DNA from: Candidatus Cloacimonadota bacterium
GTDB taxonomy: Bacteria; Cloacimonadota; Cloacimonadia; JGIOTU-2
Assembly: GCA_016932035.1 (NCBI GenBank)
Contig: JAFGDR010000052.1
Coordinates: 1 to 59,689, forward strand
Direction of reading: 5' to 3'
Length of the DNA: 59,689 nt
In this document: positions 1-59,689 of the stretch, one piece after another
How positions within the stretch are numbered: position 1 is the first letter of the stretch
How the letters are laid out: the number at the start of each line of letters is the position of its first letter
Notes under the pieces: generated by a model
The model's input: the letters and a program-made list of their open reading frames with translations, nothing else
The model's database searches: none
What the model was told of the DNA's origin: nothing
Made by a program: the position numbers and the translations under genes

Positions 1-118
1 ATTTACTGTCAAATTTTTTAACTCAGTATCGTTGATAATATTCCACAAGAAAAAAAATTGACGAAAAAAACTGTATCAAGCTAACCAACCTACACATAAA
101 CTGTTTTTAGGAGTTACT

Positions 119-2602
119 ATGGAATATCCATTTAGAGAGATTGAGAAACGCTGGCAGAAGATATGGGAAGAGAATCGTACATTTTATGTCGATATTGATG
201 ACCCAAGAGAGAAGTTTTATCTCTTGTCCATGTTCCCATATCCCTCGGGTGTCCTCCATATGGGGCATGTTTCGAACTACTCGATAGCAGATGCGATAGC
301 ACGTTACAATATTATGAATGGATATAAAGTTCTCCAACCTATGGGATACGATAGCTTCGGTATGCCAGCAGAAAACTATGCAATCGAGCATAACTCACAT
401 CCGGAGATCACAACGCATGAAAATATCGATAAAATGCGGAAGCAGTTCAAGATGTGCGGTTTTGGTTATGATTGGGATCGAGAGGTGATCACCTGCGACG
501 CCGACTATTACAGATGGAACCAGTGGTTCTTTCTGAAAATGTTTGAGATGGGACTTATCTATAAGAAATCCTCCTATGTGAACTGGTGCCCGAGCTGTCA
601 AACCGTTCTTGCAAATGAACAAGCTGAAGGTGGTATCTGCTGGAGGTGCGATTCAAAAGTAGAACAAAAAGAGATCGAACAATGGTTCATTAAGATCACT
701 GATTATGCAGAAGAACTTCTGGATCATACAAAATTGAAAAACTGGCCCCAACGCGTCATTACCATGCAGAAGAACTGGATCGGAAAAAGTTACGGAACCC
801 AGATCGTATTTAAAATGGCAAACGAAGACCATGAAATACCTGTCTTCACTACACGCCCCGATACTATATTTGGTTGTACATACATGGTCATTGCTGCAGA
901 GCATCCATCAATAGAGATCTTCCTGGAAAACAATCCTCACGAAAAAGAAATTCGAGAGTTTATTAATAAAGTCATTAACGAAGACAAGATTGAACGAACG
1001 GCTGAAGATACTGAAAAGATTGGTATCTTTACCGGAAAATATGCTATCAATCCCGTCAATGGTGAAAAAATTCCTATCTGGATCGGGAACTATGTGGTTA
1101 TGGATTATGGAACCGGAGCAGTCATGTGTGTGCCTGCACATGATCAGCGAGACTTTGAATTTGCACATAAATATGATCTACCGATTCGTATTGTGATACA
1201 GAATCCAGAAAAAACACTCACTTTGGAAACGATGACGGAAGCTTATATCGATGACGGAGTCCTGGTTGATTCGTATCCCTTCAATGATATGCAAAACCGT
1301 AAGGCAATAGAGAAGATAACTGAATGGATGGATGAGAAAGGATATGGATATAAGACGGTGAACTATCGTCTAAGAGACTGGGGTATTTCACGCCAGCGCT
1401 ATTGGGGTACGCCGATCCCTGTTATTTACTGTAAGGAATGCGGAGCAGTTCCGGTTCCCGAAGACGACCTTCCTGTGAGGCTTCCCAAGGATGTGGCTGT
1501 TGGCAAAACGCGGAAAAATCCATTGCTCTCAGTACCTGAATTTCTCAATACGACCTGCCCGAAATGCGGTGGTCCTGCTACAAGAGAAACGGATACGATG
1601 GATACATTTTTTGATTCATCCTGGTATTATGCCCGTTTCTGTGATGCACATAATGACAATGTTCCTTTCGAGAAGAATAAGGCAAATTACTGGCTTCCGG
1701 TCGACCAATACATCGGCGGGATCGAGCATGCCTGCATGCACCTGCTCTATGCGCGCTTCTTCCATAAGTTCATGAGAGATATCGGGCTTGTGACTACCAA
1801 CGAGCCGTTCACCAACCTTCTTACACAGGGCATGGTCACCAAAGACGGTGCTAAAATGTCGAAATCAAAAGGGAATGCCGTCGATCCGCAGGAATACATA
1901 GATCGATACGGTTCTGATACTTTACGCGTTTTCATGCTCTTTGCATCACCGCCGGAAAAGGATGTCGAATGGAACGACGAAGGTGTCAAAGGTGCTTTCC
2001 GTTTTCTGAATCGGGTTTGGATGCTCTTTAATGAGAAGCAGGATTTCATGAAAAGTATTCAGGGAACCTCTCATGAAGATTCTGAAATACCAACCGATGC
2101 TAAAGAATTGCGTTACAGCACACATCTTACAATAAAGAAAGTAACAGAAGATATTGTTGAAAGAATGCAGTTCAACACGGCGATTGCAGCGATCATGGAG
2201 CATCTGAACAACATCACAGCTTTCCAGTGTGATGAAAACAGTGACCCATCTATACAGGCGGTTTATTATGAATCAATAGCCGCATTGCCAAAACTGCTTC
2301 AACCCTTTGCTCCTCATCTTTCAGAAGAAATCTGGGCAATGCTCGGTAATGAAACAAGCATTCTTGCTTCGACCTGGATTTCATATAATGAAAAATACCT
2401 GGTTCAGGATCAGGCAACCTACGTTATTCAAATAAACGGGAAGCTGCGCAGTAAGATCGTTGTTGGAATGGACACACCAAAAGAGGAAGTTGAAAAAATT
2501 GCCCTGGCAGACGAAAAGGTGTTGAAATATACAGAAGGAAAAAAGATCATAAAAATAATCATCATTCCTAAGAAATTAGTGAATATCGTTGTTAAAGATT
2601 AA
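119..2602 (+). CDS. leuS: Leucyl-tRNA synthetase
   Basis: Cytoplasmic class I aminoacyl-tRNA synthetase that charges tRNA-Leu. The 827-residue protein is close to the usual bacterial length. It has the HIGH-type motif (HMGH, after PYPSG) near residue 47, a cysteine cluster CPSC...CWRC near 160-180 that may bind zinc, and a CP1 editing domain with TTRPDTIFG and the conserved Asp in AHDQRD. The KMSKS loop is intact (KMSKSKGN) and is followed by the anticodon-binding domain. The retained editing Asp suggests that hydrolysis of mischarged tRNA is active. The start is supported by AGGAG at 110-114, five bases before the ATG. It appears to head a three-gene run with rsmA and sppA. Identification is certain. 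Confidence 0.97.
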   Translation: MEYPFREIEKRWQKIWEENRTFYVDIDDPREKFYLLSMFPYPSGVLHMGHVSNYSIADAIARYNIMNGYKVLQPMGYDSFGMPAENYAIEHNSHPEITTHENIDKMRKQFKMCGFGYDWDREVITCDADYYRWNQWFFLKMFEMGLIYKKSSYVNWCPSCQTVLANEQAEGGICWRCDSKVEQKEIEQWFIKITDYAEELLDHTKLKNWPQRVITMQKNWIGKSYGTQIVFKMANEDHEIPVFTTRPDTIFGCTYMVIAAEHPSIEIFLENNPHEKEIREFINKVINEDKIERTAEDTEKIGIFTGKYAINPVNGEKIPIWIGNYVVMDYGTGAVMCVPAHDQRDFEFAHKYDLPIRIVIQNPEKTLTLETMTEAYIDDGVLVDSYPFNDMQNRKAIEKITEWMDEKGYGYKTVNYRLRDWGISRQRYWGTPIPVIYCKECGAVPVPEDDLPVRLPKDVAVGKTRKNPLLSVPEFLNTTCPKCGGPATRETDTMDTFFDSSWYYARFCDAHNDNVPFEKNKANYWLPVDQYIGGIEHACMHLLYARFFHKFMRDIGLVTTNEPFTNLLTQGMVTKDGAKMSKSKGNAVDPQEYIDRYGSDTLRVFMLFASPPEKDVEWNDEGVKGAFRFLNRVWMLFNEKQDFMKSIQGTSHEDSEIPTDAKELRYSTHLTIKKVTEDIVERMQFNTAIAAIMEHLNNITAFQCDENSDPSIQAVYYESIAALPKLLQPFAPHLSEEIWAMLGNETSILASTWISYNEKYLVQDQATYVIQINGKLRSKIVVGMDTPKEEVEKIALADEKVLKYTEGKKIIKIIIIPKKLVNIVVKD

Positions 2603-2603
2603 T

Positions 2604-3395
2604 GTGATACGCAAAAAGAAATCACTGGGGCAACATTTTCTTGCTGATGAAAACATCGCACGAAAAATTGTCCGTGTTGCGGGTGTTCACAAAGATGATA
2701 TTGTATGGGAAATCGGTCCGGGAAGCGGAATGCTGACGAGATTACTTCTTGAAAAGTGCAAAGACCTTATTGCTTTCGAGATCGATAATGAGTGGTTCGT
2801 TTATCTGCAATCTCAATATAAAGACACAAATCTCTCGCTGGTTAACAATGATATACTTCTTATAAACTTCAAGGACTATTATCATAATGAAAAAGTGAAG
2901 ATCGTAGCTAATCTGCCATACCAGATCACATCCCCGGTTCTCTTCAAAATACTTGAAAACAGAAATCTTTTCAGTAGTATTACAGTGATGATCCAGAACG
3001 AAGTTGCGGATCGGCTTTGTGCACCATCGGGTAATAAAGAGTATGGAAAACTCAGCATAAAATTACAACTCTATTTCACGATCAAAAAGATGTTCGTTGT
3101 ATCTGTGCACGTTTTTCGTCCACCTCCTAAAGTGAATTCAGCTATTGTTCAACTCATACCCAGGAAGGACGTTCCTTATATTATTGATCATGAAAATTTA
3201 TGGGAACTTATCGATATGGTTTTTAATCAAAGGCGAAAGATGCTGCGTGCGAGTTTACGGTCCTATCTTCCTGAAATGACGTATCAAAAATTGTCTCAAT
3301 CAAAATTCGATCTTACGCAGCGCCCGGAAGAATTATCCATTTCTGAATTCGTTGAACTATCAAATTATATACAAACAATAGAAAAAGGGGCATAA
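2604..3395 (+). CDS. rsmA: 16S rRNA (adenine(1518)-N6/adenine(1519)-N6)-dimethyltransferase
   Basis: KsgA/Dim1-family methyltransferase that dimethylates two adjacent adenines near the 3' end of 16S rRNA during 30S maturation. Visible motifs are the N-terminal SLGQHFL, the SAM-binding EIGPGSGMLT and the catalytic NLPY followed by QITSPVLF. The C-terminal helical domain carries FNQRRKMLR. The start is uncertain. A TTG at 2589 lies inside leuS and a GTG at 2604 starts two bases after the leuS stop. I chose GTG because it gives the usual short N-terminus before KKKSLGQHF. The ATG overlapping the leuS stop runs straight into a stop codon. The tight junction suggests translational coupling to leuS. 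Confidence 0.93.
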   Translation: MIRKKKSLGQHFLADENIARKIVRVAGVHKDDIVWEIGPGSGMLTRLLLEKCKDLIAFEIDNEWFVYLQSQYKDTNLSLVNNDILLINFKDYYHNEKVKIVANLPYQITSPVLFKILENRNLFSSITVMIQNEVADRLCAPSGNKEYGKLSIKLQLYFTIKKMFVVSVHVFRPPPKVNSAIVQLIPRKDVPYIIDHENLWELIDMVFNQRRKMLRASLRSYLPEMTYQKLSQSKFDLTQRPEELSISEFVELSNYIQTIEKGA

Positions 3396-3396
3396 T

Positions 3397-5136
3397 ATGA
3401 AAACCTTTGGAAAAGTCGTACTATGGACATTTGCTGTCATCGGTGTGCTGATGATATTGCTGATCATCATTGTTGCATCATCGCTGCCATCAAAACCGAA
3501 AGTGAAAATCCATGATAATACCTATCTCGAACTTTCTCTTGGCGGGATTCATTACGATTATAATGAATATGAAAATGTGTTTTTCATTCAAGAAGCGATG
3601 TCGATTGGAGATATGTGCCGAAAGATTGATGCTGCAATAGAAGATCCGCGCATTGATGGAATCATCATAAAACCGGGTATGTATATGGGAGGATGGGCGT
3701 TGACCACCGAACTCCGTCAAAAACTCATCGAATTCAAGGAGAGCGGAAAGAACCTTTTTGCCTATATAGATTATACTTTCGATAAAGGATATTATCTTGC
3801 GTCTGTTGCAGAAAAGGTGTATCTCAATCCGAGCTCAACATGCGGTATTGTTCTGAGCGGTATCGGTATTGAGCTGAACTATTATGAAGGTCTGCTGGAC
3901 AAGATCGGTGTCGGAATGACGGTTCTTCATGTTGGAAAATTCAAAGGCACCGGAGAGATGTTCGACCGCAAAACCATGTCACCAGAACTGGAAGAGGATC
4001 TTACAAATCTTGTGGACGAACTCTATCAGGTTTATATATCCGATCTCATGGAGAGCAGGGGATTAAGTTCAGAACAAATTACTGAAGTATTTGATAAACG
4101 CGAAGAATATTTTATTTCTGGTTCTCAGGCACTTGATATGGGGTTGGTGGACCATCTTGGGAATGACCAGGATTTCGATGCACTCATCGTCAAAGATCAC
4201 CCGACCCTTAAACTCGATCTCTATGAACGACATAAACGAAAGTTTGCATATAATAAAATCGCAATTGTTTACGTTCAGGGAGGAATTACCTTTGCAGAAG
4301 CCGGAGTCATGGAGCGTAATTACCGCAGGATCACCATGGGAAAAACGATAAAACTTCTTGACCGAATCGAGAAAATGAATTCTGTGAAAGGGCTTGTTTT
4401 TCGTGTCGATAGCGGCGGAGGCAGCTCGTATGTATCCGATATTATTCTCGACAAGCTTATTGAGTTAAACGAGAAAATTCCTGTGGTGGTATCGATGGGA
4501 AATGTTGCTGCATCCGGAGGATATTGGATTTCAAGTCTGTCTGACTATATTTTTGCGCAACCAAACACGATCACCGGCTCGATCGGTGTTGTCGGCATGA
4601 TCCCGAACTGGCAGCAGCTTCGAGAGTGGGCAGAAGTCAATACATTCCAGATAAAACGGGGTAGATATTCGCAGTTCTTATCACCTAACTTCGCACCATC
4701 ACCCCAGGACATCAATGCACTTAAAAAGGACATGGACAGCATTTATCTCGAATTTAAAGATCTTGTTGCACGGGGCAGGCATCTTCCCCTAACGGATGTT
4801 GAAGAGATTGCGCAGGGCAAGGTGTGGATAGGCGAACAGGCAGTAAAAAATGGTCTTGTGGATGAACTTGGTGGTCTAGATGATGCGATTGTAAAAGCTG
4901 CAGAACTGGCAGAACTGGATGAGTATGCAACGCTTGTTTTTCCTGAAAAGAAAACGTTGATGGATATTATTCTTAACCGTGAACTCTCACTCTCTGCTGT
5001 AACACTGTTGAAATTATCCGATATGATGAGCAGCAATCCGTTTGCTGATGATGTCTCTCAAATATTGGATCTGATTACCACAGTTCAGGGCGAACCTGTT
5101 CAGCTAAGGATACCTTATTCTTTCAAAATACAATAA
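3397..5136 (+). CDS. sppA: Signal peptide peptidase SppA, long (67K-type) form
   Basis: Membrane-anchored serine protease that degrades signal peptides left after secretion. One N-terminal transmembrane helix (residues about 7-28) is followed by two tandem S49 domains, as in the roughly 600-residue double-domain SppA. The expected dyad is visible: Lys in GKFKGTGEMF (about residue 183) in the first domain and Ser in AASGGYW (about residue 373) in the second. The gene begins one base after the rsmA stop, with AAAGGGG upstream as ribosome-binding site, and ends before a hairpin terminator. It is probably co-transcribed with leuS and rsmA. In a genome exporting many signal-peptide proteins, its housekeeping role is plausible. 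Confidence 0.93.
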   Translation: MKTFGKVVLWTFAVIGVLMILLIIIVASSLPSKPKVKIHDNTYLELSLGGIHYDYNEYENVFFIQEAMSIGDMCRKIDAAIEDPRIDGIIIKPGMYMGGWALTTELRQKLIEFKESGKNLFAYIDYTFDKGYYLASVAEKVYLNPSSTCGIVLSGIGIELNYYEGLLDKIGVGMTVLHVGKFKGTGEMFDRKTMSPELEEDLTNLVDELYQVYISDLMESRGLSSEQITEVFDKREEYFISGSQALDMGLVDHLGNDQDFDALIVKDHPTLKLDLYERHKRKFAYNKIAIVYVQGGITFAEAGVMERNYRRITMGKTIKLLDRIEKMNSVKGLVFRVDSGGGSSYVSDIILDKLIELNEKIPVVVSMGNVAASGGYWISSLSDYIFAQPNTITGSIGVVGMIPNWQQLREWAEVNTFQIKRGRYSQFLSPNFAPSPQDINALKKDMDSIYLEFKDLVARGRHLPLTDVEEIAQGKVWIGEQAVKNGLVDELGGLDDAIVKAAELAELDEYATLVFPEKKTLMDIILNRELSLSAVTLLKLSDMMSSNPFADDVSQILDLITTVQGEPVQLRIPYSFKIQ

Positions 5137-5137
5137 A

Positions 5138-5162
5138 AAAAGGGAGCTTTCTGCTCCCTTTC
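5138..5162. terminator. Bidirectional hairpin terminator
   Basis: A 9-bp stem AAAGGGAGC/GCTCCCTTT encloses TTTCT between the convergent sppA and the secreted-protein gene at 5166-6695. On the minus strand the stem is followed by seven T residues, so it should be the stronger terminator for the leftward gene. On the plus strand the trailing T tract is only three bases. Confidence 0.8.
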
Positions 5163-5165
5163 GTG

Positions 5166-6695
5166 TTATCGTAATAAAAGTATTTTTTGTGAATCTATAA
5201 ATCGATTTTCGCTTGTCAGTGTGCAGAAATAGATACCGCTTTTTACTTCTTCTCCTGTTTCATCTTTTCCATCCCACGTTACTTCGATAGAGAGATGAGG
5301 GGAAGAGGTGAAGGGGAGTTTTCTGATGAGCTGTCCTTTAATATTATAGATCTTTATCTCTGTCTGCTGCGGCATATCGGGGAGAAGCCGGGTGGCTTTA
5401 TTATACTTCAAGATCGTCGATTTAGAGAACGGATTGGGGTAAACTGATATGAAAGAGGATCGTTCTGGGATTTCATCGTTAGCGCTTGTAATATAAACGA
5501 CATTTGATTGTACTTCGTATTGTCCGTCATCAAAGATTGCCTGAGCATGAGATGAGATCTGTGATGAATGAAGTGTCAGGGAAAAAAGGCTGCCGGTTTC
5601 GTATGAGTGATCGATTGGGATCAATTGATATTCTGAATCATAGTCTTCATCAACGACAAGTTTGCGTACGACTGGAAGATTATTATCAGGGTCAGTGTAG
5701 GTAACTGAAAATGTGATCGAATCATATTGTGAGTAAAAAGTTAGATCGGACAGTTGAGGAGGTGTGTTTGTACCGATCGTTCGTTCTTCATGCGTTGGAT
5801 AAAAGAGCACTGCCGGCGTTGAATCATTGATCGTGAAAAGTGGGTTGATATTAATCGTCGCAGTGAGTGCATCCAGAGCAAGGCAGCCGAAGCTGTTGGG
5901 CCAGGGACCGAACTGCGGATCGGATGTGAGGTCGTCTATATTGCATGACATATAGAGCTTTCCATTATAAACCTGGGCTTGTATGTTTCCTATTTGTGCA
6001 TATGAGGAATCCGTAATATCTCCTTTATAAAGCCCTGTTTGTATTAAAGATGGAATATTTGCATAAACTAACGCATAACCGACCGAATCTGTGGTCTCGG
6101 GATTTATGAGTCCAACTATGTAGGCATACCATGGTGGTAGTAAGGGGATTGTGCTATATTGAGGCCATTGTGTGTCATTATTATTCAGCGTGAAATAAAA
6201 CTTATCATCCGAATAAGAGCCCCAGAATTCTGTAAGATCGAGAAATGAACTTCCAATCTGATCTCCGGTTGCTTCCTGGCATAGTTCGATCATATAATTG
6301 TCCGAAGGGGGAAATTGATCAAGGGTATTTTTCGGTGTCATGGAAAGATACACGTTCAGAAAATAACCGGCTATCGTTGCCTGGATGTTTGACTGCAGCC
6401 CGTAGCGAATTGAACCCGAACCGGGTAGTGTTGCTGTTTGCGCAAGTGTGTTCATATATCCCGGCAAATATAATGGTGCCATGTCTTCAAATGACCAACT
6501 TTGCTGGTCGTTCGTTGAGTAGAAAAGCAAGGTTGCACAGGAATCAATGGCAATAGAATCGATGTCCACATTGACCTCGATATCGCTGTTCGGTACCAGC
6601 GCTGAGGTGCAAAAATTGTCCCATAAATGAATTCCCTGGGCAACAAGAGAAAGCTGGAAGAATAGAAACAAAAACAGCACTAATAATTTCTTCAT
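5166..6695 (-). CDS. Secreted protein of unknown function with C-terminal T9SS type A sorting domain
   Basis: A 509-residue protein with an N-terminal signal peptide (MKKLLVLFLFLFFQLSLVAQ). The body, about residues 20-420, is unrecognised and acidic. It contains alternating beta-type segments consistent with Ig-like or jelly-roll folds, including TDPDNNLPVVRKLVVDED-type sequence. The last roughly 80 residues are a T9SS sorting domain (VYPNPFSKST ... IYNIKGQLIRKLP ... WDGKDETG ... SGIYF ... KILLLR). It should therefore be exported across the inner membrane by Sec and then delivered outside by T9SS. It lies eight bases downstream of the M1 aminopeptidase gene, so the two are probably one operon. 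Its C-terminal coding DNA is almost the same as that of the gene at 33877-35598. Confidence 0.85.
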   Translation of the reverse strand: MKKLLVLFLFLFFQLSLVAQGIHLWDNFCTSALVPNSDIEVNVDIDSIAIDSCATLLFYSTNDQQSWSFEDMAPLYLPGYMNTLAQTATLPGSGSIRYGLQSNIQATIAGYFLNVYLSMTPKNTLDQFPPSDNYMIELCQEATGDQIGSSFLDLTEFWGSYSDDKFYFTLNNNDTQWPQYSTIPLLPPWYAYIVGLINPETTDSVGYALVYANIPSLIQTGLYKGDITDSSYAQIGNIQAQVYNGKLYMSCNIDDLTSDPQFGPWPNSFGCLALDALTATININPLFTINDSTPAVLFYPTHEERTIGTNTPPQLSDLTFYSQYDSITFSVTYTDPDNNLPVVRKLVVDEDYDSEYQLIPIDHSYETGSLFSLTLHSSQISSHAQAIFDDGQYEVQSNVVYITSANDEIPERSSFISVYPNPFSKSTILKYNKATRLLPDMPQQTEIKIYNIKGQLIRKLPFTSSPHLSIEVTWDGKDETGEEVKSGIYFCTLTSENRFIDSQKILLLR

Positions 6696-6703
6696 ATAAT
6701 ACC

Positions 6704-9616
6704 TTACTTGAGCAATAGTAATTTGTTTATGAAAGTCTTGTCCTGTGTGTCAAGCTTATAGAAATACACTCCACTTTTTACTTCATAACCATTTTCATCT
6801 CTCCCATCCCAAACTACTTCGACAAAGCGACAAGGCGAAGAAGCGAAAATAGGTAATTCTCGAACTAATTGTCCTTTTATGTTGTAAATTGTAATCTCAG
6901 TGTTCTCTGTGATCTCTGAGGTGTTGCTAAACTTAATAATAGTCGAGGTAGAGAAGGGATTGGGTAAGCAGGTGAGGATTGGCAATGAGTGATCTGGTTC
7001 GTCATCATTTGCAACACATTCCCCGAAGTCGATCATCAGAGCAGTTAAAAATTCCTGCACCGTTGTAAGCTCCATAAAGTAAAGAGGAAACCCAAGAACA
7101 ACTGCAGCTTTATCTTGTTTATCATCAACAATCCCAACTACTTTTCCGGTATTTGTGCCGGATTCTGAGCTATAGGTGTAAAGCGTATTTTCGGTCTCGG
7201 CATCTGGAAATTCTACAATATAGTTCCACTTATCATTCCATGCAGGAAGGATCGTTCCATTCACATCAATATAGGGATAGCCGTCCTCACCGACTGCTCC
7301 CAGAAAATCCAGATCATTAATAATGATTGTTTCTTCAAAACCGTAATAATGATGAAAAAATGATTCCGGGATATAATCAGCAGTTTTCCAACCGCAAATG
7401 AGCACATGTGCGCCGCTGACGAGCATAGCATTGAGATTCTGTATATTATCCTCGATGAATTTTTCATTCATATCCTCATCATGCCAAATCACAGTCGAGT
7501 AATTCGCCAGGAAGCTTAGATCAGGCTCTCCTTGATCTTCATAATCATATTGTGTGATCTGGAAATGGGTGAGGGCATCAGCATAGAAATTATCGACCGT
7601 ACTGTCTGTCGGTGTAATAGGACCACCGGAACCGTTCTTTGTTTCATCTACGACGAGAATTCCCTGGTCCATAGGAAAGTTAATCGGTGTAGCTGACAGG
7701 ATATTTGAATGCTCTGTCTCGCCGGAGAAATAACCAGAAACAACGCCATATGAAATTTTGTAATAATATGTCGTACCATTAATGACATCTGTATCAATGT
7801 ACTCAAGCTGGTCACCGGGAACAGTTGCAATGATTATGAAATCTTCAGAAGCATCTTCGCTTCTATACAAATTGAACATGCCCTGCGAGACAACATCCGG
7901 GAATTCCTCCCACATGAGAGAAACCACAGAATTGCCTGCCAGGGCAGAGGTAAGTTCGGGGACAATATAGGTGCTTCCACGGTCCAGTATCCATGAATCG
8001 GGATCAAATTCGATATCCTGTATGCCGTCGCTAACAGTGTATTGTGCGGAGGTGAATTCGGGACCTGTCTCCACGAGAATGGTTTCTGTACCTGATGAGG
8101 TTTCTACACCAAAGGGAATGGTCATGTAGAACTGGCTCGAAGTTGGAGAGGTCGATCTGCTGATCATTACCAAATTGGGATCGCGAGAAGAACCGGTTCC
8201 TATCAAGTAAGAATACTCGAAACTCGGAATGCCGCTACCGTAGATCCACGCATCGAAATAGTCGTCGAAATCCTCACCGGAGATGTCTTCACAAACATTT
8301 TGAAAATCCTCAGTGATTACGCACCTGCTATGATATTGCTGGAAATAGGTCTGGATGATATCGAAGAAAGTACTGTCACCAACTGCAAGGCGGATCATAT
8401 GGAGGAAAGAAGCAGGTTTTTCATACGTAGCAGGCGTGAAGTAATTGAGATAGGAAGGATCGTAAACCGTATGGGGCGTACTACCAGCCCAGCTGAGATA
8501 GTAGTTGTGATATGAGGTCTGCACATAATCGCACATCGCATCATAGCCATCTGTTCCTTCGATATAGAGGGCTTCGGAATAGGTTGCAAACCCCTCAGAG
8601 AGCCATACATCTTTCCATGTGAGTGGTGTCAGGCAGTCACCGAACCACATGTGTCCCAATTCATGCACAAAGATCATCTCGTAGGTTTCATTACCTGTAA
8701 TCAGCCCATTGCCAATCGACGTCATGGTTTGATGCTCCATACCACCATAACCTCCAAAAACGTTACATTCTGCAGCACCGTATTTTTGCCAGGGGTAGTC
8801 TCCGAATCGATCTTCGTAAATGCCCATTGCAGTTGGAATGCACGCAAAGTCCGTCTGGGCAGCATTATAGTGTCCCGGATATACATAATTTATAATCGGC
8901 ACCCCAGAATATGTCTGCTCAAAGGTGGCATAAGACCCAATACAGAGTGAGACAAGGTATGTCGCGATTTGTCCGGTGTTGTTCCACGTGAAAGTTTTTG
9001 TTCCATTGCCATTGTCAACTTCACTTTCCAGCAGACCGTTGGATGCGACGAGGTTATCGTCTGGAACAGTGATGATCATCTTCGTAGTTGCCTTATCCCA
9101 TGGATGGTCATACCCGGGCCACCAGTAACGGGCACCGTTTGGATCAGAATAGGTATATATATATGATGACCAGTGAATACCGGTGCTGTACCCATCATTG
9201 CTGAGGATGGGGAATCCTTCGTAAAAAACGCGAGTAGTAAAGACGTCACCTGTTGAATATGACTGACCAAGACTGATCGTTATCATGCCATCATTATATG
9301 TATATGCTGCCGATGCTTCGTTTACATAAACATCAGTTACGGAAAGACTTTCCAGTTCGTATGACACTTCAGTGAGTCCATCTTCGGTTGCTTCGACCTG
9401 TGCGATGACATCTCCCTCTATATAGTGTGTCGAGGGGAAGAGCTGTATTGAAATATCATAGTGCAGCATATCGAAGCCGTGTAATGAATCAGCCCTGCCT
9501 GTGTACATTTGTGATGGCGTATTTGGCTTGTGGAAGAGTTCACGAGGAAGATAGCCTGCAGAGAGGAATGATGTTATGAAAATTATAAATAACACAATTA
9601 TTACATTTTTTTTCAT
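6704..9616 (-). CDS. Secreted M1-family zinc aminopeptidase with T9SS sorting domain
   Basis: A 970-residue exported metallopeptidase. A signal peptide (about residues 1-20) is followed by an M1 N-terminal beta domain and the gluzincin domain. That domain has exopeptidase motif GGMEH (about 291-295), zinc motif HELGH (318-322) and the third ligand Glu in SEGFAT (about 341). Downstream come a fibronectin-like segment with LYRSED ... YYYKISYG, a further unassigned region of about 200 residues, and a T9SS sorting domain ending in NKLLLLK. M1 enzymes remove N-terminal residues from peptides. The sorting domain implies that this one acts at the cell surface or in the medium. The start ATG follows GGAGG. 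Family assignment is firm; substrate preference is unknown. Confidence 0.93.
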   Translation of the reverse strand: MKKNVIIVLFIIFITSFLSAGYLPRELFHKPNTPSQMYTGRADSLHGFDMLHYDISIQLFPSTHYIEGDVIAQVEATEDGLTEVSYELESLSVTDVYVNEASAAYTYNDGMITISLGQSYSTGDVFTTRVFYEGFPILSNDGYSTGIHWSSYIYTYSDPNGARYWWPGYDHPWDKATTKMIITVPDDNLVASNGLLESEVDNGNGTKTFTWNNTGQIATYLVSLCIGSYATFEQTYSGVPIINYVYPGHYNAAQTDFACIPTAMGIYEDRFGDYPWQKYGAAECNVFGGYGGMEHQTMTSIGNGLITGNETYEMIFVHELGHMWFGDCLTPLTWKDVWLSEGFATYSEALYIEGTDGYDAMCDYVQTSYHNYYLSWAGSTPHTVYDPSYLNYFTPATYEKPASFLHMIRLAVGDSTFFDIIQTYFQQYHSRCVITEDFQNVCEDISGEDFDDYFDAWIYGSGIPSFEYSYLIGTGSSRDPNLVMISRSTSPTSSQFYMTIPFGVETSSGTETILVETGPEFTSAQYTVSDGIQDIEFDPDSWILDRGSTYIVPELTSALAGNSVVSLMWEEFPDVVSQGMFNLYRSEDASEDFIIIATVPGDQLEYIDTDVINGTTYYYKISYGVVSGYFSGETEHSNILSATPINFPMDQGILVVDETKNGSGGPITPTDSTVDNFYADALTHFQITQYDYEDQGEPDLSFLANYSTVIWHDEDMNEKFIEDNIQNLNAMLVSGAHVLICGWKTADYIPESFFHHYYGFEETIIINDLDFLGAVGEDGYPYIDVNGTILPAWNDKWNYIVEFPDAETENTLYTYSSESGTNTGKVVGIVDDKQDKAAVVLGFPLYFMELTTVQEFLTALMIDFGECVANDDEPDHSLPILTCLPNPFSTSTIIKFSNTSEITENTEITIYNIKGQLVRELPIFASSPCRFVEVVWDGRDENGYEVKSGVYFYKLDTQDKTFINKLLLLK

Positions 9617-9661
9617 ATGACCTCCGATTTGATAACCGAAAAATTTTATTTAACTATTTAT

Positions 9662-9829
9662 TTAGAGTTCTATCTCGTCAACTTTAAGAACACCTTTTCC
9701 TATTTCGAGATATGTCATTGAAGAATATGGGTATGAGTCCGAATCGAGTATTCGGGAATCATTTCCATAATGATCAAGATTACTCAATAGTATTATACAA
9801 CATTTTGGGTTAAGAAAGAATTGTTGTTT
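9662..9829 (-). pseudogene. Possible decayed gene remnant in the gene-free stretch 9617-9954
   Basis: The 338 bases between the M1 aminopeptidase and the PPC-domain gene have no good gene. On the minus strand a 55-codon frame with no usable ATG near its beginning runs from 9829 to a TAA at 9662 and ends in TYLEIGKGVLKVDEIEL. Its composition (Gly, Lys, Asp and aliphatics in protein-like order) looks coding. Immediately upstream, in another frame, a GTG-started segment beginning KKHKCVRISEPENIHF ends near 9827. Together they could be one gene broken by a frameshift. I do not recognise the family. The segment also contains TTGACG (9676-9681), which could serve as the -35 element of the downstream aminopeptidase. 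Confidence 0.3.
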
Positions 9830-9911
9830 CTATATGTATTATTTGTTACGAAATGAATATTTTCAGGTTCACTAATACGAACGCACTTATGCTTTTTCAC
9901 CTTTAGTCTTA

Positions 9912-9942
9912 AAAGAAGCAGCCCGATCAAATGACTGGGCTG
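9912..9942 (-). terminator. Hairpin terminator after the PPC-domain gene
   Basis: Reading leftward, CAGCCC ... GGGCTG forms a 6-bp GC-rich stem with a 12-base loop, followed by CTTCTTTT. It lies 13 bases beyond the stop codon of the gene at 9955-10374 and probably ends the M14/SerA-like/PPC transcript. Confidence 0.65.
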
Positions 9943-9954
9943 ATTGCAATAATC

Positions 9955-10374
9955 TTACTTAAAATTCAATCGAAGATTTCCCTCTTCGGTTTCTCGAACG
10001 AAACGTGCATCTGGGATGATCTGCAGGAAGATCTCAGCTGTATTCCAAACAGTCCCTCCAAGCAGATGACCGCCGTACAATTCATGAGATTTATCAGCAA
10101 GTGCTACATGGACATGCCATTCATGCTTACCAGCAGGATTAATGTACATATTGCCGCTGGTGGAAACAAGTTCTACAGGATGATCCAGCGTCTTGATCTG
10201 GTATGTTCCGTTGTGGAAATAACCGATCTTGGCATCCTTGAGCATGCCCACACCGCTTATGATGATCGCATTCTTAAGATCCTGCGATTCTGCGATCTCA
10301 TGAAGTGTCACAAGAAAATCTTCGCCATGAAGCATTCTCAAACAATAGACTGCTCCGTATTTTTTTTCTATCAT
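9955..10374 (-). CDS. PPC/DUF296-domain protein
   Basis: A 139-residue single-domain protein of the PPC (plants and prokaryotes conserved, formerly DUF296) family. It shows GVGMLKDAKIGYF in the first half, and HEWHVHVALAD followed by GGHLLGG in the second half. The clustered His residues match the conserved putative metal site of bacterial members. In plants the domain occurs in AT-hook DNA-binding proteins. The biochemical role of stand-alone bacterial members is not settled, so I assign no reaction. It begins five bases after the stop of the SerA-like dehydrogenase gene and is almost certainly co-transcribed with it. A hairpin terminator follows. There is no signal peptide, so it is cytoplasmic. 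Confidence 0.85.
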   Translation of the reverse strand: MIEKKYGAVYCLRMLHGEDFLVTLHEIAESQDLKNAIIISGVGMLKDAKIGYFHNGTYQIKTLDHPVELVSTSGNMYINPAGKHEWHVHVALADKSHELYGGHLLGGTVWNTAEIFLQIIPDARFVRETEEGNLRLNFK

Positions 10375-10379
10375 ATTTA

Positions 10380-11288
10380 CTAATCTTTAAAGAACTCAAT
10401 AATTACTTCCGCAACCTCGAGTCCGACTCTTGCCTGAGCCTCTTTGGTTGATGCGCCTATATGAGGAGTCACAGATACATTTTTATGTAATACGAGTTCT
10501 TTATTGTTCGTGGGTTCTTCCTCAAATGAGTCGATTCCGGCATATGCTACTTTCCCGGAGTCGAGTGCTTCGAGGAGTGCTTTCTCGTCAACAACACCTC
10601 CACGCGCACAATTGACGATCATAACGCCGTCTTTCATTTTTGCAATGTTGTCTGCATTTATGATGTAGTGTGTACCATCTGTATGAGGAATATGGAGCGA
10701 GATGATATCTGAGCGTTTGACAAGTGTATCAAGATCAACGATCTCAACGTTCATATCTGTTTCTTTGACATATGGATCATAGGCAAGCACAGTCATGCCA
10801 AGTGCAAGCGCCATCCTTGCGAGAGATTTCCCGATATTACCAAATCCGATGATGCCAAGCACTTTACCCGATACCTCTTTACCCTTGTACTGCTTCTTGT
10901 TCCATTCACCATTTTGCATGGTAATATTTGCCTGTGGAATAAAGCGATAGAGTGCAAGCATATGAGCGAGTGCCAGTTCTGCAACAGACTGAGAAGATGC
11001 AGTTGGAGTGTTCGAGACTGTTATTCCTTTAGAACGTGCATATTCGTGATCGATATTGTCGATGCCGACGCCACCGCGCACGATAAGCTGGAGTTTGTCT
11101 GCTGCATCGATCGCAACCTTTCTCACTTTTGTTGCGCTTCGGATCACGATTGCATCATAACCCTTTATTATGCCTGCAAGTTCTTCCGGGGTTTTCTTTT
11201 CTGTTTTAATATCAAGGTCATGTCCTGCTCGTTCCAGGAGCTCGATGCACTCTGTTGAGACAGGATCGCTGATGAGTATTTTTGCCAT
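10380..11288 (-). CDS. serA: D-3-phosphoglycerate dehydrogenase-like 2-hydroxyacid dehydrogenase
   Basis: NAD-dependent D-2-hydroxyacid dehydrogenase of 302 residues. The Rossmann nucleotide-binding motif GIIGFGNIGKSLAR lies near residues 144-157. The catalytic Arg is in NCARGGVVDE, the Glu near FEEEP, and the His in TPHIGAST. The protein stops after the catalytic domains and lacks the C-terminal ACT domain of E. coli SerA. Short forms of this type often make 3-phosphohydroxypyruvate, the first step of serine synthesis, but glyoxylate/hydroxypyruvate reductase activity cannot be excluded. No other serine-pathway gene is in the window. GGAGG precedes the ATG. It lies 16 bases downstream of the M14 peptidase gene. 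Confidence 0.82.
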   Translation of the reverse strand: MAKILISDPVSTECIELLERAGHDLDIKTEKKTPEELAGIIKGYDAIVIRSATKVRKVAIDAADKLQLIVRGGVGIDNIDHEYARSKGITVSNTPTASSQSVAELALAHMLALYRFIPQANITMQNGEWNKKQYKGKEVSGKVLGIIGFGNIGKSLARMALALGMTVLAYDPYVKETDMNVEIVDLDTLVKRSDIISLHIPHTDGTHYIINADNIAKMKDGVMIVNCARGGVVDEKALLEALDSGKVAYAGIDSFEEEPTNNKELVLHKNVSVTPHIGASTKEAQARVGLEVAEVIIEFFKD

Positions 11289-11304
11289 TACGCCTCCGAA
11301 TCTA

Positions 11305-13764
11305 TTATTGTAAATAAATTAATTTTTTAATTTCTGATGAATGCTTTCCCGACTGTATTTGATAGAAGTATACACCACTGCTTACGGACTTTTGCGCCAT
11401 GTCTTTTCCATCCCATGTGTATGATGATATCATTTCATCGATGGGTACTTCGGACACAAGCTGTCCTTTAAGATTAAAGATCAATAGCTTTGCATTCTCA
11501 GCGTTTTTGGGAATTGAGAAAGAGATCGTTGTCGAACCATGGAATGGATTAGGAAAATTCTGCTTGAGAGTAAAGGTATTACCCGGGGTAGGATCATCTG
11601 TTCCGACAAGCTCGATGATCGCAACATCATCGACGTACCAGCCATAATAGTCATGCTCTGAATAATCAGATGCAAAATGCCAGCGCAGGATGATTTCCTG
11701 ATTTGCATAAGGTCCCAAGCTGAATTGAGCAAGTGTCCATTCCATTCTGGTTCCGCCATAACCCTGCTGACTTAATGCACTAATGTTGCCATCATAACCT
11801 CCCACTGGAGTCAACAGACCATAAGATGTTCCACCATTTGTTGAGATGCTGACATTCCCCCCATCCCACATTGTAGAACTACTTTCAAAATTATGCAGAT
11901 GATAAAATTCGAGCATGGGGTTGTTTCCAAGCAATATCTCGGGTGAATAAAGATACCAGTGGGCATTATCGACATAGTAGCCACCAAGAACTGTTCCCCA
12001 TACTTTTATACCGGAATATGCAGAGATGTCTCCTGCTGAAGGCTCACCCCACTGCCAGCCGTTGATATAACTGCTGGTAAAATCTCCGTCATTCTGCTCG
12101 AAATCCCAGAACAGATAGGGCTGGTAGAGTTCGAAATTGATAACATTATTATCTTCCGTAACCGTTATGTCCTCAGTGAGAGTGCTGTATCCATCTGCTG
12201 ATACTTTAAATGTGTATGTTCCTTCCATGACATTATCAATGGCATATGTTCCATCAAATCCGGTAAAAACCGGAGCATGAACAGAATCGATGATCTCGAC
12301 CTTTGCGCCGACGATAAGCTGGTGTGTGTCTCCATCGCGTACTGTGCCTGTAATATCTACGCTTTCAGCTTCCTGGAGTATCACATCAACACGTACAGCA
12401 CCAGTATCGACAACAGTTATACCTGTTATTGTTTGTGGAATGAACGCATAAGCGCTAACTGTTATATCATAGGTGCCGGGCAGGATCATGCGATGATAAT
12501 CACCCACATCAGGATCTGTATATACTTCTGAGTGGTCGAAATCATGATCAACGACTGTGATCTTTGCGTCGAGTGGATTGCCAAGTGAGTCTGTTACAAG
12601 ACCACGAATGCCGTAGTATACGTTCTTTATATAATTTATAAGTGAACGGTTATTATATGTCCAATGTGCCGGAAGAAGATTTGATGAGAGAAGTTTTGCA
12701 TCGGATAATTCTATTGTTACTTCCCTGCAATAATGGAACCAGTTCATATAGTCCTGCCTGTTACCATTGGTTGTATACCACTGATATCCATTTGTTACGC
12801 CATTATCCAGGAAGTTCATGTAGGAAGCTGGAGAGTAAAGGTGTACGGTGTCTGCATATGCGCGGGAAATATCGTAATACCAGTCATTATCTGCATGAAG
12901 AGTTGCCCAGGTATCCCAGGGATAGTTAACTACCTCTGCTCCACTATGGAAGTTGGCAGAGTGGATAAAGCTATGCGCATCAGCAAAGTCCATCATGACT
13001 ATTGTTTCTGGCTGCCAGGCATTTCCATCAGGATGCGGTCCATCTTCAGGATCTGGGAAATTTCTATTGAGATCAACACCATTTGCATTTTCTCTATCAG
13101 CACCGCTTACTGTATTGTTTCCACCATCATATGTACCATCAGGATTTGCCAGCGGATTGATCCATATTTCGATCTCGTTGACCATTTTGGTTACTTCAAG
13201 ATTGATGCCATAATTTGAAAGAAGATAATCGATCAACCTGAGCATCATAATATAAGTAACGATCTCATTCCCGTGCATCTGGGCAGTATAAAAGAATTCT
13301 GGCTCATCTTCCTCAATATCTGGATTGTCAGAGATCTTTACCGCAAGGATATCACGACCCTCAATTGAAGAACCGAGATTCTCCAATCTGCAAATGTTTG
13401 GATAATTACTTACAAATTGAGCCATCATATCACAATACACACTATATGTTGGATAGCGATCCCAATTAGCCATTTCTGCTATAGTTGTTGCCATGGTGAG
13501 ATCTTTTGTAGATCCGGAGATAGGAAGAAATTCCACCTTATACCCGAGATTGCTCAGTTTGGCAAGTTGAGTAGGAGTTGCATAAGCATAAACTGTGAGA
13601 TCGATAACATTATCAATCGAAACGATGCGTGTGATCTGCTCAAGTTCAGCCCGATTCGTTATCTCAAATTTAAAATACATGCTCTCAAACTCATCTGGAC
13701 TTTCATATGCAAAGATGCTGCCTGTAATGAGTAAGAACATCATAATCATTAAAACTCTTTTCAT
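11305..13764 (-). CDS. Secreted M14 zinc carboxypeptidase with regulatory-like domains and T9SS sorting domain
   Basis: About 819 residues. After the signal peptide and propeptide comes an M14 catalytic domain with zinc ligands HGNE (His164, Glu167) and HSGAE (His about 273), the GVDLNRNFP substrate motif, and catalytic Glu in TIELSD (about 352). Two carboxypeptidase regulatory-like beta domains follow (IRGLVTDSLGNPL and ITGTVRDGDTHQL), then a MAM- or jelly-roll-like segment and a T9SS sorting domain ending KKLIYLQ. It should remove C-terminal residues from peptides outside the cell. I prefer the second ATG (13764) because AAAGG lies at the right distance before it. The ATG at 13779 has no ribosome-binding site. 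Confidence 0.9.
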   Translation of the reverse strand: MKRVLMIMMFLLITGSIFAYESPDEFESMYFKFEITNRAELEQITRIVSIDNVIDLTVYAYATPTQLAKLSNLGYKVEFLPISGSTKDLTMATTIAEMANWDRYPTYSVYCDMMAQFVSNYPNICRLENLGSSIEGRDILAVKISDNPDIEEDEPEFFYTAQMHGNEIVTYIMMLRLIDYLLSNYGINLEVTKMVNEIEIWINPLANPDGTYDGGNNTVSGADRENANGVDLNRNFPDPEDGPHPDGNAWQPETIVMMDFADAHSFIHSANFHSGAEVVNYPWDTWATLHADNDWYYDISRAYADTVHLYSPASYMNFLDNGVTNGYQWYTTNGNRQDYMNWFHYCREVTIELSDAKLLSSNLLPAHWTYNNRSLINYIKNVYYGIRGLVTDSLGNPLDAKITVVDHDFDHSEVYTDPDVGDYHRMILPGTYDITVSAYAFIPQTITGITVVDTGAVRVDVILQEAESVDITGTVRDGDTHQLIVGAKVEIIDSVHAPVFTGFDGTYAIDNVMEGTYTFKVSADGYSTLTEDITVTEDNNVINFELYQPYLFWDFEQNDGDFTSSYINGWQWGEPSAGDISAYSGIKVWGTVLGGYYVDNAHWYLYSPEILLGNNPMLEFYHLHNFESSSTMWDGGNVSISTNGGTSYGLLTPVGGYDGNISALSQQGYGGTRMEWTLAQFSLGPYANQEIILRWHFASDYSEHDYYGWYVDDVAIIELVGTDDPTPGNTFTLKQNFPNPFHGSTTISFSIPKNAENAKLLIFNLKGQLVSEVPIDEMISSYTWDGKDMAQKSVSSGVYFYQIQSGKHSSEIKKLIYLQ

Positions 13765-13784
13765 TCTAAAACCTTTCATAAAAT

Positions 13785-13848
13785 ATAAATTTCTAAACTC
13801 TAATTACTAATGACAAATAAAATGTCAAAAACTAAATCCCTAATTATC
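13785..13848. repeat. AT-rich interspersed repeat, copy A, downstream of the four-helix-bundle gene
   Basis: This segment shares AAATTTCTAAA and AATAAAATGTCAAAAA, in the same order and spacing, with 44099-44148 elsewhere in the window. On the minus strand it contains TTGACA (13828-13823) 59 bases before the M14 carboxypeptidase start, so it may supply that gene's -35 element. The repeat is degenerate, and no target-site duplication or transposase was found. Confidence 0.5.
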
Positions 13849-14203
13849 CTTTTTCCTTAGATTTGATGATGATTGATGAGAATATCAGGTTTAATTCATT
13901 CGCTTCTTTCCATAGAATCTTAGCATCATCTTTGAGTATTGGAATTGCTTTTGAGATCATTCTTAACCAATGTTTTGATTCTTTGGATTCTTTTTTACAG
14001 ATTCCAAGCTTATGTTCGAAATCTTTTTTAGATTCTGCACAATCAGCTTCAGAATAATTTGCACCAACGCTTGTTGCAGCTTTCACAACTTGTGTTATAA
14101 GAGGAAGCGTTATTGGATTTTGAGGAATCTTTTTTGCGAATTTAATAATATTTTCACCAAATTTTGCTGTTCTTTCCTCTAAATCGAATTTTTTATTTGT
14201 CAT
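13844..14203 (-). CDS. Four-helix bundle protein (S23 / 23S rRNA intervening-sequence protein family)
   Basis: A 119-residue, highly charged all-helical protein. It has the family pattern: an N-terminal helix with FGENIIKFAKKIP, ITQVVKAATSVGANYSEA, then ESKKDFEHKLGICKKESKESKHWLRM. The family was first seen encoded in intervening sequences of 23S rRNA genes. Most copies in FCB-group genomes lie in ordinary intergenic regions and have no proven function. Here the gene has no clear ribosome-binding site and is bracketed by AT-rich repeats (13785-13848 and 14225-14252). It separates the M14 peptidase from the phosphofructokinase cluster, which looks like an insertion. Family assignment is strong. 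Confidence 0.88.
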   Translation of the reverse strand: MTNKKFDLEERTAKFGENIIKFAKKIPQNPITLPLITQVVKAATSVGANYSEADCAESKKDFEHKLGICKKESKESKHWLRMISKAIPILKDDAKILWKEANELNLIFSSIIIKSKEKG

Positions 14204-14224
14204 TTATGTTTCGAAATTTTACTA

Positions 14225-14252
14225 GAAATTTGAAATTTGTAATTTGAAATTT
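14225..14252. repeat. Short tandem ATTTGAAATTT-type repeat upstream of the four-helix-bundle gene
   Basis: Direct repeats of AATTTGAAATTT and AATTTGTAATTTG follow one another immediately upstream of the four-helix-bundle gene. Such AT-rich flanks commonly accompany this gene family. Together with copy A of the AT-rich repeat at the other end they bracket the gene. Confidence 0.5.
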
Positions 14253-14286
14253 AAGATGCGATACTCTTTTCATGTTCATGCTAACA

Positions 14287-14577
14287 TCATTTATTTTCAT
14301 ATACGAGAACCTTAGGATTCTGTCCCCGCCATTTCTCGTATTCGGATTTTATTTCGAGCTTGAAAAGATTCTCCTTATCCTCATTGGCAAAAGTAATGAC
14401 ATTCATAAAATACATCTTGCCATCCTTACCGCGGAAGGACTTCTGGGGAAGCTCAACGATTAGATCGTTGCCTTTTCTCAGGATTGTGATCTCATTGAGG
14501 AGGATGCCGTCAGCGATCTCGATCACTGCACGAGCTTGAACGATTCCTGTATTAATGTCTTTGAATTTTATGTTCAT
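14287..14577 (-). CDS. SpoVG-like small protein
   Basis: A 96-residue protein whose first 70 residues follow the SpoVG fold pattern: IVQARAVIEIADG, then ILLNEITILRKGN, then LIVELPQKSFRGKDGK and a following beta strand. SpoVG proteins are small RNA/DNA-binding regulators in Firmicutes, spirochaetes and many other phyla. This one starts three bases after the stop of the PPi-type phosphofructokinase gene and must be co-transcribed with it. A post-transcriptional link to glycolysis is possible but purely inferred. The C-terminal part (EYEKWRGQNPKVLVYENK) is not typical of the family. The resemblance is by eye, so assignment is moderate. Confidence 0.62.
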   Translation of the reverse strand: MNIKFKDINTGIVQARAVIEIADGILLNEITILRKGNDLIVELPQKSFRGKDGKMYFMNVITFANEDKENLFKLEIKSEYEKWRGQNPKVLVYENK

Positions 14578-14580
14578 AAT

Positions 14581-15789
14581 TTACCTGATCTGACCAATAT
14601 CTATCAGCATATCTTCGAACCATTTTTGATGAATATCGAATGGTTTTCCCCGATTGATTCGCTGAAATCCGATACATCTGAGTTCGTTATTATGATCTTC
14701 ATCCAGAGCCACAACGCCGCTCTGACCATTCAATCCGCAGCGTGCAGCTTCCACACAGGTGCGCTGAATGAGGTCAAGGTCCTCTTTGTTCGGAGGGGCG
14801 GAACGTGCAAAATAGCCGCTTTTCTGAACTAGAACCTTATCTGCCTTCAGCATGGTTTTGAAACGTTTTGCAAACCACTGCCCGGGATTCAGTTCATCAA
14901 GTCGCACATGCCCGAAAGCGTCTCGCGCTACCTGTTCGCCTTTGGCCTCCATCTCAGAAACAATGGTTTCCATTCCTGCACCTTCGCTGAGGAAAACATT
15001 AACAGAATCTTTGCTGTCCATAAGCTTGTTCAGACGTTCTTCCTCCTCGTCGATATCAATACCCATTTCTGGGATATAGATCGCATCGATATCCCAGCGT
15101 TCACGAGCAAGAAGGATGTCCGGCAGGAATCTTTTTTTCTTAAGACGTTTTCGATATTCACGAGCAGTAGCTGCAGTAAGCCATCCGCAGTGACGTCCCA
15201 TGACTTCGTGTATAATAAGCTGGCGAGAACTGGTTGTATTCTCGTTCGCAACGTTCTCAAAGAAGATTGCTCCCTGTTCTGCAGCAGTTGCAGCCCCGAG
15301 GGTTTGATAGATCGGGATCACATCGTTATCCACTGTTTTAGGAAGTCCAACAACCGTCAGGTCGTAGCCATTCATTTTCAGGTAGGATGCCAGCTCTGAT
15401 GCCATGATATTTGTATCGTCTCCACCAATTGTATGAAGGATCGAAACGTTGTCTTTAACGAGTTGTTCTGCGGCTACCTGGAGTGGATTCTGTCCTTCCT
15501 GAATGTAGCCCTTTTTCATACAGTCTGCCACATTTGTAAGCTTAACACGGCTGTTTCCAAGTACGCTGCCGCCGTATTTTTGAAGACATTTTGCTTTTTT
15601 CCTTACTTCATCGGAAATGATAATACTACTGTCTGTGAGCAGACCTTTATAACCGTTCAGATATCCGATGATCTCCATTTCCGGAACGAGTTTTGTATAT
15701 TCAGTGATAAGGCATCCGGTTGATGCAGACAGGCAGGGTGCGATACCCCCGGATGTTAGGATTGCAATTCTGTCTTTTTTCTCGCCCAT
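14581..15789 (-). CDS. pfp: 6-phosphofructokinase, probably diphosphate (PPi)-dependent
   Basis: A 402-residue cytoplasmic PfkA-family enzyme phosphorylating fructose 6-phosphate. Two signatures point to PPi as phosphoryl donor: GGDDT (residues 122-126), with Asp where ATP enzymes have Gly, and Lys in PKTVDND (150-156). Established work on this family links that Asp/Lys pair to PPi use and reversibility. MGRHCGWLT, a fructose 6-phosphate-binding segment, is intact. The N-terminal loop reads GGIAPCLSASTG rather than the usual GGDAPG. The gene is 22 bases downstream of a second, ATP-type phosphofructokinase gene and three bases upstream of a SpoVG-like gene. Confidence 0.9.
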   Translation of the reverse strand: MGEKKDRIAILTSGGIAPCLSASTGCLITEYTKLVPEMEIIGYLNGYKGLLTDSSIIISDEVRKKAKCLQKYGGSVLGNSRVKLTNVADCMKKGYIQEGQNPLQVAAEQLVKDNVSILHTIGGDDTNIMASELASYLKMNGYDLTVVGLPKTVDNDVIPIYQTLGAATAAEQGAIFFENVANENTTSSRQLIIHEVMGRHCGWLTAATAREYRKRLKKKRFLPDILLARERWDIDAIYIPEMGIDIDEEEERLNKLMDSKDSVNVFLSEGAGMETIVSEMEAKGEQVARDAFGHVRLDELNPGQWFAKRFKTMLKADKVLVQKSGYFARSAPPNKEDLDLIQRTCVEAARCGLNGQSGVVALDEDHNNELRCIGFQRINRGKPFDIHQKWFEDMLIDIGQIR

Positions 15790-15811
15790 GCAGCTTCTCC
15801 GTTAAACTTTT

Positions 15812-16909
15812 TTAGTCGCCAAAACTGATACCCACTCCCCGTGCAGTATGCACAAGATTAGAATGCACATTCACAAGGTTATAGGTATTGATGGCATCTT
15901 TGATTGGAACACTTTTTATATCATTATTTTTATAGGCAACCATTTCGCCAAATTTTTTCTTAAGAACCATTTCAAAAGCTTTCACGCCGAACTGGGTTGC
16001 GAGTATCCTGTCAAAGGCACAGGGAATGCCGCCACGCTGTAAATGTCCAAGAATAGTGACACGGATATCGGCTTGGGTTCCAGCATCTTCAAGCTCTTTC
16101 TTGAGCCTGATGCTTGAACCACCGAGTTTGAAATTATGATATCCGATTTCATCAACTTTTTGCCCGACAACGGTTCCATGTTTTGGGTATGCACCTTCTG
16201 CAATAACAATATTTGCAAACCCGCGCCTGTCCTCGGTTCGCATCTCCACCATTTCTTTTACTTTTTGAAGATCGTAAGGAATTTCCGGGATAAGGCATAC
16301 TTCAGCACCACCTGCGATTGATGCATAGAGTGCGATCCATCCGGCTGCACGCCCCATCACTTCAAGGATGATGATCCTGTGATGGCTTTCTGCTGTTGTT
16401 ACCAGCTTGTCCACTGCATCGGTAGCAACCTCGACTGCTGTCTGGAAGCCGAATGCAAAATCTGTTGCAGATAGGTCATTATCGATGGTTTTGGGGACAC
16501 CAACTATGTTCAATCCCATCTTAAACAATTTTTGCGAGATTGTCTGAGAACCATCTCCGCCGATATTTATAACTGCATTGATGTTCTCTTCTTTCAGGAT
16601 GTCCAGCATCTCTTTTGATCGATCGATCTCGGTCCATTTGCCATTTTCATCCTGAACAGGCCAGGCAAAAGGACCGCCTTTATTGGTCGTGCCGAGAATT
16701 GTGCCGCCACGGACATGGATACCTGCAACTGTTCTACATGAAAGCACACGTAATTCACGGGGATCTTTTAGAACACCGTTGAATCCATCGATACTTCCAA
16801 CGATCTCCCATTCATCTTCCTGGGAAGCACGCTTGACGATTGCTCGGATCACTGCATTGAGCCCGGGACAGTCACCGCCGCCTGTAACAACCAAGCATCT
16901 TTTTTTCAT
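15812..16909 (-). CDS. pfkA: 6-phosphofructokinase, probably ATP-dependent
   Basis: A 365-residue glycolytic enzyme. The glycine-rich loop GGGDCPGLNAVIR is at the N-terminus, GGDGS at 117-121 and PKTIDND at 139-145, with MGRAAGW for fructose 6-phosphate binding. Gly in GGDGS is the hallmark of ATP enzymes, while Lys in PKTIDND is shared with plant, trypanosomal and PPi-type members. It therefore belongs to the Gly/Lys subgroup, whose characterised members mainly use ATP. It is the first gene of the pair. A TTGACA on the minus strand at 16976-16971 could be its -35 element, but the -10 position is unclear. The donor nucleotide is inferred from motifs only. Confidence 0.88.
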   Translation of the reverse strand: MKKRCLVVTGGGDCPGLNAVIRAIVKRASQEDEWEIVGSIDGFNGVLKDPRELRVLSCRTVAGIHVRGGTILGTTNKGGPFAWPVQDENGKWTEIDRSKEMLDILKEENINAVINIGGDGSQTISQKLFKMGLNIVGVPKTIDNDLSATDFAFGFQTAVEVATDAVDKLVTTAESHHRIIILEVMGRAAGWIALYASIAGGAEVCLIPEIPYDLQKVKEMVEMRTEDRRGFANIVIAEGAYPKHGTVVGQKVDEIGYHNFKLGGSSIRLKKELEDAGTQADIRVTILGHLQRGGIPCAFDRILATQFGVKAFEMVLKKKFGEMVAYKNNDIKSVPIKDAINTYNLVNVHSNLVHTARGVGISFGD

Positions 16910-17063
16910 AATTTTATAATATATGCCTTTATCAATGTTATGTAATTAGAAACCGTCTCATATATTTTTGTGTCAAGTTTGAGTAACGCATATCGTAAAT
17001 TTGATATAATGCTAGTATCTTCGAATAAAAAATTCGAACTGCAGGAGAAGTGCGAGAAATTGT

Positions 17064-18728
17064 TTAACGAATCAGTAAAAGCTTTTTAACGAGCTGCTTT
17101 TCGTCAGTTCTTACAAAGCAGTAATAAACTCCTGATCCAACAAGCTGATCTGATTCATTCCTGGAATCCCAGGTTGCGGAGAATGATGACCCAGTAGCAG
17201 ATTGAATGGGAAGGGTCCGAACAAGCTGACCTTTTGTATTATAGATATCTATCTTTACAGATTCATTTTGCAGTTCATTATTAGGATGATTTTGAGAATA
17301 AGTAAATTGAATATGAATTGAACCAGAGAATGGATTCGGAGAGCATGAGAGAGAATAATACAGATCTGATGGTATTTCTGGATCATCAACGCTAACGGGC
17401 ATAGTATAGAAAATCGAACCAAAAACATTGAGCATATCAGCGAAATTCAAAACCTCAAGCCAGTAATAATAATCAATGTTGATAATTCCGGTCATGTCAT
17501 TATAGAGATAACTTTGAGGCACAGTTGTGGTACCAGAGCCAGGAATGATGGCAGCATTGATTTTCTCTGCAAGTGAATAATCATCAGTTTCGCTGCGATA
17601 AATATTAAAACCAATGACATCAGTTTCCCATAGAGAGCCCCAGGTAAGTCGGATGTTGTTATCCACCTTGTTTACTGCAAAGGAATCGATTTCTATATAG
17701 GAACGGTCAAAATAGATTTGACCCATATCGCATATCGTGCCGTCGGGATCATCTGGAGAAGCAGGATCGCCAGCATCAATACACGGTGAGAATCCCGAGA
17801 GACAATATATATTATCGCTGACATGCAACAGTTTAGCATTACGCTGAATATTGCCATAAACATCGCATGAATCTCCATTTACGTTGGTTGTGACATTTAC
17901 ACATACTGAGTCATTAAATCCATGTACAGGACCAAGTTCATTATTCCAGAAAGATGAATACGAAACGGTTGGAGATCCTGACCAGAGATAAACTGCATAG
18001 TTGCCCTCGTTATAGCAAAATATTGAGTTTTGGAAGTCAGGACTTGAGCCATAGCCATATAATGCACCACCTTCGTCAAAAGCCGAATTTCCACAGAAAG
18101 TTGAATTTACTATTTCCGGACTTGAGTTATCGCAATGAAAACCGCCACCCAGTTCAGCGCCGTTATTGCAGATCATAGCCCTTGTAAAAGTGGGATTTGC
18201 ATCTATAAGCGATACCGCACCACCGCCAATTGCTAAATTGTCATACAGCTGAACATAGGATATCTGAGAACTTGAATTATTACAACAGATACCACCGCCA
18301 TACAGCGCGTTGTTATCCTCGATGATACAGTAGCTCAATGTTGGGCTGGCGCTGTTAATATTGACTCCCCCGCCATAATTATTTGTACTGCCATTTCGAA
18401 TAGTAAAACCGCATAACAAAGCTGCAGGTGTCTCACTACTTGTAAATGTTACAACAGACCCATCACCCGTACCGTGCACGATTGTCTGTAATATTGCAGA
18501 TGTGTCCTGGGTTGTAATAAAGTGTGACGCAACGACAATATTCTTTCCAATGAAATCGATATTCTCGTTATAAATGCCGGTGTCGACGAGAACTGTGTCT
18601 CCAATCGCTGCTGAGTTTATTGCAGCCTGAATTGTCGTGTAATTCGTCGGCACATGAATAACCAAAGCAAAAAGCGAATGACTTATAAAAACAACTAGAA
18701 GGACAAGGAGCAAAAATCTTTTTTTCAT
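17064..18728 (-). CDS. Secreted right-handed parallel beta-helix protein with T9SS sorting domain
   Basis: About 554 residues. A signal peptide (MKKRFLLLVLLVVFISHSLFA) is followed by VPTNYTTIQAAINSA, the common start of pectate-lyase-like beta helices. Repeats then carry CGFTIRNGS, GGGVNINSASPTLSYC, GGGICCNNSSSQISY and similar rungs to about residue 290. A fibronectin-like segment (FNIYRSETDDYSLAEKIN) and the T9SS sorting domain (SPNPFSGS ... NTKGQLVRTLP ... KKLLLIR) complete it. No catalytic residues can be assigned, so it may be a polysaccharide-active enzyme or an adhesin. The ATG at 18728 is chosen over an upstream one at 18821 because AGGAGG sits just before it and the signal peptide starts there. 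Confidence 0.87.
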   Translation of the reverse strand: MKKRFLLLVLLVVFISHSLFALVIHVPTNYTTIQAAINSAAIGDTVLVDTGIYNENIDFIGKNIVVASHFITTQDTSAILQTIVHGTGDGSVVTFTSSETPAALLCGFTIRNGSTNNYGGGVNINSASPTLSYCIIEDNNALYGGGICCNNSSSQISYVQLYDNLAIGGGAVSLIDANPTFTRAMICNNGAELGGGFHCDNSSPEIVNSTFCGNSAFDEGGALYGYGSSPDFQNSIFCYNEGNYAVYLWSGSPTVSYSSFWNNELGPVHGFNDSVCVNVTTNVNGDSCDVYGNIQRNAKLLHVSDNIYCLSGFSPCIDAGDPASPDDPDGTICDMGQIYFDRSYIEIDSFAVNKVDNNIRLTWGSLWETDVIGFNIYRSETDDYSLAEKINAAIIPGSGTTTVPQSYLYNDMTGIINIDYYYWLEVLNFADMLNVFGSIFYTMPVSVDDPEIPSDLYYSLSCSPNPFSGSIHIQFTYSQNHPNNELQNESVKIDIYNTKGQLVRTLPIQSATGSSFSATWDSRNESDQLVGSGVYYCFVRTDEKQLVKKLLLIR

Positions 18729-18764
18729 TCTATACCTCCTAGAACGTTTCAAAAAATTATCTAT

Positions 18765-18793
18765 CTTATGCGTATATTTTAATATTGTGTCAA
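18765..18793 (-). promoter_or_regulatory. Putative sigma70-like promoter of the beta-helix gene
   Basis: On the minus strand TTGACA (18793-18788) is separated by 17 bases from CATAAG (18770-18765). The element lies 36 bases before the start codon. Confidence 0.45.
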
Positions 18794-18997
18794 GTTTAGA
18801 TATTTTGATAAAGAATTTCATGCGAATGTGTCATATGTTGTTATCAAGTAACTTATTGCGTATTTTTACGGATAAAAAATATATGAAAATCCAATAATTT
18901 TGTAAATTCAAACGTATTGAATCTATAATTTATTTCTAATCTTGACGACATTATTTATTTTTAATTGAGAAGTATTATTAAATTTTAAGGAGTTATA

Positions 18998-21622
18998 ATG
19001 CCTGTTTTCAAGATAATGTTAATACTATTTTTGTTTTCATTTAATGTTCTGATTGCAGATCAGCGCATGGAGAGCGCAAAAGAGATTGCATCATATAAGA
19101 TTACAGCTACAGATTATCAAAATAGTATAGATTACGCTTCAGTAATAGATATATGTGGTGATTGGCTTATAGTTGGAGCTCCTCTTGCAGATGATACAAA
19201 CACCGATGAAGGTTGTGCATATATATACCATTGGAATGGAAGTTCTTGGTCAGATGAGTGTAAAATAGTTGCCAGCGATGCAGATGAGGAAGATCAATTT
19301 GGTTACTCTGTAGCTATTTCCCCGGATATGGCTTTGGTAGGAGCTATGTATGAGGATACCAGGGCGGCTAATGCAGGTGCTGTTTATGCATATTATTACA
19401 ATGGTGCGGACTGGATAGAGCAAAAATTGATGGCAAGTGATGGAGAAGCCCATAATCATTTCGGAGAAAGTGTTGATCTCGATGGTACTGTTGCTGTTGT
19501 TGGTGCACCTCAGAGAGGAGAAAACGGTAATCAATCGGGAGTGATCTATACCTTCAACAGATCTGGAAATACGTGGACTCAATCTGAAAAATTATGCCCG
19601 TCCGATAACGCACAATATGATTATTTCGGCTGGTCAGTAACCATCTCAGATGACTGGTTAGCTGTTGGCTCAACGGGAAATGATCAAGCCGGAAATTCTT
19701 CGGGAGCTGTATATTTTTATCAACATCAAGCAGACAACTGGCTGGAAAGAGATAAAGTTGTAGCAGGCGATACAGAAAATAACGATAATCTTGGATATGC
19801 AGTAGATATTGATGGAGACTATGCTCTTATCAGCTCAATTAATGATGATGATAATGGTCCTAATTCGGGCAGTGCATATATTTTTAAAAGGAGTAGTACT
19901 AGCTGGCTGGAACAGGATAAACTTCTCCCATCTGATGGCGCTGGTGGAGATTATTTTGGAAACTCCGTTTCTTTGGATGGAGATTATGCAATTGTAGGGT
20001 CTGCTGAACATGATAATGGAGATGATCTAGATTGTGGAAGTGCTTATGTTTTTGAAAGAGATGGCATTGAGTGGAGTCAAATTAGTATTTTGACTGCGGA
20101 TGTTCTAACTGCAGAAGATTTCTTTGGGAAGCAGGTTGCCATAAGCGGTTCGATCGTTGTTGTTGGATGTCCTGGAGATGATGATAATGGTAATAATTCA
20201 GGATCTGTGTTCACCTATGAAAATAATACTGATGATTTTACGTATACGACAAAAGTATTTGCAAGTGATGGATTTGCATATCGGTATTTTGGTTCAGCAA
20301 TTGCTATGGATGGTGACTGGCTTATCGTGGGTGTTCCTCTTGATAATGATATGGGAAATGAAGCTGGAGCTGCATATTTTTTTCATTGGACCGGAAGCGC
20401 GTGGAGTGAAATCAGTAAAATAATTGCTTCTGATACAGAAGAAGGTGACCAGTTTGGCAATTCTGTAGCTATTGTCGGGCAGGACTTTCTTATAGGTGCA
20501 TGGCATGAAGATACTAATGCACTTAATGCTGGAGCAGTATATTATTTCAAATACAATGGAAGTACATGGTATCAGCAAAAAATTATAGCTCCCGATGGAA
20601 TAGCTCATAATCATTTTGGATATTGTGTATCATGGGATAATGATATGGCAGTAATAGGTGCTCCTGGATGTTCTGATCATGGTTCTCAATCTGGAGCTGT
20701 TTATATAACAGAACTGATCGGATCTACCTGGCAAACCCCGTCAAAACTTATTCCTACTGATAGTCAGATCTATGATTATTTTGGAACATCAGCTGATATT
20801 GATAATTCAAATATAATAGTTGGAGCTCACGGTGTTGATGACTATGGTACTTCCGGTGGAGCAGCATATATTTTCAATACAGTTACTAAATCAGAAACAA
20901 AACTATTTTCTCCAGATATAGCCGCTAATGATAACTTTGGCAAAACTGTTTCAATTGATGGAGATTATGCTCTTATCAGCTCAATCAATGATGATGATAA
21001 TGGTCCTAATTCGGGCAGTGCATATATCTTTCATACTAATGGTAGTTTCTGGAATTTTCAGCAAAAATTAGTACCTGCTTCACTACAAGCTGGAGATTAT
21101 TTTGGCAGCTCTTTAAACCTAAGTAATAATTATGCAGCTGTAGCGTCTATCTATCATTCCAATAATAATGAACTTGAAGGTGGCACGGTTTTTGTGTATG
21201 AGTTAGACAGAGATAATTGGAATATTCTTGCTGAATTATCTGTGACTGATCCAAGTGATTATGATTGGTTTGGTAAATCAGTTTCTGTTTCGGGAAACAG
21301 GGTCGCTGTAGGTTGGATAGGAAATGATGATAATGGTATCGACAATGGTGCAGCAATGGTTTTTCATGATATTGATACAGTTACGCCATTAATCCCTCCT
21401 GAAGATGTTTCGATTTCAGTCGATCAAAGTTCAGGTGTTGATATCTATTTCGAAGCTGTTCTAGGTGCAACCGGATATAAAATTTATGGCTCTGATACTC
21501 CAACAGGAATTTATGCCGACATTACATCAAGCGGGTCATTTTCACAGGTAGGTCAACAGATTCACTGGTCGGCAACGACATCAGAAAATTTATATTTTTT
21601 CAAGATTACTGCAATTCGTTAA
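18998..21622 (+). CDS. Secreted FG-GAP repeat protein, predicted twin seven-bladed beta-propeller
   Basis: An 874-residue exported protein. The signal peptide is followed by 14 consecutive repeats of about 52-56 residues. Each has the pattern FGxSVxIDGDxAIVGAPxxDDxGxNSGxAYIF ... W ... KLxxSD, the FG-GAP type. Blades 1-7 and 8-14 resemble each other in register: blade 1 with 8 (DWLIVG), 2 with 9, 3 with 10 (HNHFG), 5 with 12 (SSINDDDNGPNSGSAYIF). The gene therefore looks like a duplicated seven-bladed propeller. A short fibronectin-like tail (YKIYGSDTP ... FFKITAIR) ends it. Unlike its neighbours it lacks the type A sorting domain. Calcium-binding DxDxG-like loops recur. A surface binding role is inferred; no enzyme motif is visible. 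Confidence 0.85.
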   Translation: MPVFKIMLILFLFSFNVLIADQRMESAKEIASYKITATDYQNSIDYASVIDICGDWLIVGAPLADDTNTDEGCAYIYHWNGSSWSDECKIVASDADEEDQFGYSVAISPDMALVGAMYEDTRAANAGAVYAYYYNGADWIEQKLMASDGEAHNHFGESVDLDGTVAVVGAPQRGENGNQSGVIYTFNRSGNTWTQSEKLCPSDNAQYDYFGWSVTISDDWLAVGSTGNDQAGNSSGAVYFYQHQADNWLERDKVVAGDTENNDNLGYAVDIDGDYALISSINDDDNGPNSGSAYIFKRSSTSWLEQDKLLPSDGAGGDYFGNSVSLDGDYAIVGSAEHDNGDDLDCGSAYVFERDGIEWSQISILTADVLTAEDFFGKQVAISGSIVVVGCPGDDDNGNNSGSVFTYENNTDDFTYTTKVFASDGFAYRYFGSAIAMDGDWLIVGVPLDNDMGNEAGAAYFFHWTGSAWSEISKIIASDTEEGDQFGNSVAIVGQDFLIGAWHEDTNALNAGAVYYFKYNGSTWYQQKIIAPDGIAHNHFGYCVSWDNDMAVIGAPGCSDHGSQSGAVYITELIGSTWQTPSKLIPTDSQIYDYFGTSADIDNSNIIVGAHGVDDYGTSGGAAYIFNTVTKSETKLFSPDIAANDNFGKTVSIDGDYALISSINDDDNGPNSGSAYIFHTNGSFWNFQQKLVPASLQAGDYFGSSLNLSNNYAAVASIYHSNNNELEGGTVFVYELDRDNWNILAELSVTDPSDYDWFGKSVSVSGNRVAVGWIGNDDNGIDNGAAMVFHDIDTVTPLIPPEDVSISVDQSSGVDIYFEAVLGATGYKIYGSDTPTGIYADITSSGSFSQVGQQIHWSATTSENLYFFKITAIR
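19808..19884 (+). repeat. Near-identical intragenic repeat, first copy (partner at 20955-21031)
   Basis: The DNA encoding IDGDYALISSINDDDNG and the next residues of blade 5 is almost identical to that encoding blade 12 at 20955-21031, differing at only a few third-position bases. The rest of the two propellers has diverged much further. This suggests recent recombination between the two halves of the gene. Confidence 0.75.
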
Positions 21623-21640
21623 CATATTTTTTAATATGTT
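21621..21640 (+). terminator. Weak hairpin after the FG-GAP gene
   Basis: AACATAT/ATATGTT form a 7-bp AT-rich stem starting at the stop codon. There is no strong T tract, so termination here is doubtful. The rest of 21641-21845 holds no gene, only an inverted pair AGATTTCAA (21671-21679) and TTGAAATCT (21725-21733). Confidence 0.3.
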
Positions 21641-21845
21641 TTGAATTCATGATAAGTATTTCCTACAGCTAGATTTCAAATCATGAAATACTCTATGATT
21701 GTAATTATCCCCTTCTCCTACGACTTGAAATCTCATTGAGAAACCCAGAGGTAATAACAGACAGATAACTATAATCAGTGATTTTAGATTAGTTGATGAT
21801 TTGAATTGCTGACCGGATATATCTTTACTTTTCAACTATATTTTT

Positions 21846-22871
21846 CTAAAATAAATATTCGATGTTGATCCTTCCAAGAAAGGATGTCCATCCGACCTCA
21901 AGAGATAATCGTACAGAAGAACCGCTTTTATCTATAAATGCATACCCTATACCACCTGTAATATTCGGTAAAAACTTCTTTTCTTGTGGTCCACCTTCTT
22001 CAAATAAATCAAAAAAATCTCCATATTCCAAGCCAAGATTTAATCGATAGAAAATACCTTTCATCTGGCAGCCATTGAAATATTCTGTAATGAAAGAAAA
22101 ACCATAGGATTCATGATACCCAGATGAGTAATGAAAGTTTGCTGCAAATATAAAATCGATTAGAGCATACCCAGCGTTGTTATGTCTTATCACATATCCT
22201 GCAGCAAGACCAGGTATCAGGAGAGGGGTGATCCGAATATACAAGAGTGAATTTTTCTCTTTGGTTTCGATTTTTGGAATGTCCTTTTCTTCCTCTTCAT
22301 GAAAGAGAATGACAAGATTCTGCACGGGCATGAATTTCTTTTCCGACCAGTATATGGTATATGAATCCTCATTTTTCTTTAACCTGTCAGGTATCATCGA
22401 AAGGGAGTCGATTCTAAGTTGTTTATTAGGAAAGGTTAGCCGGAATGCCGCCTCTTCGAGTGGTTTTCCCCAAGTGTTCGTTGTCGTAAAGATATATGTT
22501 GCCTTGTTGCCGAGAAGTTTCTGACGATAGGATATCCTGTAACAAGCAGTATCTTTCTTTCCAACCTCAACATTGAAAAAGAAACCGTTCTCTTTTATAA
22601 TAGTGATCGGAGATTCGGTCTGCTGAGGCTGACCTTTTACAAATGCAGAATCATAAACACCAAGAATGCTGTCCCGCGGGATAGGGTAGAAGAGTGTTGC
22701 CTTTATATTATGATTGCCGACATTCCTGAAATAGTAATCACCCTCAACGGTAAAATAGTTTTTATCTAGCTCAAATGAGAGATCCTCTTTATAGAATTCC
22801 AGTTGTGCCCATAATGCAGAAGAGATGAGAAGAAGTATAATAATAGTAACAAGTATTTTTTCTATTTTCAC
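21846..22871 (-). CDS. Exported protein of unknown function, probably outer-membrane associated
   Basis: A 341-residue protein with an N-terminal signal peptide (ending SSALWAQ). The first half has DLSFELDKNYFTVEGDYYF, FYPIPRD and DTACYRISYRQKLLGNKATYIFTTT, which suggest a beta-rich periplasmic domain. The second half has alternating beta segments rich in Gly and aromatics and ends in ...INIEYLF. A C-terminal Phe is typical of outer-membrane barrels handled by the BAM complex. It starts with GTG ten bases after the stop of the upstream T9SS protein gene, so the two are probably one operon. No family was recognised. Confidence 0.7.
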   Translation of the reverse strand: MKIEKILVTIIILLLISSALWAQLEFYKEDLSFELDKNYFTVEGDYYFRNVGNHNIKATLFYPIPRDSILGVYDSAFVKGQPQQTESPITIIKENGFFFNVEVGKKDTACYRISYRQKLLGNKATYIFTTTNTWGKPLEEAAFRLTFPNKQLRIDSLSMIPDRLKKNEDSYTIYWSEKKFMPVQNLVILFHEEEEKDIPKIETKEKNSLLYIRITPLLIPGLAAGYVIRHNNAGYALIDFIFAANFHYSSGYHESYGFSFITEYFNGCQMKGIFYRLNLGLEYGDFFDLFEEGGPQEKKFLPNITGGIGYAFIDKSGSSVRLSLEVGWTSFLGRINIEYLF

Positions 22872-22881
22872 TCGAATATTT

Positions 22882-23895
22882 CTATCTCAGATACAACATC
22901 TTTCCAGAAGCCAGGATTTTATCACCACATTCCAGATTATAGAAGTATACACCACTCGGGACGTATTTATTTTTCTCATCCAAGCCCGACCACGAGACCG
23001 AATTCTCAGTTGGAGAAACAGGAATTTCTTTTATCTTCTGACCTTTGCTGTTGAAGATCGCGACAGAACCGAATGAGTTATGAGGTAATGAATATTGAAA
23101 TTCTGTTTCATTGTAGAATGGATTGGGATGATTGGAGATCGAAACCGTGTTTTCTTGAGGATTTGGATCGACAGATTGAGGAACAAACACGAATGAGACA
23201 TTTGATATTGAATCCGGCTCGACCGTGACGTCCATCTGAACTGATGGATATCCCGACTTATATGCAGATAATGTATAATTCATACCATAAAGACCATCAA
23301 TAAAAAAATACCCAATTTCATCTGTATATATCGATATTGATATTGGTGAGATTATATCAACCTGTACATTCGGGACAGGATAACCAGAAACATCTGATAC
23401 ATTTCCCTGAATTCCACCATAAGTTTGTACGTTAAATGGATTATTTCCAAGAGATGGCTGGTTCTCTTTTGCCAGTAAGAAATAATCATCATATGGTACA
23501 ACACGAGCTAATGATTGACCGGAATAAGGAGCGTTTACGGTAGAGTATGCATAATCTCCCCAATACATTTCATCATAAAAGAAGCCATAAATGTACAGAT
23601 CAGTACCATTTCTGTTAATTGTAAAATCCGTTTGCATATCCGCATTTGTTACCACTAGTGTATCATAGCAACCGAAGGCTATCCCATTATTGAAATAAGC
23701 TGTGCTTGATGCACTGGTAAGATAGCAGCCATCAAGATTGCCGGGTGAAAATCCATAAAAATCATATAATTCAAGATACCAGTTATCGTTATCATCAAAG
23801 TAAAGTTCGCTGAAAACAGCAGGTAAAATCGGATTTGAATACAGTATGAGTGCATATGAGAAAAGTAAAAAAATCAAAATAATTAATTTTTTCAT
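22882..23895 (-). CDS. Secreted protein with carboxypeptidase regulatory-like domain and T9SS sorting domain
   Basis: A 337-residue exported protein. After the signal peptide (LILIFLLFSYALILYS) comes a domain of about 130 residues with no recognised family (ELYFDDNDNWYLELYDFYGF). A carboxypeptidase regulatory-like beta sandwich follows (GNVSDVSGYPVPNVQVDIISP ... SAYKSGYPSVQMDV), then a T9SS sorting domain (SNHPNPFYNET ... FNSKGQKIKEIP ... SGVYFYNLE ... KMLYLR). The N-terminal part resembles lamin-tail-like surface modules in composition only. I start it at the ATG at 23895, preceded by GGCGG. The GTG two codons earlier overlaps that ribosome-binding site. Confidence 0.82.
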   Translation of the reverse strand: MKKLIILIFLLFSYALILYSNPILPAVFSELYFDDNDNWYLELYDFYGFSPGNLDGCYLTSASSTAYFNNGIAFGCYDTLVVTNADMQTDFTINRNGTDLYIYGFFYDEMYWGDYAYSTVNAPYSGQSLARVVPYDDYFLLAKENQPSLGNNPFNVQTYGGIQGNVSDVSGYPVPNVQVDIISPISISIYTDEIGYFFIDGLYGMNYTLSAYKSGYPSVQMDVTVEPDSISNVSFVFVPQSVDPNPQENTVSISNHPNPFYNETEFQYSLPHNSFGSVAIFNSKGQKIKEIPVSPTENSVSWSGLDEKNKYVPSGVYFYNLECGDKILASGKMLYLR

Positions 23896-23979
23896 AAACA
23901 CCGCCTTTGTTGAGAGCCATTTAATTTTCCATTAATAATTTGTCAAATTTAATTTTAGATTGTACTATCATCCTCATTC

Positions 23980-24009
23980 TTGACAAAGAAAACCCGAAAA
24001 AAGTATGTA
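23980..24009 (+). promoter_or_regulatory. Putative sigma70-like promoter of gltX
   Basis: TTGACA (23980-23985) is followed after 18 bases by TATGTA (24004-24009), 27 bases before the gltX ATG. The -35 is perfect and the -10 is weak. It lies between divergent genes, where a promoter is required. Confidence 0.4.
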
Positions 24010-24035
24010 TAAAAAAATCTCACAAGGAACATGAT

Positions 24036-25484
24036 ATGTCATCACCCAAAAATTCGGATATTCGTGTGCGTTTTGCACCAAGCCCAACCGGTTATCTCCA
24101 TGTGGGTGGACTTCGCACCGCACTGTTCAACTACCTGTTTGCAAAAAAAAATGACGGTTCTTTTGTCCTCAGGATCGAAGACACTGACCGAAAGAGATAT
24201 ATTCCGGGTGCACAGAAAGACCTCCTGAATACGATCAAGGCAGTTGGCTTGAATTATGATGAAGGACCGGTTGTCGGCGGAGATTACGGACCATATATTC
24301 AATCCGAGCGCACAGAGCTTTACCGAAAATATGCACAGGAACTGATCGACAAAGGAGCTGCATACTATTGCTTCTGCTCAGAAGAACGGCTGGAAAAACT
24401 GCGCGATGATGCAAAAGAAAACAGCACTGCGGTCGTGTATGACGGGGCATGTAGAAACTTATCACAGGAAGAAGTTCAGGAAAAACTCACACAGAACATA
24501 CCTCATGTGATACGGCTGAAAATTCCCAAAGAGGGCTCAACTGTATTTTATGATGCTGTTCGAGAGCGCGTAGAAGTGGATAATGCACAAGTAGACGATC
24601 AGGTGATCATAAAATCGGACGGCTTTCCGACATATCATCTCGCCAACGTGGTGGACGACCACCTGATGAAGATCAGTCATGTGATACGCGGCGAAGAATG
24701 GCTCATCAGCGTGCCGAAGCATATTTTTATGTATGAAGCACTCGGGTGGAAAGTGCCAAAATTCGTGCATCTGCCCTTGCTGCTCAATCCCGACAAGACA
24801 AAACTCAGCAAACGTCAGGGCGATGTGGCAGTGGAGGATTATCTCGCAAAGGGATATTTGCCGGAAGCTCTTATAAATTTTATTGCACTTCTCGGATGGC
24901 ATGCATCGGAAGACAGAGAATTCTATACAATGGAAGAACTGATCAAAGCATTTTCACTCAAGCGTATCAGTAAATCCGGTGCGGTTTTCGATTTGGAAAA
25001 ACTCAACTGGATGAATGGCTCGTATTTGCGCAGTCTTGATCTTGAATATATTGCAGAAAAAGCAAAACCATTTTTTGAGAAAGCAGGAATCGATATTTCA
25101 GATCACGAAAAATACGTCCGTGTTGTTGATAATGCACGTAAGCGCGTTGCAACGATCCCAGAAATGATAGCTCACTCTGATATGTTCTATCGCGATCTCG
25201 TATTTTCAGACGAGGATAAACAGATCATTTCACATGAAAAGGCACGAAAGCTCTATTCTTTCTGGATCGAACAGCTTAGCACAAAAGAAAACTGGGCTGA
25301 GAACGAGATAAAAGAACTCGTTAAAGAAACAACTCAAACAGTTGGAGTAAAGGGTAAAGACCTGTATTTTCCGCTCCGGCTTGCCCTTTTTGGAGAAGTT
25401 CACGGACCGGATATTCCTTCATTAATTGACATTCTTGGAACAAAAGAAGCAATTGCACGCCTTAAAAGCGTATTGAATGCATAA
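24036..25484 (+). CDS. gltX: Glutamyl-tRNA synthetase
   Basis: Cytoplasmic class I synthetase that charges tRNA-Glu. The first motif is [20 protein letters not shown] and the KMSKS loop reads KLSKRQG. A degenerate zinc-site segment YCFCSEE is present. At 482 residues it has the normal length. The frame is open upstream to 23940, but the ATG at 24036 is chosen because CAAGGA lies just before it and the protein then begins six residues before the conserved [10 protein letters not shown] segment. A separate GlnRS gene follows 14 bases later, so this GluRS is expected to be the discriminating kind, but I cannot read that from motifs. It heads the gltX-glnS run. Confidence 0.96.
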
Positions 25485-25498
25485 TTCGCAGGAGCATC

Positions 25499-27214
25499 AT
25501 GGACGATAAAAAGATATTAGCACTACTGACAAAAGACGAAGAGTCCGGATCGAAGGATTTCATCCGTCAGATCATCGAAGAAGATATACGAAACAAGAAA
25601 CACAATGGCGAAGTGCACACTCGTTTCCCACCGGAACCAAATGGTTTTTTACACATCGGACACGCAAAAGCAATATGCCTGAACTATGGTCTCGCTGTAC
25701 AGTACAATGGCAAATTCAACCTGCGTTTTGATGACACGAATCCAATAAAAGAGGAGACAAAGTACGTGGAAGCGATCCTCGAAGACATGAAATGGCTGGG
25801 CACGAATTGGGAAGACCGTCTTTTCTATGCCTCAGATTATTTCCCGATCCTCTATGATTATGCAATCAAGCTCATCGAAAAAGGCAAGGCATACGTGGAC
25901 GACCTGAACGCTGACGAGATTCGCGAATACCGCGGAACACTAACAGAACCGGGAAAGAACAGCCCCTTCCGCGACCGTTCGATTGAAGAAAATCTCGACC
26001 TTTTTGAACGCATGAAAAACGGTGAATTTCCAGAAGGAGAAAAAATCCTTCGTGCCAAGATCGATATGGCACATCCCAACATGAACATGCGAGATCCGGT
26101 GATGTATCGAATTTTACATAGAGAACACCATAGAACTGGAGATACTTGGTGCATCTATCCAACCTATGATTTTACCCATGGTGAATCGGATTCAATAGAG
26201 AGAATTACATATTCACTGTGTGATATAGGTTTCGAAAACCATAGACCTTTATACAATTGGTTCATTAATGAACTAGAGATATTCCCTTCAAGACAAATTG
26301 AATTTGCCAGACTTAATCTTTCCTATACTATTCTAAGCAAAAGAAAGCTCATAGTTCTTGTGGAAGAAGGATATGTTAATGGTTGGGATGACCCACGAAT
26401 GCCAACGATCTCCGGGCTGCGAAGACGCGGCTACACAGCGGAATCCATCTGGGATTTTCTCGATAGAATCGGCATGGCAAAGAGCGATAATCTCGTTGAT
26501 TATGCCCTTCTCGAACATTGCATCCGCGAGGAACTCAATAAAACTGCAAACCGCTATATGGCAGTGCTCAAACCGCTCAAGATCATTATCGATAATTATC
26601 CCGAAGATCAAGTTGAGGAACTGGAAGCGGTAAACAATCCCGAGGATGAATCAGCCGGAACGAGAAAAGTTCCATTTTCAAAAGAACTCTATATCGAGCG
26701 GGATGATTTCATGGAAGATCCACCAAAGAAATTTTACCGTCTTGCCCCGGGAAGAGAGGTTCGTCTTCGATATGCCTATTTCTTGAAATGTAATAGTGTG
26801 GTAAAAGATGATAACGGCAACGTAATAGAGCTTCACTGTTCGTATGACCCGAAAACAAAAGGCGGCAATGCTCCTGACGGGCGAAAGGTGAAAGCAACGC
26901 TGCACTGGGTTTCTGCAAAGCATGCGATCGACGCAGAGGTTCGTCTTTATGAAAAGCTTTTTGTGAACGAAAATCCCAACGATGCTCCAGAAGGCAAAGA
27001 TTTCACACCGAATATAAATCCTCACTCTTTTGAAAAACTCACAGATTGCAAACTTGAACCGGCATTGTCAGAGATCAAGCCTGGTGACAGAATGCAGTTT
27101 GAACGCAAGGGTTATTTCTGCTGCGATAAAGATTCAACACCCGGAAAAATGATCTTCAACAGAACGGTCACCCTTAAAGATGACTGGCAGAAGATCCAGA
27201 AGGCGATGAAATAG
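25499..27214 (+). CDS. glnS: Glutaminyl-tRNA synthetase
   Basis: A 571-residue class I synthetase that charges tRNA-Gln directly, making the transamidation route dispensable for Gln. Motifs are [17 protein letters not shown] (HIGH), [16 protein letters not shown] and the KMSKS-equivalent ILSKRK, followed by the two anticodon-binding beta barrels. AGGAG precedes the ATG. An odd internal segment at about 26105-26395, which spans the HGESDS and ILSKRK motifs, uses AGA for seven consecutive Arg codons and is visibly AT-richer than either flank. Upstream of it the gene uses only CGN for Arg. The reading frame and motifs are intact. Confidence 0.96.
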
Positions 27215-27223
27215 GAGTAGGAT

Positions 27224-27796
27224 ATGAAATATTTCAAAAAGATGGTCGGGGAAAGATGCTATTTATCCCCGATCTCAAAAGAGGATGCTGCACAGTATGC
27301 CGAGTGGTTGAGTGACATCGAGGTTGGTATCGGTCTTGGCTGCTTTACCATGCAGCTCAGTCTTCCGAAAGAGGAAGAATTCCTTCAGAATATGATTGCC
27401 AGGAATGAATATGTTTTTGGCATTATCGATAAGAAAACCGATACGCTGATCGGAAATTGCGGACTGCATAATGTCAATTATATAGACGGTAGAGCGGAGT
27501 TCGGCATTTTCATCGGTGATAAATCCTATTGGAATAAGGGATACGGCAAAGAAGCAACATGCCTGATCCTGGATTTTGGTTTCAATGTTTTGAATCTTCA
27601 CGAGATATATCTGCAGGTTTTCGATTATAATCCAGGTGCCATTAAGATGTATGAACAGGTTGGATTTAAAAGATCAGGTGTTTTTCGTGAGGCAAAAGTG
27701 ATCGGTTCGAAGAAATTCAACATAATAATCATGGATATTCTCTCCGAAGAATTTTCAAGTATATTTATCCAGAAACATATACCGGATAAGAGATAA
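27224..27796 (+). CDS. GNAT-family N-acetyltransferase (RimJ/RimL-like)
   Basis: A 190-residue acetyl-CoA-dependent transferase. The family landmarks are YLSPISKEDAAQYAEWLSD at the start, LIGNCGLHNVNYIDGRAEFGIFIGD in the central sheet, the acetyl-CoA pyrophosphate loop in YWNKGYGKEA, and LHEIYLQVFDYNPGAIKMYEQVGFKRSGVFRE near the end. This is the subfamily that acetylates ribosomal-protein N-termini, aminoglycosides or amino sugars; the substrate here cannot be told. GGAGTAGG lies just before its ATG, nine bases after glnS, so it probably shares the transcript. Confidence 0.88.
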   Translation: MKYFKKMVGERCYLSPISKEDAAQYAEWLSDIEVGIGLGCFTMQLSLPKEEEFLQNMIARNEYVFGIIDKKTDTLIGNCGLHNVNYIDGRAEFGIFIGDKSYWNKGYGKEATCLILDFGFNVLNLHEIYLQVFDYNPGAIKMYEQVGFKRSGVFREAKVIGSKKFNIIIMDILSEEFSSIFIQKHIPDKR

Positions 27797-27811
27797 GCAT
27801 GTGAGGTAATC

Positions 27812-28630
27812 ATGGATCTACAAAAAATACTCTGTAAAAACTCGATTGCAATAGATGATTCTTTGAAGGACAAAGAAGCTGTCCTGCACAAGATCGCAGA
27901 TATGGCTGTCCATTGCAAAGGGCTCGAAGGATATAAGCCAGAAGAGTTGTATCAAAGACTCGCCGAACGGGAAGCGTTACTCTCCACGGGCATCGGCAAG
28001 GGCATTGCACTTCCGCATTGTACGTTGGAAGAACTCAAAGATTTTGTTATAGGTATACTCGTCGTACCTTCAGGTGTGAATTTTCAGGCGATCGACAAGA
28101 AAAAAGTAACACTCTTCATTTTCATCTTTGCACCTAAAGCGAAACGGAATGATCATATCAGTTATCTTGCGCGCATATCACAAATTCTGCAGTCTCAGGA
28201 AGCATTCGATGAGATCGTTTCACAAACAGATTCGGAAAAGCTATACACGATATTCTCACGACTTACAGAAATTAAAGAAGAATCAGTTCAAAAACCCGGT
28301 GTTGAAAAGACACTTTTTCATGTTTTTGTTCAGCTCGAAGATTCGTTTGAGGACTTACTTCAGATATTCTCTGAAATATCTGACGCACATGTTTCAATCG
28401 TGGATGCGAACAATCCCGGTTATTATCTTCATGCCCTGCCGCTTTTTGCAAGTTTTTGGAATGAGAGTGACAAGGGATTTCACAAGATCATTATGGCGGT
28501 TGTTCCCAAAAAACTCTCGAACGAAGTACTTCGCCAGGTCAAGACAATAATGAGCAGCCAGAAGAGCAGAGATGGCATTTTGGTCGTAACGAACGATGTC
28601 AACTACTTCTCCGGTAGCTTAAATAAATAG
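27812..28630 (+). CDS. PTS EIIA (fructose/nitrogen type) domain protein with an extra C-terminal domain
   Basis: A 272-residue cytoplasmic protein. Residues about 1-150 form an EIIA type-2 domain with the phosphorylatable His in GKGIALPHC (His69) and the typical FIFAPKAKRNDHISYLARISQIL helix. Residues about 160-272 (LFHVFVQLEDSFEDLLQIFSEI ... GFHKIIMAVVPKKLSNEVLRQVKTIM) are a second alpha/beta domain that may have a ferredoxin-like, PII-type fold; this is an impression from strand order only. No sugar-specific EIIB or EIIC is near. The next gene, 12 bases on, is a CPA2 antiporter, suggesting that this protein regulates ion transport. Confidence 0.82.
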   Translation: MDLQKILCKNSIAIDDSLKDKEAVLHKIADMAVHCKGLEGYKPEELYQRLAEREALLSTGIGKGIALPHCTLEELKDFVIGILVVPSGVNFQAIDKKKVTLFIFIFAPKAKRNDHISYLARISQILQSQEAFDEIVSQTDSEKLYTIFSRLTEIKEESVQKPGVEKTLFHVFVQLEDSFEDLLQIFSEISDAHVSIVDANNPGYYLHALPLFASFWNESDKGFHKIIMAVVPKKLSNEVLRQVKTIMSSQKSRDGILVVTNDVNYFSGSLNK

Positions 28631-28642
28631 AGATGATGTAAC

Positions 28643-29932
28643 ATGAACTTTTTTTCATCAATTCAGCATTTCTTCCAGACACACACACTGCCCATTCTTG
28701 CACTGCTCGGGCTCGTTGCATTAATTAGTTTCTATTTCGGAAAGATCACAAAAAGCATACGGCTTCCGCTGATAATCGGCTACATGTTCTTCGGTGTCCT
28801 GATCGGACCTTCAGTTTTCGGAATATTAACTCCCTCGATACAGGATGCGCTCTCATTTATTACGGATATTGCGCTTGGTTTTGTTGCATTGACCATTGGT
28901 CTTGAGCTCAGTCTCAGCGATCTAAAGAAACAGGGCTCAGGTATCATATCAATTATTTTCGCAGAATCATTCGGCGCTTTCATTCTCGTATTTTTCGTTG
29001 TATGGCTCGTTACAAAAAACCTTCCACTCGCACTCATCTTTGGTTCCATTGCTCCTGCCAGTGCACCTGCAGGAACGGTTGCGGTCATCAGAGAATACCG
29101 GGCAAAAGGTCCCCTTACAAAAGCTCTATATGCTGTAGTGGGATTTGATGATGGACTTGGGATCATCATTTTCGGATTTGCTTCTGCTATTGCAAAGCAC
29201 ATTCTTCTGAGCCAAACAGGTGTTTCGTCAGGAGGTTTTTTTGCACTTATCCTCACACCCTTAAAGGAGATATTTTTAAGTATCCTTATCGGTTTGCTTG
29301 TGGGAGCTCTTTTCTGTATTCTGGTAAGGAAACTCAAGAGTTCGAGTGATTATTTCATACATATTTTTGGCGTCGTACTTCTCATGGTCGGGCTTTCTCA
29401 TGCCTTTCATCTCTCGCTGATACTCACAAATATGACAGCAGGTATCCTGATCATCAATACACAGCGGCATAACCTGATCGAGATTATGCATAAGGAACTT
29501 ACCAGTGTGATCCCGCTTTTGTTCATTCTGTTTTTTACTCTTGCTGGAACAAATCTCCAAATTGCCGCTTTGCCGTCATTAGGACTGCTGGGCATTGTGT
29601 ACATTCTTGCACGTTCAGCAGGATTGATCGGGGGTTCACGTCTCGGTGCAATGTTCGGGAAAGTGTCACGGAATATAAGAAATTATATCGGGCTGGGTAT
29701 CCTGTCACAAGCTGGTGTTGCGATTGGATTATCACTTATCGTAAAGAAGGATTTTAGCGGATTGGGCAAGACTATCGAAGCTGCAGGAAAAACACTGACT
29801 GTGGGTGATCATATTGGGACGATCGTGATCACGACCGTAACGGCGACCTGTATTTTCTTTGAGATCATCGGTCCGATCCTCACAAAGATCGCCCTGCAAA
29901 AAGCTGGTGAGATCAATGTGGAAGAGGAATAA
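28643..29932 (+). CDS. CPA2-family cation:proton antiporter
   Basis: A 429-residue inner-membrane protein with about 12-13 predicted hydrophobic helices. It is the Na+/H+ or K+/H+ exchanger domain only; the C-terminal TrkA-N and TrkA-C regulatory domains of KefB/KefC are absent. IGYMFFGVLIGPSVFG is the usual second-helix signature, and GSIAPASAPAGTVAVIREY and VGFDDGLGIIIFG cover the ion-binding core with acidic residues. Its ion is not predictable. It follows the EIIA-fusion gene by 12 bases and precedes holB by six, so all three are probably co-transcribed. The adjacent EIIA protein could replace the missing regulatory domain. Confidence 0.9.
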   Translation: MNFFSSIQHFFQTHTLPILALLGLVALISFYFGKITKSIRLPLIIGYMFFGVLIGPSVFGILTPSIQDALSFITDIALGFVALTIGLELSLSDLKKQGSGIISIIFAESFGAFILVFFVVWLVTKNLPLALIFGSIAPASAPAGTVAVIREYRAKGPLTKALYAVVGFDDGLGIIIFGFASAIAKHILLSQTGVSSGGFFALILTPLKEIFLSILIGLLVGALFCILVRKLKSSSDYFIHIFGVVLLMVGLSHAFHLSLILTNMTAGILIINTQRHNLIEIMHKELTSVIPLLFILFFTLAGTNLQIAALPSLGLLGIVYILARSAGLIGGSRLGAMFGKVSRNIRNYIGLGILSQAGVAIGLSLIVKKDFSGLGKTIEAAGKTLTVGDHIGTIVITTVTATCIFFEIIGPILTKIALQKAGEINVEEE

Positions 29933-29938
29933 AAGAAA

Positions 29939-31060
29939 ATGTTCGCGCTGATCAAAGGGCAGAAGCAGGCACACCAGATCTTAACACAACTCATTAATGA
30001 AGGGAAAGCAGCACAAAGCTATCTCTTTTTTGGACCTGAAGGCGTTGGCAAGCTCGCGACCGCTCTGGAGTTTGCAAAGATCATAAACTGCCAGCATCCG
30101 GACAAAGGAGCAGATGAGACCTGTCCTTCATGCCATAAGATCGATTCCTATTCTCATCCCGACGTAGACTTGATATTTCCCACACCAAAGTTCGAAATAA
30201 CGGACGAAGGCGAGTTCAAGAAACAGGATGAACAGGAGCAGATACAGGCATATGTCGAGCAGCTTAAACTGACTCCTTACGAACGCATGCAATTTGGTAA
30301 AGCAACAGCCATCCATGTCGATAAGATCAGGATGATCGAGCGCAAGTTACGGTTCAAACCAAATGAAGGTAATTACCGTGTTGTCATTATTGTACAGGCA
30401 GAAGAGATGACAGTCCAGGCAGCGAATGCTTTTTTAAAAACCCTCGAAGAACCTCCTGCCTATGCTGCGATAATACTCACAACGACCAATTATTCACGCC
30501 TTCTTCCAACGATTATATCACGCTGCCAGAAGGTTCGTTTCAATGCAATTCCCGCAAAAATAATCGAAGAGCATCTTATCCAGCACTATTATATCGACCC
30601 GACATTGGCTCGCATAAGCGCACGGATAGCAAACGGAAGCATGGCAAAGGCGATCCGGCTTTCAAGAACCGATTTCATAGAAGCCAGAAAAATGTCACTC
30701 GATATTATCGATGCCCTGATCCATGACAATCTCGCAACGGTTCATCGAATTTCTCAGAATTTTGCAAACAATAGGAATGAAGAACTGCTCAGGGACATTC
30801 TCGATTTTCTTGCAATATGGTTTGAGGATGTGTGCAGCTTTACGCACGGTTCTGATGCGATCTCGAACATCGATCATGAGGATAAACTCAATGAGTTCTT
30901 TGATATGTTCCAGGTGTCAGAAAGAGTTATCCAGAATATTATACTTCTTTTTGAGGAGAACAAACGCATGCTGGAAGGTCATGTTCATCATGAATTGATC
31001 TTCATAAATACATATTATGAGTTGCGTAAAAGGTTACATTCCCAAGGGATTTACTTGTAA
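29939..31060 (+). CDS. holB: DNA polymerase III subunit delta' (clamp-loader subunit)
   Basis: A 373-residue AAA+ family protein of the replicative clamp loader. The P-loop-like GPEGVGKLATA is at 32-42. A zinc-module cysteine cluster begins at Cys51 (CQHPDKG) and continues CPSCHK at 62-67. ANAFLKTLEEPPAYAAIILTTTNYSRLLPTIISRCQ matches the sensor 1 region (SRCQ takes the place of the SRC motif). The C-terminal half is helical and more variable, as usual. The start ATG lies six bases after the antiporter stop, with GAGGAA inside that gene's last codons. Confidence 0.9.
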   Translation: MFALIKGQKQAHQILTQLINEGKAAQSYLFFGPEGVGKLATALEFAKIINCQHPDKGADETCPSCHKIDSYSHPDVDLIFPTPKFEITDEGEFKKQDEQEQIQAYVEQLKLTPYERMQFGKATAIHVDKIRMIERKLRFKPNEGNYRVVIIVQAEEMTVQAANAFLKTLEEPPAYAAIILTTTNYSRLLPTIISRCQKVRFNAIPAKIIEEHLIQHYYIDPTLARISARIANGSMAKAIRLSRTDFIEARKMSLDIIDALIHDNLATVHRISQNFANNRNEELLRDILDFLAIWFEDVCSFTHGSDAISNIDHEDKLNEFFDMFQVSERVIQNIILLFEENKRMLEGHVHHELIFINTYYELRKRLHSQGIYL

Positions 31061-31079
31061 AAATTGGGATGTACAAATA

Positions 31080-31110
31080 TTGACAGGTTTTTATCATACT
31101 TTAACATAAT
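31080..31110 (+). promoter_or_regulatory. Putative sigma70-like promoter of the duplicated-domain secreted protein
   Basis: TTGACA (31080-31085) is followed after 19 bases by CATAAT (31105-31110). The element starts 19 bases after the holB stop codon, 74 bases before the chosen start of the next gene. Confidence 0.4.
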
Positions 31111-31158
31111 CAACGTATGAAAGAAATAATGAAAGCAAAGAAACGATATGGAGGTAGC

Positions 31159-33732
31159 ATGAAAAAATTAGCTATTTTATTTAGTCTTCTTTTACTGTCA
31201 GGCATGTGTTTTGCGCAGGCATTACCTGATGATTGGACCGGTGATACCGATATTGACACATATAAAGAAGAGATAGAGGTTCATGGAGGAACCTATAGTT
31301 GCAAAGTTGTCGTGAATTCCGGCACACAAGCTAACTGTGATTTCAGTAATGATGTTGAAATTGCAGTCACAGCAGGAAACACCTACACAGTTTCATTCTG
31401 GGCTTATACCAGCGAGCATGTAAGAATTACCTGTGCATTGGATTGGGTTGGAGCTTCATCAACATATCCGGGAACCTATATTGGTCCCGACACGGGTGGA
31501 TGGGCTCAGTACACACAGAGTGATGAAGTGCCCTCTGGTGTTACAGGTGTAAATCTCAGATTGAGATTTTATGACACATCAGGATTTTCCGCTCCTGAGA
31601 CCTGTTATGTAGATGATGTTACGTTTGAGTGTCCTACAGGAACACCTCTTACAGTTACGAATGGTGATTTCGAAAGCTGGCCAAGTGGCAATTCTATTAC
31701 AAAAGCCTATGCAGTCGGCACCGAAGATATGGATGTAGAATACGTTGGAGCCATGACTTCTGTTTCAGCAGCTGATTATCAGCTTACTGGTACTACTACG
31801 ATTACCTTTACAAGCGCAACAATCGATGGAACAGATCCAACCCTTGTCCATCTGACCGATGCTTCCCAGAGTATGATCGGCGACCTTACGCTTGATACGA
31901 TTACCGATGCTGCGAATACAACCGATTATGAGTTCTATGCAGGTATAACACCCATTGCGTTAACAAATACACTCTGGCCAAGTGATGGGCATATTGAGAA
32001 CGGCAAACTCGCAACCTTCGATGCAACGGCTACCGCGAATGATGATTTTAGTGATGTGTGGCTCAGCGATTTCGAAGGTGCATACAATGGTGCAATGGTT
32101 TATGATTATAATTTTATCAATGATGTGGCTGTAGACGATCAAGTACTCTTTGTTGCAAAGCGAGATGAATATCTTAATCAAACCGAACTTGTAAATCCAG
32201 TAATTCTGAATTCATACAGCGGTTTTGCTATTTCCCCAACTGTTATTGATGGATCAGATATCGATCAGACGATTCCAGCAAATACAAATCCGGCAGAGCA
32301 ATGGGAAGGACAACTTGTTGAAGTTGAAAATGTAGAGGTAGCCGCTATCGTTGAAACCGATCTTTATATCGGTTCAGATGACAGTTGGGTAACCAGTTTT
32401 ATTATCGGTGATAAGGTTGATTACCAATATGCATCTACTGGTACTGCACTCGATGCAGCAGTATCATCCGGGAATCCTGTTAATATCGTCGGTGTTGTAG
32501 ACTGGAGAAACAACGATGGTTACTATCGAATAAATCCACGCTCCGGAGATGACATTACACCGAGCGGTGGAAATCCAAGTGTTATTAAAGCATGGGCTTT
32601 GAGTGAAGACGAAATAGATGTTATGTATGATCTCGATATGACAAGCGCAACACCTGGTTGGTATTATCTGACCGGATCAGCAACCATTACATTCGATACC
32701 GTTGAAATCGATGGAGATGAACCTCAGATCGTACACCTTTCAGGAGCATCACAACCAATGATCGGTGACCTTACACTTGATAACATCTACGATTCAAACA
32801 GTGATACTGATTATGATTTCTATGCAGGAATCACTGCAATTGCTTTGACAAATACAAATAATCCTGACAAAGGACACATCCAAAATGATAGGATCGCAAC
32901 CTTCTCTGCAACGGTTACTGCTAACGACGAGTACAGTGATGTCTGGGTAAGTGATGATACCGGTGCCTATAACGGCGTCCTTGTTTTTGATTTTGATTTT
33001 TGGGAGTTGGTATCTGTTACAAACGATATCCTATTTTATGCAACACGTGATGAGTACAATAATAAGACCGAATTAGTAGATCCGGTTCTCTTAGATCTTC
33101 AATCTGGAGAAGAGGTGGTGCCATCAATTATTGTTGGATCTACTATTAATTGGACAATTCCTGCAAATACTGATCCTGCAGAAATATGGGAAGGCCAGCT
33201 TGTTAAAATAGAAAATGCTATTATTCAGGGAATAGATGCTGATGAATATGTCGGATCTGACGATAGTGGAGCTACAACTTTCGTGATCGGTGATGCAGTT
33301 GACTATAATTATGGAGTCACAGGCGCTCTCCTTGATTCTGCAGTTGCTTCCGGCGATCCTTATGACATCATTGGTGTGGTAGACTGGAATTATTACGATG
33401 AATATTACCGTATCAATCCAAGGGGTGTGGAAGACATTATTATTAGCGTCTCAGTCGATCCTACACCAGGAAATTCATATAGTATTCAGAATGTTCCAAA
33501 TCCTTTCAACGGTTCGACCACTATTTCCTTCTCGCTTCCTCATCATATAACAGGCACCATCGATATCTACAATATTCATGGTCAGCTCGTACGTTCTCTT
33601 GCTCCGGAAGATCAATCTGCAACATGGAATGGTCTTGATGAAAATGGAAAAACAGTGGCGAATGGTATTTACTTCTACACTGTTTCAACGAGTAAGGACA
33701 CCTACACCAAGAAGATGATCTTAATGAAATAG
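31159..33732 (+). CDS. Secreted protein with carbohydrate-binding-like domain, two tandem large repeats and T9SS sorting domain
   Basis: About 857 residues. After the signal peptide comes a jelly-roll carbohydrate-binding-like domain of about 150 residues (YTVSFWAYTSEH ... CYVDDVTFECP). Two homologous segments of about 275-290 residues follow. Each runs from KA(Y/W)A through MIGDLTLD, DFYAGITAIALTNT and WEGQLV(K/E)(V/I)EN to YYRINPR ... DI(T/I). Parts of these repeats resemble OB-fold modules of secreted nucleases, but no catalytic residues are visible. The C-terminus is a T9SS sorting domain (PNPFNGSTT ... IYNIHGQLVRSLA ... NGIYFYTVS). I chose the ATG at 31159 because GGAGG and the signal peptide directly flank it; the frame is open back to 31117. 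Confidence 0.84.
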   Translation: MKKLAILFSLLLLSGMCFAQALPDDWTGDTDIDTYKEEIEVHGGTYSCKVVVNSGTQANCDFSNDVEIAVTAGNTYTVSFWAYTSEHVRITCALDWVGASSTYPGTYIGPDTGGWAQYTQSDEVPSGVTGVNLRLRFYDTSGFSAPETCYVDDVTFECPTGTPLTVTNGDFESWPSGNSITKAYAVGTEDMDVEYVGAMTSVSAADYQLTGTTTITFTSATIDGTDPTLVHLTDASQSMIGDLTLDTITDAANTTDYEFYAGITPIALTNTLWPSDGHIENGKLATFDATATANDDFSDVWLSDFEGAYNGAMVYDYNFINDVAVDDQVLFVAKRDEYLNQTELVNPVILNSYSGFAISPTVIDGSDIDQTIPANTNPAEQWEGQLVEVENVEVAAIVETDLYIGSDDSWVTSFIIGDKVDYQYASTGTALDAAVSSGNPVNIVGVVDWRNNDGYYRINPRSGDDITPSGGNPSVIKAWALSEDEIDVMYDLDMTSATPGWYYLTGSATITFDTVEIDGDEPQIVHLSGASQPMIGDLTLDNIYDSNSDTDYDFYAGITAIALTNTNNPDKGHIQNDRIATFSATVTANDEYSDVWVSDDTGAYNGVLVFDFDFWELVSVTNDILFYATRDEYNNKTELVDPVLLDLQSGEEVVPSIIVGSTINWTIPANTDPAEIWEGQLVKIENAIIQGIDADEYVGSDDSGATTFVIGDAVDYNYGVTGALLDSAVASGDPYDIIGVVDWNYYDEYYRINPRGVEDIIISVSVDPTPGNSYSIQNVPNPFNGSTTISFSLPHHITGTIDIYNIHGQLVRSLAPEDQSATWNGLDENGKTVANGIYFYTVSTSKDTYTKKMILMK

Positions 33733-33753
33733 AATTTCTTAATAACTCAATAT

Positions 33754-33784
33754 AAAAAGGCGCATTTCGATGCGTCTTTTTTTT
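33754..33784 (+). terminator. Hairpin terminator
   Basis: AAAAGGCGCA pairs with TGCGTCTTTT (one G-T wobble) around a TTTCGA loop, followed by a run of T. It lies 22 bases after the stop of the preceding secreted-protein gene. Confidence 0.85.
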
Positions 33785-33798
33785 GCACTATGTAATTC

Positions 33799-33827
33799 TT
33801 GACATCGGAGTATCTTTTTAGGATAAG
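33799..33827 (+). promoter_or_regulatory. Putative sigma70-like promoter
   Basis: TTGACA (33799-33804), 17-base spacer, GATAAG (33822-33827), 50 bases before the next start codon and just after a terminator. Confidence 0.45.
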
Positions 33828-33876
33828 ACAGCAAAGCATTGGAAAAATTTTATATTATTAATATCAAGGAGCATGA

Positions 33877-35598
33877 ATGAAAAAAAGTTTATTTTTTACA
33901 GTCTTATGTTGTATTGTGTTTTCTCTCTCTTTACATGCAGAATGGTCATCAAATCCATCAGTTAATACAGGTGTGTGTACCTTGCCCGGTGAAGATGCCA
34001 TTCCAAAAGTGGTAGCAGGACCTTTGGGCGATATCTATGTGGGGTACTTTGCCAACGAAGAAGGTAATTATAATGTCCGTTTGCAGCGTTATGATGCCGC
34101 AGGTAACGCATTATGGGCTTCGAACGGAATACTCGTTAGCGATAACACAGCCATGACATGGCTCACAGATTGGGATATGACTGTGGATCATGACAACTCA
34201 GCAATCCTGACATTCCAGGATATTCGAGATGGCAATAACAATGTGTATGCATATAGAATTTCTCCAGAAGGGACATTTGTATGGGGTGCAAACGGGTTGC
34301 AGCTTTCGAACTCAACCGCCTTTGACGCAGCTCCCAAAGTAGCGGTTACGAGCAGCAATAATGCAGTGGTTGTATGGAGTTCTGACGATGTGGCAAGACT
34401 GCAAAAAATCAGCCCGGAAGGAACGCTTCTTTGGGGAGCGACCGGCATTGAAATTTCCGGGACAAACAGCTATACATGGCCACAGCCGATCGCTGTTGAA
34501 AACGATATGGTAATCGTGAAATATTTTGAAGATTCAGGGGTTCCATGGGCGCCTACACGCTACATATATGCTCAAAAGTATGATGCGAACGGTAATGCAT
34601 TATGGGCACCGCCTTGTGCGATCTCAACCGCAGGGAGTATCTCGGCATGGACACAGGACCTGGCGATCATTCCAGACAGCAATTTCGGTTTCTTTATCGG
34701 TTGGCATGACGACAGAGATTCTAATATGAATGCAGATGTCTATGTGCAGCATGTGAATTCCAGTGGCACGTGTCTCTTTTTGAATTTTGGTGTTCCTGCT
34801 TCTACGAACACTGGAAACGAGCATTACTACCCGTTCCTTGCCTATCTTGAGAATACGCAAATGCTCTATGTATATTGGAACGAGATGGATGCTGATCAGA
34901 ATAATCGTGGTATATACGGGCAAAAATTTAATATGACCGGCACAAGGCTCTGGGAAGATTCTGGAAGGATGATCCTTCCTCTTACCCTTACAGACATCTA
35001 TCCTTTTGGTATCGGGCATACGGATACTTTTGTATCAGTATACTATACAGAGGGATTGGTCGATGATCACGTAAAAGCAATGGCTCTCGATTCAAATGGA
35101 GATTTCCTCTGGCCAGGTAACAGCGTAACAATGTGCTCTGTTAACTCATCAAAAGTACACCCGGTAGTAAGTACCTTGACCGGTTCACAATGGATAGCTG
35201 GCTGGGAGGACGAACGAAGCGGAAGAGATATCTATGCCCAGAACATCAATACGGATGGAACACTCGGCTATATACCTGTTTCTGTCGAGCCGGAATATGA
35301 TGCGAGTACTGCACTGCTTACTGCTGCGCCAAATCCTTTTTTGAGTTCAACCACGCTGAAATTCAATAAAACCACCCGGCTTCTCTCCGATACGCCGCAG
35401 CAGACAGAGATAAAGATTTATAATATTAAAGGTCAACTCATCAGAAAATTCCCCTTCACCTCTTCCACCCATCTCTCTGTCGAAGTAACATGGGATGGAA
35501 AAGATGAGAATGGGAATGAAGTAGTCCAGGGAATCTATTTATTTAAAGCAAGTATTAGTAATGAAGAATTTTTTCAAAAAGTGGTAAAAATTCAATAA
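33877..35598 (+). CDS. Secreted repeat protein of unknown function with T9SS sorting domain
   Basis: A 573-residue exported protein. The signal peptide (ending SLSLHA) is followed by about seven repeats containing a YDAAGNALWASNG-like unit. Examples are LQRYDAAGNALW, ISPEGTFVWGANG, ISPEGTLLWGATG, KYDANGNALW, FNMTGTRLWEDSG and LDSNGDFLWPGN. These repeats suggest a beta-propeller, but the count is approximate. The T9SS sorting domain occupies the last roughly 80 residues (APNPFLSSTT ... IYNIKGQLIRKFP ... WDGKDENG). Its coding DNA is nearly identical to that of the gene at 5166-6695. AAGGAG precedes the ATG. No catalytic motif was seen. Confidence 0.82.
   Translation: MKKSLFFTVLCCIVFSLSLHAEWSSNPSVNTGVCTLPGEDAIPKVVAGPLGDIYVGYFANEEGNYNVRLQRYDAAGNALWASNGILVSDNTAMTWLTDWDMTVDHDNSAILTFQDIRDGNNNVYAYRISPEGTFVWGANGLQLSNSTAFDAAPKVAVTSSNNAVVVWSSDDVARLQKISPEGTLLWGATGIEISGTNSYTWPQPIAVENDMVIVKYFEDSGVPWAPTRYIYAQKYDANGNALWAPPCAISTAGSISAWTQDLAIIPDSNFGFFIGWHDDRDSNMNADVYVQHVNSSGTCLFLNFGVPASTNTGNEHYYPFLAYLENTQMLYVYWNEMDADQNNRGIYGQKFNMTGTRLWEDSGRMILPLTLTDIYPFGIGHTDTFVSVYYTEGLVDDHVKAMALDSNGDFLWPGNSVTMCSVNSSKVHPVVSTLTGSQWIAGWEDERSGRDIYAQNINTDGTLGYIPVSVEPEYDASTALLTAAPNPFLSSTTLKFNKTTRLLSDTPQQTEIKIYNIKGQLIRKFPFTSSTHLSVEVTWDGKDENGNEVVQGIYLFKASISNEEFFQKVVKIQ
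35371..35510 (+). repeat. Near-identical T9SS sorting-domain cassette (partner at 5258-5397, minus strand)
   Basis: Counting by eye, this stretch and the reverse complement of 5258-5397 differ at about ten positions in roughly 130 aligned bases. The flanking coding sequences of the two genes are not recognisably alike. Both stretches encode QQTEIKIYNIKGQLIRK and the following residues. Confidence 0.8.
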
Positions 35599-35622
35599 TC
35601 TCAATAAACTTTACAACAATTC

Positions 35623-35654
35623 AACCTCGCAGCAAACACGGAGCGAGGTTTTTG
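35623..35654 (+). terminator. Terminator-like hairpin overlapping the ribosome-binding site of the endonuclease gene
   Basis: AACCTCGC (35623-35630) pairs perfectly with GCGAGGTT (35643-35650) around a 12-base loop and is followed by TTTTT. It is positioned as the terminator of the preceding gene. However, the next ATG is at 35657, and GAGG of the 3' arm is the only plausible Shine-Dalgarno sequence for it. Confidence 0.75.
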
Positions 35655-35656
35655 AT

Positions 35657-36721
35657 ATGAAAAAAGTAGTTTTTAGTATTGCAATGTTGCTTACATGTGT
35701 TTCTTTTCTCTGTGCAGATTATTATGACGGCACAGAAGGATTGTATGGCGATGAGCTCAAAACAGCCCTGTACAATATTATCAAAGGTCATACAGAATAT
35801 TACTATGCCGATCTCAGGGATTATATTCTCATTAATACCGACGAAGATCCGGAAAATTCTAACAATGTCATTCTGATATATACAGGGCACTCCCAGGATA
35901 AAGATACTTTTGGTGGACTGCTCGATGAGTGGAACCGAGAGCATGTCTGGGCAAAATCACATGGGGATTTCGGAACAACACCACCAGCTGGAACGGATGC
36001 ACATCATATACGACCCTCCGATGTCGGAGTGAATTCGATCCGCGGGAATAAAGATTTCGATTACGGTGGCGATCCCGTGTATGGCTATTATGGAGACTTT
36101 GCCGGAAATACAGACAGTGATTCATTCGAGCCAAGAGATGATGCAAAGGGAGATATTGCACGAATGATCATGTACATGGCAGTTCGCTATGAAGGCGAGA
36201 ATGGTGAACCTGATCTTGAAATGGTGGATTATATCCCATCATCGCCGGACGGACAGCCTTATCATGCAAAGGAGAGCACGCTGATTCAGTGGCATCTAGA
36301 TGACCCGGTCGATTCATTTGAAATGCTGAGGAATGAGAAAATTTATACAAACTGGCAGCACAATCGCAACCCGTTCATCGATCATCCTGAATTTGCTCAA
36401 CGAATCTGGTGCTATGCTATCGATGATCCTTCGGTGGGAAATGTTACCATTGAAGCATATCCCAATCCATTCAAGACTTTAACAATGATATCATTTAATT
36501 TGAATTCGGATTTGCGCGAATTAGCTCAAGTGAAGATTTACAATATGAAAGGGCAGCTAATCAAAACCCTTTCCTCATTCCCAAACCCCAGCTTGGGAAC
36601 GCAAAGTGTTGTGTGGGATGGCAGGGATGAAAACAATCAATCCATTCACAGTGGTATCTACTTTTGTGTAATCGATGCAGGTGAAAAGCAGATCGTAAAA
36701 AAACTAACATTTATTCAATAA
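35657..36721 (+). CDS. Secreted endonuclease I (EndA/NucM family) with T9SS sorting domain
   Basis: A 354-residue exported nuclease. After the signal peptide (ending SFLCA) comes the endonuclease I domain. It has ILIYTG, then NREHVWAKSHGDFG (about 93-107) and DAHHIRPSDVGVNSIRGNKDFDYG (about 114-137). This HNH-like beta-beta-alpha metal arrangement carries catalytic His and the metal-binding Asn. The enzyme should cleave DNA, and possibly RNA, non-specifically outside the cell, for nutrient or phosphate scavenging or biofilm DNA turnover. The sorting domain (YPNPFKTLT ... IYNMKGQLIKTLS ... KKLTFIQ) is at the C-terminus. The start is tightly downstream of a terminator-like hairpin that contains its ribosome-binding site. 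Confidence 0.92.
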   Translation: MKKVVFSIAMLLTCVSFLCADYYDGTEGLYGDELKTALYNIIKGHTEYYYADLRDYILINTDEDPENSNNVILIYTGHSQDKDTFGGLLDEWNREHVWAKSHGDFGTTPPAGTDAHHIRPSDVGVNSIRGNKDFDYGGDPVYGYYGDFAGNTDSDSFEPRDDAKGDIARMIMYMAVRYEGENGEPDLEMVDYIPSSPDGQPYHAKESTLIQWHLDDPVDSFEMLRNEKIYTNWQHNRNPFIDHPEFAQRIWCYAIDDPSVGNVTIEAYPNPFKTLTMISFNLNSDLRELAQVKIYNMKGQLIKTLSSFPNPSLGTQSVVWDGRDENNQSIHSGIYFCVIDAGEKQIVKKLTFIQ

Positions 36722-36742
36722 AAAAAATCGAATATATACAAA

Positions 36743-36779
36743 AAGGGCGAAATCATCATGACTTCGCCCTTGTTTTTTT
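36743..36779. terminator. Bidirectional hairpin terminator
   Basis: AAGGGCGAA (36743-36751) pairs with TTCGCCCTT (36763-36771). Seven T follow on the plus strand and five on the minus strand. It serves the convergent endonuclease and C10 protease genes. Confidence 0.88.
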
Positions 36780-36788
36780 AGAAATATT

Positions 36789-39700
36789 TTATTTAAGTAA
36801 GATCAATTTCTTAATGTCAGACTGATATGTATCGGTTTCTAATCGGTAGAAATAGACACCATTTGGGATGTCATTTCCGCTGTTGTCTTTACCGTTCCAT
36901 TCAAATGTATTATCACCCGCTTTTGGATTATCGATGTCATAAGATGAGACAAGCTGTCCAAGCAGGTTATAAACCCTGAGCTGAGGATTTTGTATCTGTG
37001 TATTTGGAAGTCCAAAGGAAATCGTTGTCTGGTTTGCTACAGGATTTGGGAAGTTCTGTGTGATGAAGAAGTCATGATTCTGCGGATTGCTTCCAACGCC
37101 TGTCTTTTGCGTACAGTCAACTGAACCTGTTCTTGCCAGGTCATAACGATAGATGCCGCACAGGAGATCGCCTTCGCCATACGGGGTCTTATAATCGATG
37201 ATCCACATGCCTGCACTTGTACCGAAAGCGATATCATAATCACCGTCATTATCGAAATCAGCTATTTGCGGTGAGGATTTAATATCATAATCAACATAGA
37301 TCGGGAATTCTGCTAATGCATTGCCATTCATATCTAAACCGTATAAATACTTGTCATTGCATCCGAAGATGATATCATACACACCGTTTCCGTCGATATC
37401 ACCGACTGCTGGTGTGGATTCGACATCACCGGGAAGATCGTAGGGAAATCCCGCAAGAGTATTACCGTTCCAGTCCAGGACATAGAGTTTATCACTGTTT
37501 GAACCGACAATAATGACAAGGTCGTTGATAACATTCGAATTTGTTGGATTGATAACAACAGGAGAGGTGCGGATATCACCGGAAAGAGGAAATTCATCGA
37601 TAATCGTACCTTCGTTATCTAATTTGGTAAGGGTACCATCAGCAGCACCAACAAGTATGTAATAATCATCAATGAACTTCACGATCGTTGCAGATCCGTG
37701 AGGTGCAGCAGAGAGAGTTGCCTGCCAGGCAATCACGCCTGTTTCGTCTATACAATAGAGCACACCATCATTACAGGGGATCAGCATCTCTTTGATGCCG
37801 TCACCGTTGAGATCTTCAACTGCAGCACCAACACCGCTGTACATAAAGTTCGGAAGCGTGATCGGGAAGTTCGGGTAGATCGTACCCGTTTGATCGACAA
37901 CATAGAGATTTTTTGTAATCGTCTGTACAATTATCTCTTTGACGCCATCACCTGTGAGGTCGGTTACAACTGGGGTGCAGAGAATATTACTGTCCGTTGT
38001 ATAATCCAAAACAACACTACCATCAGGATCAAGACCGATAATTTTATTTGCACGTGAGGCAGCAATAATTTCTAAGTCATCGTCAGCATCGATATTTGCA
38101 ACGGCAACTGAGCCGTAAATCTGATTGGTCGTATTATAAGGGAATCCGCCTTGTTCTGTTCCGCTCATATTATACAGGTGTACTTCTCCATTTTTATCCC
38201 CACAGGCAAGCTCGAGTTCGTTATCAGCATTGTCAAGGTCTGCGACTGCAGGTGAACCGGGAACTCCATTTGTTATCAAAACAGGCCAGCCAGCGAGATC
38301 GAGTGTAACATCTATATCAAATTCAAGGTCTGCGTAGTAGCCACTATTACTTGTTACATGGAGGTTAAAAGGTATGGAGCAAACGCCGATACCTTCGTCA
38401 AATTCAATCACAAAAGGATCCAGAAGATTAAGCTGTGATGAACCCGCAGGAATATCGTTGTAAGTTCCGGTTGGATCCGTAATTGTTGCACGGGGATCGG
38501 TGGTTTCCAGGGTAGCAACAACGCTTGTTGCAGTAGAGAAACTCTGTCTGTTGGTCAGGCGCACACGAACCTGTGCGGTTTCACCTGGATTGACTTTTCC
38601 ATCTCCATCTCCTGAAAGTTCGGACACGAACATTTCATCAAATTCAATAAACGGGTAAATACCACCCTGTATATTCATAACTGCATTATCAACCGTCGTG
38701 AAACCGGCAGGCATTCCACTTGGGAGCGAGTACCAGCCATTGTATGAACCAGCCCATCCGAAATTGAGATGGTAGGTTTCTTCACTAGTATTATATCCAT
38801 CAACATTGATGGCATGTCCACCAGCACCGGTGATTCCCATTTCACATGGTCTTGCATTCATCATATCCTGCTGCATCACGGTATAAAAATTCGGGTGTGA
38901 TGAATAATAATGTGTTGCTGAATCAAATCCGAATCGTGTCAGAAGTTCATTACGAACATCAGAGCAATATGCTCCTGAACCATCTGAGGAGTATTTCATC
39001 TCTACGGAGAAACCGCAGGCAACGGAAATAACGGCTTTCATCTGGTTGTCGAGAGGGGTATTCGTCTGATAGAATGTACGGAGCTGGTCGAGGAGGAGAT
39101 TCAATTCCGAGAATGAGGGGAAATCAAGAGAGTTATGGTCATTATCAATATAGATATAGGGAGTTGTATAATTGGACACATAATCATCGCTGTCATCAAA
39201 GGAAGCACTGCCGATATATCGGTGATAATCAACGATCATTGACATTGCTGTGGCAACACATCCGACTACCGATCTTCCACCATTTTGGGGATCGAGCGGA
39301 CAATATACATTCCATGGATAGCCCTGATCATAAAGCTGTTCTATCCAGCCGCCGGTGGATGTTGTACCTGTTGGCGGGTAAATATCTCTATCCTTTGCTT
39401 TTGAAATGAAATATTCCACATCTTGGTTTTCGTATTTCTTCCATAGCATGTTATTCTGAGAGAGAATATCTGATGATGTGAAAGGAATTGCTTCATTACG
39501 AAGGGAAAGGTCTTGAGTAACATAGTGTTGCCCGATCGTCCATTCCCCTTCTTCGGGCACTTCGTAATTATGGATGAAAGAATAACCAAGAATCGGGACA
39601 ATATCAGTATCAGTTGTTACAATTATAAAACCCTGGGGATCAAGATGAAAAACATATGCAAGTACCGCGTTATCATCTCCCTTAAGTTCATAAAAATTAT

Positions 39701-39842
39701 TAATAATAAAATCGCTTTTACTTTCTACCTGCAATTTCGTTCGTGCTGTTTGTTCTGCCAGGTTATATGATACCGGCACTGCTGATAAAGCAACAGCGAA
39801 AAGCAGCAGGAAAGCACAAGTCACAAAAAATCTTTTTTTCAT
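36789..39842 (-). CDS. Secreted C10-family (streptopain-like) cysteine protease with beta-propeller and T9SS sorting domain
   Basis: About 1017 residues. The signal peptide is followed by a propeptide-like segment, then the C10 papain-like domain. Catalytic Cys lies in VVGCVATAMSMI (about residue 195) and His in GAGGHAINVDGY (about 343). A CARDB-like beta domain (VNPGETAQVRVRLTN) comes next, then at least six VCBS/FG-GAP repeats such as VADLDNADNELELACGDKNGEVHLY and VGDIDGNGVYDIIFGCNDKYLYGL, and finally a T9SS sorting domain ending KKLILLK. It should be a secreted endopeptidase anchored or targeted by the propeller. The ATG at 39842 is preferred over one 141 bases upstream because GGAGG and the signal peptide match it. 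Confidence 0.92.
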   Translation of the reverse strand: MKKRFFVTCAFLLLFAVALSAVPVSYNLAEQTARTKLQVESKSDFIINNFYELKGDDNAVLAYVFHLDPQGFIIVTTDTDIVPILGYSFIHNYEVPEEGEWTIGQHYVTQDLSLRNEAIPFTSSDILSQNNMLWKKYENQDVEYFISKAKDRDIYPPTGTTSTGGWIEQLYDQGYPWNVYCPLDPQNGGRSVVGCVATAMSMIVDYHRYIGSASFDDSDDYVSNYTTPYIYIDNDHNSLDFPSFSELNLLLDQLRTFYQTNTPLDNQMKAVISVACGFSVEMKYSSDGSGAYCSDVRNELLTRFGFDSATHYYSSHPNFYTVMQQDMMNARPCEMGITGAGGHAINVDGYNTSEETYHLNFGWAGSYNGWYSLPSGMPAGFTTVDNAVMNIQGGIYPFIEFDEMFVSELSGDGDGKVNPGETAQVRVRLTNRQSFSTATSVVATLETTDPRATITDPTGTYNDIPAGSSQLNLLDPFVIEFDEGIGVCSIPFNLHVTSNSGYYADLEFDIDVTLDLAGWPVLITNGVPGSPAVADLDNADNELELACGDKNGEVHLYNMSGTEQGGFPYNTTNQIYGSVAVANIDADDDLEIIAASRANKIIGLDPDGSVVLDYTTDSNILCTPVVTDLTGDGVKEIIVQTITKNLYVVDQTGTIYPNFPITLPNFMYSGVGAAVEDLNGDGIKEMLIPCNDGVLYCIDETGVIAWQATLSAAPHGSATIVKFIDDYYILVGAADGTLTKLDNEGTIIDEFPLSGDIRTSPVVINPTNSNVINDLVIIVGSNSDKLYVLDWNGNTLAGFPYDLPGDVESTPAVGDIDGNGVYDIIFGCNDKYLYGLDMNGNALAEFPIYVDYDIKSSPQIADFDNDGDYDIAFGTSAGMWIIDYKTPYGEGDLLCGIYRYDLARTGSVDCTQKTGVGSNPQNHDFFITQNFPNPVANQTTISFGLPNTQIQNPQLRVYNLLGQLVSSYDIDNPKAGDNTFEWNGKDNSGNDIPNGVYFYRLETDTYQSDIKKLILLK

Positions 39843-39867
39843 TGTAGGCCTCCGTTCTTTTATATAA

Positions 39868-39895
39868 TTTATGCCGAATAGGGTATTTATGTCAA
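39868..39895 (-). promoter_or_regulatory. Putative sigma70-like promoter of the C10 protease gene
   Basis: On the minus strand TTGACA (39895-39890), 16-base spacer, CATAAA (39873-39868), 25 bases before the start codon. Confidence 0.4.
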
Positions 39896-39921
39896 TCTTT
39901 TTTGGGTTATGAACTATGCAT

Positions 39922-40182
39922 TTATGTGGTTTGATTTCGTACAAGAAGCTTATAATAATTCTGCACATCCGATTTTCCGACATTCCCTTTGGGGATTTCT
40001 GTAATCTCGCATTCGAGGATGAAACCGTAGAGTGTCATCTTGATGATGTCTCCAACCTGTACTTTTTTCGAGGGTTTCGCAGGATCGCCATTGATCAACA
40101 CGAGTCCTTTATCACATGCTTTTTTTGCAATTGATCGGTGCTTGACCATGCAGAGTTTGTCGAGCAGGACATCGATTCTCAT
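39922..40182 (-). CDS. S4-domain RNA-binding protein (HslR/RqcP-like)
   Basis: An 86-residue basic protein that is essentially one S4 domain: MRIDVLLDKLCMVKHRSIAKKACDKG, then VLINGDPAKPSKKVQVGDII. This is the architecture of Hsp15 (HslR) and RqcP, which bind the large ribosomal subunit carrying stalled peptidyl-tRNA. Which of the two it resembles functionally cannot be judged from 86 residues. It starts one base after the stop of the GH10-like gene, at the end of the xseA operon. No signal peptide is present. Confidence 0.85.
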   Translation of the reverse strand: MRIDVLLDKLCMVKHRSIAKKACDKGLVLINGDPAKPSKKVQVGDIIKMTLYGFILECEITEIPKGNVGKSDVQNYYKLLVRNQTT

Positions 40183-40183
40183 G

Positions 40184-41275
40184 CTATTTTATTGATAAGG
40201 TATCTGCAAGCTTATAGCCGTTCGCCACAAGACCACCGAAGTGGAATATCGAGATATTGTCGAATCCTGAAGCTTTCGCATACCTGATCTTGGACTGAAT
40301 CTCGGCTGAAGTATATGTTTTTTGGTCATCCCATGCACGCAGGGAGAGTGCAATTTTTGAGGAATCCAAACGCACAAGGTTCTTTTCTATCGTATTCCTG
40401 AAAGAAATGTCTGATTTCGTGTACATCATAAGGTGCACGTAGTCAAGGTCTCTAAAGGTGAGCCACTGCTCCCAGTCTTGGTAAAAACGGTATTTTGCTT
40501 CGTGATTATCCGGCTTGGCAGTAACAGCGAACTGAACATCCGGCCTGAGAAATTTGATCTTTGAACCCGTATCCCGAATAAAATCAGAGATGACCTTCTG
40601 TTTCCATTCTGTGTAATTATTCGAGTATCTCTTTTCGGTAACATCATTGATAAAGTGTTCGAGTGCTAGTGAGTTATATGAGTACTCGCTTCCGGGGTAT
40701 CGGATATAATCGAGGATAACACCGGCGATATCGTAATTTGATACAACATCGAGTATGACGTCCTGCGTATAGCGCTGGACCTCGGGGATTCCCGGGTCGA
40801 GATATGCACCTTCACCTTCTATGTGGCTGAGCATAGGATCATCGTCACTGGTTCTGCATATCCATTCCGGATGAGTGAAATACACATGATTCTCCGGTAG
40901 TTTATAGGTATAGAGAGGTGTGACAACAAATGTCGTCATCCAGGCATAGACTTTGATATTGAAATTCTTTGCGGTCTGAAGGAGAAAAGAGAGCGGATCA
41001 AAACCATCGATGGTAACAAAATAGGAGATCGGTTCTGGATTTGGAAAAGTCCTATCATAGCGATTTGGCTTGTAGAGTGCATCTCCCCGATAGCGTATTT
41101 CAGCGAAGATCGCATCAAAGTCATTGTCTGCAGCAGTTTTTACAACTTTTACTATTTTCTGGGGTGTATTGATGTCCCAAGCAGCAGCCCACAGACTTCT
41201 CATCTCTGCAGAGAGCGTAACCGATCCTGTAAGAAGGAATACAAGAATCACGATAAAAAATCTACGTCTGATCAT
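40184..41275 (-). CDS. Exported glycoside hydrolase family 10-like (GHL10/DUF187-type) protein
   Basis: A 363-residue exported protein. After the signal peptide (MIRRRFFIVILVFLLTGSVTLSA) the sequence shows the TIM-barrel family pattern EMRSLWAAAWDINTPQKI, then ADNDFDAIFAEIRYRGDALY, KVYAWMTTFV, YLDPGIPEVQRYTQDVILDVVSNYDIAGVILDYIRYPG and FRDLDYVHLMMYT. The R(Y/F)RGDA and LDYIRYP motifs are the family hallmarks. Substrates of this family are mostly unproven; envelope glycans are plausible. The ATG at 41275 overlaps the xseA stop by 14 bases. Longer frames beginning at 41362 would lie inside xseA and lack the clean signal peptide. Confidence 0.83.
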   Translation of the reverse strand: MIRRRFFIVILVFLLTGSVTLSAEMRSLWAAAWDINTPQKIVKVVKTAADNDFDAIFAEIRYRGDALYKPNRYDRTFPNPEPISYFVTIDGFDPLSFLLQTAKNFNIKVYAWMTTFVVTPLYTYKLPENHVYFTHPEWICRTSDDDPMLSHIEGEGAYLDPGIPEVQRYTQDVILDVVSNYDIAGVILDYIRYPGSEYSYNSLALEHFINDVTEKRYSNNYTEWKQKVISDFIRDTGSKIKFLRPDVQFAVTAKPDNHEAKYRFYQDWEQWLTFRDLDYVHLMMYTKSDISFRNTIEKNLVRLDSSKIALSLRAWDDQKTYTSAEIQSKIRYAKASGFDNISIFHFGGLVANGYKLADTLSIK

Positions 41276-42659
41276 TGTCCGGATTTTCATGAACCTCTGT
41301 GACCGAGCTGACGCATGTGCCGTCGTAGAAGTGGATTTCCAGCCGGTCATTGACAGCCACATTTTTGATGGTATTCAGGATACGCTTCCCTTTTTTCGTC
41401 AATGTATAGCCGCTTTTTAATATTTTTAGAGGATTGAGTTCCTCGCATTTTGCACTCAAGTCGATGAAGCGATCATGTGCTTTTATATATATTTCATTCA
41501 TCGAATAACGAAGTGTATGATCGAGATCAACAAGGAGCTTATTGTTCATGTCAATGCATGAGTTTTTCAGCGATTGCAGGAATTTGATCTTCATCTCTTC
41601 GAGTTCAAACCGAATGTCAACAAGATAGCCAAGGGAATCCTTCAACCGCAAATTCAGATCATCGAGCTGCTGGGAATAATTCAAGAGAACATTTTCGGGA
41701 TGCCTTCGTTCAAGACGATATGAGAGCTCCCTGCATTGGATCGAGTACTCATGCAGTCTTTCATAAAGAAAGTTTTGCATCCTGTCTGCATACGTCTTGA
41801 GATTATGTTGAAGCGCAGTCCGTTCCGGCACAACAAGTTCTGCAGCAGCAGATGGTGTCGGTGCGCGGAGGTCGGCAACAAAATCTGCGATCGTGAAATC
41901 AGTTTCATGACCGACCGCAGAAATAATGGGGATCTTCGATGCAAATATTTCCCGGGCTACGATTTCTTCATTAAAGGGCCAGAGGTCTTCGATGGAACCA
42001 CCTCCCCTTCCGATAATGATGACGTCCACTTTATTGCGCTTATTGAATTCTCGTATTCCTTCTGCGATTTCCTGTGCTGCTTCATCACCCTGTACACGTG
42101 TAGGATAGAGATATATTTCCACGGGGAATCTTCTTGAAAGCACATTCTTCATATCCTGGATCGCTGCACCGGTGGGAGAAGTTACGATCCCGATACGCGA
42201 AGGATATTCAGGGACTTTCTTTTTATGAAATTCATCGAACAGCCCTTCCTCTTCCAGTTTCTCTTTCAATTTTCTGAAAGCGATCTCGAGTTCACCGATA
42301 CCGAGGGGGCGCATCTGGTTTACATAGAGCTGGTACTGTCCGCTTCGTTCATACACCTTGATCTGCCCGTAACACATAACCTCCATACCGTTTTCCGGTT
42401 CAAAGCGGAGGTAATGATTGAACTGGCGAAAGAAGACACATAATAGACTGCTGCTCTCATCCTTGAGCGTAAAATACATGTGTCCCGAGGAATGTCTTTT
42501 ATAATTGGAAATTTCCCCTTTTATCCACAGGGGGGTGATCGTGGATTCGAGGATATTCTTTATATGTGCCGTGATCTCGGAGACAGAGAAGACATTTTCG
42601 TCAGCAAGTTGCTTGCCTTTCGGTGTATGTTCCGATGATTCAGGACCAAAGAGATTCAT
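41262..42659 (-). CDS. xseA: Exodeoxyribonuclease VII large subunit
   Basis: A 465-residue cytoplasmic subunit of exonuclease VII, which degrades single-stranded DNA. The N-terminal OB domain starts with VFSVSEITAHIKNILES and contains LWIKGEISNYKRHSSGHMYFTLKDE. The catalytic part has RIGIVTSPTGAAIQDM, then DVIIIGRGGGSIEDLWPFNEE and ISAVGHETDFTIADFVADLRAPTPSAAAE. The C-terminal coiled-coil region is of normal size. The frame is open upstream to 42800, but the ATG at 42659 gives the standard N-terminus; no strong Shine-Dalgarno is present. The small subunit gene xseB is not adjacent, unlike in many genomes. Confidence 0.95.
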   Translation of the reverse strand: MNLFGPESSEHTPKGKQLADENVFSVSEITAHIKNILESTITPLWIKGEISNYKRHSSGHMYFTLKDESSSLLCVFFRQFNHYLRFEPENGMEVMCYGQIKVYERSGQYQLYVNQMRPLGIGELEIAFRKLKEKLEEEGLFDEFHKKKVPEYPSRIGIVTSPTGAAIQDMKNVLSRRFPVEIYLYPTRVQGDEAAQEIAEGIREFNKRNKVDVIIIGRGGGSIEDLWPFNEEIVAREIFASKIPIISAVGHETDFTIADFVADLRAPTPSAAAELVVPERTALQHNLKTYADRMQNFLYERLHEYSIQCRELSYRLERRHPENVLLNYSQQLDDLNLRLKDSLGYLVDIRFELEEMKIKFLQSLKNSCIDMNNKLLVDLDHTLRYSMNEIYIKAHDRFIDLSAKCEELNPLKILKSGYTLTKKGKRILNTIKNVAVNDRLEIHFYDGTCVSSVTEVHENPDNDQT

Positions 42660-42838
42660 GTTTAGCAAAACTCGAAAATGATTATAAATTGTCAAATTTA
42701 GATGAGATTCATGCTGCGAGTAAAAGGGAAAAATATCAACTTTTTTGAGTGTTGTTGGAATAGACCGGTATTTTTTTCGATATATATATATAAACCCCAA
42801 GCGTGAAATGGTGGAAAATGAGAAAATGGATTTGTCAG

Positions 42839-42938
42839 ACTGGACTTCATGATCCCGAAAAGGGAATGTGGTTCAGGCTGAAGGAACAATGATAGTTCGT
42901 GTTGAATTCCATCAGCTAAATAGCTGATGAAGTCCAGT
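42839..42938. other. Structured intergenic element: 12-bp inverted repeat enclosing smaller hairpins (gene-free stretch 42660-43014)
   Basis: The 355 bases between divergent xseA and mnmA hold no gene. ACTGGACTTCAT (42839-42850) and ATGAAGTCCAGT (42927-42938) are perfect inverted repeats about 76 bases apart. Inside lie TCCC-GAAAA-GGGA (42853-42865) and, at the 3' side, ATCAGCT-AAAT-AGCTGAT (42911-42928), which overlaps the outer arm by two bases. Competing short pairings (GTTC/GAAC) occur between them. It could be a structured RNA, a REP-like palindromic element or a small transposon remnant. No match to a known RNA class was recognised. A TATATATATATA tract lies at 42780-42791. Confidence 0.5.
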
Positions 42939-42978
42939 TCGAACATGTCAATTACCAATCGATCTCATCATTCCAAAC

Positions 42979-43008
42979 TTGACGAAAAATCGAACCCCAC
43001 AGTACCAA
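42979..43008 (+). promoter_or_regulatory. Possible promoter immediately before mnmA
   Basis: TTGACG (42979-42984), 18-base spacer, TACCAA (43003-43008). It is only six bases from the ATG and there is no good Shine-Dalgarno sequence, so if used the transcript would be nearly leaderless. Confidence 0.25.
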
Positions 43009-43014
43009 TGAAGT

Positions 43015-44085
43015 ATGGAAAAGATCGCAGTTGCAATGAGCGGTGGACTGGACAGCGCGTATGCAGCCATCAAGCTGAAAGAACAGGATTTTGATATTTT
43101 TGGCATCACCCTTCAAATGTTTTGTAAACAGCATCCAGCAGACGATCCGAATCACACGGATGAATTTAAGGAAGTACAAGCACTCTGCAAAAAAATTGGT
43201 ATTCCACACGTTCTTATCAGGGCAGAAGAGTTCTTTACCTCAACGGTCATACAAAATTTCTGCGACGAATATATTGCAGGAAGGACACCGAATCCATGCG
43301 TGCTCTGCAATAAGGAAATTAAATTCGGACTGCTCCTCGAAGAAGCGCTTGCACAGGGCGCATCCCACATAACAACTGGGCATTATGCATCCATCGAATT
43401 CGAAGAACAAACACAAAGGTTTTTACTCAAACGCGGCAGAGACCACACAAAAGATCAATCGTATTTTTTGTGGAGACTGAACCAATACCAGCTCGAACAT
43501 ACGATTTTTCCTCTTGCAGAAGAGACAAAGGAAGACATCAAAAAAAAGATCACAAATTCTAATCTAAATATTGAAGAAAAATCTGAAAGCCAGGAGATAT
43601 GCTTCGTACCTCATGATGACTATACAATGTTTTTAAAAAAACGTTTTCACGAGACAATTCATTCCGGAAACATTATCGATTCAGAAGGAAATATTCTCGG
43701 TACACATAAGGGATTTCCTTTCTACACGATCGGGCAGCGCAAAGGACTTGGCATCTCTGCGCCCCATCCGCTGTATGTGCTTGAGGTTAGACCGAAAACA
43801 AATGAGATCGTGGTTGGAGAGAGAGGTCAATTATTTCATAAAGGATTGGTCGCGAATGAATGTAATTGGATCAAATATGAGGAAGTGATGTGCCCGATAA
43901 GAGCAAAGGCAAAAGTACGCTTCAATACAACCGAAAAGCATTGCACAATTTATCCGGAAGAGCATGGAATAAAGGTTCTGTTCGATAGACCGCAAATGAG
44001 TATCACTCCCGGGCAGTCAGTGGTATTTTACGAGGGAGAATATGTGATCGGTGGTGGAATTATAGAACAAGCTATCGACGGATAA
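43015..44085 (+). CDS. mnmA: tRNA-specific 2-thiouridylase MnmA
   Basis: A 356-residue cytoplasmic enzyme that thiolates U34 of Lys, Glu and Gln tRNAs, using sulfur relayed from a cysteine desulfurase. The PP-loop is AMSGGLDSAYA (residues 7-17), the first catalytic Cys is in PNPCVLCNKEIKFG (about 95), and the second is in SQEICFVPHDDY (about 198). FYTIGQRKGLG and the C-terminal beta domain are intact. Thiolation improves recognition of Gln and Glu tRNAs by their synthetases, both encoded in this window, though they are not linked in an operon. The gene is flanked by intergenic structure on both sides. Start by ORF position; no clear ribosome-binding site. Confidence 0.95.
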   Translation: MEKIAVAMSGGLDSAYAAIKLKEQDFDIFGITLQMFCKQHPADDPNHTDEFKEVQALCKKIGIPHVLIRAEEFFTSTVIQNFCDEYIAGRTPNPCVLCNKEIKFGLLLEEALAQGASHITTGHYASIEFEEQTQRFLLKRGRDHTKDQSYFLWRLNQYQLEHTIFPLAEETKEDIKKKITNSNLNIEEKSESQEICFVPHDDYTMFLKKRFHETIHSGNIIDSEGNILGTHKGFPFYTIGQRKGLGISAPHPLYVLEVRPKTNEIVVGERGQLFHKGLVANECNWIKYEEVMCPIRAKAKVRFNTTEKHCTIYPEEHGIKVLFDRPQMSITPGQSVVFYEGEYVIGGGIIEQAIDG

Positions 44086-44099
44086 GATTACATCTTATC
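44081..44099 (+). terminator. Hairpin at the end of mnmA
   Basis: GATAAGAT/ATCTTATC form a perfect 8-bp stem with a TAC loop starting just before the mnmA stop codon. No T tract follows (AAATTTCT), so it may be a weak terminator or mRNA end-protecting structure. Confidence 0.4.
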
Positions 44100-44148
44100 A
44101 AATTTCTAAATCATAATTTCTAATAAAATGTCAAAAATTCAAATAAAT
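44099..44148. repeat. AT-rich interspersed repeat, copy B
   Basis: AAATTTCTAAAT ... CTAATAAAATGTCAAAAATTCAAAT matches, in order, the segment at 13785-13848 beside the four-helix-bundle gene. No four-helix gene is present here. The 100 bases that follow (44148-44247), starting TGTCATGCTGAGG, hold no gene and look like degenerate repetitive debris. Confidence 0.5.
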
Positions 44149-44249
44149 GTCATGCTGAGGTTACCTGTCACGGCGTAACACCTTGAAGCTGGATCGAAGC
44201 ATGTATGATCGATTACTCCAATCGACCTCGGTCAACTCGGGGAATTAAC

Positions 44250-44651
44250 CTACGAATTGACGATAAAATCCTCACCGAAAAATTTGGTTTTTATATAATT
44301 CCTAAGGGGTGTTTTAAAAATTACCCTCGTTGTGGGGAACATACAGAGTAATCCTATTGCATCGGTCAAAAATCCCGGTGTGATAAGCAGGACAGAGCCT
44401 ACAAGAATGATCGCACCATCCAATAAACGCTCTGCTGGAAATTTTCCTTGAGAGATCTCCTGTTTGATCGCTTCGATGGTGCCATGACCCTGAGTTTTTG
44501 CAAGATAGGCACCCCCTAATCCTGTTATAATAATGATCGCAATTGTGCGCCAGAACCCGATAAGAGGAGCGATCTTAACAAAAAGTACGAGCTCGATCAG
44601 CGGAACAAGCGTGAAGATCAGGAAGAGGATTAAGACAGTCTTTTTCTGCAT
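44250..44651 (-). CDS. fxsA: FxsA-family membrane protein
   Basis: A 133-residue inner-membrane protein. LFLIFTLVPLIELVLFVKIAPLIGFWRTIAIIIITGLGGAYLAKTQG is the family's N-terminal helix pair. GAIILVGSVLLITPGFLTDAIGLL with the conserved PGFLTD motif follows. FxsA is a conserved cytoplasmic-membrane protein first found as a suppressor of phage T7 exclusion by the F plasmid; its normal role is unknown. I start at the ATG at 44651, which gives the standard N-terminus. The frame is open to 44720 but that would overlap the upstream gene, whose stop lies four bases before this start. The two are probably one operon. Confidence 0.9.
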   Translation of the reverse strand: MQKKTVLILFLIFTLVPLIELVLFVKIAPLIGFWRTIAIIIITGLGGAYLAKTQGHGTIEAIKQEISQGKFPAERLLDGAIILVGSVLLITPGFLTDAIGLLCMFPTTRVIFKTPLRNYIKTKFFGEDFIVNS

Positions 44652-44655
44652 GCAG

Positions 44656-44871
44656 TTATTCGGTTTCTGTGTCCTTCTTTTTGGGTCTGATAAGAAGGGA
44701 AAGCGGAATGAGTACCGCATAGCCGAGTACGAGAAGAATCGTCCCGAAAGTGGTTGTAGAATTCACAATAATGAATCCAGCTATGATCGCTACGATCGCT
44801 GCAATAAAAAGTAAAATATTTATCTTTTCGAATTTAAAGCGTTCAACTTTATCTGCTTTCTTCTGTGCCAT
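44656..44871 (-). CDS. Small two-helix membrane protein, DUF3098-like
   Basis: A 71-residue protein with a charged N-terminus (MAQKKADKVERFKFEKIN), two hydrophobic helices (ILLFIAAIVAIIAGFIIV and TILLVLGYAVLIPLSLLI) separated by a short polar turn, and a basic tail (RPKKKDTETE). Length, topology and the FEKIN start resemble the DUF3098 family of FCB-group bacteria, whose function is unknown. AAGGAG lies just before the ATG. It overlaps no other real gene and precedes fxsA closely. Confidence 0.68.
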   Translation of the reverse strand: MAQKKADKVERFKFEKINILLFIAAIVAIIAGFIIVNSTTTFGTILLVLGYAVLIPLSLLIRPKKKDTETE

Positions 44872-44956
44872 GTAAACTCCTTTTGAATAAATATAGGTAA
44901 AAAGTCATAAGCACCAATTTTTTTGTCCAATGATATTGGTTATGACCACATGTTGA

Positions 44957-46828
44957 TCATTTAAAATTCTCTAGTGCATCTCGAGCATTTTTCACAGCTT
45001 CATCATTATTATTCACCTTAATAGAGTTCTGTAAAGCTTCCTTTGCTTTTTCTTCCATGCCGTTCTTAAGATAGATCAGCCCGATATGATATAAGATGAC
45101 TGAGTCCTCGACATCACTTTCAATTACCTTGTGCATCGCATTGAGTGCATCCTGATACAAACCGAGTTTATAATAGACCCATCCGAGACTATCCCAGATA
45201 TAGATATTATCGGGCGCAAGTTCGACCGCTTTTTCAAGCATCATCTTCGCTTCATCAAGACGCATGTCGTGTTCTGTCAGTGAATATCCCAGCCAATTCA
45301 GAAGATCGGGATTATCCGGGAAAAGGATGACTCCCCTATCAAGTGTTGCGATCTCCTGTTCAAAGAGATCGTGCCGATTATAGAATTGTGCGACGTTCAA
45401 ATACAGGTCGAGATTGGTGCTGTCCTGCTCGAACGCTTGTGTGTAATAATATTGTGCTTTTTCGATGTCTTCCACATCTCCAAAATATTGACCAAGCCAT
45501 TGAGCGCTTGTCATTTCCTTGCGGGGACGCATCTCAAGAAGAGCATAGACAGAATCTGCAGGGGTATCTGTTTTTAACTTAGCATAGGCGATCAGCACGA
45601 GAGGATAATCGTCCATACAATGTTGAAAATTGATCTTATTAAGATACTTTTTGCATAAATCTAGGGAGTCCATCTTTGCATAGTTATAGGCAAGGAGCGC
45701 TTCCATGGTGCAGGCAAGCGTGTCTGCCCGGGTCGAGTCCGCAAAGTTGAGCAGTTCCTTAAAGACAGATACATCTCCGGTCTCGTTCACAATAAAAGGA
45801 AGTATGTTGAGATGTGGAATGAGGAAACGCTGGTCGCTGATCTCCTTAAAATAATGATTTGCCCGGCCGTAATGCTGAAGCTGGATCTCAGATACAGCCA
45901 TCATTTGATACAACTCCTGAAGACGGTCAGGTTCCATCATATCCTTCTCCTGGATCAGTGCTTCACCGTATTTAATAGCTTCCGGGAATCTCATCGCTTT
46001 GTATGCAGAGAAGAAAAACATCCTTTTCTGAACTGAGTCCATGTTCTCAAGCGGAAAATATTCTGAGAGATCGAGAACATCTTCAAACTGCTGAGTAAAG
46101 TAATACGAAAGCAGGAGTTGACGCAGGGTGATCGAGGTTATTTCCACTGAATTATCGAGAACAAACTTCAGTTGCTCGATCGTTCGAGAGAAATCTTTAT
46201 TGTTGTAATAGAAATCCCCGAGCCATACATGCGCCTGCATAAAGTCAGGATCAATTCGCAGGATTCTCTGCAGCGTCATTTCGAACATAAGGTAATCCTG
46301 CAGACGGGAATATTCCATTGCTATCTGATATAGGATGTCTGGGTCATCAGTCTCAATCTCTGCTTTATGAAGGTATTGCATTGCACCCACACCATCTCCT
46401 TCTTGGGCAGCAACCCGATACAATGCTATATACAGCATGCTTTTCTTTTCGATTTGATGCAAGCCATTCTGGAGAATATCCCGAGCTTTTTTTGTATCAC
46501 CTACGGCAAGATATCCTTCTGCCAGCATGATGTACACCTCAGGGAGGATTATTCCATTTTTCAGTACATCTTCTGCAAAGGAGATCAATCGTTCATCATT
46601 CTGCAGGTAGTAGAGCACATTCAGGCGTTCGAGGATCACCTCTTCTGATGTAGGGTCGATAAGGTAAGCTATTTCGAGGAGAGAGTCTGCAGTTGCATAG
46701 TTTCCATGATCCAGAGCAACCTCTGCAAGAGAGTAGTAATAGAGCGGGTTTGAAGCATGGACAAAGGAACAGAGAAATAAAAAGCCGCTCAACAGAACAA
46801 GCGGCTTGAGTATTTTTTTTATCATCAT
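44957..46828 (-). CDS. Exported tetratricopeptide-repeat protein
   Basis: A 623-residue protein with an N-terminal signal peptide (ILKPLVLLSGFLFLCSFVHA). The rest is almost wholly TPR-like helical repeats: an N-terminal set (NYATADSLLEIAYLIDPTSEEV, VYIMLAEGYLAVGDTKKARDIL) and a C-terminal set with canonical units (DNIYIWDSLGWVYYKLGLYQDALNAM, ILYHIGLIYLKNGMEEKAKEAL). It probably acts in the periplasm or on the outer membrane as a protein-interaction scaffold. The start is at 46828, where MMIKK begins two bases after the stop of the upstream barrel-like gene. The frame opens further upstream but inside that gene. It ends the cyclase/M48/barrel cluster. Confidence 0.85.
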   Translation of the reverse strand: MMIKKILKPLVLLSGFLFLCSFVHASNPLYYYSLAEVALDHGNYATADSLLEIAYLIDPTSEEVILERLNVLYYLQNDERLISFAEDVLKNGIILPEVYIMLAEGYLAVGDTKKARDILQNGLHQIEKKSMLYIALYRVAAQEGDGVGAMQYLHKAEIETDDPDILYQIAMEYSRLQDYLMFEMTLQRILRIDPDFMQAHVWLGDFYYNNKDFSRTIEQLKFVLDNSVEITSITLRQLLLSYYFTQQFEDVLDLSEYFPLENMDSVQKRMFFFSAYKAMRFPEAIKYGEALIQEKDMMEPDRLQELYQMMAVSEIQLQHYGRANHYFKEISDQRFLIPHLNILPFIVNETGDVSVFKELLNFADSTRADTLACTMEALLAYNYAKMDSLDLCKKYLNKINFQHCMDDYPLVLIAYAKLKTDTPADSVYALLEMRPRKEMTSAQWLGQYFGDVEDIEKAQYYYTQAFEQDSTNLDLYLNVAQFYNRHDLFEQEIATLDRGVILFPDNPDLLNWLGYSLTEHDMRLDEAKMMLEKAVELAPDNIYIWDSLGWVYYKLGLYQDALNAMHKVIESDVEDSVILYHIGLIYLKNGMEEKAKEALQNSIKVNNNDEAVKNARDALENFK

Positions 46829-46829
46829 G

Positions 46830-47600
46830 TTAGAGTTGTGCAAAATATCCAATCGAGATCGAACGGTCTGGATTTTTGTAAAGATTGCCGAGGAAGTCAC
46901 GGAAATTAACCTGAATTCTGATGTTATGTGCAATATTAAAGAGAAGTGCAGCATTCAAATAACCGTTGCCCTCACCAAAGCTGTATATTTCTTCATCTCC
47001 GCCACTGCCATTATCGTTGAAAGCAAAGTCATATTCCATAAGGAATGTGATATGTTGGTTGATGCTCTTGTCAAATCCGACAAAGAAGTTGATGTTATCG
47101 TCATTGTCATCCCACTCTGTGCTGTAATTTATGCCGCCGTGAAGACCAAGATTTCCAAGAAAGTGGAAGTTCCTGCTTACCACAGCATAAAATCCTTTTG
47201 ATTTAACAGCGAACCTGTTGATCTCTGTGCCGTCGCTAAGCGAATCTGTATAGGTTCCAAAGCCACGGGAATCAAAACCGATAGCAATTGCAGGAAGTAC
47301 TGGTGATTCATCAAAGATGCGGTATTTCACGAACACACCAGGATAGGAATTCCATTTTGGAATAGAATCACCGATAATGTATTCACCGCCGAACTGAATG
47401 CCGAACATAAGTTTTGGAAGGATACCGACTCCTGCACCGAATGAGACACCCCCTTTATCAAAAATACTGATCGGGAACTTTACTTCCCCTTTCTGAAGAA
47501 TACCCGCAGTGGGGCAGTCGATCAGTTCTGTCATCTCCAGTGCAGAAAGTGCCTGGACGATAAACAAAAATCCAATAATAAAAACGAAAATCTTTTTCAT
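46830..47600 (-). CDS. Probable outer-membrane beta-barrel protein (YjbH-like)
   Basis: A 256-residue exported protein. The signal peptide (ending QALSA) is followed by LIDCPTAGILQKGEVKFPISIFDKGGVSFG and a series of amphipathic beta strands with alternating aromatics (YGINYSTEW-like and FLMEYDFAFND-like segments), as in YjbH/porin-type barrels. LIDCPTAGIL matches the start of that family. It ends with FAQL. Its stop codon lies one base before the TPR gene start, so the two are coupled. A TTGACA on the minus strand (47649-47644) that overlaps the M48 stop codon could give it a separate promoter. GGAGG precedes the ATG. Confidence 0.75.
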   Translation of the reverse strand: MKKIFVFIIGFLFIVQALSALEMTELIDCPTAGILQKGEVKFPISIFDKGGVSFGAGVGILPKLMFGIQFGGEYIIGDSIPKWNSYPGVFVKYRIFDESPVLPAIAIGFDSRGFGTYTDSLSDGTEINRFAVKSKGFYAVVSRNFHFLGNLGLHGGINYSTEWDDNDDNINFFVGFDKSINQHITFLMEYDFAFNDNGSGGDEEIYSFGEGNGYLNAALLFNIAHNIRIQVNFRDFLGNLYKNPDRSISIGYFAQL

Positions 47601-47645
47601 ACAACCTCCGTATTTGTGTACATCAGAAATCTATCTGCCTTTGTG

Positions 47646-48914
47646 TCAATATTTTGAGGATGAGAGCGATTTTGTCTTTTGCAGATAGCGATCTTCCCAA
47701 TATTGAAGCCCTTTGGGAAGACTCATGTTTTCAAGCTTCTCTTCCACAAGATCTTTTCTCCATCCGATCTGATCCTGTGTATAATGTTCGTTATTCGAAG
47801 CTTTACCAAGAAGGATCAGGCGCATAAGAATGTGTTCCAAGGCATTGGGATAGTAGCCTGCACGAGCCGTATAGAGAAGCGCTAATCCATCTGCTTCTTC
47901 TTCATATTCTTCCAGACGTCCCTGGTAGATCGTTTCATAGATAGAGAGTGCTATATCCTCGAGTTCAGCCTCCACATCATCATATTTTTCGTCATGACCA
48001 TACAGTTCATCAGAGAGTTCATCAAGTTCTGCAAAAGAATCTTCTGCGATGATCTGCACTTTCCTTTTCTCGAGTTCCTGCATACCGTGATAATGTGAGA
48101 CATGGGCTATTTCGTGGGCGAGTACCGCTGCCAGCTCTGCCTCGTTTGCTATTGCCTGAAGCATACCAGTTGTAATGAAAACGATTCCGCCCGGGCAGGA
48201 GTATGCATTCGGCACATTCAGATCCAGGATAAAAAATTTGTAGGGAATATCATAGGAATCGCTTGCCTGGGCGACAAGAAGTCCCACATAATTAATGTAA
48301 TCCTGAAGCGATGTGTTGTGGTAGAGACCGAGTTCGGCAATCTTATTTGCAATTGCAAATCCCATTGCTTCTTCTGAGAAGGTAAAAAATTGCGGTGCAT
48401 CAAAGCGGGGGAGTTTTACACTTTTCTGGATTTTTTTAAGATTTGTGCTGCGATAGGTGTCGTCCCTGAATTGTTCAAATTTATACGGATCGATATGATA
48501 GCTCAAAAATTCATCAATAAAGTCGATCTTTTCATCGATCTTTTTTGAGAATTTACCACTCATCGCCTTGATGCCTGCTGTCATACCAATCTGAGAAATT
48601 TCAGTAATTGCTTTTTGTGAGCCGATCTCTGCGAAGAGGTCTTCGGATTCCTTTTTGCCTTCGGTCACTTTCCGGGAAATGAATCCATCGATGGTATCAG
48701 CCTGAACATTCAGCCATGCATCCTTATCTTCTATGAGGACGACCACGTATCCCTGTGGCAATGTTGCTTTCGGGGGATAGTAGGATCCCGGACCGCTTCT
48801 CAGGTATGCCGATTCACGATTGATCGTCAGATTTTCAGATGCAAAGAGATTGATCGAAATTATTCCTATAACGAGTAAGATCGCACCCATAAAAAATCGC
48901 GATTTATTTTTCAT
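47646..48914 (-). CDS. Exported M48-family zinc metalloprotease with bacterial SH3 domain
   Basis: A 422-residue protein. The N-terminal hydrophobic segment (FFMGAILLVIGIISINLFA) is a signal peptide or anchor. An SH3b domain follows (NRESAYLRSGPGSYYPPKATLPQGYVVVLIEDKDAWLNV). The M48 peptidase domain carries zinc motif HEIAH (about 267-271) and the third ligand Glu in EEEADGLAL. BepA- and LoiP-type relatives degrade misassembled outer-membrane proteins in the periplasm, which suits the adjacent barrel gene. SH3b domains often bind peptidoglycan. The ATG overlaps the cyclase stop codon by one base (TAATG), so translation is coupled; the upstream in-frame start lies inside the cyclase gene. Confidence 0.9.
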   Translation of the reverse strand: MKNKSRFFMGAILLVIGIISINLFASENLTINRESAYLRSGPGSYYPPKATLPQGYVVVLIEDKDAWLNVQADTIDGFISRKVTEGKKESEDLFAEIGSQKAITEISQIGMTAGIKAMSGKFSKKIDEKIDFIDEFLSYHIDPYKFEQFRDDTYRSTNLKKIQKSVKLPRFDAPQFFTFSEEAMGFAIANKIAELGLYHNTSLQDYINYVGLLVAQASDSYDIPYKFFILDLNVPNAYSCPGGIVFITTGMLQAIANEAELAAVLAHEIAHVSHYHGMQELEKRKVQIIAEDSFAELDELSDELYGHDEKYDDVEAELEDIALSIYETIYQGRLEEYEEEADGLALLYTARAGYYPNALEHILMRLILLGKASNNEHYTQDQIGWRKDLVEEKLENMSLPKGLQYWEDRYLQKTKSLSSSKY

Positions 48915-51112
48915 TATTTTAACTCCAGGGTAAAAATACCGTCCCAATCTTTCGGGACTTCGTGTTTAAATTTTTTACAACGCTCAAGCATTACGCCTGA
49001 TGCTTTGTCATTGACTGGATTTTGCGAGAGCCTTTCAAAGATGTCAATAGCTTTGTTCCAATTGGCATGACGATAGTACTCAAGCGCTTGGACATATTCC
49101 TCGATCCAAGCATTTTCCCGCCGTGCTTCTTCGGTATTTTCATCGATGAGTTCATATACAGAGGTGGGCTCGGTTTTCCCTTTTACGCGAAGCCGATCGA
49201 GCTCCCTGCAGAGAAATTGATCTTTTATCAATTCATATGTCGATTCACTCATCATGATCTGGGTTTTGTATATTTTGTTCACACCTTCGAGACGCGCAGC
49301 AAGGTTTACATTGTCTCCGATAGCTGTGTAGTCCATTCTGTTCTTCGATCCGATATTTCCTGCAACGATCTGTCCGGAGTTCAGCCCGATCCTTGTGTGA
49401 ATATGGAAATTGTCTGCAGGTGTGAATTCCTCTTTTGAACCTATCAAATCTTTACAGTAACGGCGATGCTCAAGTGCTGCCCTGCATGCAATAAGTGCGT
49501 GATCCTTTCGCTGGATAGGGGCTCCGAACATAGCCATAATACCGTCACCAGTATATTTATCGAGAAGCCCATCATTTTTGAGAACGAAGCCCGTTAATTT
49601 GTCGAAGTATTCATTCAAATAATCAACAAGCTGTTTTGGGGTTTTGCCTTCTGAGAAGGTCGTAAAGCTGGCGATATCGGTGAAAAGAACTGTTGCCGTA
49701 ATGCTGTCACCCCCGATCTTTACAGAATCAGGATCTACAAGCAGTGTTTCGATGACATCCGGGTGAAGGTATCTGGTGAAAACCTTTTTTATGTCACGCT
49801 TCGAGCGTCCCTCCATAATATAGCTGATCGTCGCGCTGTACCCGTAGGAAAGCACAAAACCGATGATAGGCATTGACATGTTGAGAAGAATTCTGTCGGC
49901 TTTCCAGAGCAAGATCGTTATGCCAAGTATGTATGCCAACACGAGGATCATGAGAGGATTTGCGATCTTTGGTTTAAGGCGGATGAAAATAATAAATGTG
50001 ATGAATGCAATGAGTATTGTATGAAGGATATTGATCCATGCAGGAACTATATGAATAAAGTCTTTATTGAGAAAATTGCTCAGTGTCGTTGCCCAGATTT
50101 CCATTCCAGGATATGGATTGATGAAGGGAGTAGGACGGAGGTCAGAAAGACCGGATGCGGTGGCGCCGAGTATGATATATTTGTCTTTGAAAGTATGTTC
50201 CGGAAGCGTGGGTTCTCCACCTGTTTGCCTCGCTAAAGCTGACTGAAATACAGCAGCAAAGGGATAATACTTGAATACACCTTCATTGCCGCCTGGCCCA
50301 TACCAGTTTATAAAATATTTGTCGTCATGTGTAACGGGGATCTGTGATCCGTTTGTAATTATCGTGTTGCCTTTTACGTTTATATCATTCCTGTCCGATC
50401 CTAAAAGGAATGCGCTGTATGCAACTTGCGGGTAATAATGCTCTTTGTACCGATATATAAGCGGCACTCTCCGAATGATCCCGTCATCATCTGGCCGTAT
50501 GTTAAGGAAGCCAAGAGATTTTGTCGCTTGAAGCAGGATATCAATTGGTATAATGCCGCCCTTGAAGTCACGCGAATAGAGCTTATCAGCAGAATGAGGT
50601 TTTATTGAAAAAGCAGTGATATCCGGCGTAACATCAGTCTCGTTCATGGTGAATTCTGAGCCGAGTATGACATTACCTGCTTCTTTGACAAAATAGGCGA
50701 ATTCACCATCGGTCTGGCTTGCGTCTGTTTCTGCCCGGTCAATATCAGGATCATCGAACATCATATCAAAAATAACAGCTTTTGCCCCGACAGCGGAAAA
50801 GTAATTGACCACGATACCGTAGAAATTCCGTGGCCACTTCCATAGGTACCCAAAACTCTCAAGATAGTCCAAACTTGTGTTATCAATTGCAACCAGCACA
50901 ACATTTGAATCTGCACGCTGTGGAATGGTGTATTTCCGGAATCGGTAATCGACTGTTTTCCATTCCAGCTGTTTTCCGATATCGGTTCCGTGGAAAAGTG
51001 TAACGATCAAACCGATGATCACTGCGATGACCATTCCGATATACCATTTCTTATAAATCTTGCTGAAGATATGTCCAAATTGAGATTTTCCTTCAGAATT
51101 GATATTTTTCAT
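48914..51112 (-). CDS. CHASE2-domain class III adenylate/guanylate cyclase
   Basis: A 732-residue inner-membrane sensor enzyme. One N-terminal transmembrane helix (VIAVIIGLIVTLFHG) is followed by a periplasmic CHASE2 domain (DYRFRKYTIPQRADSNVVLVAIDN ... DLRPTPFINPYPGMEIWATTLSNFLN). Three further helices (about 355-440) lead into a cytoplasmic class III cyclase domain. There VLFTDIASFTTFSEG and YTGDGIMAMFGAP carry the two metal Asp residues, and DYTAIGDNVNLAARLEG the transition-state region. cAMP is the likelier product, but cGMP is possible. It leads a tight cluster with M48 protease, barrel-like and TPR genes. The start has AGGT upstream; no strong promoter was seen. Confidence 0.93.
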   Translation of the reverse strand: MKNINSEGKSQFGHIFSKIYKKWYIGMVIAVIIGLIVTLFHGTDIGKQLEWKTVDYRFRKYTIPQRADSNVVLVAIDNTSLDYLESFGYLWKWPRNFYGIVVNYFSAVGAKAVIFDMMFDDPDIDRAETDASQTDGEFAYFVKEAGNVILGSEFTMNETDVTPDITAFSIKPHSADKLYSRDFKGGIIPIDILLQATKSLGFLNIRPDDDGIIRRVPLIYRYKEHYYPQVAYSAFLLGSDRNDINVKGNTIITNGSQIPVTHDDKYFINWYGPGGNEGVFKYYPFAAVFQSALARQTGGEPTLPEHTFKDKYIILGATASGLSDLRPTPFINPYPGMEIWATTLSNFLNKDFIHIVPAWINILHTILIAFITFIIFIRLKPKIANPLMILVLAYILGITILLWKADRILLNMSMPIIGFVLSYGYSATISYIMEGRSKRDIKKVFTRYLHPDVIETLLVDPDSVKIGGDSITATVLFTDIASFTTFSEGKTPKQLVDYLNEYFDKLTGFVLKNDGLLDKYTGDGIMAMFGAPIQRKDHALIACRAALEHRRYCKDLIGSKEEFTPADNFHIHTRIGLNSGQIVAGNIGSKNRMDYTAIGDNVNLAARLEGVNKIYKTQIMMSESTYELIKDQFLCRELDRLRVKGKTEPTSVYELIDENTEEARRENAWIEEYVQALEYYRHANWNKAIDIFERLSQNPVNDKASGVMLERCKKFKHEVPKDWDGIFTLELK

Positions 51113-51226
51113 GAAGATACCTCGTATATTAAATAATATTCATCATTGGATGATAGTAACTTTTTTACGCAATATTTTTATAAATTGCCCGAATTATGCA
51201 ACACGATCGTATACGTGTTAAGAGAT

Positions 51227-53332
51227 TTACTTATTTTCCACCTTTTCAGCATTGAACGTTCCATTTGGCTGGATAAAAGTCAATCCTGTAACCTCATCCT
51301 TTTTAATGGTAAATTTCACAAAATAATTTTGCAGTTCACCGATCTGGAATTCATCTTCGGATTTCGGAAGAAGCTCGTAGGTTGGCTGACCGGGATAGGT
51401 GAGTATAAGCGATCCTGATGTGCTTAAATCTACAGTTACTATAATTTCAGCAAGATCATATGATCCGGTGAATTGTAATAGATATTCGGGATCGGTCATG
51501 ATGTCCGGCGGGAGTTTTTCAAATTCGATTGGTGGTACGGAAGATTCCAATGATGCAGACACCTTATTGATATTCCCCTGGAGGTTGGAGTGGAATTCGA
51601 AAAGGATATTTGATTGTGCCGGCACACCCTCGGTTGGCTTGAAAACATCATAATGCCAATGCTCCATGGGACTTGCAAAGGAGTGATAGACCATATACAG
51701 GTTTTTTCCATCCTGCCCGATCTGGACAGTACCATAACCCGGATTCTCATAGGTGCCGGTATAGTCTTCTAATTCGTGAGAGGGTTTGGTTCCCTCAACC
51801 CGTTCCAGGTCACCACTCACCTCCTCTAATTCAGAAAATTGTTGTCTGTTGCTTAGGTTTCTCCCATGCCAGTCAACAGGTTCGAGATCGAGGAGTTGAT
51901 CTATGATGTAGTAGGTTGCAATGCTTGTATAGCTAGAATTATTCTGATTCGTCAGAATTACAATACCTATATTGTCGTCTGGCAGCAGACTCACTAGTGC
52001 TGTGAATCCATCAATATTGCCCCCATGATTGACATATGGATGTCCTCTATAAGTCTGTATGAACCAGCCCAGTCCATAATTATAATATGAAAGTTCTTCA
52101 TTTGAGTTTTTTATACTGAGGAACATATGTGGTGTGATAAGGTTTTCAACCGTTGCTTCGAGCATAAGCTGCGTATCATCGACCATTCCTTTGTTCGAAA
52201 GCATCTTTACCCATTGTGCCATATCATCAGCACAAGAATTTATTGAGCCGGCAGGTCCTATTGCTGAGATATTCCTGAAATCCATCTTTTCTATCACATC
52301 TTCTTTATTAATCCTATAGGGTAGAGAATAATCATCTTTGGTTTGTGAAATATTTACAGAAAAATTGCTGTTGTTCATTCCAAGTGGTTTGAATACTCTC
52401 TCGTAGAAAACATCTTCCCAGGTGCTGTTCGTCATTCTGCCTACAAGAATACCAGCAGTCATATACATCAGGTTTTGATATTGAAAAGTATAACGGAATG
52501 GTTCATTCGGTTCGAGATATCGCAGCCGGTCGTACATTTCTTTCCGCGAGAAATTGGAACCATACCACATCAGGTCATGACGGGGAAGCCCGGAACGGTG
52601 GGTAAGCAGGTCGATGGGAGTCATTTCTGATGTTGCATAATCGTCATACATTTTAAAATCAGGCATATATTCTCGAACGGGCGTGTTCCAATCTATCAAT
52701 CCTTCGTCCACAAGAAGCCCAACGGAGAATGCAGTAAATGCCTTTGTTGATGAGCCTATTGCAAAAAGAGTCTGCGAAGTAACAGGAAGCTTGTTTTCAT
52801 AATCTCGATATCCAAAACCCTCTGCCATCAAAACTTCATCATCCTTTACAATCGAAACAGAAAGACCGGCAACATGCCATGTGGACATCGTTGTATCGAT
52901 GAATGTTCTGATCGCATCGATTTTATCTTCGAGTTTTTTTGCTTCATCTCGTTTATCCACTTCAGATTTTCTTAAGAGAGTGAAATCAAACGTCCCACCA
53001 GACTGGGTAAATTCTCCGCTTAGAGCATTATTATCATCGGTGAAGGTTCCCCTAAAAGTTGGTTCTCCCGGCACATCTTGAATCATAAAAGATACCCCAT
53101 CATCAGTTACAGAAATATCAGTAAGCGGAAGATCGATCGCTTGCTGAAGGGGTATGTCTATAAAACCAACGATTTGGTCATCTTCAAGGAGGAATTCTAC
53201 TGTTACTTCAAGTTTTTGACCGGGCACATTAATGGATCCCTGCCATTCTCCAATGAATGTATGGGTTTCTGCAACAAGGACCGAATACATTAAAAACAAA
53301 ACGTTCAATATAATGAAGATTTTTTTATTCAT
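51227..53332 (-). CDS. Exported serine beta-lactamase-like hydrolase with DUF3471-like C-terminal region
   Basis: A 701-residue exported protein. After the signal peptide, about 100 residues of beta-rich sequence (WQGSINVPGQKLEVTVEFLLEDDQIVG) precede the class C beta-lactamase/DD-peptidase domain. Its nucleophile is in IGSSTKAFTAF (Ser194, Lys197), with a YQN element near the second motif position and HGGNIDGF as the third motif. The remainder (DYTGTYENPGYGTVQIGQDGKNLYMVYHSF) resembles the DUF3471 tail common in such proteins. Likely roles are D-amino-acid peptidase or esterase; antibiotic hydrolysis cannot be inferred. It overlaps the upstream acyltransferase gene by eight bases, with GAGGAG as ribosome-binding site. 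An imperfect hairpin (AACACG/CGTGTT, 51200-51219) follows it. Confidence 0.88.
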   Translation of the reverse strand: MNKKIFIILNVLFLMYSVLVAETHTFIGEWQGSINVPGQKLEVTVEFLLEDDQIVGFIDIPLQQAIDLPLTDISVTDDGVSFMIQDVPGEPTFRGTFTDDNNALSGEFTQSGGTFDFTLLRKSEVDKRDEAKKLEDKIDAIRTFIDTTMSTWHVAGLSVSIVKDDEVLMAEGFGYRDYENKLPVTSQTLFAIGSSTKAFTAFSVGLLVDEGLIDWNTPVREYMPDFKMYDDYATSEMTPIDLLTHRSGLPRHDLMWYGSNFSRKEMYDRLRYLEPNEPFRYTFQYQNLMYMTAGILVGRMTNSTWEDVFYERVFKPLGMNNSNFSVNISQTKDDYSLPYRINKEDVIEKMDFRNISAIGPAGSINSCADDMAQWVKMLSNKGMVDDTQLMLEATVENLITPHMFLSIKNSNEELSYYNYGLGWFIQTYRGHPYVNHGGNIDGFTALVSLLPDDNIGIVILTNQNNSSYTSIATYYIIDQLLDLEPVDWHGRNLSNRQQFSELEEVSGDLERVEGTKPSHELEDYTGTYENPGYGTVQIGQDGKNLYMVYHSFASPMEHWHYDVFKPTEGVPAQSNILFEFHSNLQGNINKVSASLESSVPPIEFEKLPPDIMTDPEYLLQFTGSYDLAEIIVTVDLSTSGSLILTYPGQPTYELLPKSEDEFQIGELQNYFVKFTIKKDEVTGLTFIQPNGTFNAEKVENK

Positions 53333-54230
53333 TTTTACTCTCCTCAGGTATTAAATGCTTTTTTTGCAGCCATCGTCGATGAAACCAGAACCATTGTTCC
53401 GGGTGTTTTCTTACCATCTGCTCTAACTCGGAAGTTAATAATTGCGTGTAAAACTGTACCGACTTATCTAATGATTTCTCGAACGTTAACATAAGTGGTT
53501 CTTTCAGTACTACATGGAATTTGCCATCTGGCAGACGATAGCAGACCGCAAAGATGACGGGAGTATTGAATTTCAATGCTATCTTTGCAGTGCCAGGATT
53601 CGTTTGAGCAAGCATACCGAAAAAGTTAAGTGGAATTCCAGTTTTGCCAGCATTCTGATCGCCAAGCATGAGGATGCTTTTGTTTACTTTCAGTGTATCA
53701 ACGATCCCCCGAAGAGCACCCTTCTTTGGGATCAGGTAAAGATTGTTCGATTCTCGGATCCTATTTATAAACGTATTAAAATATTGATTTTTCTGTTCCT
53801 TAGCTACAGCATATATCTTTCCTGTAAGATTACCAAGGACCTGTGCTTCGAGTTCCCAGTTGCCAAAATGTCCGGAAAAGATAATACAACCGCGTCCAAA
53901 CGAAAGCGCTTCTTCAATATGTTCTTTTCCATCGATAATGAGATAATTCTTTACCTCATCATAGGTCTTAAGGGAGAACCAGCAAAACTCGATCGCAGTA
54001 TAACCATAAGAGATATTGATTTCTCGTACAAGATTCCTGATCTCTTTTTCAGACAAATGTGGGAAAGCAGCTCGGAGTTGTTTTTCAACGACATCACATC
54101 GAACTTTTATAATATGGAAATTAATTAGTCCGAGAAAGCGACCAATACGTCTCGCTGCAGAAAGCGAAAAGAGATTAATTGCACGGAACAGTGTCCGAAA
54201 CAGCAAGGCTTCAAGGTAATGAGTAAACAT
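53325..54230 (-). CDS. LpxL/LpxM-like lysophospholipid (lipid A) acyltransferase
   Basis: A 301-residue inner-membrane-associated acyltransferase. The HX4E catalytic motif appears as SGHFGNWE, and GDQNAGKTGIPLNFFGMLAQTNPGTAKIALKFNTPV and HPEQWFWFHRRW match the family core and end. Such enzymes add secondary acyl chains to lipid A. The final step may be membrane-lipid acylation here, as FCB-group members vary. The start is the ATG at 54230, overlapping the dCMP deaminase stop as TAATG; the longer frame to 54407 lies within that gene. It sits between dCMP deaminase and the serine hydrolase in one operon. Confidence 0.9.
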   Translation of the reverse strand: MFTHYLEALLFRTLFRAINLFSLSAARRIGRFLGLINFHIIKVRCDVVEKQLRAAFPHLSEKEIRNLVREINISYGYTAIEFCWFSLKTYDEVKNYLIIDGKEHIEEALSFGRGCIIFSGHFGNWELEAQVLGNLTGKIYAVAKEQKNQYFNTFINRIRESNNLYLIPKKGALRGIVDTLKVNKSILMLGDQNAGKTGIPLNFFGMLAQTNPGTAKIALKFNTPVIFAVCYRLPDGKFHVVLKEPLMLTFEKSLDKSVQFYTQLLTSELEQMVRKHPEQWFWFHRRWLQKKHLIPEESKNE

Positions 54231-54712
54231 TAGATAAGTTTTTTCAGATGATCTTTTGCGTTCAAATCCAAGAGGATAAGATTTACGCCAGCATCTCTGA
54301 ACATGCTTTCCGCAAGTTTGTCCGGATAGGAATCCGCAATATACACATTCTTGATCTCTGCATTGACGATCATCTTTGCGCAGATCGAGCAGGGCTGATG
54401 GGTGCAATACATAGTACCACCTTTGACGGAAACACCATTAACTGCAGCTTGAATAATCGCATTCTGTTCGGCATGGATACCTCTGCACAGCTCATGTCTT
54501 TCGCCGGCAGGAACATTTAGTTTTACTCTCAGACAGCCGACATCAGCGCAATGGGGAACTCCCTTAGGTGCACCGTTATATCCCGTGGACAGGATTTGAT
54601 TATCACGAATGATGATTGCTCCGACTTTTCTGCGCAGACAGGTTGAGCGAGAGGAAACCAGTTCAGCGATTTTCATAAAATATTCGTTCCATAAAGGACG
54701 TGAAGATTCCAT
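54230..54712 (-). CDS. comEB: Deoxycytidylate (dCMP) deaminase
   Basis: A 160-residue cytoplasmic zinc enzyme that deaminates dCMP to dUMP, feeding dTMP synthesis. The zinc motif is HAEQNAI (His80, Glu82) with PCSICAK (Cys108, Cys111). [44 protein letters not shown] is the standard N-terminus, distinguishing dCMP deaminase from cytidine or tRNA adenosine deaminases. An AGGAG lies just before the ATG. It follows the GT9 gene by 18 bases and overlaps the acyltransferase gene. Its place in an otherwise envelope-lipid operon is unusual. The symbol follows B. subtilis usage. Confidence 0.92.
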
Positions 54713-54730
54713 AGGACTCCTTTGATAAAT

Positions 54731-55711
54731 TTATAAAGAAATTTTTTCAGCCACCATTTCTGGGAGCATACCCATCATGCATTTGAAGTGTCCTTTTGGA
54801 CAGCGATCATTCCCGTGAAGCGTACAGGGACTGCAATCAAGATTGAGGGTGAGGATTTTCGCACGAGGATTAAGAGGGGCAAAACCGAGTTTTGGATGTG
54901 TTGGACCAAAAATAGCGATCTGTGGTACTCCGAGAGCAGCAGCTATGTGCATGGATCCGCAATCTCCACTTATAAAGAGATCTGAATAATTGATGATCAC
55001 CGCTGTTTCGATTAACGAAGTCTTTCCACCTAGATCACATATACCGGTTTGAGAAATGCTCGTAATTTCTGCTGTCAAACTTTTCTCATTTTCAGTTCCA
55101 ATCAGAATGATATTAACCTCGTAATTATTGAGAAGATGTTCAATTAATTTTTTATAATATTCGATTGGATATTGCTTGGTAAACCACGATGTTCCCGGAG
55201 AGATTGCTACTATTTTTTTCCCATCAGAAGGCAGAAAATTCTCTGCTATTGTTTCTTCATTCTCAGGAAGAAAGAGGTCGAGTTTTCTTTCGCCCAACCT
55301 AATATTGAAATTTTCCAGCACCGAAGCATAGAGTTCAACCGTAGATGATATTGGTTTCAGGTTGTGATCTTTCAGAAGTCTTTTCCTGTAAGGGTGCTTT
55401 TTCTTATACGTGATTGTTTTTCCTTTTACGAATCTCTTTATCAACGCAGAACGTAATTTATCATGCAGGTCGATGATATGAGTATAATGCTCTTTTTGCA
55501 GACGAATGATAAGCTGGAGCATGGACTCATCTTCAGGATCAAAACGGATAAGCTTATCGATATGTGGATTATATTCGAGAAGTAGAGCAAACTGTTTTTT
55601 TGTAAGAAAGTGAATTTCAGCATCCGGGAAATGTGTACGAAAAGTACGGATAATTGGAGTGGTGAGCAGTACATCTCCAAGAGAACTGAACCTGATAAAA
55701 AGCACTTTCAT
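54731..55711 (-). CDS. Glycosyltransferase family 9 (ADP-heptose:LPS heptosyltransferase-like)
   Basis: A 326-residue cytoplasmic or peripheral glycosyltransferase. The N-terminus (FIRFSSLGDVLLTTPIIRTFRTHFPDAEIHFLT) is the family signature. VAISPGTSWFTKQYPIEYYKKLIEHL opens the nucleotide-sugar domain. SGDCGSMHIAAALGVPQIAIFGPTHPKLGFAP is the conserved donor-binding region, and the end carries a cysteine pair CSPCTL. GT9 enzymes transfer heptose to LPS inner core; the exact acceptor is unknown. It is the first gene of a four-gene operon with dCMP deaminase, LpxL-like and serine hydrolase genes, and is divergent from the small membrane protein gene. Confidence 0.9.
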   Translation of the reverse strand: MKVLFIRFSSLGDVLLTTPIIRTFRTHFPDAEIHFLTKKQFALLLEYNPHIDKLIRFDPEDESMLQLIIRLQKEHYTHIIDLHDKLRSALIKRFVKGKTITYKKKHPYRKRLLKDHNLKPISSTVELYASVLENFNIRLGERKLDLFLPENEETIAENFLPSDGKKIVAISPGTSWFTKQYPIEYYKKLIEHLLNNYEVNIILIGTENEKSLTAEITSISQTGICDLGGKTSLIETAVIINYSDLFISGDCGSMHIAAALGVPQIAIFGPTHPKLGFAPLNPRAKILTLNLDCSPCTLHGNDRCPKGHFKCMMGMLPEMVAEKISL

Positions 55712-55742
55712 GGGAAAAGTTTACTTTTTATATCCTCACTCC

Positions 55743-55780
55743 TGTCAATCTTTCCAGAAGTAAAATTGTTTTGCTTGACA
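55743..55780. promoter_or_regulatory. Divergent promoter region with two TTGACA hexamers
   Basis: On the minus strand TTGACA is at 55748-55743, towards the GT9 gene. On the plus strand TTGACA is at 55775-55780, towards the small protein gene, 52 bases before its start. No convincing -10 was found for either at the ideal distance. Confidence 0.35.
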
Positions 55781-55832
55781 CAAGAACCAGCAGTCCATCC
55801 TTACATTTAAAGTTATAAAATTCAGGAGTTTG

Positions 55833-56141
55833 ATGAATAGTTCTGTCTTTATCTCAATTTTCTTTATGATCTTTATGATCATTCAGCAGAGGAAAAAGAA
55901 AAGGGCATTTGCATACTTTGTAAGAAAAAAAGCAAAGGAAAGGTTACCTATGGATATTTCATTATTAAAGAATCTTATGGGGCGGGAAGTGAAAATATAT
56001 TATCTTACCATCGAATCAGTTTCAAGCTCGGAAACAGGCATGATCAAGTCAGCAAATGAGGATTGGGTTTTGCTCGAGAACAAGAAGGGCAAAGATGTCC
56101 TCATCAGCAATGATAAGATCATTAAGATAAATACGAAGTGA
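55833..56141 (+). CDS. Small membrane-anchored protein of unknown function
   Basis: A 102-residue protein. A hydrophobic N-terminal helix (SVFISIFFMIFMII) is followed by a strongly basic linker (QQRKKKRAFAYFVRKKAKE). The C-terminal domain of about 55 residues (LMGREVKIYYLTIESVSSSETGMIKSANEDWVLLENKKGKDVLISNDKII) reads as a small SH3/LSm-like beta barrel, a pattern seen in regulatory proteins such as DUF6897-type families; this is only a resemblance. I use the ATG at 55833, preceded by AGGAG at four bases' spacing; a TTG at 55830 would overlap that site. It is a single gene between the divergent GT9 and the convergent NSS transporter. Confidence 0.72.
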   Translation: MNSSVFISIFFMIFMIIQQRKKKRAFAYFVRKKAKERLPMDISLLKNLMGREVKIYYLTIESVSSSETGMIKSANEDWVLLENKKGKDVLISNDKIIKINTK

Positions 56142-56182
56142 TCTGATATTTTATAGATTAACTGATCTGCTTTTTTATTGTA

Positions 56183-57682
56183 TTAATCATAATCTTCTAC
56201 ATTCACCTCATCTGCTCTGTCATGACGTGCTTTTATAAGTGAAAATATAATCGCAATAATGGGAAGGATGATAACCACTCCCCAGCCGGCAATAGCAATG
56301 GCAGAAGTCGGATATCCTTCATATGGAGTTTTGATTTCCTTAATAAGCTGAGTGATGAACAGCGCGAGCAGAATTACGGGGATCACGATCTTGATAAACC
56401 AGACCCACCAGCCCTTTAGTCTGCCATGCGATACATCATTGAGATGTTTGCGGAGTTTGTTCGTTTTGTAAAACCAGCCGATGACAATACACTCAACAAG
56501 CACAATCGGGATAAGACCGAAATGTTCGAGGAAATGATCTGCAATATCCAGCCAGTACATTCCTGCACCAAAGGTAAAGATGATCCCGAAAAGAAGCCCA
56601 GCTCCAGAAGCGATAAAGTTTGCAGTCCGGTGTTTGATGCCGAACTTATCTTCCAAACTTGCAGCAAAAGCTTCGACAAGAGAGAAAGCGGAGTCGATCG
56701 CTAATGTCATGAGCATGAGGAAGAAGAGGATGCCGAATATTTGTGCAAACGGCAGGTGGGAGATGACTTCCGGATAGGTGCAGAATGCAAGTCCCGGACC
56801 GCCTTTCAGCACTTGCTCTATGGGAAGCCCCTTGAGGTTTGCATAGTACCCGAGTGTTCCAAAAACTGCGAAACCGCCAACAAATGCAGTTAGGGCATCT
56901 GAAATTCCTATGATATATGCACTTCCAAGAATATCGCTTTTCTTAGGAAGGAAACTTGAGTAGGCGATCATAATGCCGAAACCGATCGATACAGAATAGA
57001 ATATCTGCCCGAATGCAGCCATCCAGACCGAGGGCTCAAGAAGCTTGGCAAATACCGGCTTGAGATAGTACAGGATGCCGATACCTGCCCCCGGGAGCGT
57101 CACGCCTCTAACAACGAAAACAATGAGCAAAATCCAGGGAAGGACAACTGTTGCATACACAACTTTACCGACTGTTTTTGCACCTTTCCAGATCGAAAAC
57201 ATGATAAGTATCCAGCAGATGACGAGTCCTATGAGAATAAGCGGATTGATCGAACCGAGTTGATGGGGGGATTCTGTGAGTTTGAGAAAATCGTTGTAAA
57301 AGAAGGATACGGTGTCGCTGCCCCATTTGTGACCAACAGAAAACACACCATACAGCAGACTCCATGCCATGATCACCGCATAGTACGTAACGATGCCGAA
57401 TCCTACCAGAACCGCCCACCATCCAAGGAACTCGAACTTCTTCTTTACCTTCTTGAATGCTCCGGGTGCAGCAAGCCCGAACTTATGACCGAGACTGATC
57501 TCCAGAAGCAATACAGGAATACCAGCTATGAAGAGAGCAATGAAGTATGCCACCAGAAAGGCTCCGCCACCATTTTCATAACACTTAAAAGGGAAACGCC
57601 AAAGGTTTCCAAGCCCAATCGCTGATCCAATCGACGCTAAAATGAATGCACGTTTACTAGACCACAATTCTCTAAACGCCAT
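56183..57682 (-). CDS. Sodium-dependent transporter of the NSS/SNF family
   Basis: A 499-residue inner-membrane symporter with about 12 helices. GNLWRFPFKCYENGGGAFLVAYF is the defining helix 1 signature of neurotransmitter:sodium symporters. SLVEAFAASLEDKF and IGFGIMIAYSSFLPKKSD are also family-typical. Bacterial members import amino acids such as leucine, tryptophan or tyrosine with Na+; the substrate here is unknown. The gene is preceded by AGGAG. It follows the transglutaminase-like gene by 61 bases with no terminator seen, so the two may be co-transcribed. Amino-acid uptake suits the surrounding secreted proteases, but this is inference. Confidence 0.92.
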   Translation of the reverse strand: MAFRELWSSKRAFILASIGSAIGLGNLWRFPFKCYENGGGAFLVAYFIALFIAGIPVLLLEISLGHKFGLAAPGAFKKVKKKFEFLGWWAVLVGFGIVTYYAVIMAWSLLYGVFSVGHKWGSDTVSFFYNDFLKLTESPHQLGSINPLILIGLVICWILIMFSIWKGAKTVGKVVYATVVLPWILLIVFVVRGVTLPGAGIGILYYLKPVFAKLLEPSVWMAAFGQIFYSVSIGFGIMIAYSSFLPKKSDILGSAYIIGISDALTAFVGGFAVFGTLGYYANLKGLPIEQVLKGGPGLAFCTYPEVISHLPFAQIFGILFFLMLMTLAIDSAFSLVEAFAASLEDKFGIKHRTANFIASGAGLLFGIIFTFGAGMYWLDIADHFLEHFGLIPIVLVECIVIGWFYKTNKLRKHLNDVSHGRLKGWWVWFIKIVIPVILLALFITQLIKEIKTPYEGYPTSAIAIAGWGVVIILPIIAIIFSLIKARHDRADEVNVEDYD

Positions 57683-57743
57683 GAGTACTCCTTATATATA
57701 TGAGTTTTATTTTTTGATTAAAGAAAATGTGTTCTCGGGTCTT

Positions 57744-59264
57744 TTAGCTCGATATTTTGATGATTTCCGGTTTCACATTTTTATATCGCGGCATGCTCAT
57801 CCCAATGTTGGCATTGATATATGTTGGATCGCAGATAAGATATTTTGATCCATTGAATAAAACAGAATCCCCATCAACATTTGAGATTTTTACCGCTGTT
57901 GCGATGTGACCCGGGTAGTCCAAGCCTATGACGTCAAGCCCGAGAAGTTTTTTCACGAGATAGGCAAAAATGATCGAACGATCTTCGCAGTCACAATATG
58001 GATAATAGAGGGTTTCTTCAGCAAAGAGGCACTTTTCTTTTCCAAACTGCTGCTGGTCAGTTTTGTATTCGAAAGCAGTCTGGACAAATCGCAGGAGAAT
58101 GTTCAGCGCTTCGGATTTAGATTTCCCGCTCAAAATCGGTTTGAGCTGCTCCACTAAAGATGCATATGATTGATCCATGAGCGGAGTGCTGAAATAAATT
58201 GGATAGACCGTGTGGGGATAGGTGTTCAGATAATTCACTACGTTTTTATTATAGGTATATTTGATCGTATATTTTTTGCCGTTGTAAGAGAACTTAACTT
58301 GCCTGGGCACATTACTCCCTAGGACCGGCAGGGAGTTCATGTCGAGTGAGATTGTTCTGGTAGCTTTCGGGTAATCACCTTGATAGGTGTACATCGAACC
58401 GAGCTGCAACTCTTTGCCGTCAAGGGACATGACATAGAAGCGTTTTTTATCAATTGTGAAATATGGTGCTCCAAAGATATCATCTTTACTGGGAAGGAGA
58501 AGATACACGTTATTATTCGAATAGCCGACCTTTGCTTCATAGCCGGACTTATTTAGCATGAACCAGGTGAAAAGAAGTGCATCTGTTTTATCACCCTTAT
58601 TTATCTTCTTGCCAATTGAGTAAAGGAGTGAGCAGTAACCCCAATCATTCAGTGCGAGAGATTTTTTGTAGGATTCAGCTTTATCAAGTGTGCTTTCAAA
58701 TTTCGCATTGCTGATGTTTTTCCAATAAGCCGCAATACTCTCATTGTTTGGTTTACCTTTCAGGGAGATTTTCAATGATGATTCATCAGGTATTGAAACA
58801 GGTGCTTCAAAAAAATCTACATTAATTGAAGCAACGTTGGTTTTTGTTTTTGGGGCTGGCTGAGGTTTTTTTACTTCCTCCTGCTTTATCTGTTCCGGTT
58901 TAGTCGCCGGTTTTGCTTTGAGGTCAGCTTGCGGGGATTTAAAAGACTTATGGGTTTTTGGGACATCGATTTCTTGTATCGTGTCGTCCCTTTCTTTTTC
59001 GGTCTGCTTGAGTGGTTGAGGTTCTATCTCTGGAATATCAGCCGGTTTAGGGGTATCATCGACTTTCAAGCCCTGGAAAACCTGGAACTGCTTCCAGTCG
59101 TCCTCGAGGAATTTCATGAAAAGTCTGTCCTGTTCATTCTTATAGTCTTCGATTTTCTTCTGTTCCTTTTTGAGCCACTCCTCATAATCAGATTGCGCGA
59201 GTAGTATCGTTGCTTGTGATAAAAAGAGGAGAAGTGCGATAAAAATGCTTATTATTTTTTTCAT
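57744..59264 (-). CDS. Exported protein with C-terminal transglutaminase-like domain
   Basis: A 506-residue exported protein. The signal peptide (ending SQATILLAQ) is followed by a charged coiled-coil stretch (DYEEWLKKEQKKIEDYKNEQD) and a Pro/Lys-rich linker. A central domain of about 200 residues follows (WKNISNAKFESTLDKAESYKKSLALNDWGYCSLLYSIGK). The transglutaminase-like core is near residues 430-480, with Cys in YCDCEDRS, His in YPGHIATAV and Asp in CDPTYINANIG, a Cys-His-Asp triad. Such domains can cross-link or hydrolyse proteins, or serve as inactive scaffolds. Here all three residues are present, so activity is possible. The start follows GGGG before the ATG. Confidence 0.8.
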   Translation of the reverse strand: MKKIISIFIALLLFLSQATILLAQSDYEEWLKKEQKKIEDYKNEQDRLFMKFLEDDWKQFQVFQGLKVDDTPKPADIPEIEPQPLKQTEKERDDTIQEIDVPKTHKSFKSPQADLKAKPATKPEQIKQEEVKKPQPAPKTKTNVASINVDFFEAPVSIPDESSLKISLKGKPNNESIAAYWKNISNAKFESTLDKAESYKKSLALNDWGYCSLLYSIGKKINKGDKTDALLFTWFMLNKSGYEAKVGYSNNNVYLLLPSKDDIFGAPYFTIDKKRFYVMSLDGKELQLGSMYTYQGDYPKATRTISLDMNSLPVLGSNVPRQVKFSYNGKKYTIKYTYNKNVVNYLNTYPHTVYPIYFSTPLMDQSYASLVEQLKPILSGKSKSEALNILLRFVQTAFEYKTDQQQFGKEKCLFAEETLYYPYCDCEDRSIIFAYLVKKLLGLDVIGLDYPGHIATAVKISNVDGDSVLFNGSKYLICDPTYINANIGMSMPRYKNVKPEIIKISS

Positions 59265-59319
59265 AGCTGCACCCCAAAAATTATTTTTTATTTATGAATG
59301 ATGATTGTAAAGGTGCAAA

Positions 59320-59350
59320 TTTATGGCAAGAAAAAAATGAACATAATCAA
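59320..59350 (-). promoter_or_regulatory. Possible promoter of the transglutaminase-like gene
   Basis: On the minus strand TTGATT (59350-59345), 19-base spacer, CATAAA (59325-59320), 55 bases before the start codon. Both hexamers are imperfect. Confidence 0.28.
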
Positions 59351-59437
59351 CACTTTTGATATCTTTGCTACATTAATATTCACTTACCTGTAACCGATCG
59401 ATGTTTTGTTAAGTATATCCAAAATAATTCCAGGAGC

Positions 59438-59466
59438 TTGACATCCCAAACCCACATTAATAATGT
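59438..59466 (+). promoter_or_regulatory. Putative promoter of uvrA
   Basis: TTGACA (59438-59443), 17-base spacer, TAATGT (59461-59466), 33 bases before the uvrA ATG. The -35 is perfect and the -10 is poor. No SOS-box-like palindrome was recognised. Confidence 0.38.
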
Positions 59467-59499
59467 ATTACACTTTTATTTTCGAGGTCTTGAAATTTT

Positions 59500-59689
59500 A
59501 TGAAAAAAAACATCATCATCAAGGGTGCTGCGGAGCATAACCTGAAGAACATCGATGTAGTTCTTCCACGAAACAAATTGATCGTGTTTACCGGCGTGAG
59601 CGGGTCGGGGAAATCCTCTCTTGCGTTTGACACACTCTATGCAGAAGGACAGCGCAGGTATATCGAATCGCTCTCATCCTATGCGCGAC
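59500..59689 (+). CDS. uvrA: Excinuclease ABC subunit A, 5' end only
   Basis: The first 63 residues of UvrA, the damage-recognition ATPase of nucleotide excision repair, cut by the window edge. [20 protein letters not shown] is the standard N-terminus, [20 protein letters not shown] carries the first Walker A motif, and [12 protein letters not shown] follows as in the family. The ATG is supported by CGAGG at 59482-59486. The gene is divergent from the transglutaminase-like gene and has its own upstream TTGACA. Confidence 0.96.

Follow-up and report, generated by a model that had tools for sequence, protein, structure and literature searches.

A hairpin with a predicted internal promoter may insulate a secreted endonuclease I gene of Candidatus Celaenobacter from upstream transcription

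We propose, with about even chances of being right, that the 55 nt preceding the ATG of a secreted endonuclease I gene in Candidatus Celaenobacter are the nuclease's own promoter and leader, interleaved with a hairpin that insulates the gene from transcription arriving from upstream. The anatomy of this element, its conservation, the position of a −35-like box and the predicted locking of its Shine–Dalgarno (SD)-like word were all computed. The gene lies in a window (the whole 59,689-nt stretch of Candidatus Cloacimonadota DNA that was analyzed), whose genus was judged by the nearest named relative, L031 (C. antarcticus). In a profile search, the product matched PF04231 with E = 3.9e-36 and also showed a Por-type secretion tail; a 58-nt gap separates its gene from one for a protein with an FlgD tail (Table 1). 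Downstream, a convergent gene (36789–39983, minus strand) encodes a large peptidase C10 protein that also bears a Spi-type inhibitor domain, propeller-type repeats and an FlgD/Por secretion tail, and a 13-pair hairpin (36743–36771) lies between this gene and that of the nuclease.

Table 1. Features of the nuclease gene, its leader and the gene upstream, in window coordinates
Feature	Position	Strand	Basis or remark
Upstream co-directional gene, FlgD-like C-terminal domain	33877..35598	+	stop 58 nt before the nuclease ATG
AATAAACTTTACAA block, 14/14 bases invariant in the 5 Celaenobacter genomes with the gene; just 5′ of the hairpin	35603..35616	+	alignment
Predicted −35 box TTTACA, 47 nt from the ATG	35610..35615	+	predicted from position and conservation
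Hairpin/dyad 5′ arm AACCTCGC	35623..35630	+	sequence, fold
Loop AGCAAACACGGA, 12 bases; predicted place of the −10 region	35631..35642	+	sequence
3′ arm GCGAGGTT, with SD-like GAGG (35645–35648) and predicted transcription start (~35645 ± 3)	35643..35650	+	start predicted
T run, five T, the first two within the stem	35649..35653	+	sequence; all five aligned leaders have at least 5 consecutive T
Endonuclease I (PF04231), Por-type C-terminal secretion tail, signal-peptide-like N-terminus	35657..36721	+	N-terminus judged by eye

A preliminary description of this DNA had placed a perfect 8-bp stem shortly before the ATG at 35657, and we could confirm that stem (35623–35630 paired with 35643–35650). 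It is the dominant feature of the predicted fold, with a predicted energy of −12.7 kcal/mol for the hairpin alone. The SD-like GAGG that had been assigned to the 3′ arm is also there, ending 8 nt before the ATG, which is a usual position for an SD; the arm is followed by TTTGAT and then by the ATG (35657–35659). The five T said to come after the stem do exist as a run, but only three of them follow the 8-bp stem, because the first two are its last two bases (five follow the 6-bp core). The hairpin, with its 12-base loop, was absent from the list of a terminator scan that admitted loops of 3–8 only, and a search of Rfam 15 over 35400–36000, at E values up to 1, returned four matches, none of which came anywhere near its gathering score.

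By itself, the stem is unremarkable. Our genome sample combined the window with 14 other stretches of its genome (L112–L125), amounting to 338,589 bases and 244 genes, 243 of which had enough upstream sequence; gene starts were set by a simple rule favoring SD-bearing starts, not by annotation. SD words are in use in this genome, a match of at least 4 bases being found before 136 of the 244 first in-frame ATGs, compared with 20.5% of 6046 intragenic ATGs. Stems of at least 8 pairs ending at most 25 nt from the start were found for 8 of the 243 genes (the nuclease included) versus 5.1 in dinucleotide shuffles, so that the stem alone does not go beyond chance and pre-start hairpins are apparently not a general habit of the genome. 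Folding of the 121-nt region overall is likewise no better than that of shuffles (z = 0.05). A stricter rule, demanding at least 7 perfect pairs, including at least 4 GC pairs, together with a T-rich tail no more than 20 nt from the start, retained 2 of the 243 genes, and for close variants of it 0.05–0.15 cases were expected in simple base shuffles. The other of these two cases (L120:3570–4805, minus strand) is a terminator-like hairpin with seven T, which ends 12 nt before the ATG. Elsewhere in the sample, at L118:11632–12087 (minus strand), a stem CTCGTCGT...ACGACGAG runs into an SD-like GAGGAG directly before the start codon. The interest of the nuclease hairpin comes from its conservation.

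Five of the eight genomes of the genus that were searched, the window's own included, carry the nuclease gene at 82% amino acid identity or more, and these five members (window, L031, L032, L033 and L034) were aligned. All of them keep the leader of ~55 nt, from the start of the AATAAACTTTACAA block through the ATG. Over the ten pairs of genomes, leader identity is 81–96%, compared with 32–70% at the fourfold-degenerate sites of the same gene, implying that the leader is under strong selection. The conserved block begins abruptly: 5′ of AATAAACTTTACAA the five sequences no longer align well, and L031 and L032 resemble each other further upstream. The bases that are invariant among the five amount to 6/8 in the 5′ arm, 5/7 in the 3′ arm, 7/10 in the loop and 3/7 in the spacer that precedes the stem. 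The leader is kept although the upstream gene differs, which ties the element to the nuclease; the upstream frame is co-directional in all five, and it encodes an FlgD-type protein in the window (58 nt away) and in L034 (67 nt away). The contigs of L033 and L034 begin near the upstream ORF. In L031, L032 and L033, a small hydrophobic ORF of 81–91 codons lies 80–94 nt before the nuclease; it was not found there in the window or in L034.

When stem conservation in relatives was checked, as the preliminary description had suggested, the outcome was mixed: the stem is strong in three of the five members and weakened in two, with predicted hairpin energies of −12.7 (window), −13.4 (L031), −3.9 (L032), −15.9 (L033) and −8.0 kcal/mol (L034). 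Out of 45 pair cells, 41 pair and four are broken, the pair-breaking changes being one in each arm of L032 and one in L034. No pair among the 45 cells is altered on both sides, meaning that there is no compensatory change. Because of this, and because the arms are broken in L032 and L034, the stem is kept as sequence more than as structure, which counts as genuine evidence that the RNA structure is not strictly required.

The conserved TTTACA is very likely a −35 box. Within upstream regions of our sample, no hexamer is more over-represented than TTGACA (50 occurrences versus 9.0 expected). It lies mostly 45–80 nt before starts, and its density reaches 6.39/kb at 40–79 nt before starts, compared with 1.14/kb elsewhere; TTTACA itself is only mildly enriched (1.85/kb versus 0.84/kb). 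It stands 47–48 nt before the ATG in all five genus members, and a member of another genus (L013) has AAACTTTACA, with TTTACA at 46 nt. In wider counts, 25 of 31 nuclease copies from across the phylum (window included) and 7 of 10 further copies have TTGACA, TTTACA or TTGACT 44–62 nt before the start, against a background of 36 of the 243 sample genes, operon-internal genes included. The 31-copy set was made up of 30 of 59 matches, those with loci, plus L019, and 10 more matches formed the further set; the remaining 19, mostly much longer proteins, are outside the counts, as are the lower-identity copies L016–L018 and L020–L030, which were inspected. In the 31-copy set, L139 and L143, which have no ATG, were measured from the match start, and four starts were hand-picked. 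Altogether, 74 named loci were read in part.

A −10 consensus was sought by EM on 30 aligned TTGACA sites at the usual spacing, and the fit (24.5) fell within the range of shuffled controls (17.3–25.0). A 17-nt spacer would place the −10 element at 35633–35638, in the loop, where no recognizable −10 was seen. Consequently, we infer the start at about 35645 from distance, taking it to lie ~35 nt downstream of the first −35 base. The distance of 47 nt from the ATG is at the short end of TTGACA-to-start distances, and if transcription began just 2 nt later than we estimate, the GAGG would be truncated or lost.

In the mechanism that we propose, RNA polymerase would bind the −35 box and start within the 3′ arm. 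The nuclease's own mRNA would then have a leader of ~10–15 nt, in which the GAGG would lie close to the 5′ end; lacking the 5′ arm of the stem, this mRNA could not form the hairpin. Read-through RNA from the co-directional upstream gene would carry both arms and fold. The short T run may then bring transcription to an end, and any RNA that was not terminated would have its GAGG locked in the stem. Insulated in this way from upstream transcription, the nuclease would have its level set by its own promoter. The start site, the termination and the translation block are the parts of this scheme that we infer.

Fold predictions agree with the suggestion, made in the preliminary description, that the ribosome-binding site is hidden in read-through RNA. 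The predicted cost of freeing the GAGG there is 10.8 kcal/mol in the window, 10.4 in L031 and 13.2 in L033, and 3.2 and 2.3 kcal/mol in L032 and L034, respectively; in an own leader of 14–15 nt, it is 1.5–4.0 kcal/mol for all five. The mean probability that the GAGG is unpaired is 0.0 in the window's read-through RNA and low to moderate (0.02–0.74) in the own transcripts, the low exposure in the latter arising from pairing that the short leader can make with the beginning of the coding sequence. As modeled, then, the contrast between read-through and own RNA is one of energy, not of full GAGG exposure.

According to the preliminary description, expression of the nuclease may depend on antitermination, on an RNA-binding factor or on a promoter in the hairpin region. 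The last of these fits best, as the conserved −35-like TTTACA puts the predicted start at about 35645. This position falls inside 35643–35656, the interval in which a transcription start was to speak against the idea as first framed; by that test, the predicted start refutes the form of the idea in which the hairpin is part of the nuclease's own mRNA, and insulation against upstream transcription survives. The other two options found no support: for antitermination, the stems listed include no alternative stem common to the five genus members, and nothing points to an RNA-binding factor, no second clear copy of the dyad being present in the eight genus genomes.

The palindrome might instead act as double-stranded DNA, namely as a dyad operator (ACCTCGCA-N10-TGCGAGGT in the relatives) around the −10, where a repressor would block initiation. 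Such an operator would span the predicted −10/start region, as the dyad does; in both arms and loop it is the sequence that is conserved, with no compensatory change, and a DNA site tolerates single mismatches like those of L032 and L034. We nevertheless consider it unlikely, given that the eight genus genomes hold, at up to 3 mismatches, 16 matches besides the 5 at the nuclease versus 13 for a reversed control, the best other match (2 mismatches, L154) lying inside a long coding frame. Moreover, no regulator domain occurs in the three neighboring proteins scanned, and the dyads that relatives have at the same place are unrelated in sequence. A 15-nt block, searched for elsewhere in the eight genomes, gave two other near matches, both within open frames. 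A regulon defined by dyad and block was rejected, matches besides the nuclease being at control level only and the four inspected ones lying within open frames. If, on the other hand, transcription started upstream of the stem, the hairpin would be a switch in the leader of the nuclease's own mRNA, with termination or SD hiding relieved by a factor or by antitermination. Its combination of hairpin, T run and SD overlap resembles an attenuator, and the SD is predicted to be locked in any RNA with both arms. Yet the sole conserved promoter-like box is too near the stem for an upstream start, the five share no alternative stem among those listed, no Rfam match attains the gathering score and the stem has decayed in two of the five species, all of which makes such a switch improbable. 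As for a possible antiterminator, an 11-pair stem overlapping the −35 block was seen in L031 (= L008) and none among the stems listed (at most two each) for the other four members; this candidate was dropped.

It is similarly improbable that the element is merely the terminator of the upstream gene, tightly placed before the next one. The co-directional upstream frame of all five genus members would suit this explanation, and the window has no other listed terminator between the two genes, nor was one seen by eye in the relatives, but the element remains conserved before the nuclease even where a different gene precedes it, the window has three free T only and the stems of L032 and L034 are weak. 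As part of the proposed promoter-in-hairpin arrangement, the element may still terminate. That selection acts on the promoter only, the dyad being incidental, seems very improbable: although such stems occur near starts at about the frequency of the shuffles described above, conservation in the arms about equals that in the loop, and a plain promoter spacer should drift.

In three other lineages of the nuclease family, hairpins occur at the same place as the insulating hairpin proposed for Celaenobacter, with sequences unrelated to it. Those of g2/g4 (L014, L015 and L019) have 12–15 pairs and end 10–16 nt before the ATG, L014 and L015 being without a −35-like word at 44–62 nt; g40 (L140) has an 11-pair hairpin between TTGACA and an SD-like AAGG, and g44 (L138) has 8 pairs, with an SD-like GAGG in the 3′ arm and TTGACT at 50 nt. 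A stem of at least 8 pairs ending at most 25 nt from the start precedes 8 of the 31 phylum-wide copies, compared with 8 of the 243 genes of one genome. This recurrence is a lead, not a result, because the copies are not independent (three of the eight with a stem are from Celaenobacter), the background comes from a single genome and the comparison was made after the first cases had been seen. Among ten further relatives, such a hairpin was found in none (0/10). It is a tentative and, in our judgment, somewhat doubtful idea that one Cloacimonadota secreted-nuclease family gained promoter-in-hairpin insulators on several occasions, each unrelated in sequence to the others (Celaenobacter ACCTCGC; g2/g4 AAATAGCCTTG; g40 ATGCCTGCC; g44 CCTCTCAA).

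Intrinsic (Rho-independent) terminators consist of a GC-rich stem followed by T. The nuclease hairpin, predicted at −12.7 kcal/mol, is similar in having a GC-rich stem and then T, but it differs in its 12-base loop, its three free T, its decay in two relatives and its link to the downstream gene. At the level of prediction, the leader would work like the read-through-blocking hairpins of phage T4 gene e and of sigG. According to the portions of text available, the start sites of T4 genes e, soc, 49 and I-TevI are sequestered in an RNA helix of long transcripts, and gene e RNA from late promoters, which lie just upstream of the ribosome site, is without the 5′ part of the helix and is well translated (PMC3014915). 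With e and I-TevI, the nuclease leader would share a start site hidden in the longer RNA and, with e, an own-promoter RNA, here predicted, that is without the 5′ arm; for soc and 49, the sequestering helix alone is the likeness stated in that text (PMC3014915). The T4 cases were shown experimentally and involve phage late promoters, whereas the nuclease leader is predicted and chromosomal, its −35 resembles TTGACA and its T run might also cause termination.

In Bacillus subtilis, a large hairpin has been proposed to block translation of spoIIGA–sigE read-through RNA, and RNA made from sigG's own promoter cannot form it (PMC5942855). Like the nuclease, sigG is chromosomal and lies behind a co-directional operon, with its own promoter, as predicted for the nuclease, inside the hairpin region. 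It differs in its hairpin of 20+ pairs and its second, small RBS hairpin, and the available part of the sigG text does not mention a terminator-like tail (PMC5942855). In the Celaenobacter paper (PMC8542988), the main text, as far as it was available, contains no word beginning with "nuclease" or "DNase", and searches of the open literature that were broader than this gene alone found no report of the nuclease leader.

If our reading of the leader is right, the trick used by T4 and Bacillus, in which the start site is hidden in read-through RNA and the true RNA is begun within the hairpin, would extend to a secreted nuclease, and to a phylum with very little genetics. It would also give a simple reason why the nuclease gene can sit tightly behind another gene. 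Repeated acquisition of such elements in the family, if true, would suggest that accidental expression of the nuclease from neighboring genes is selected against, as for the T4 endonucleases.
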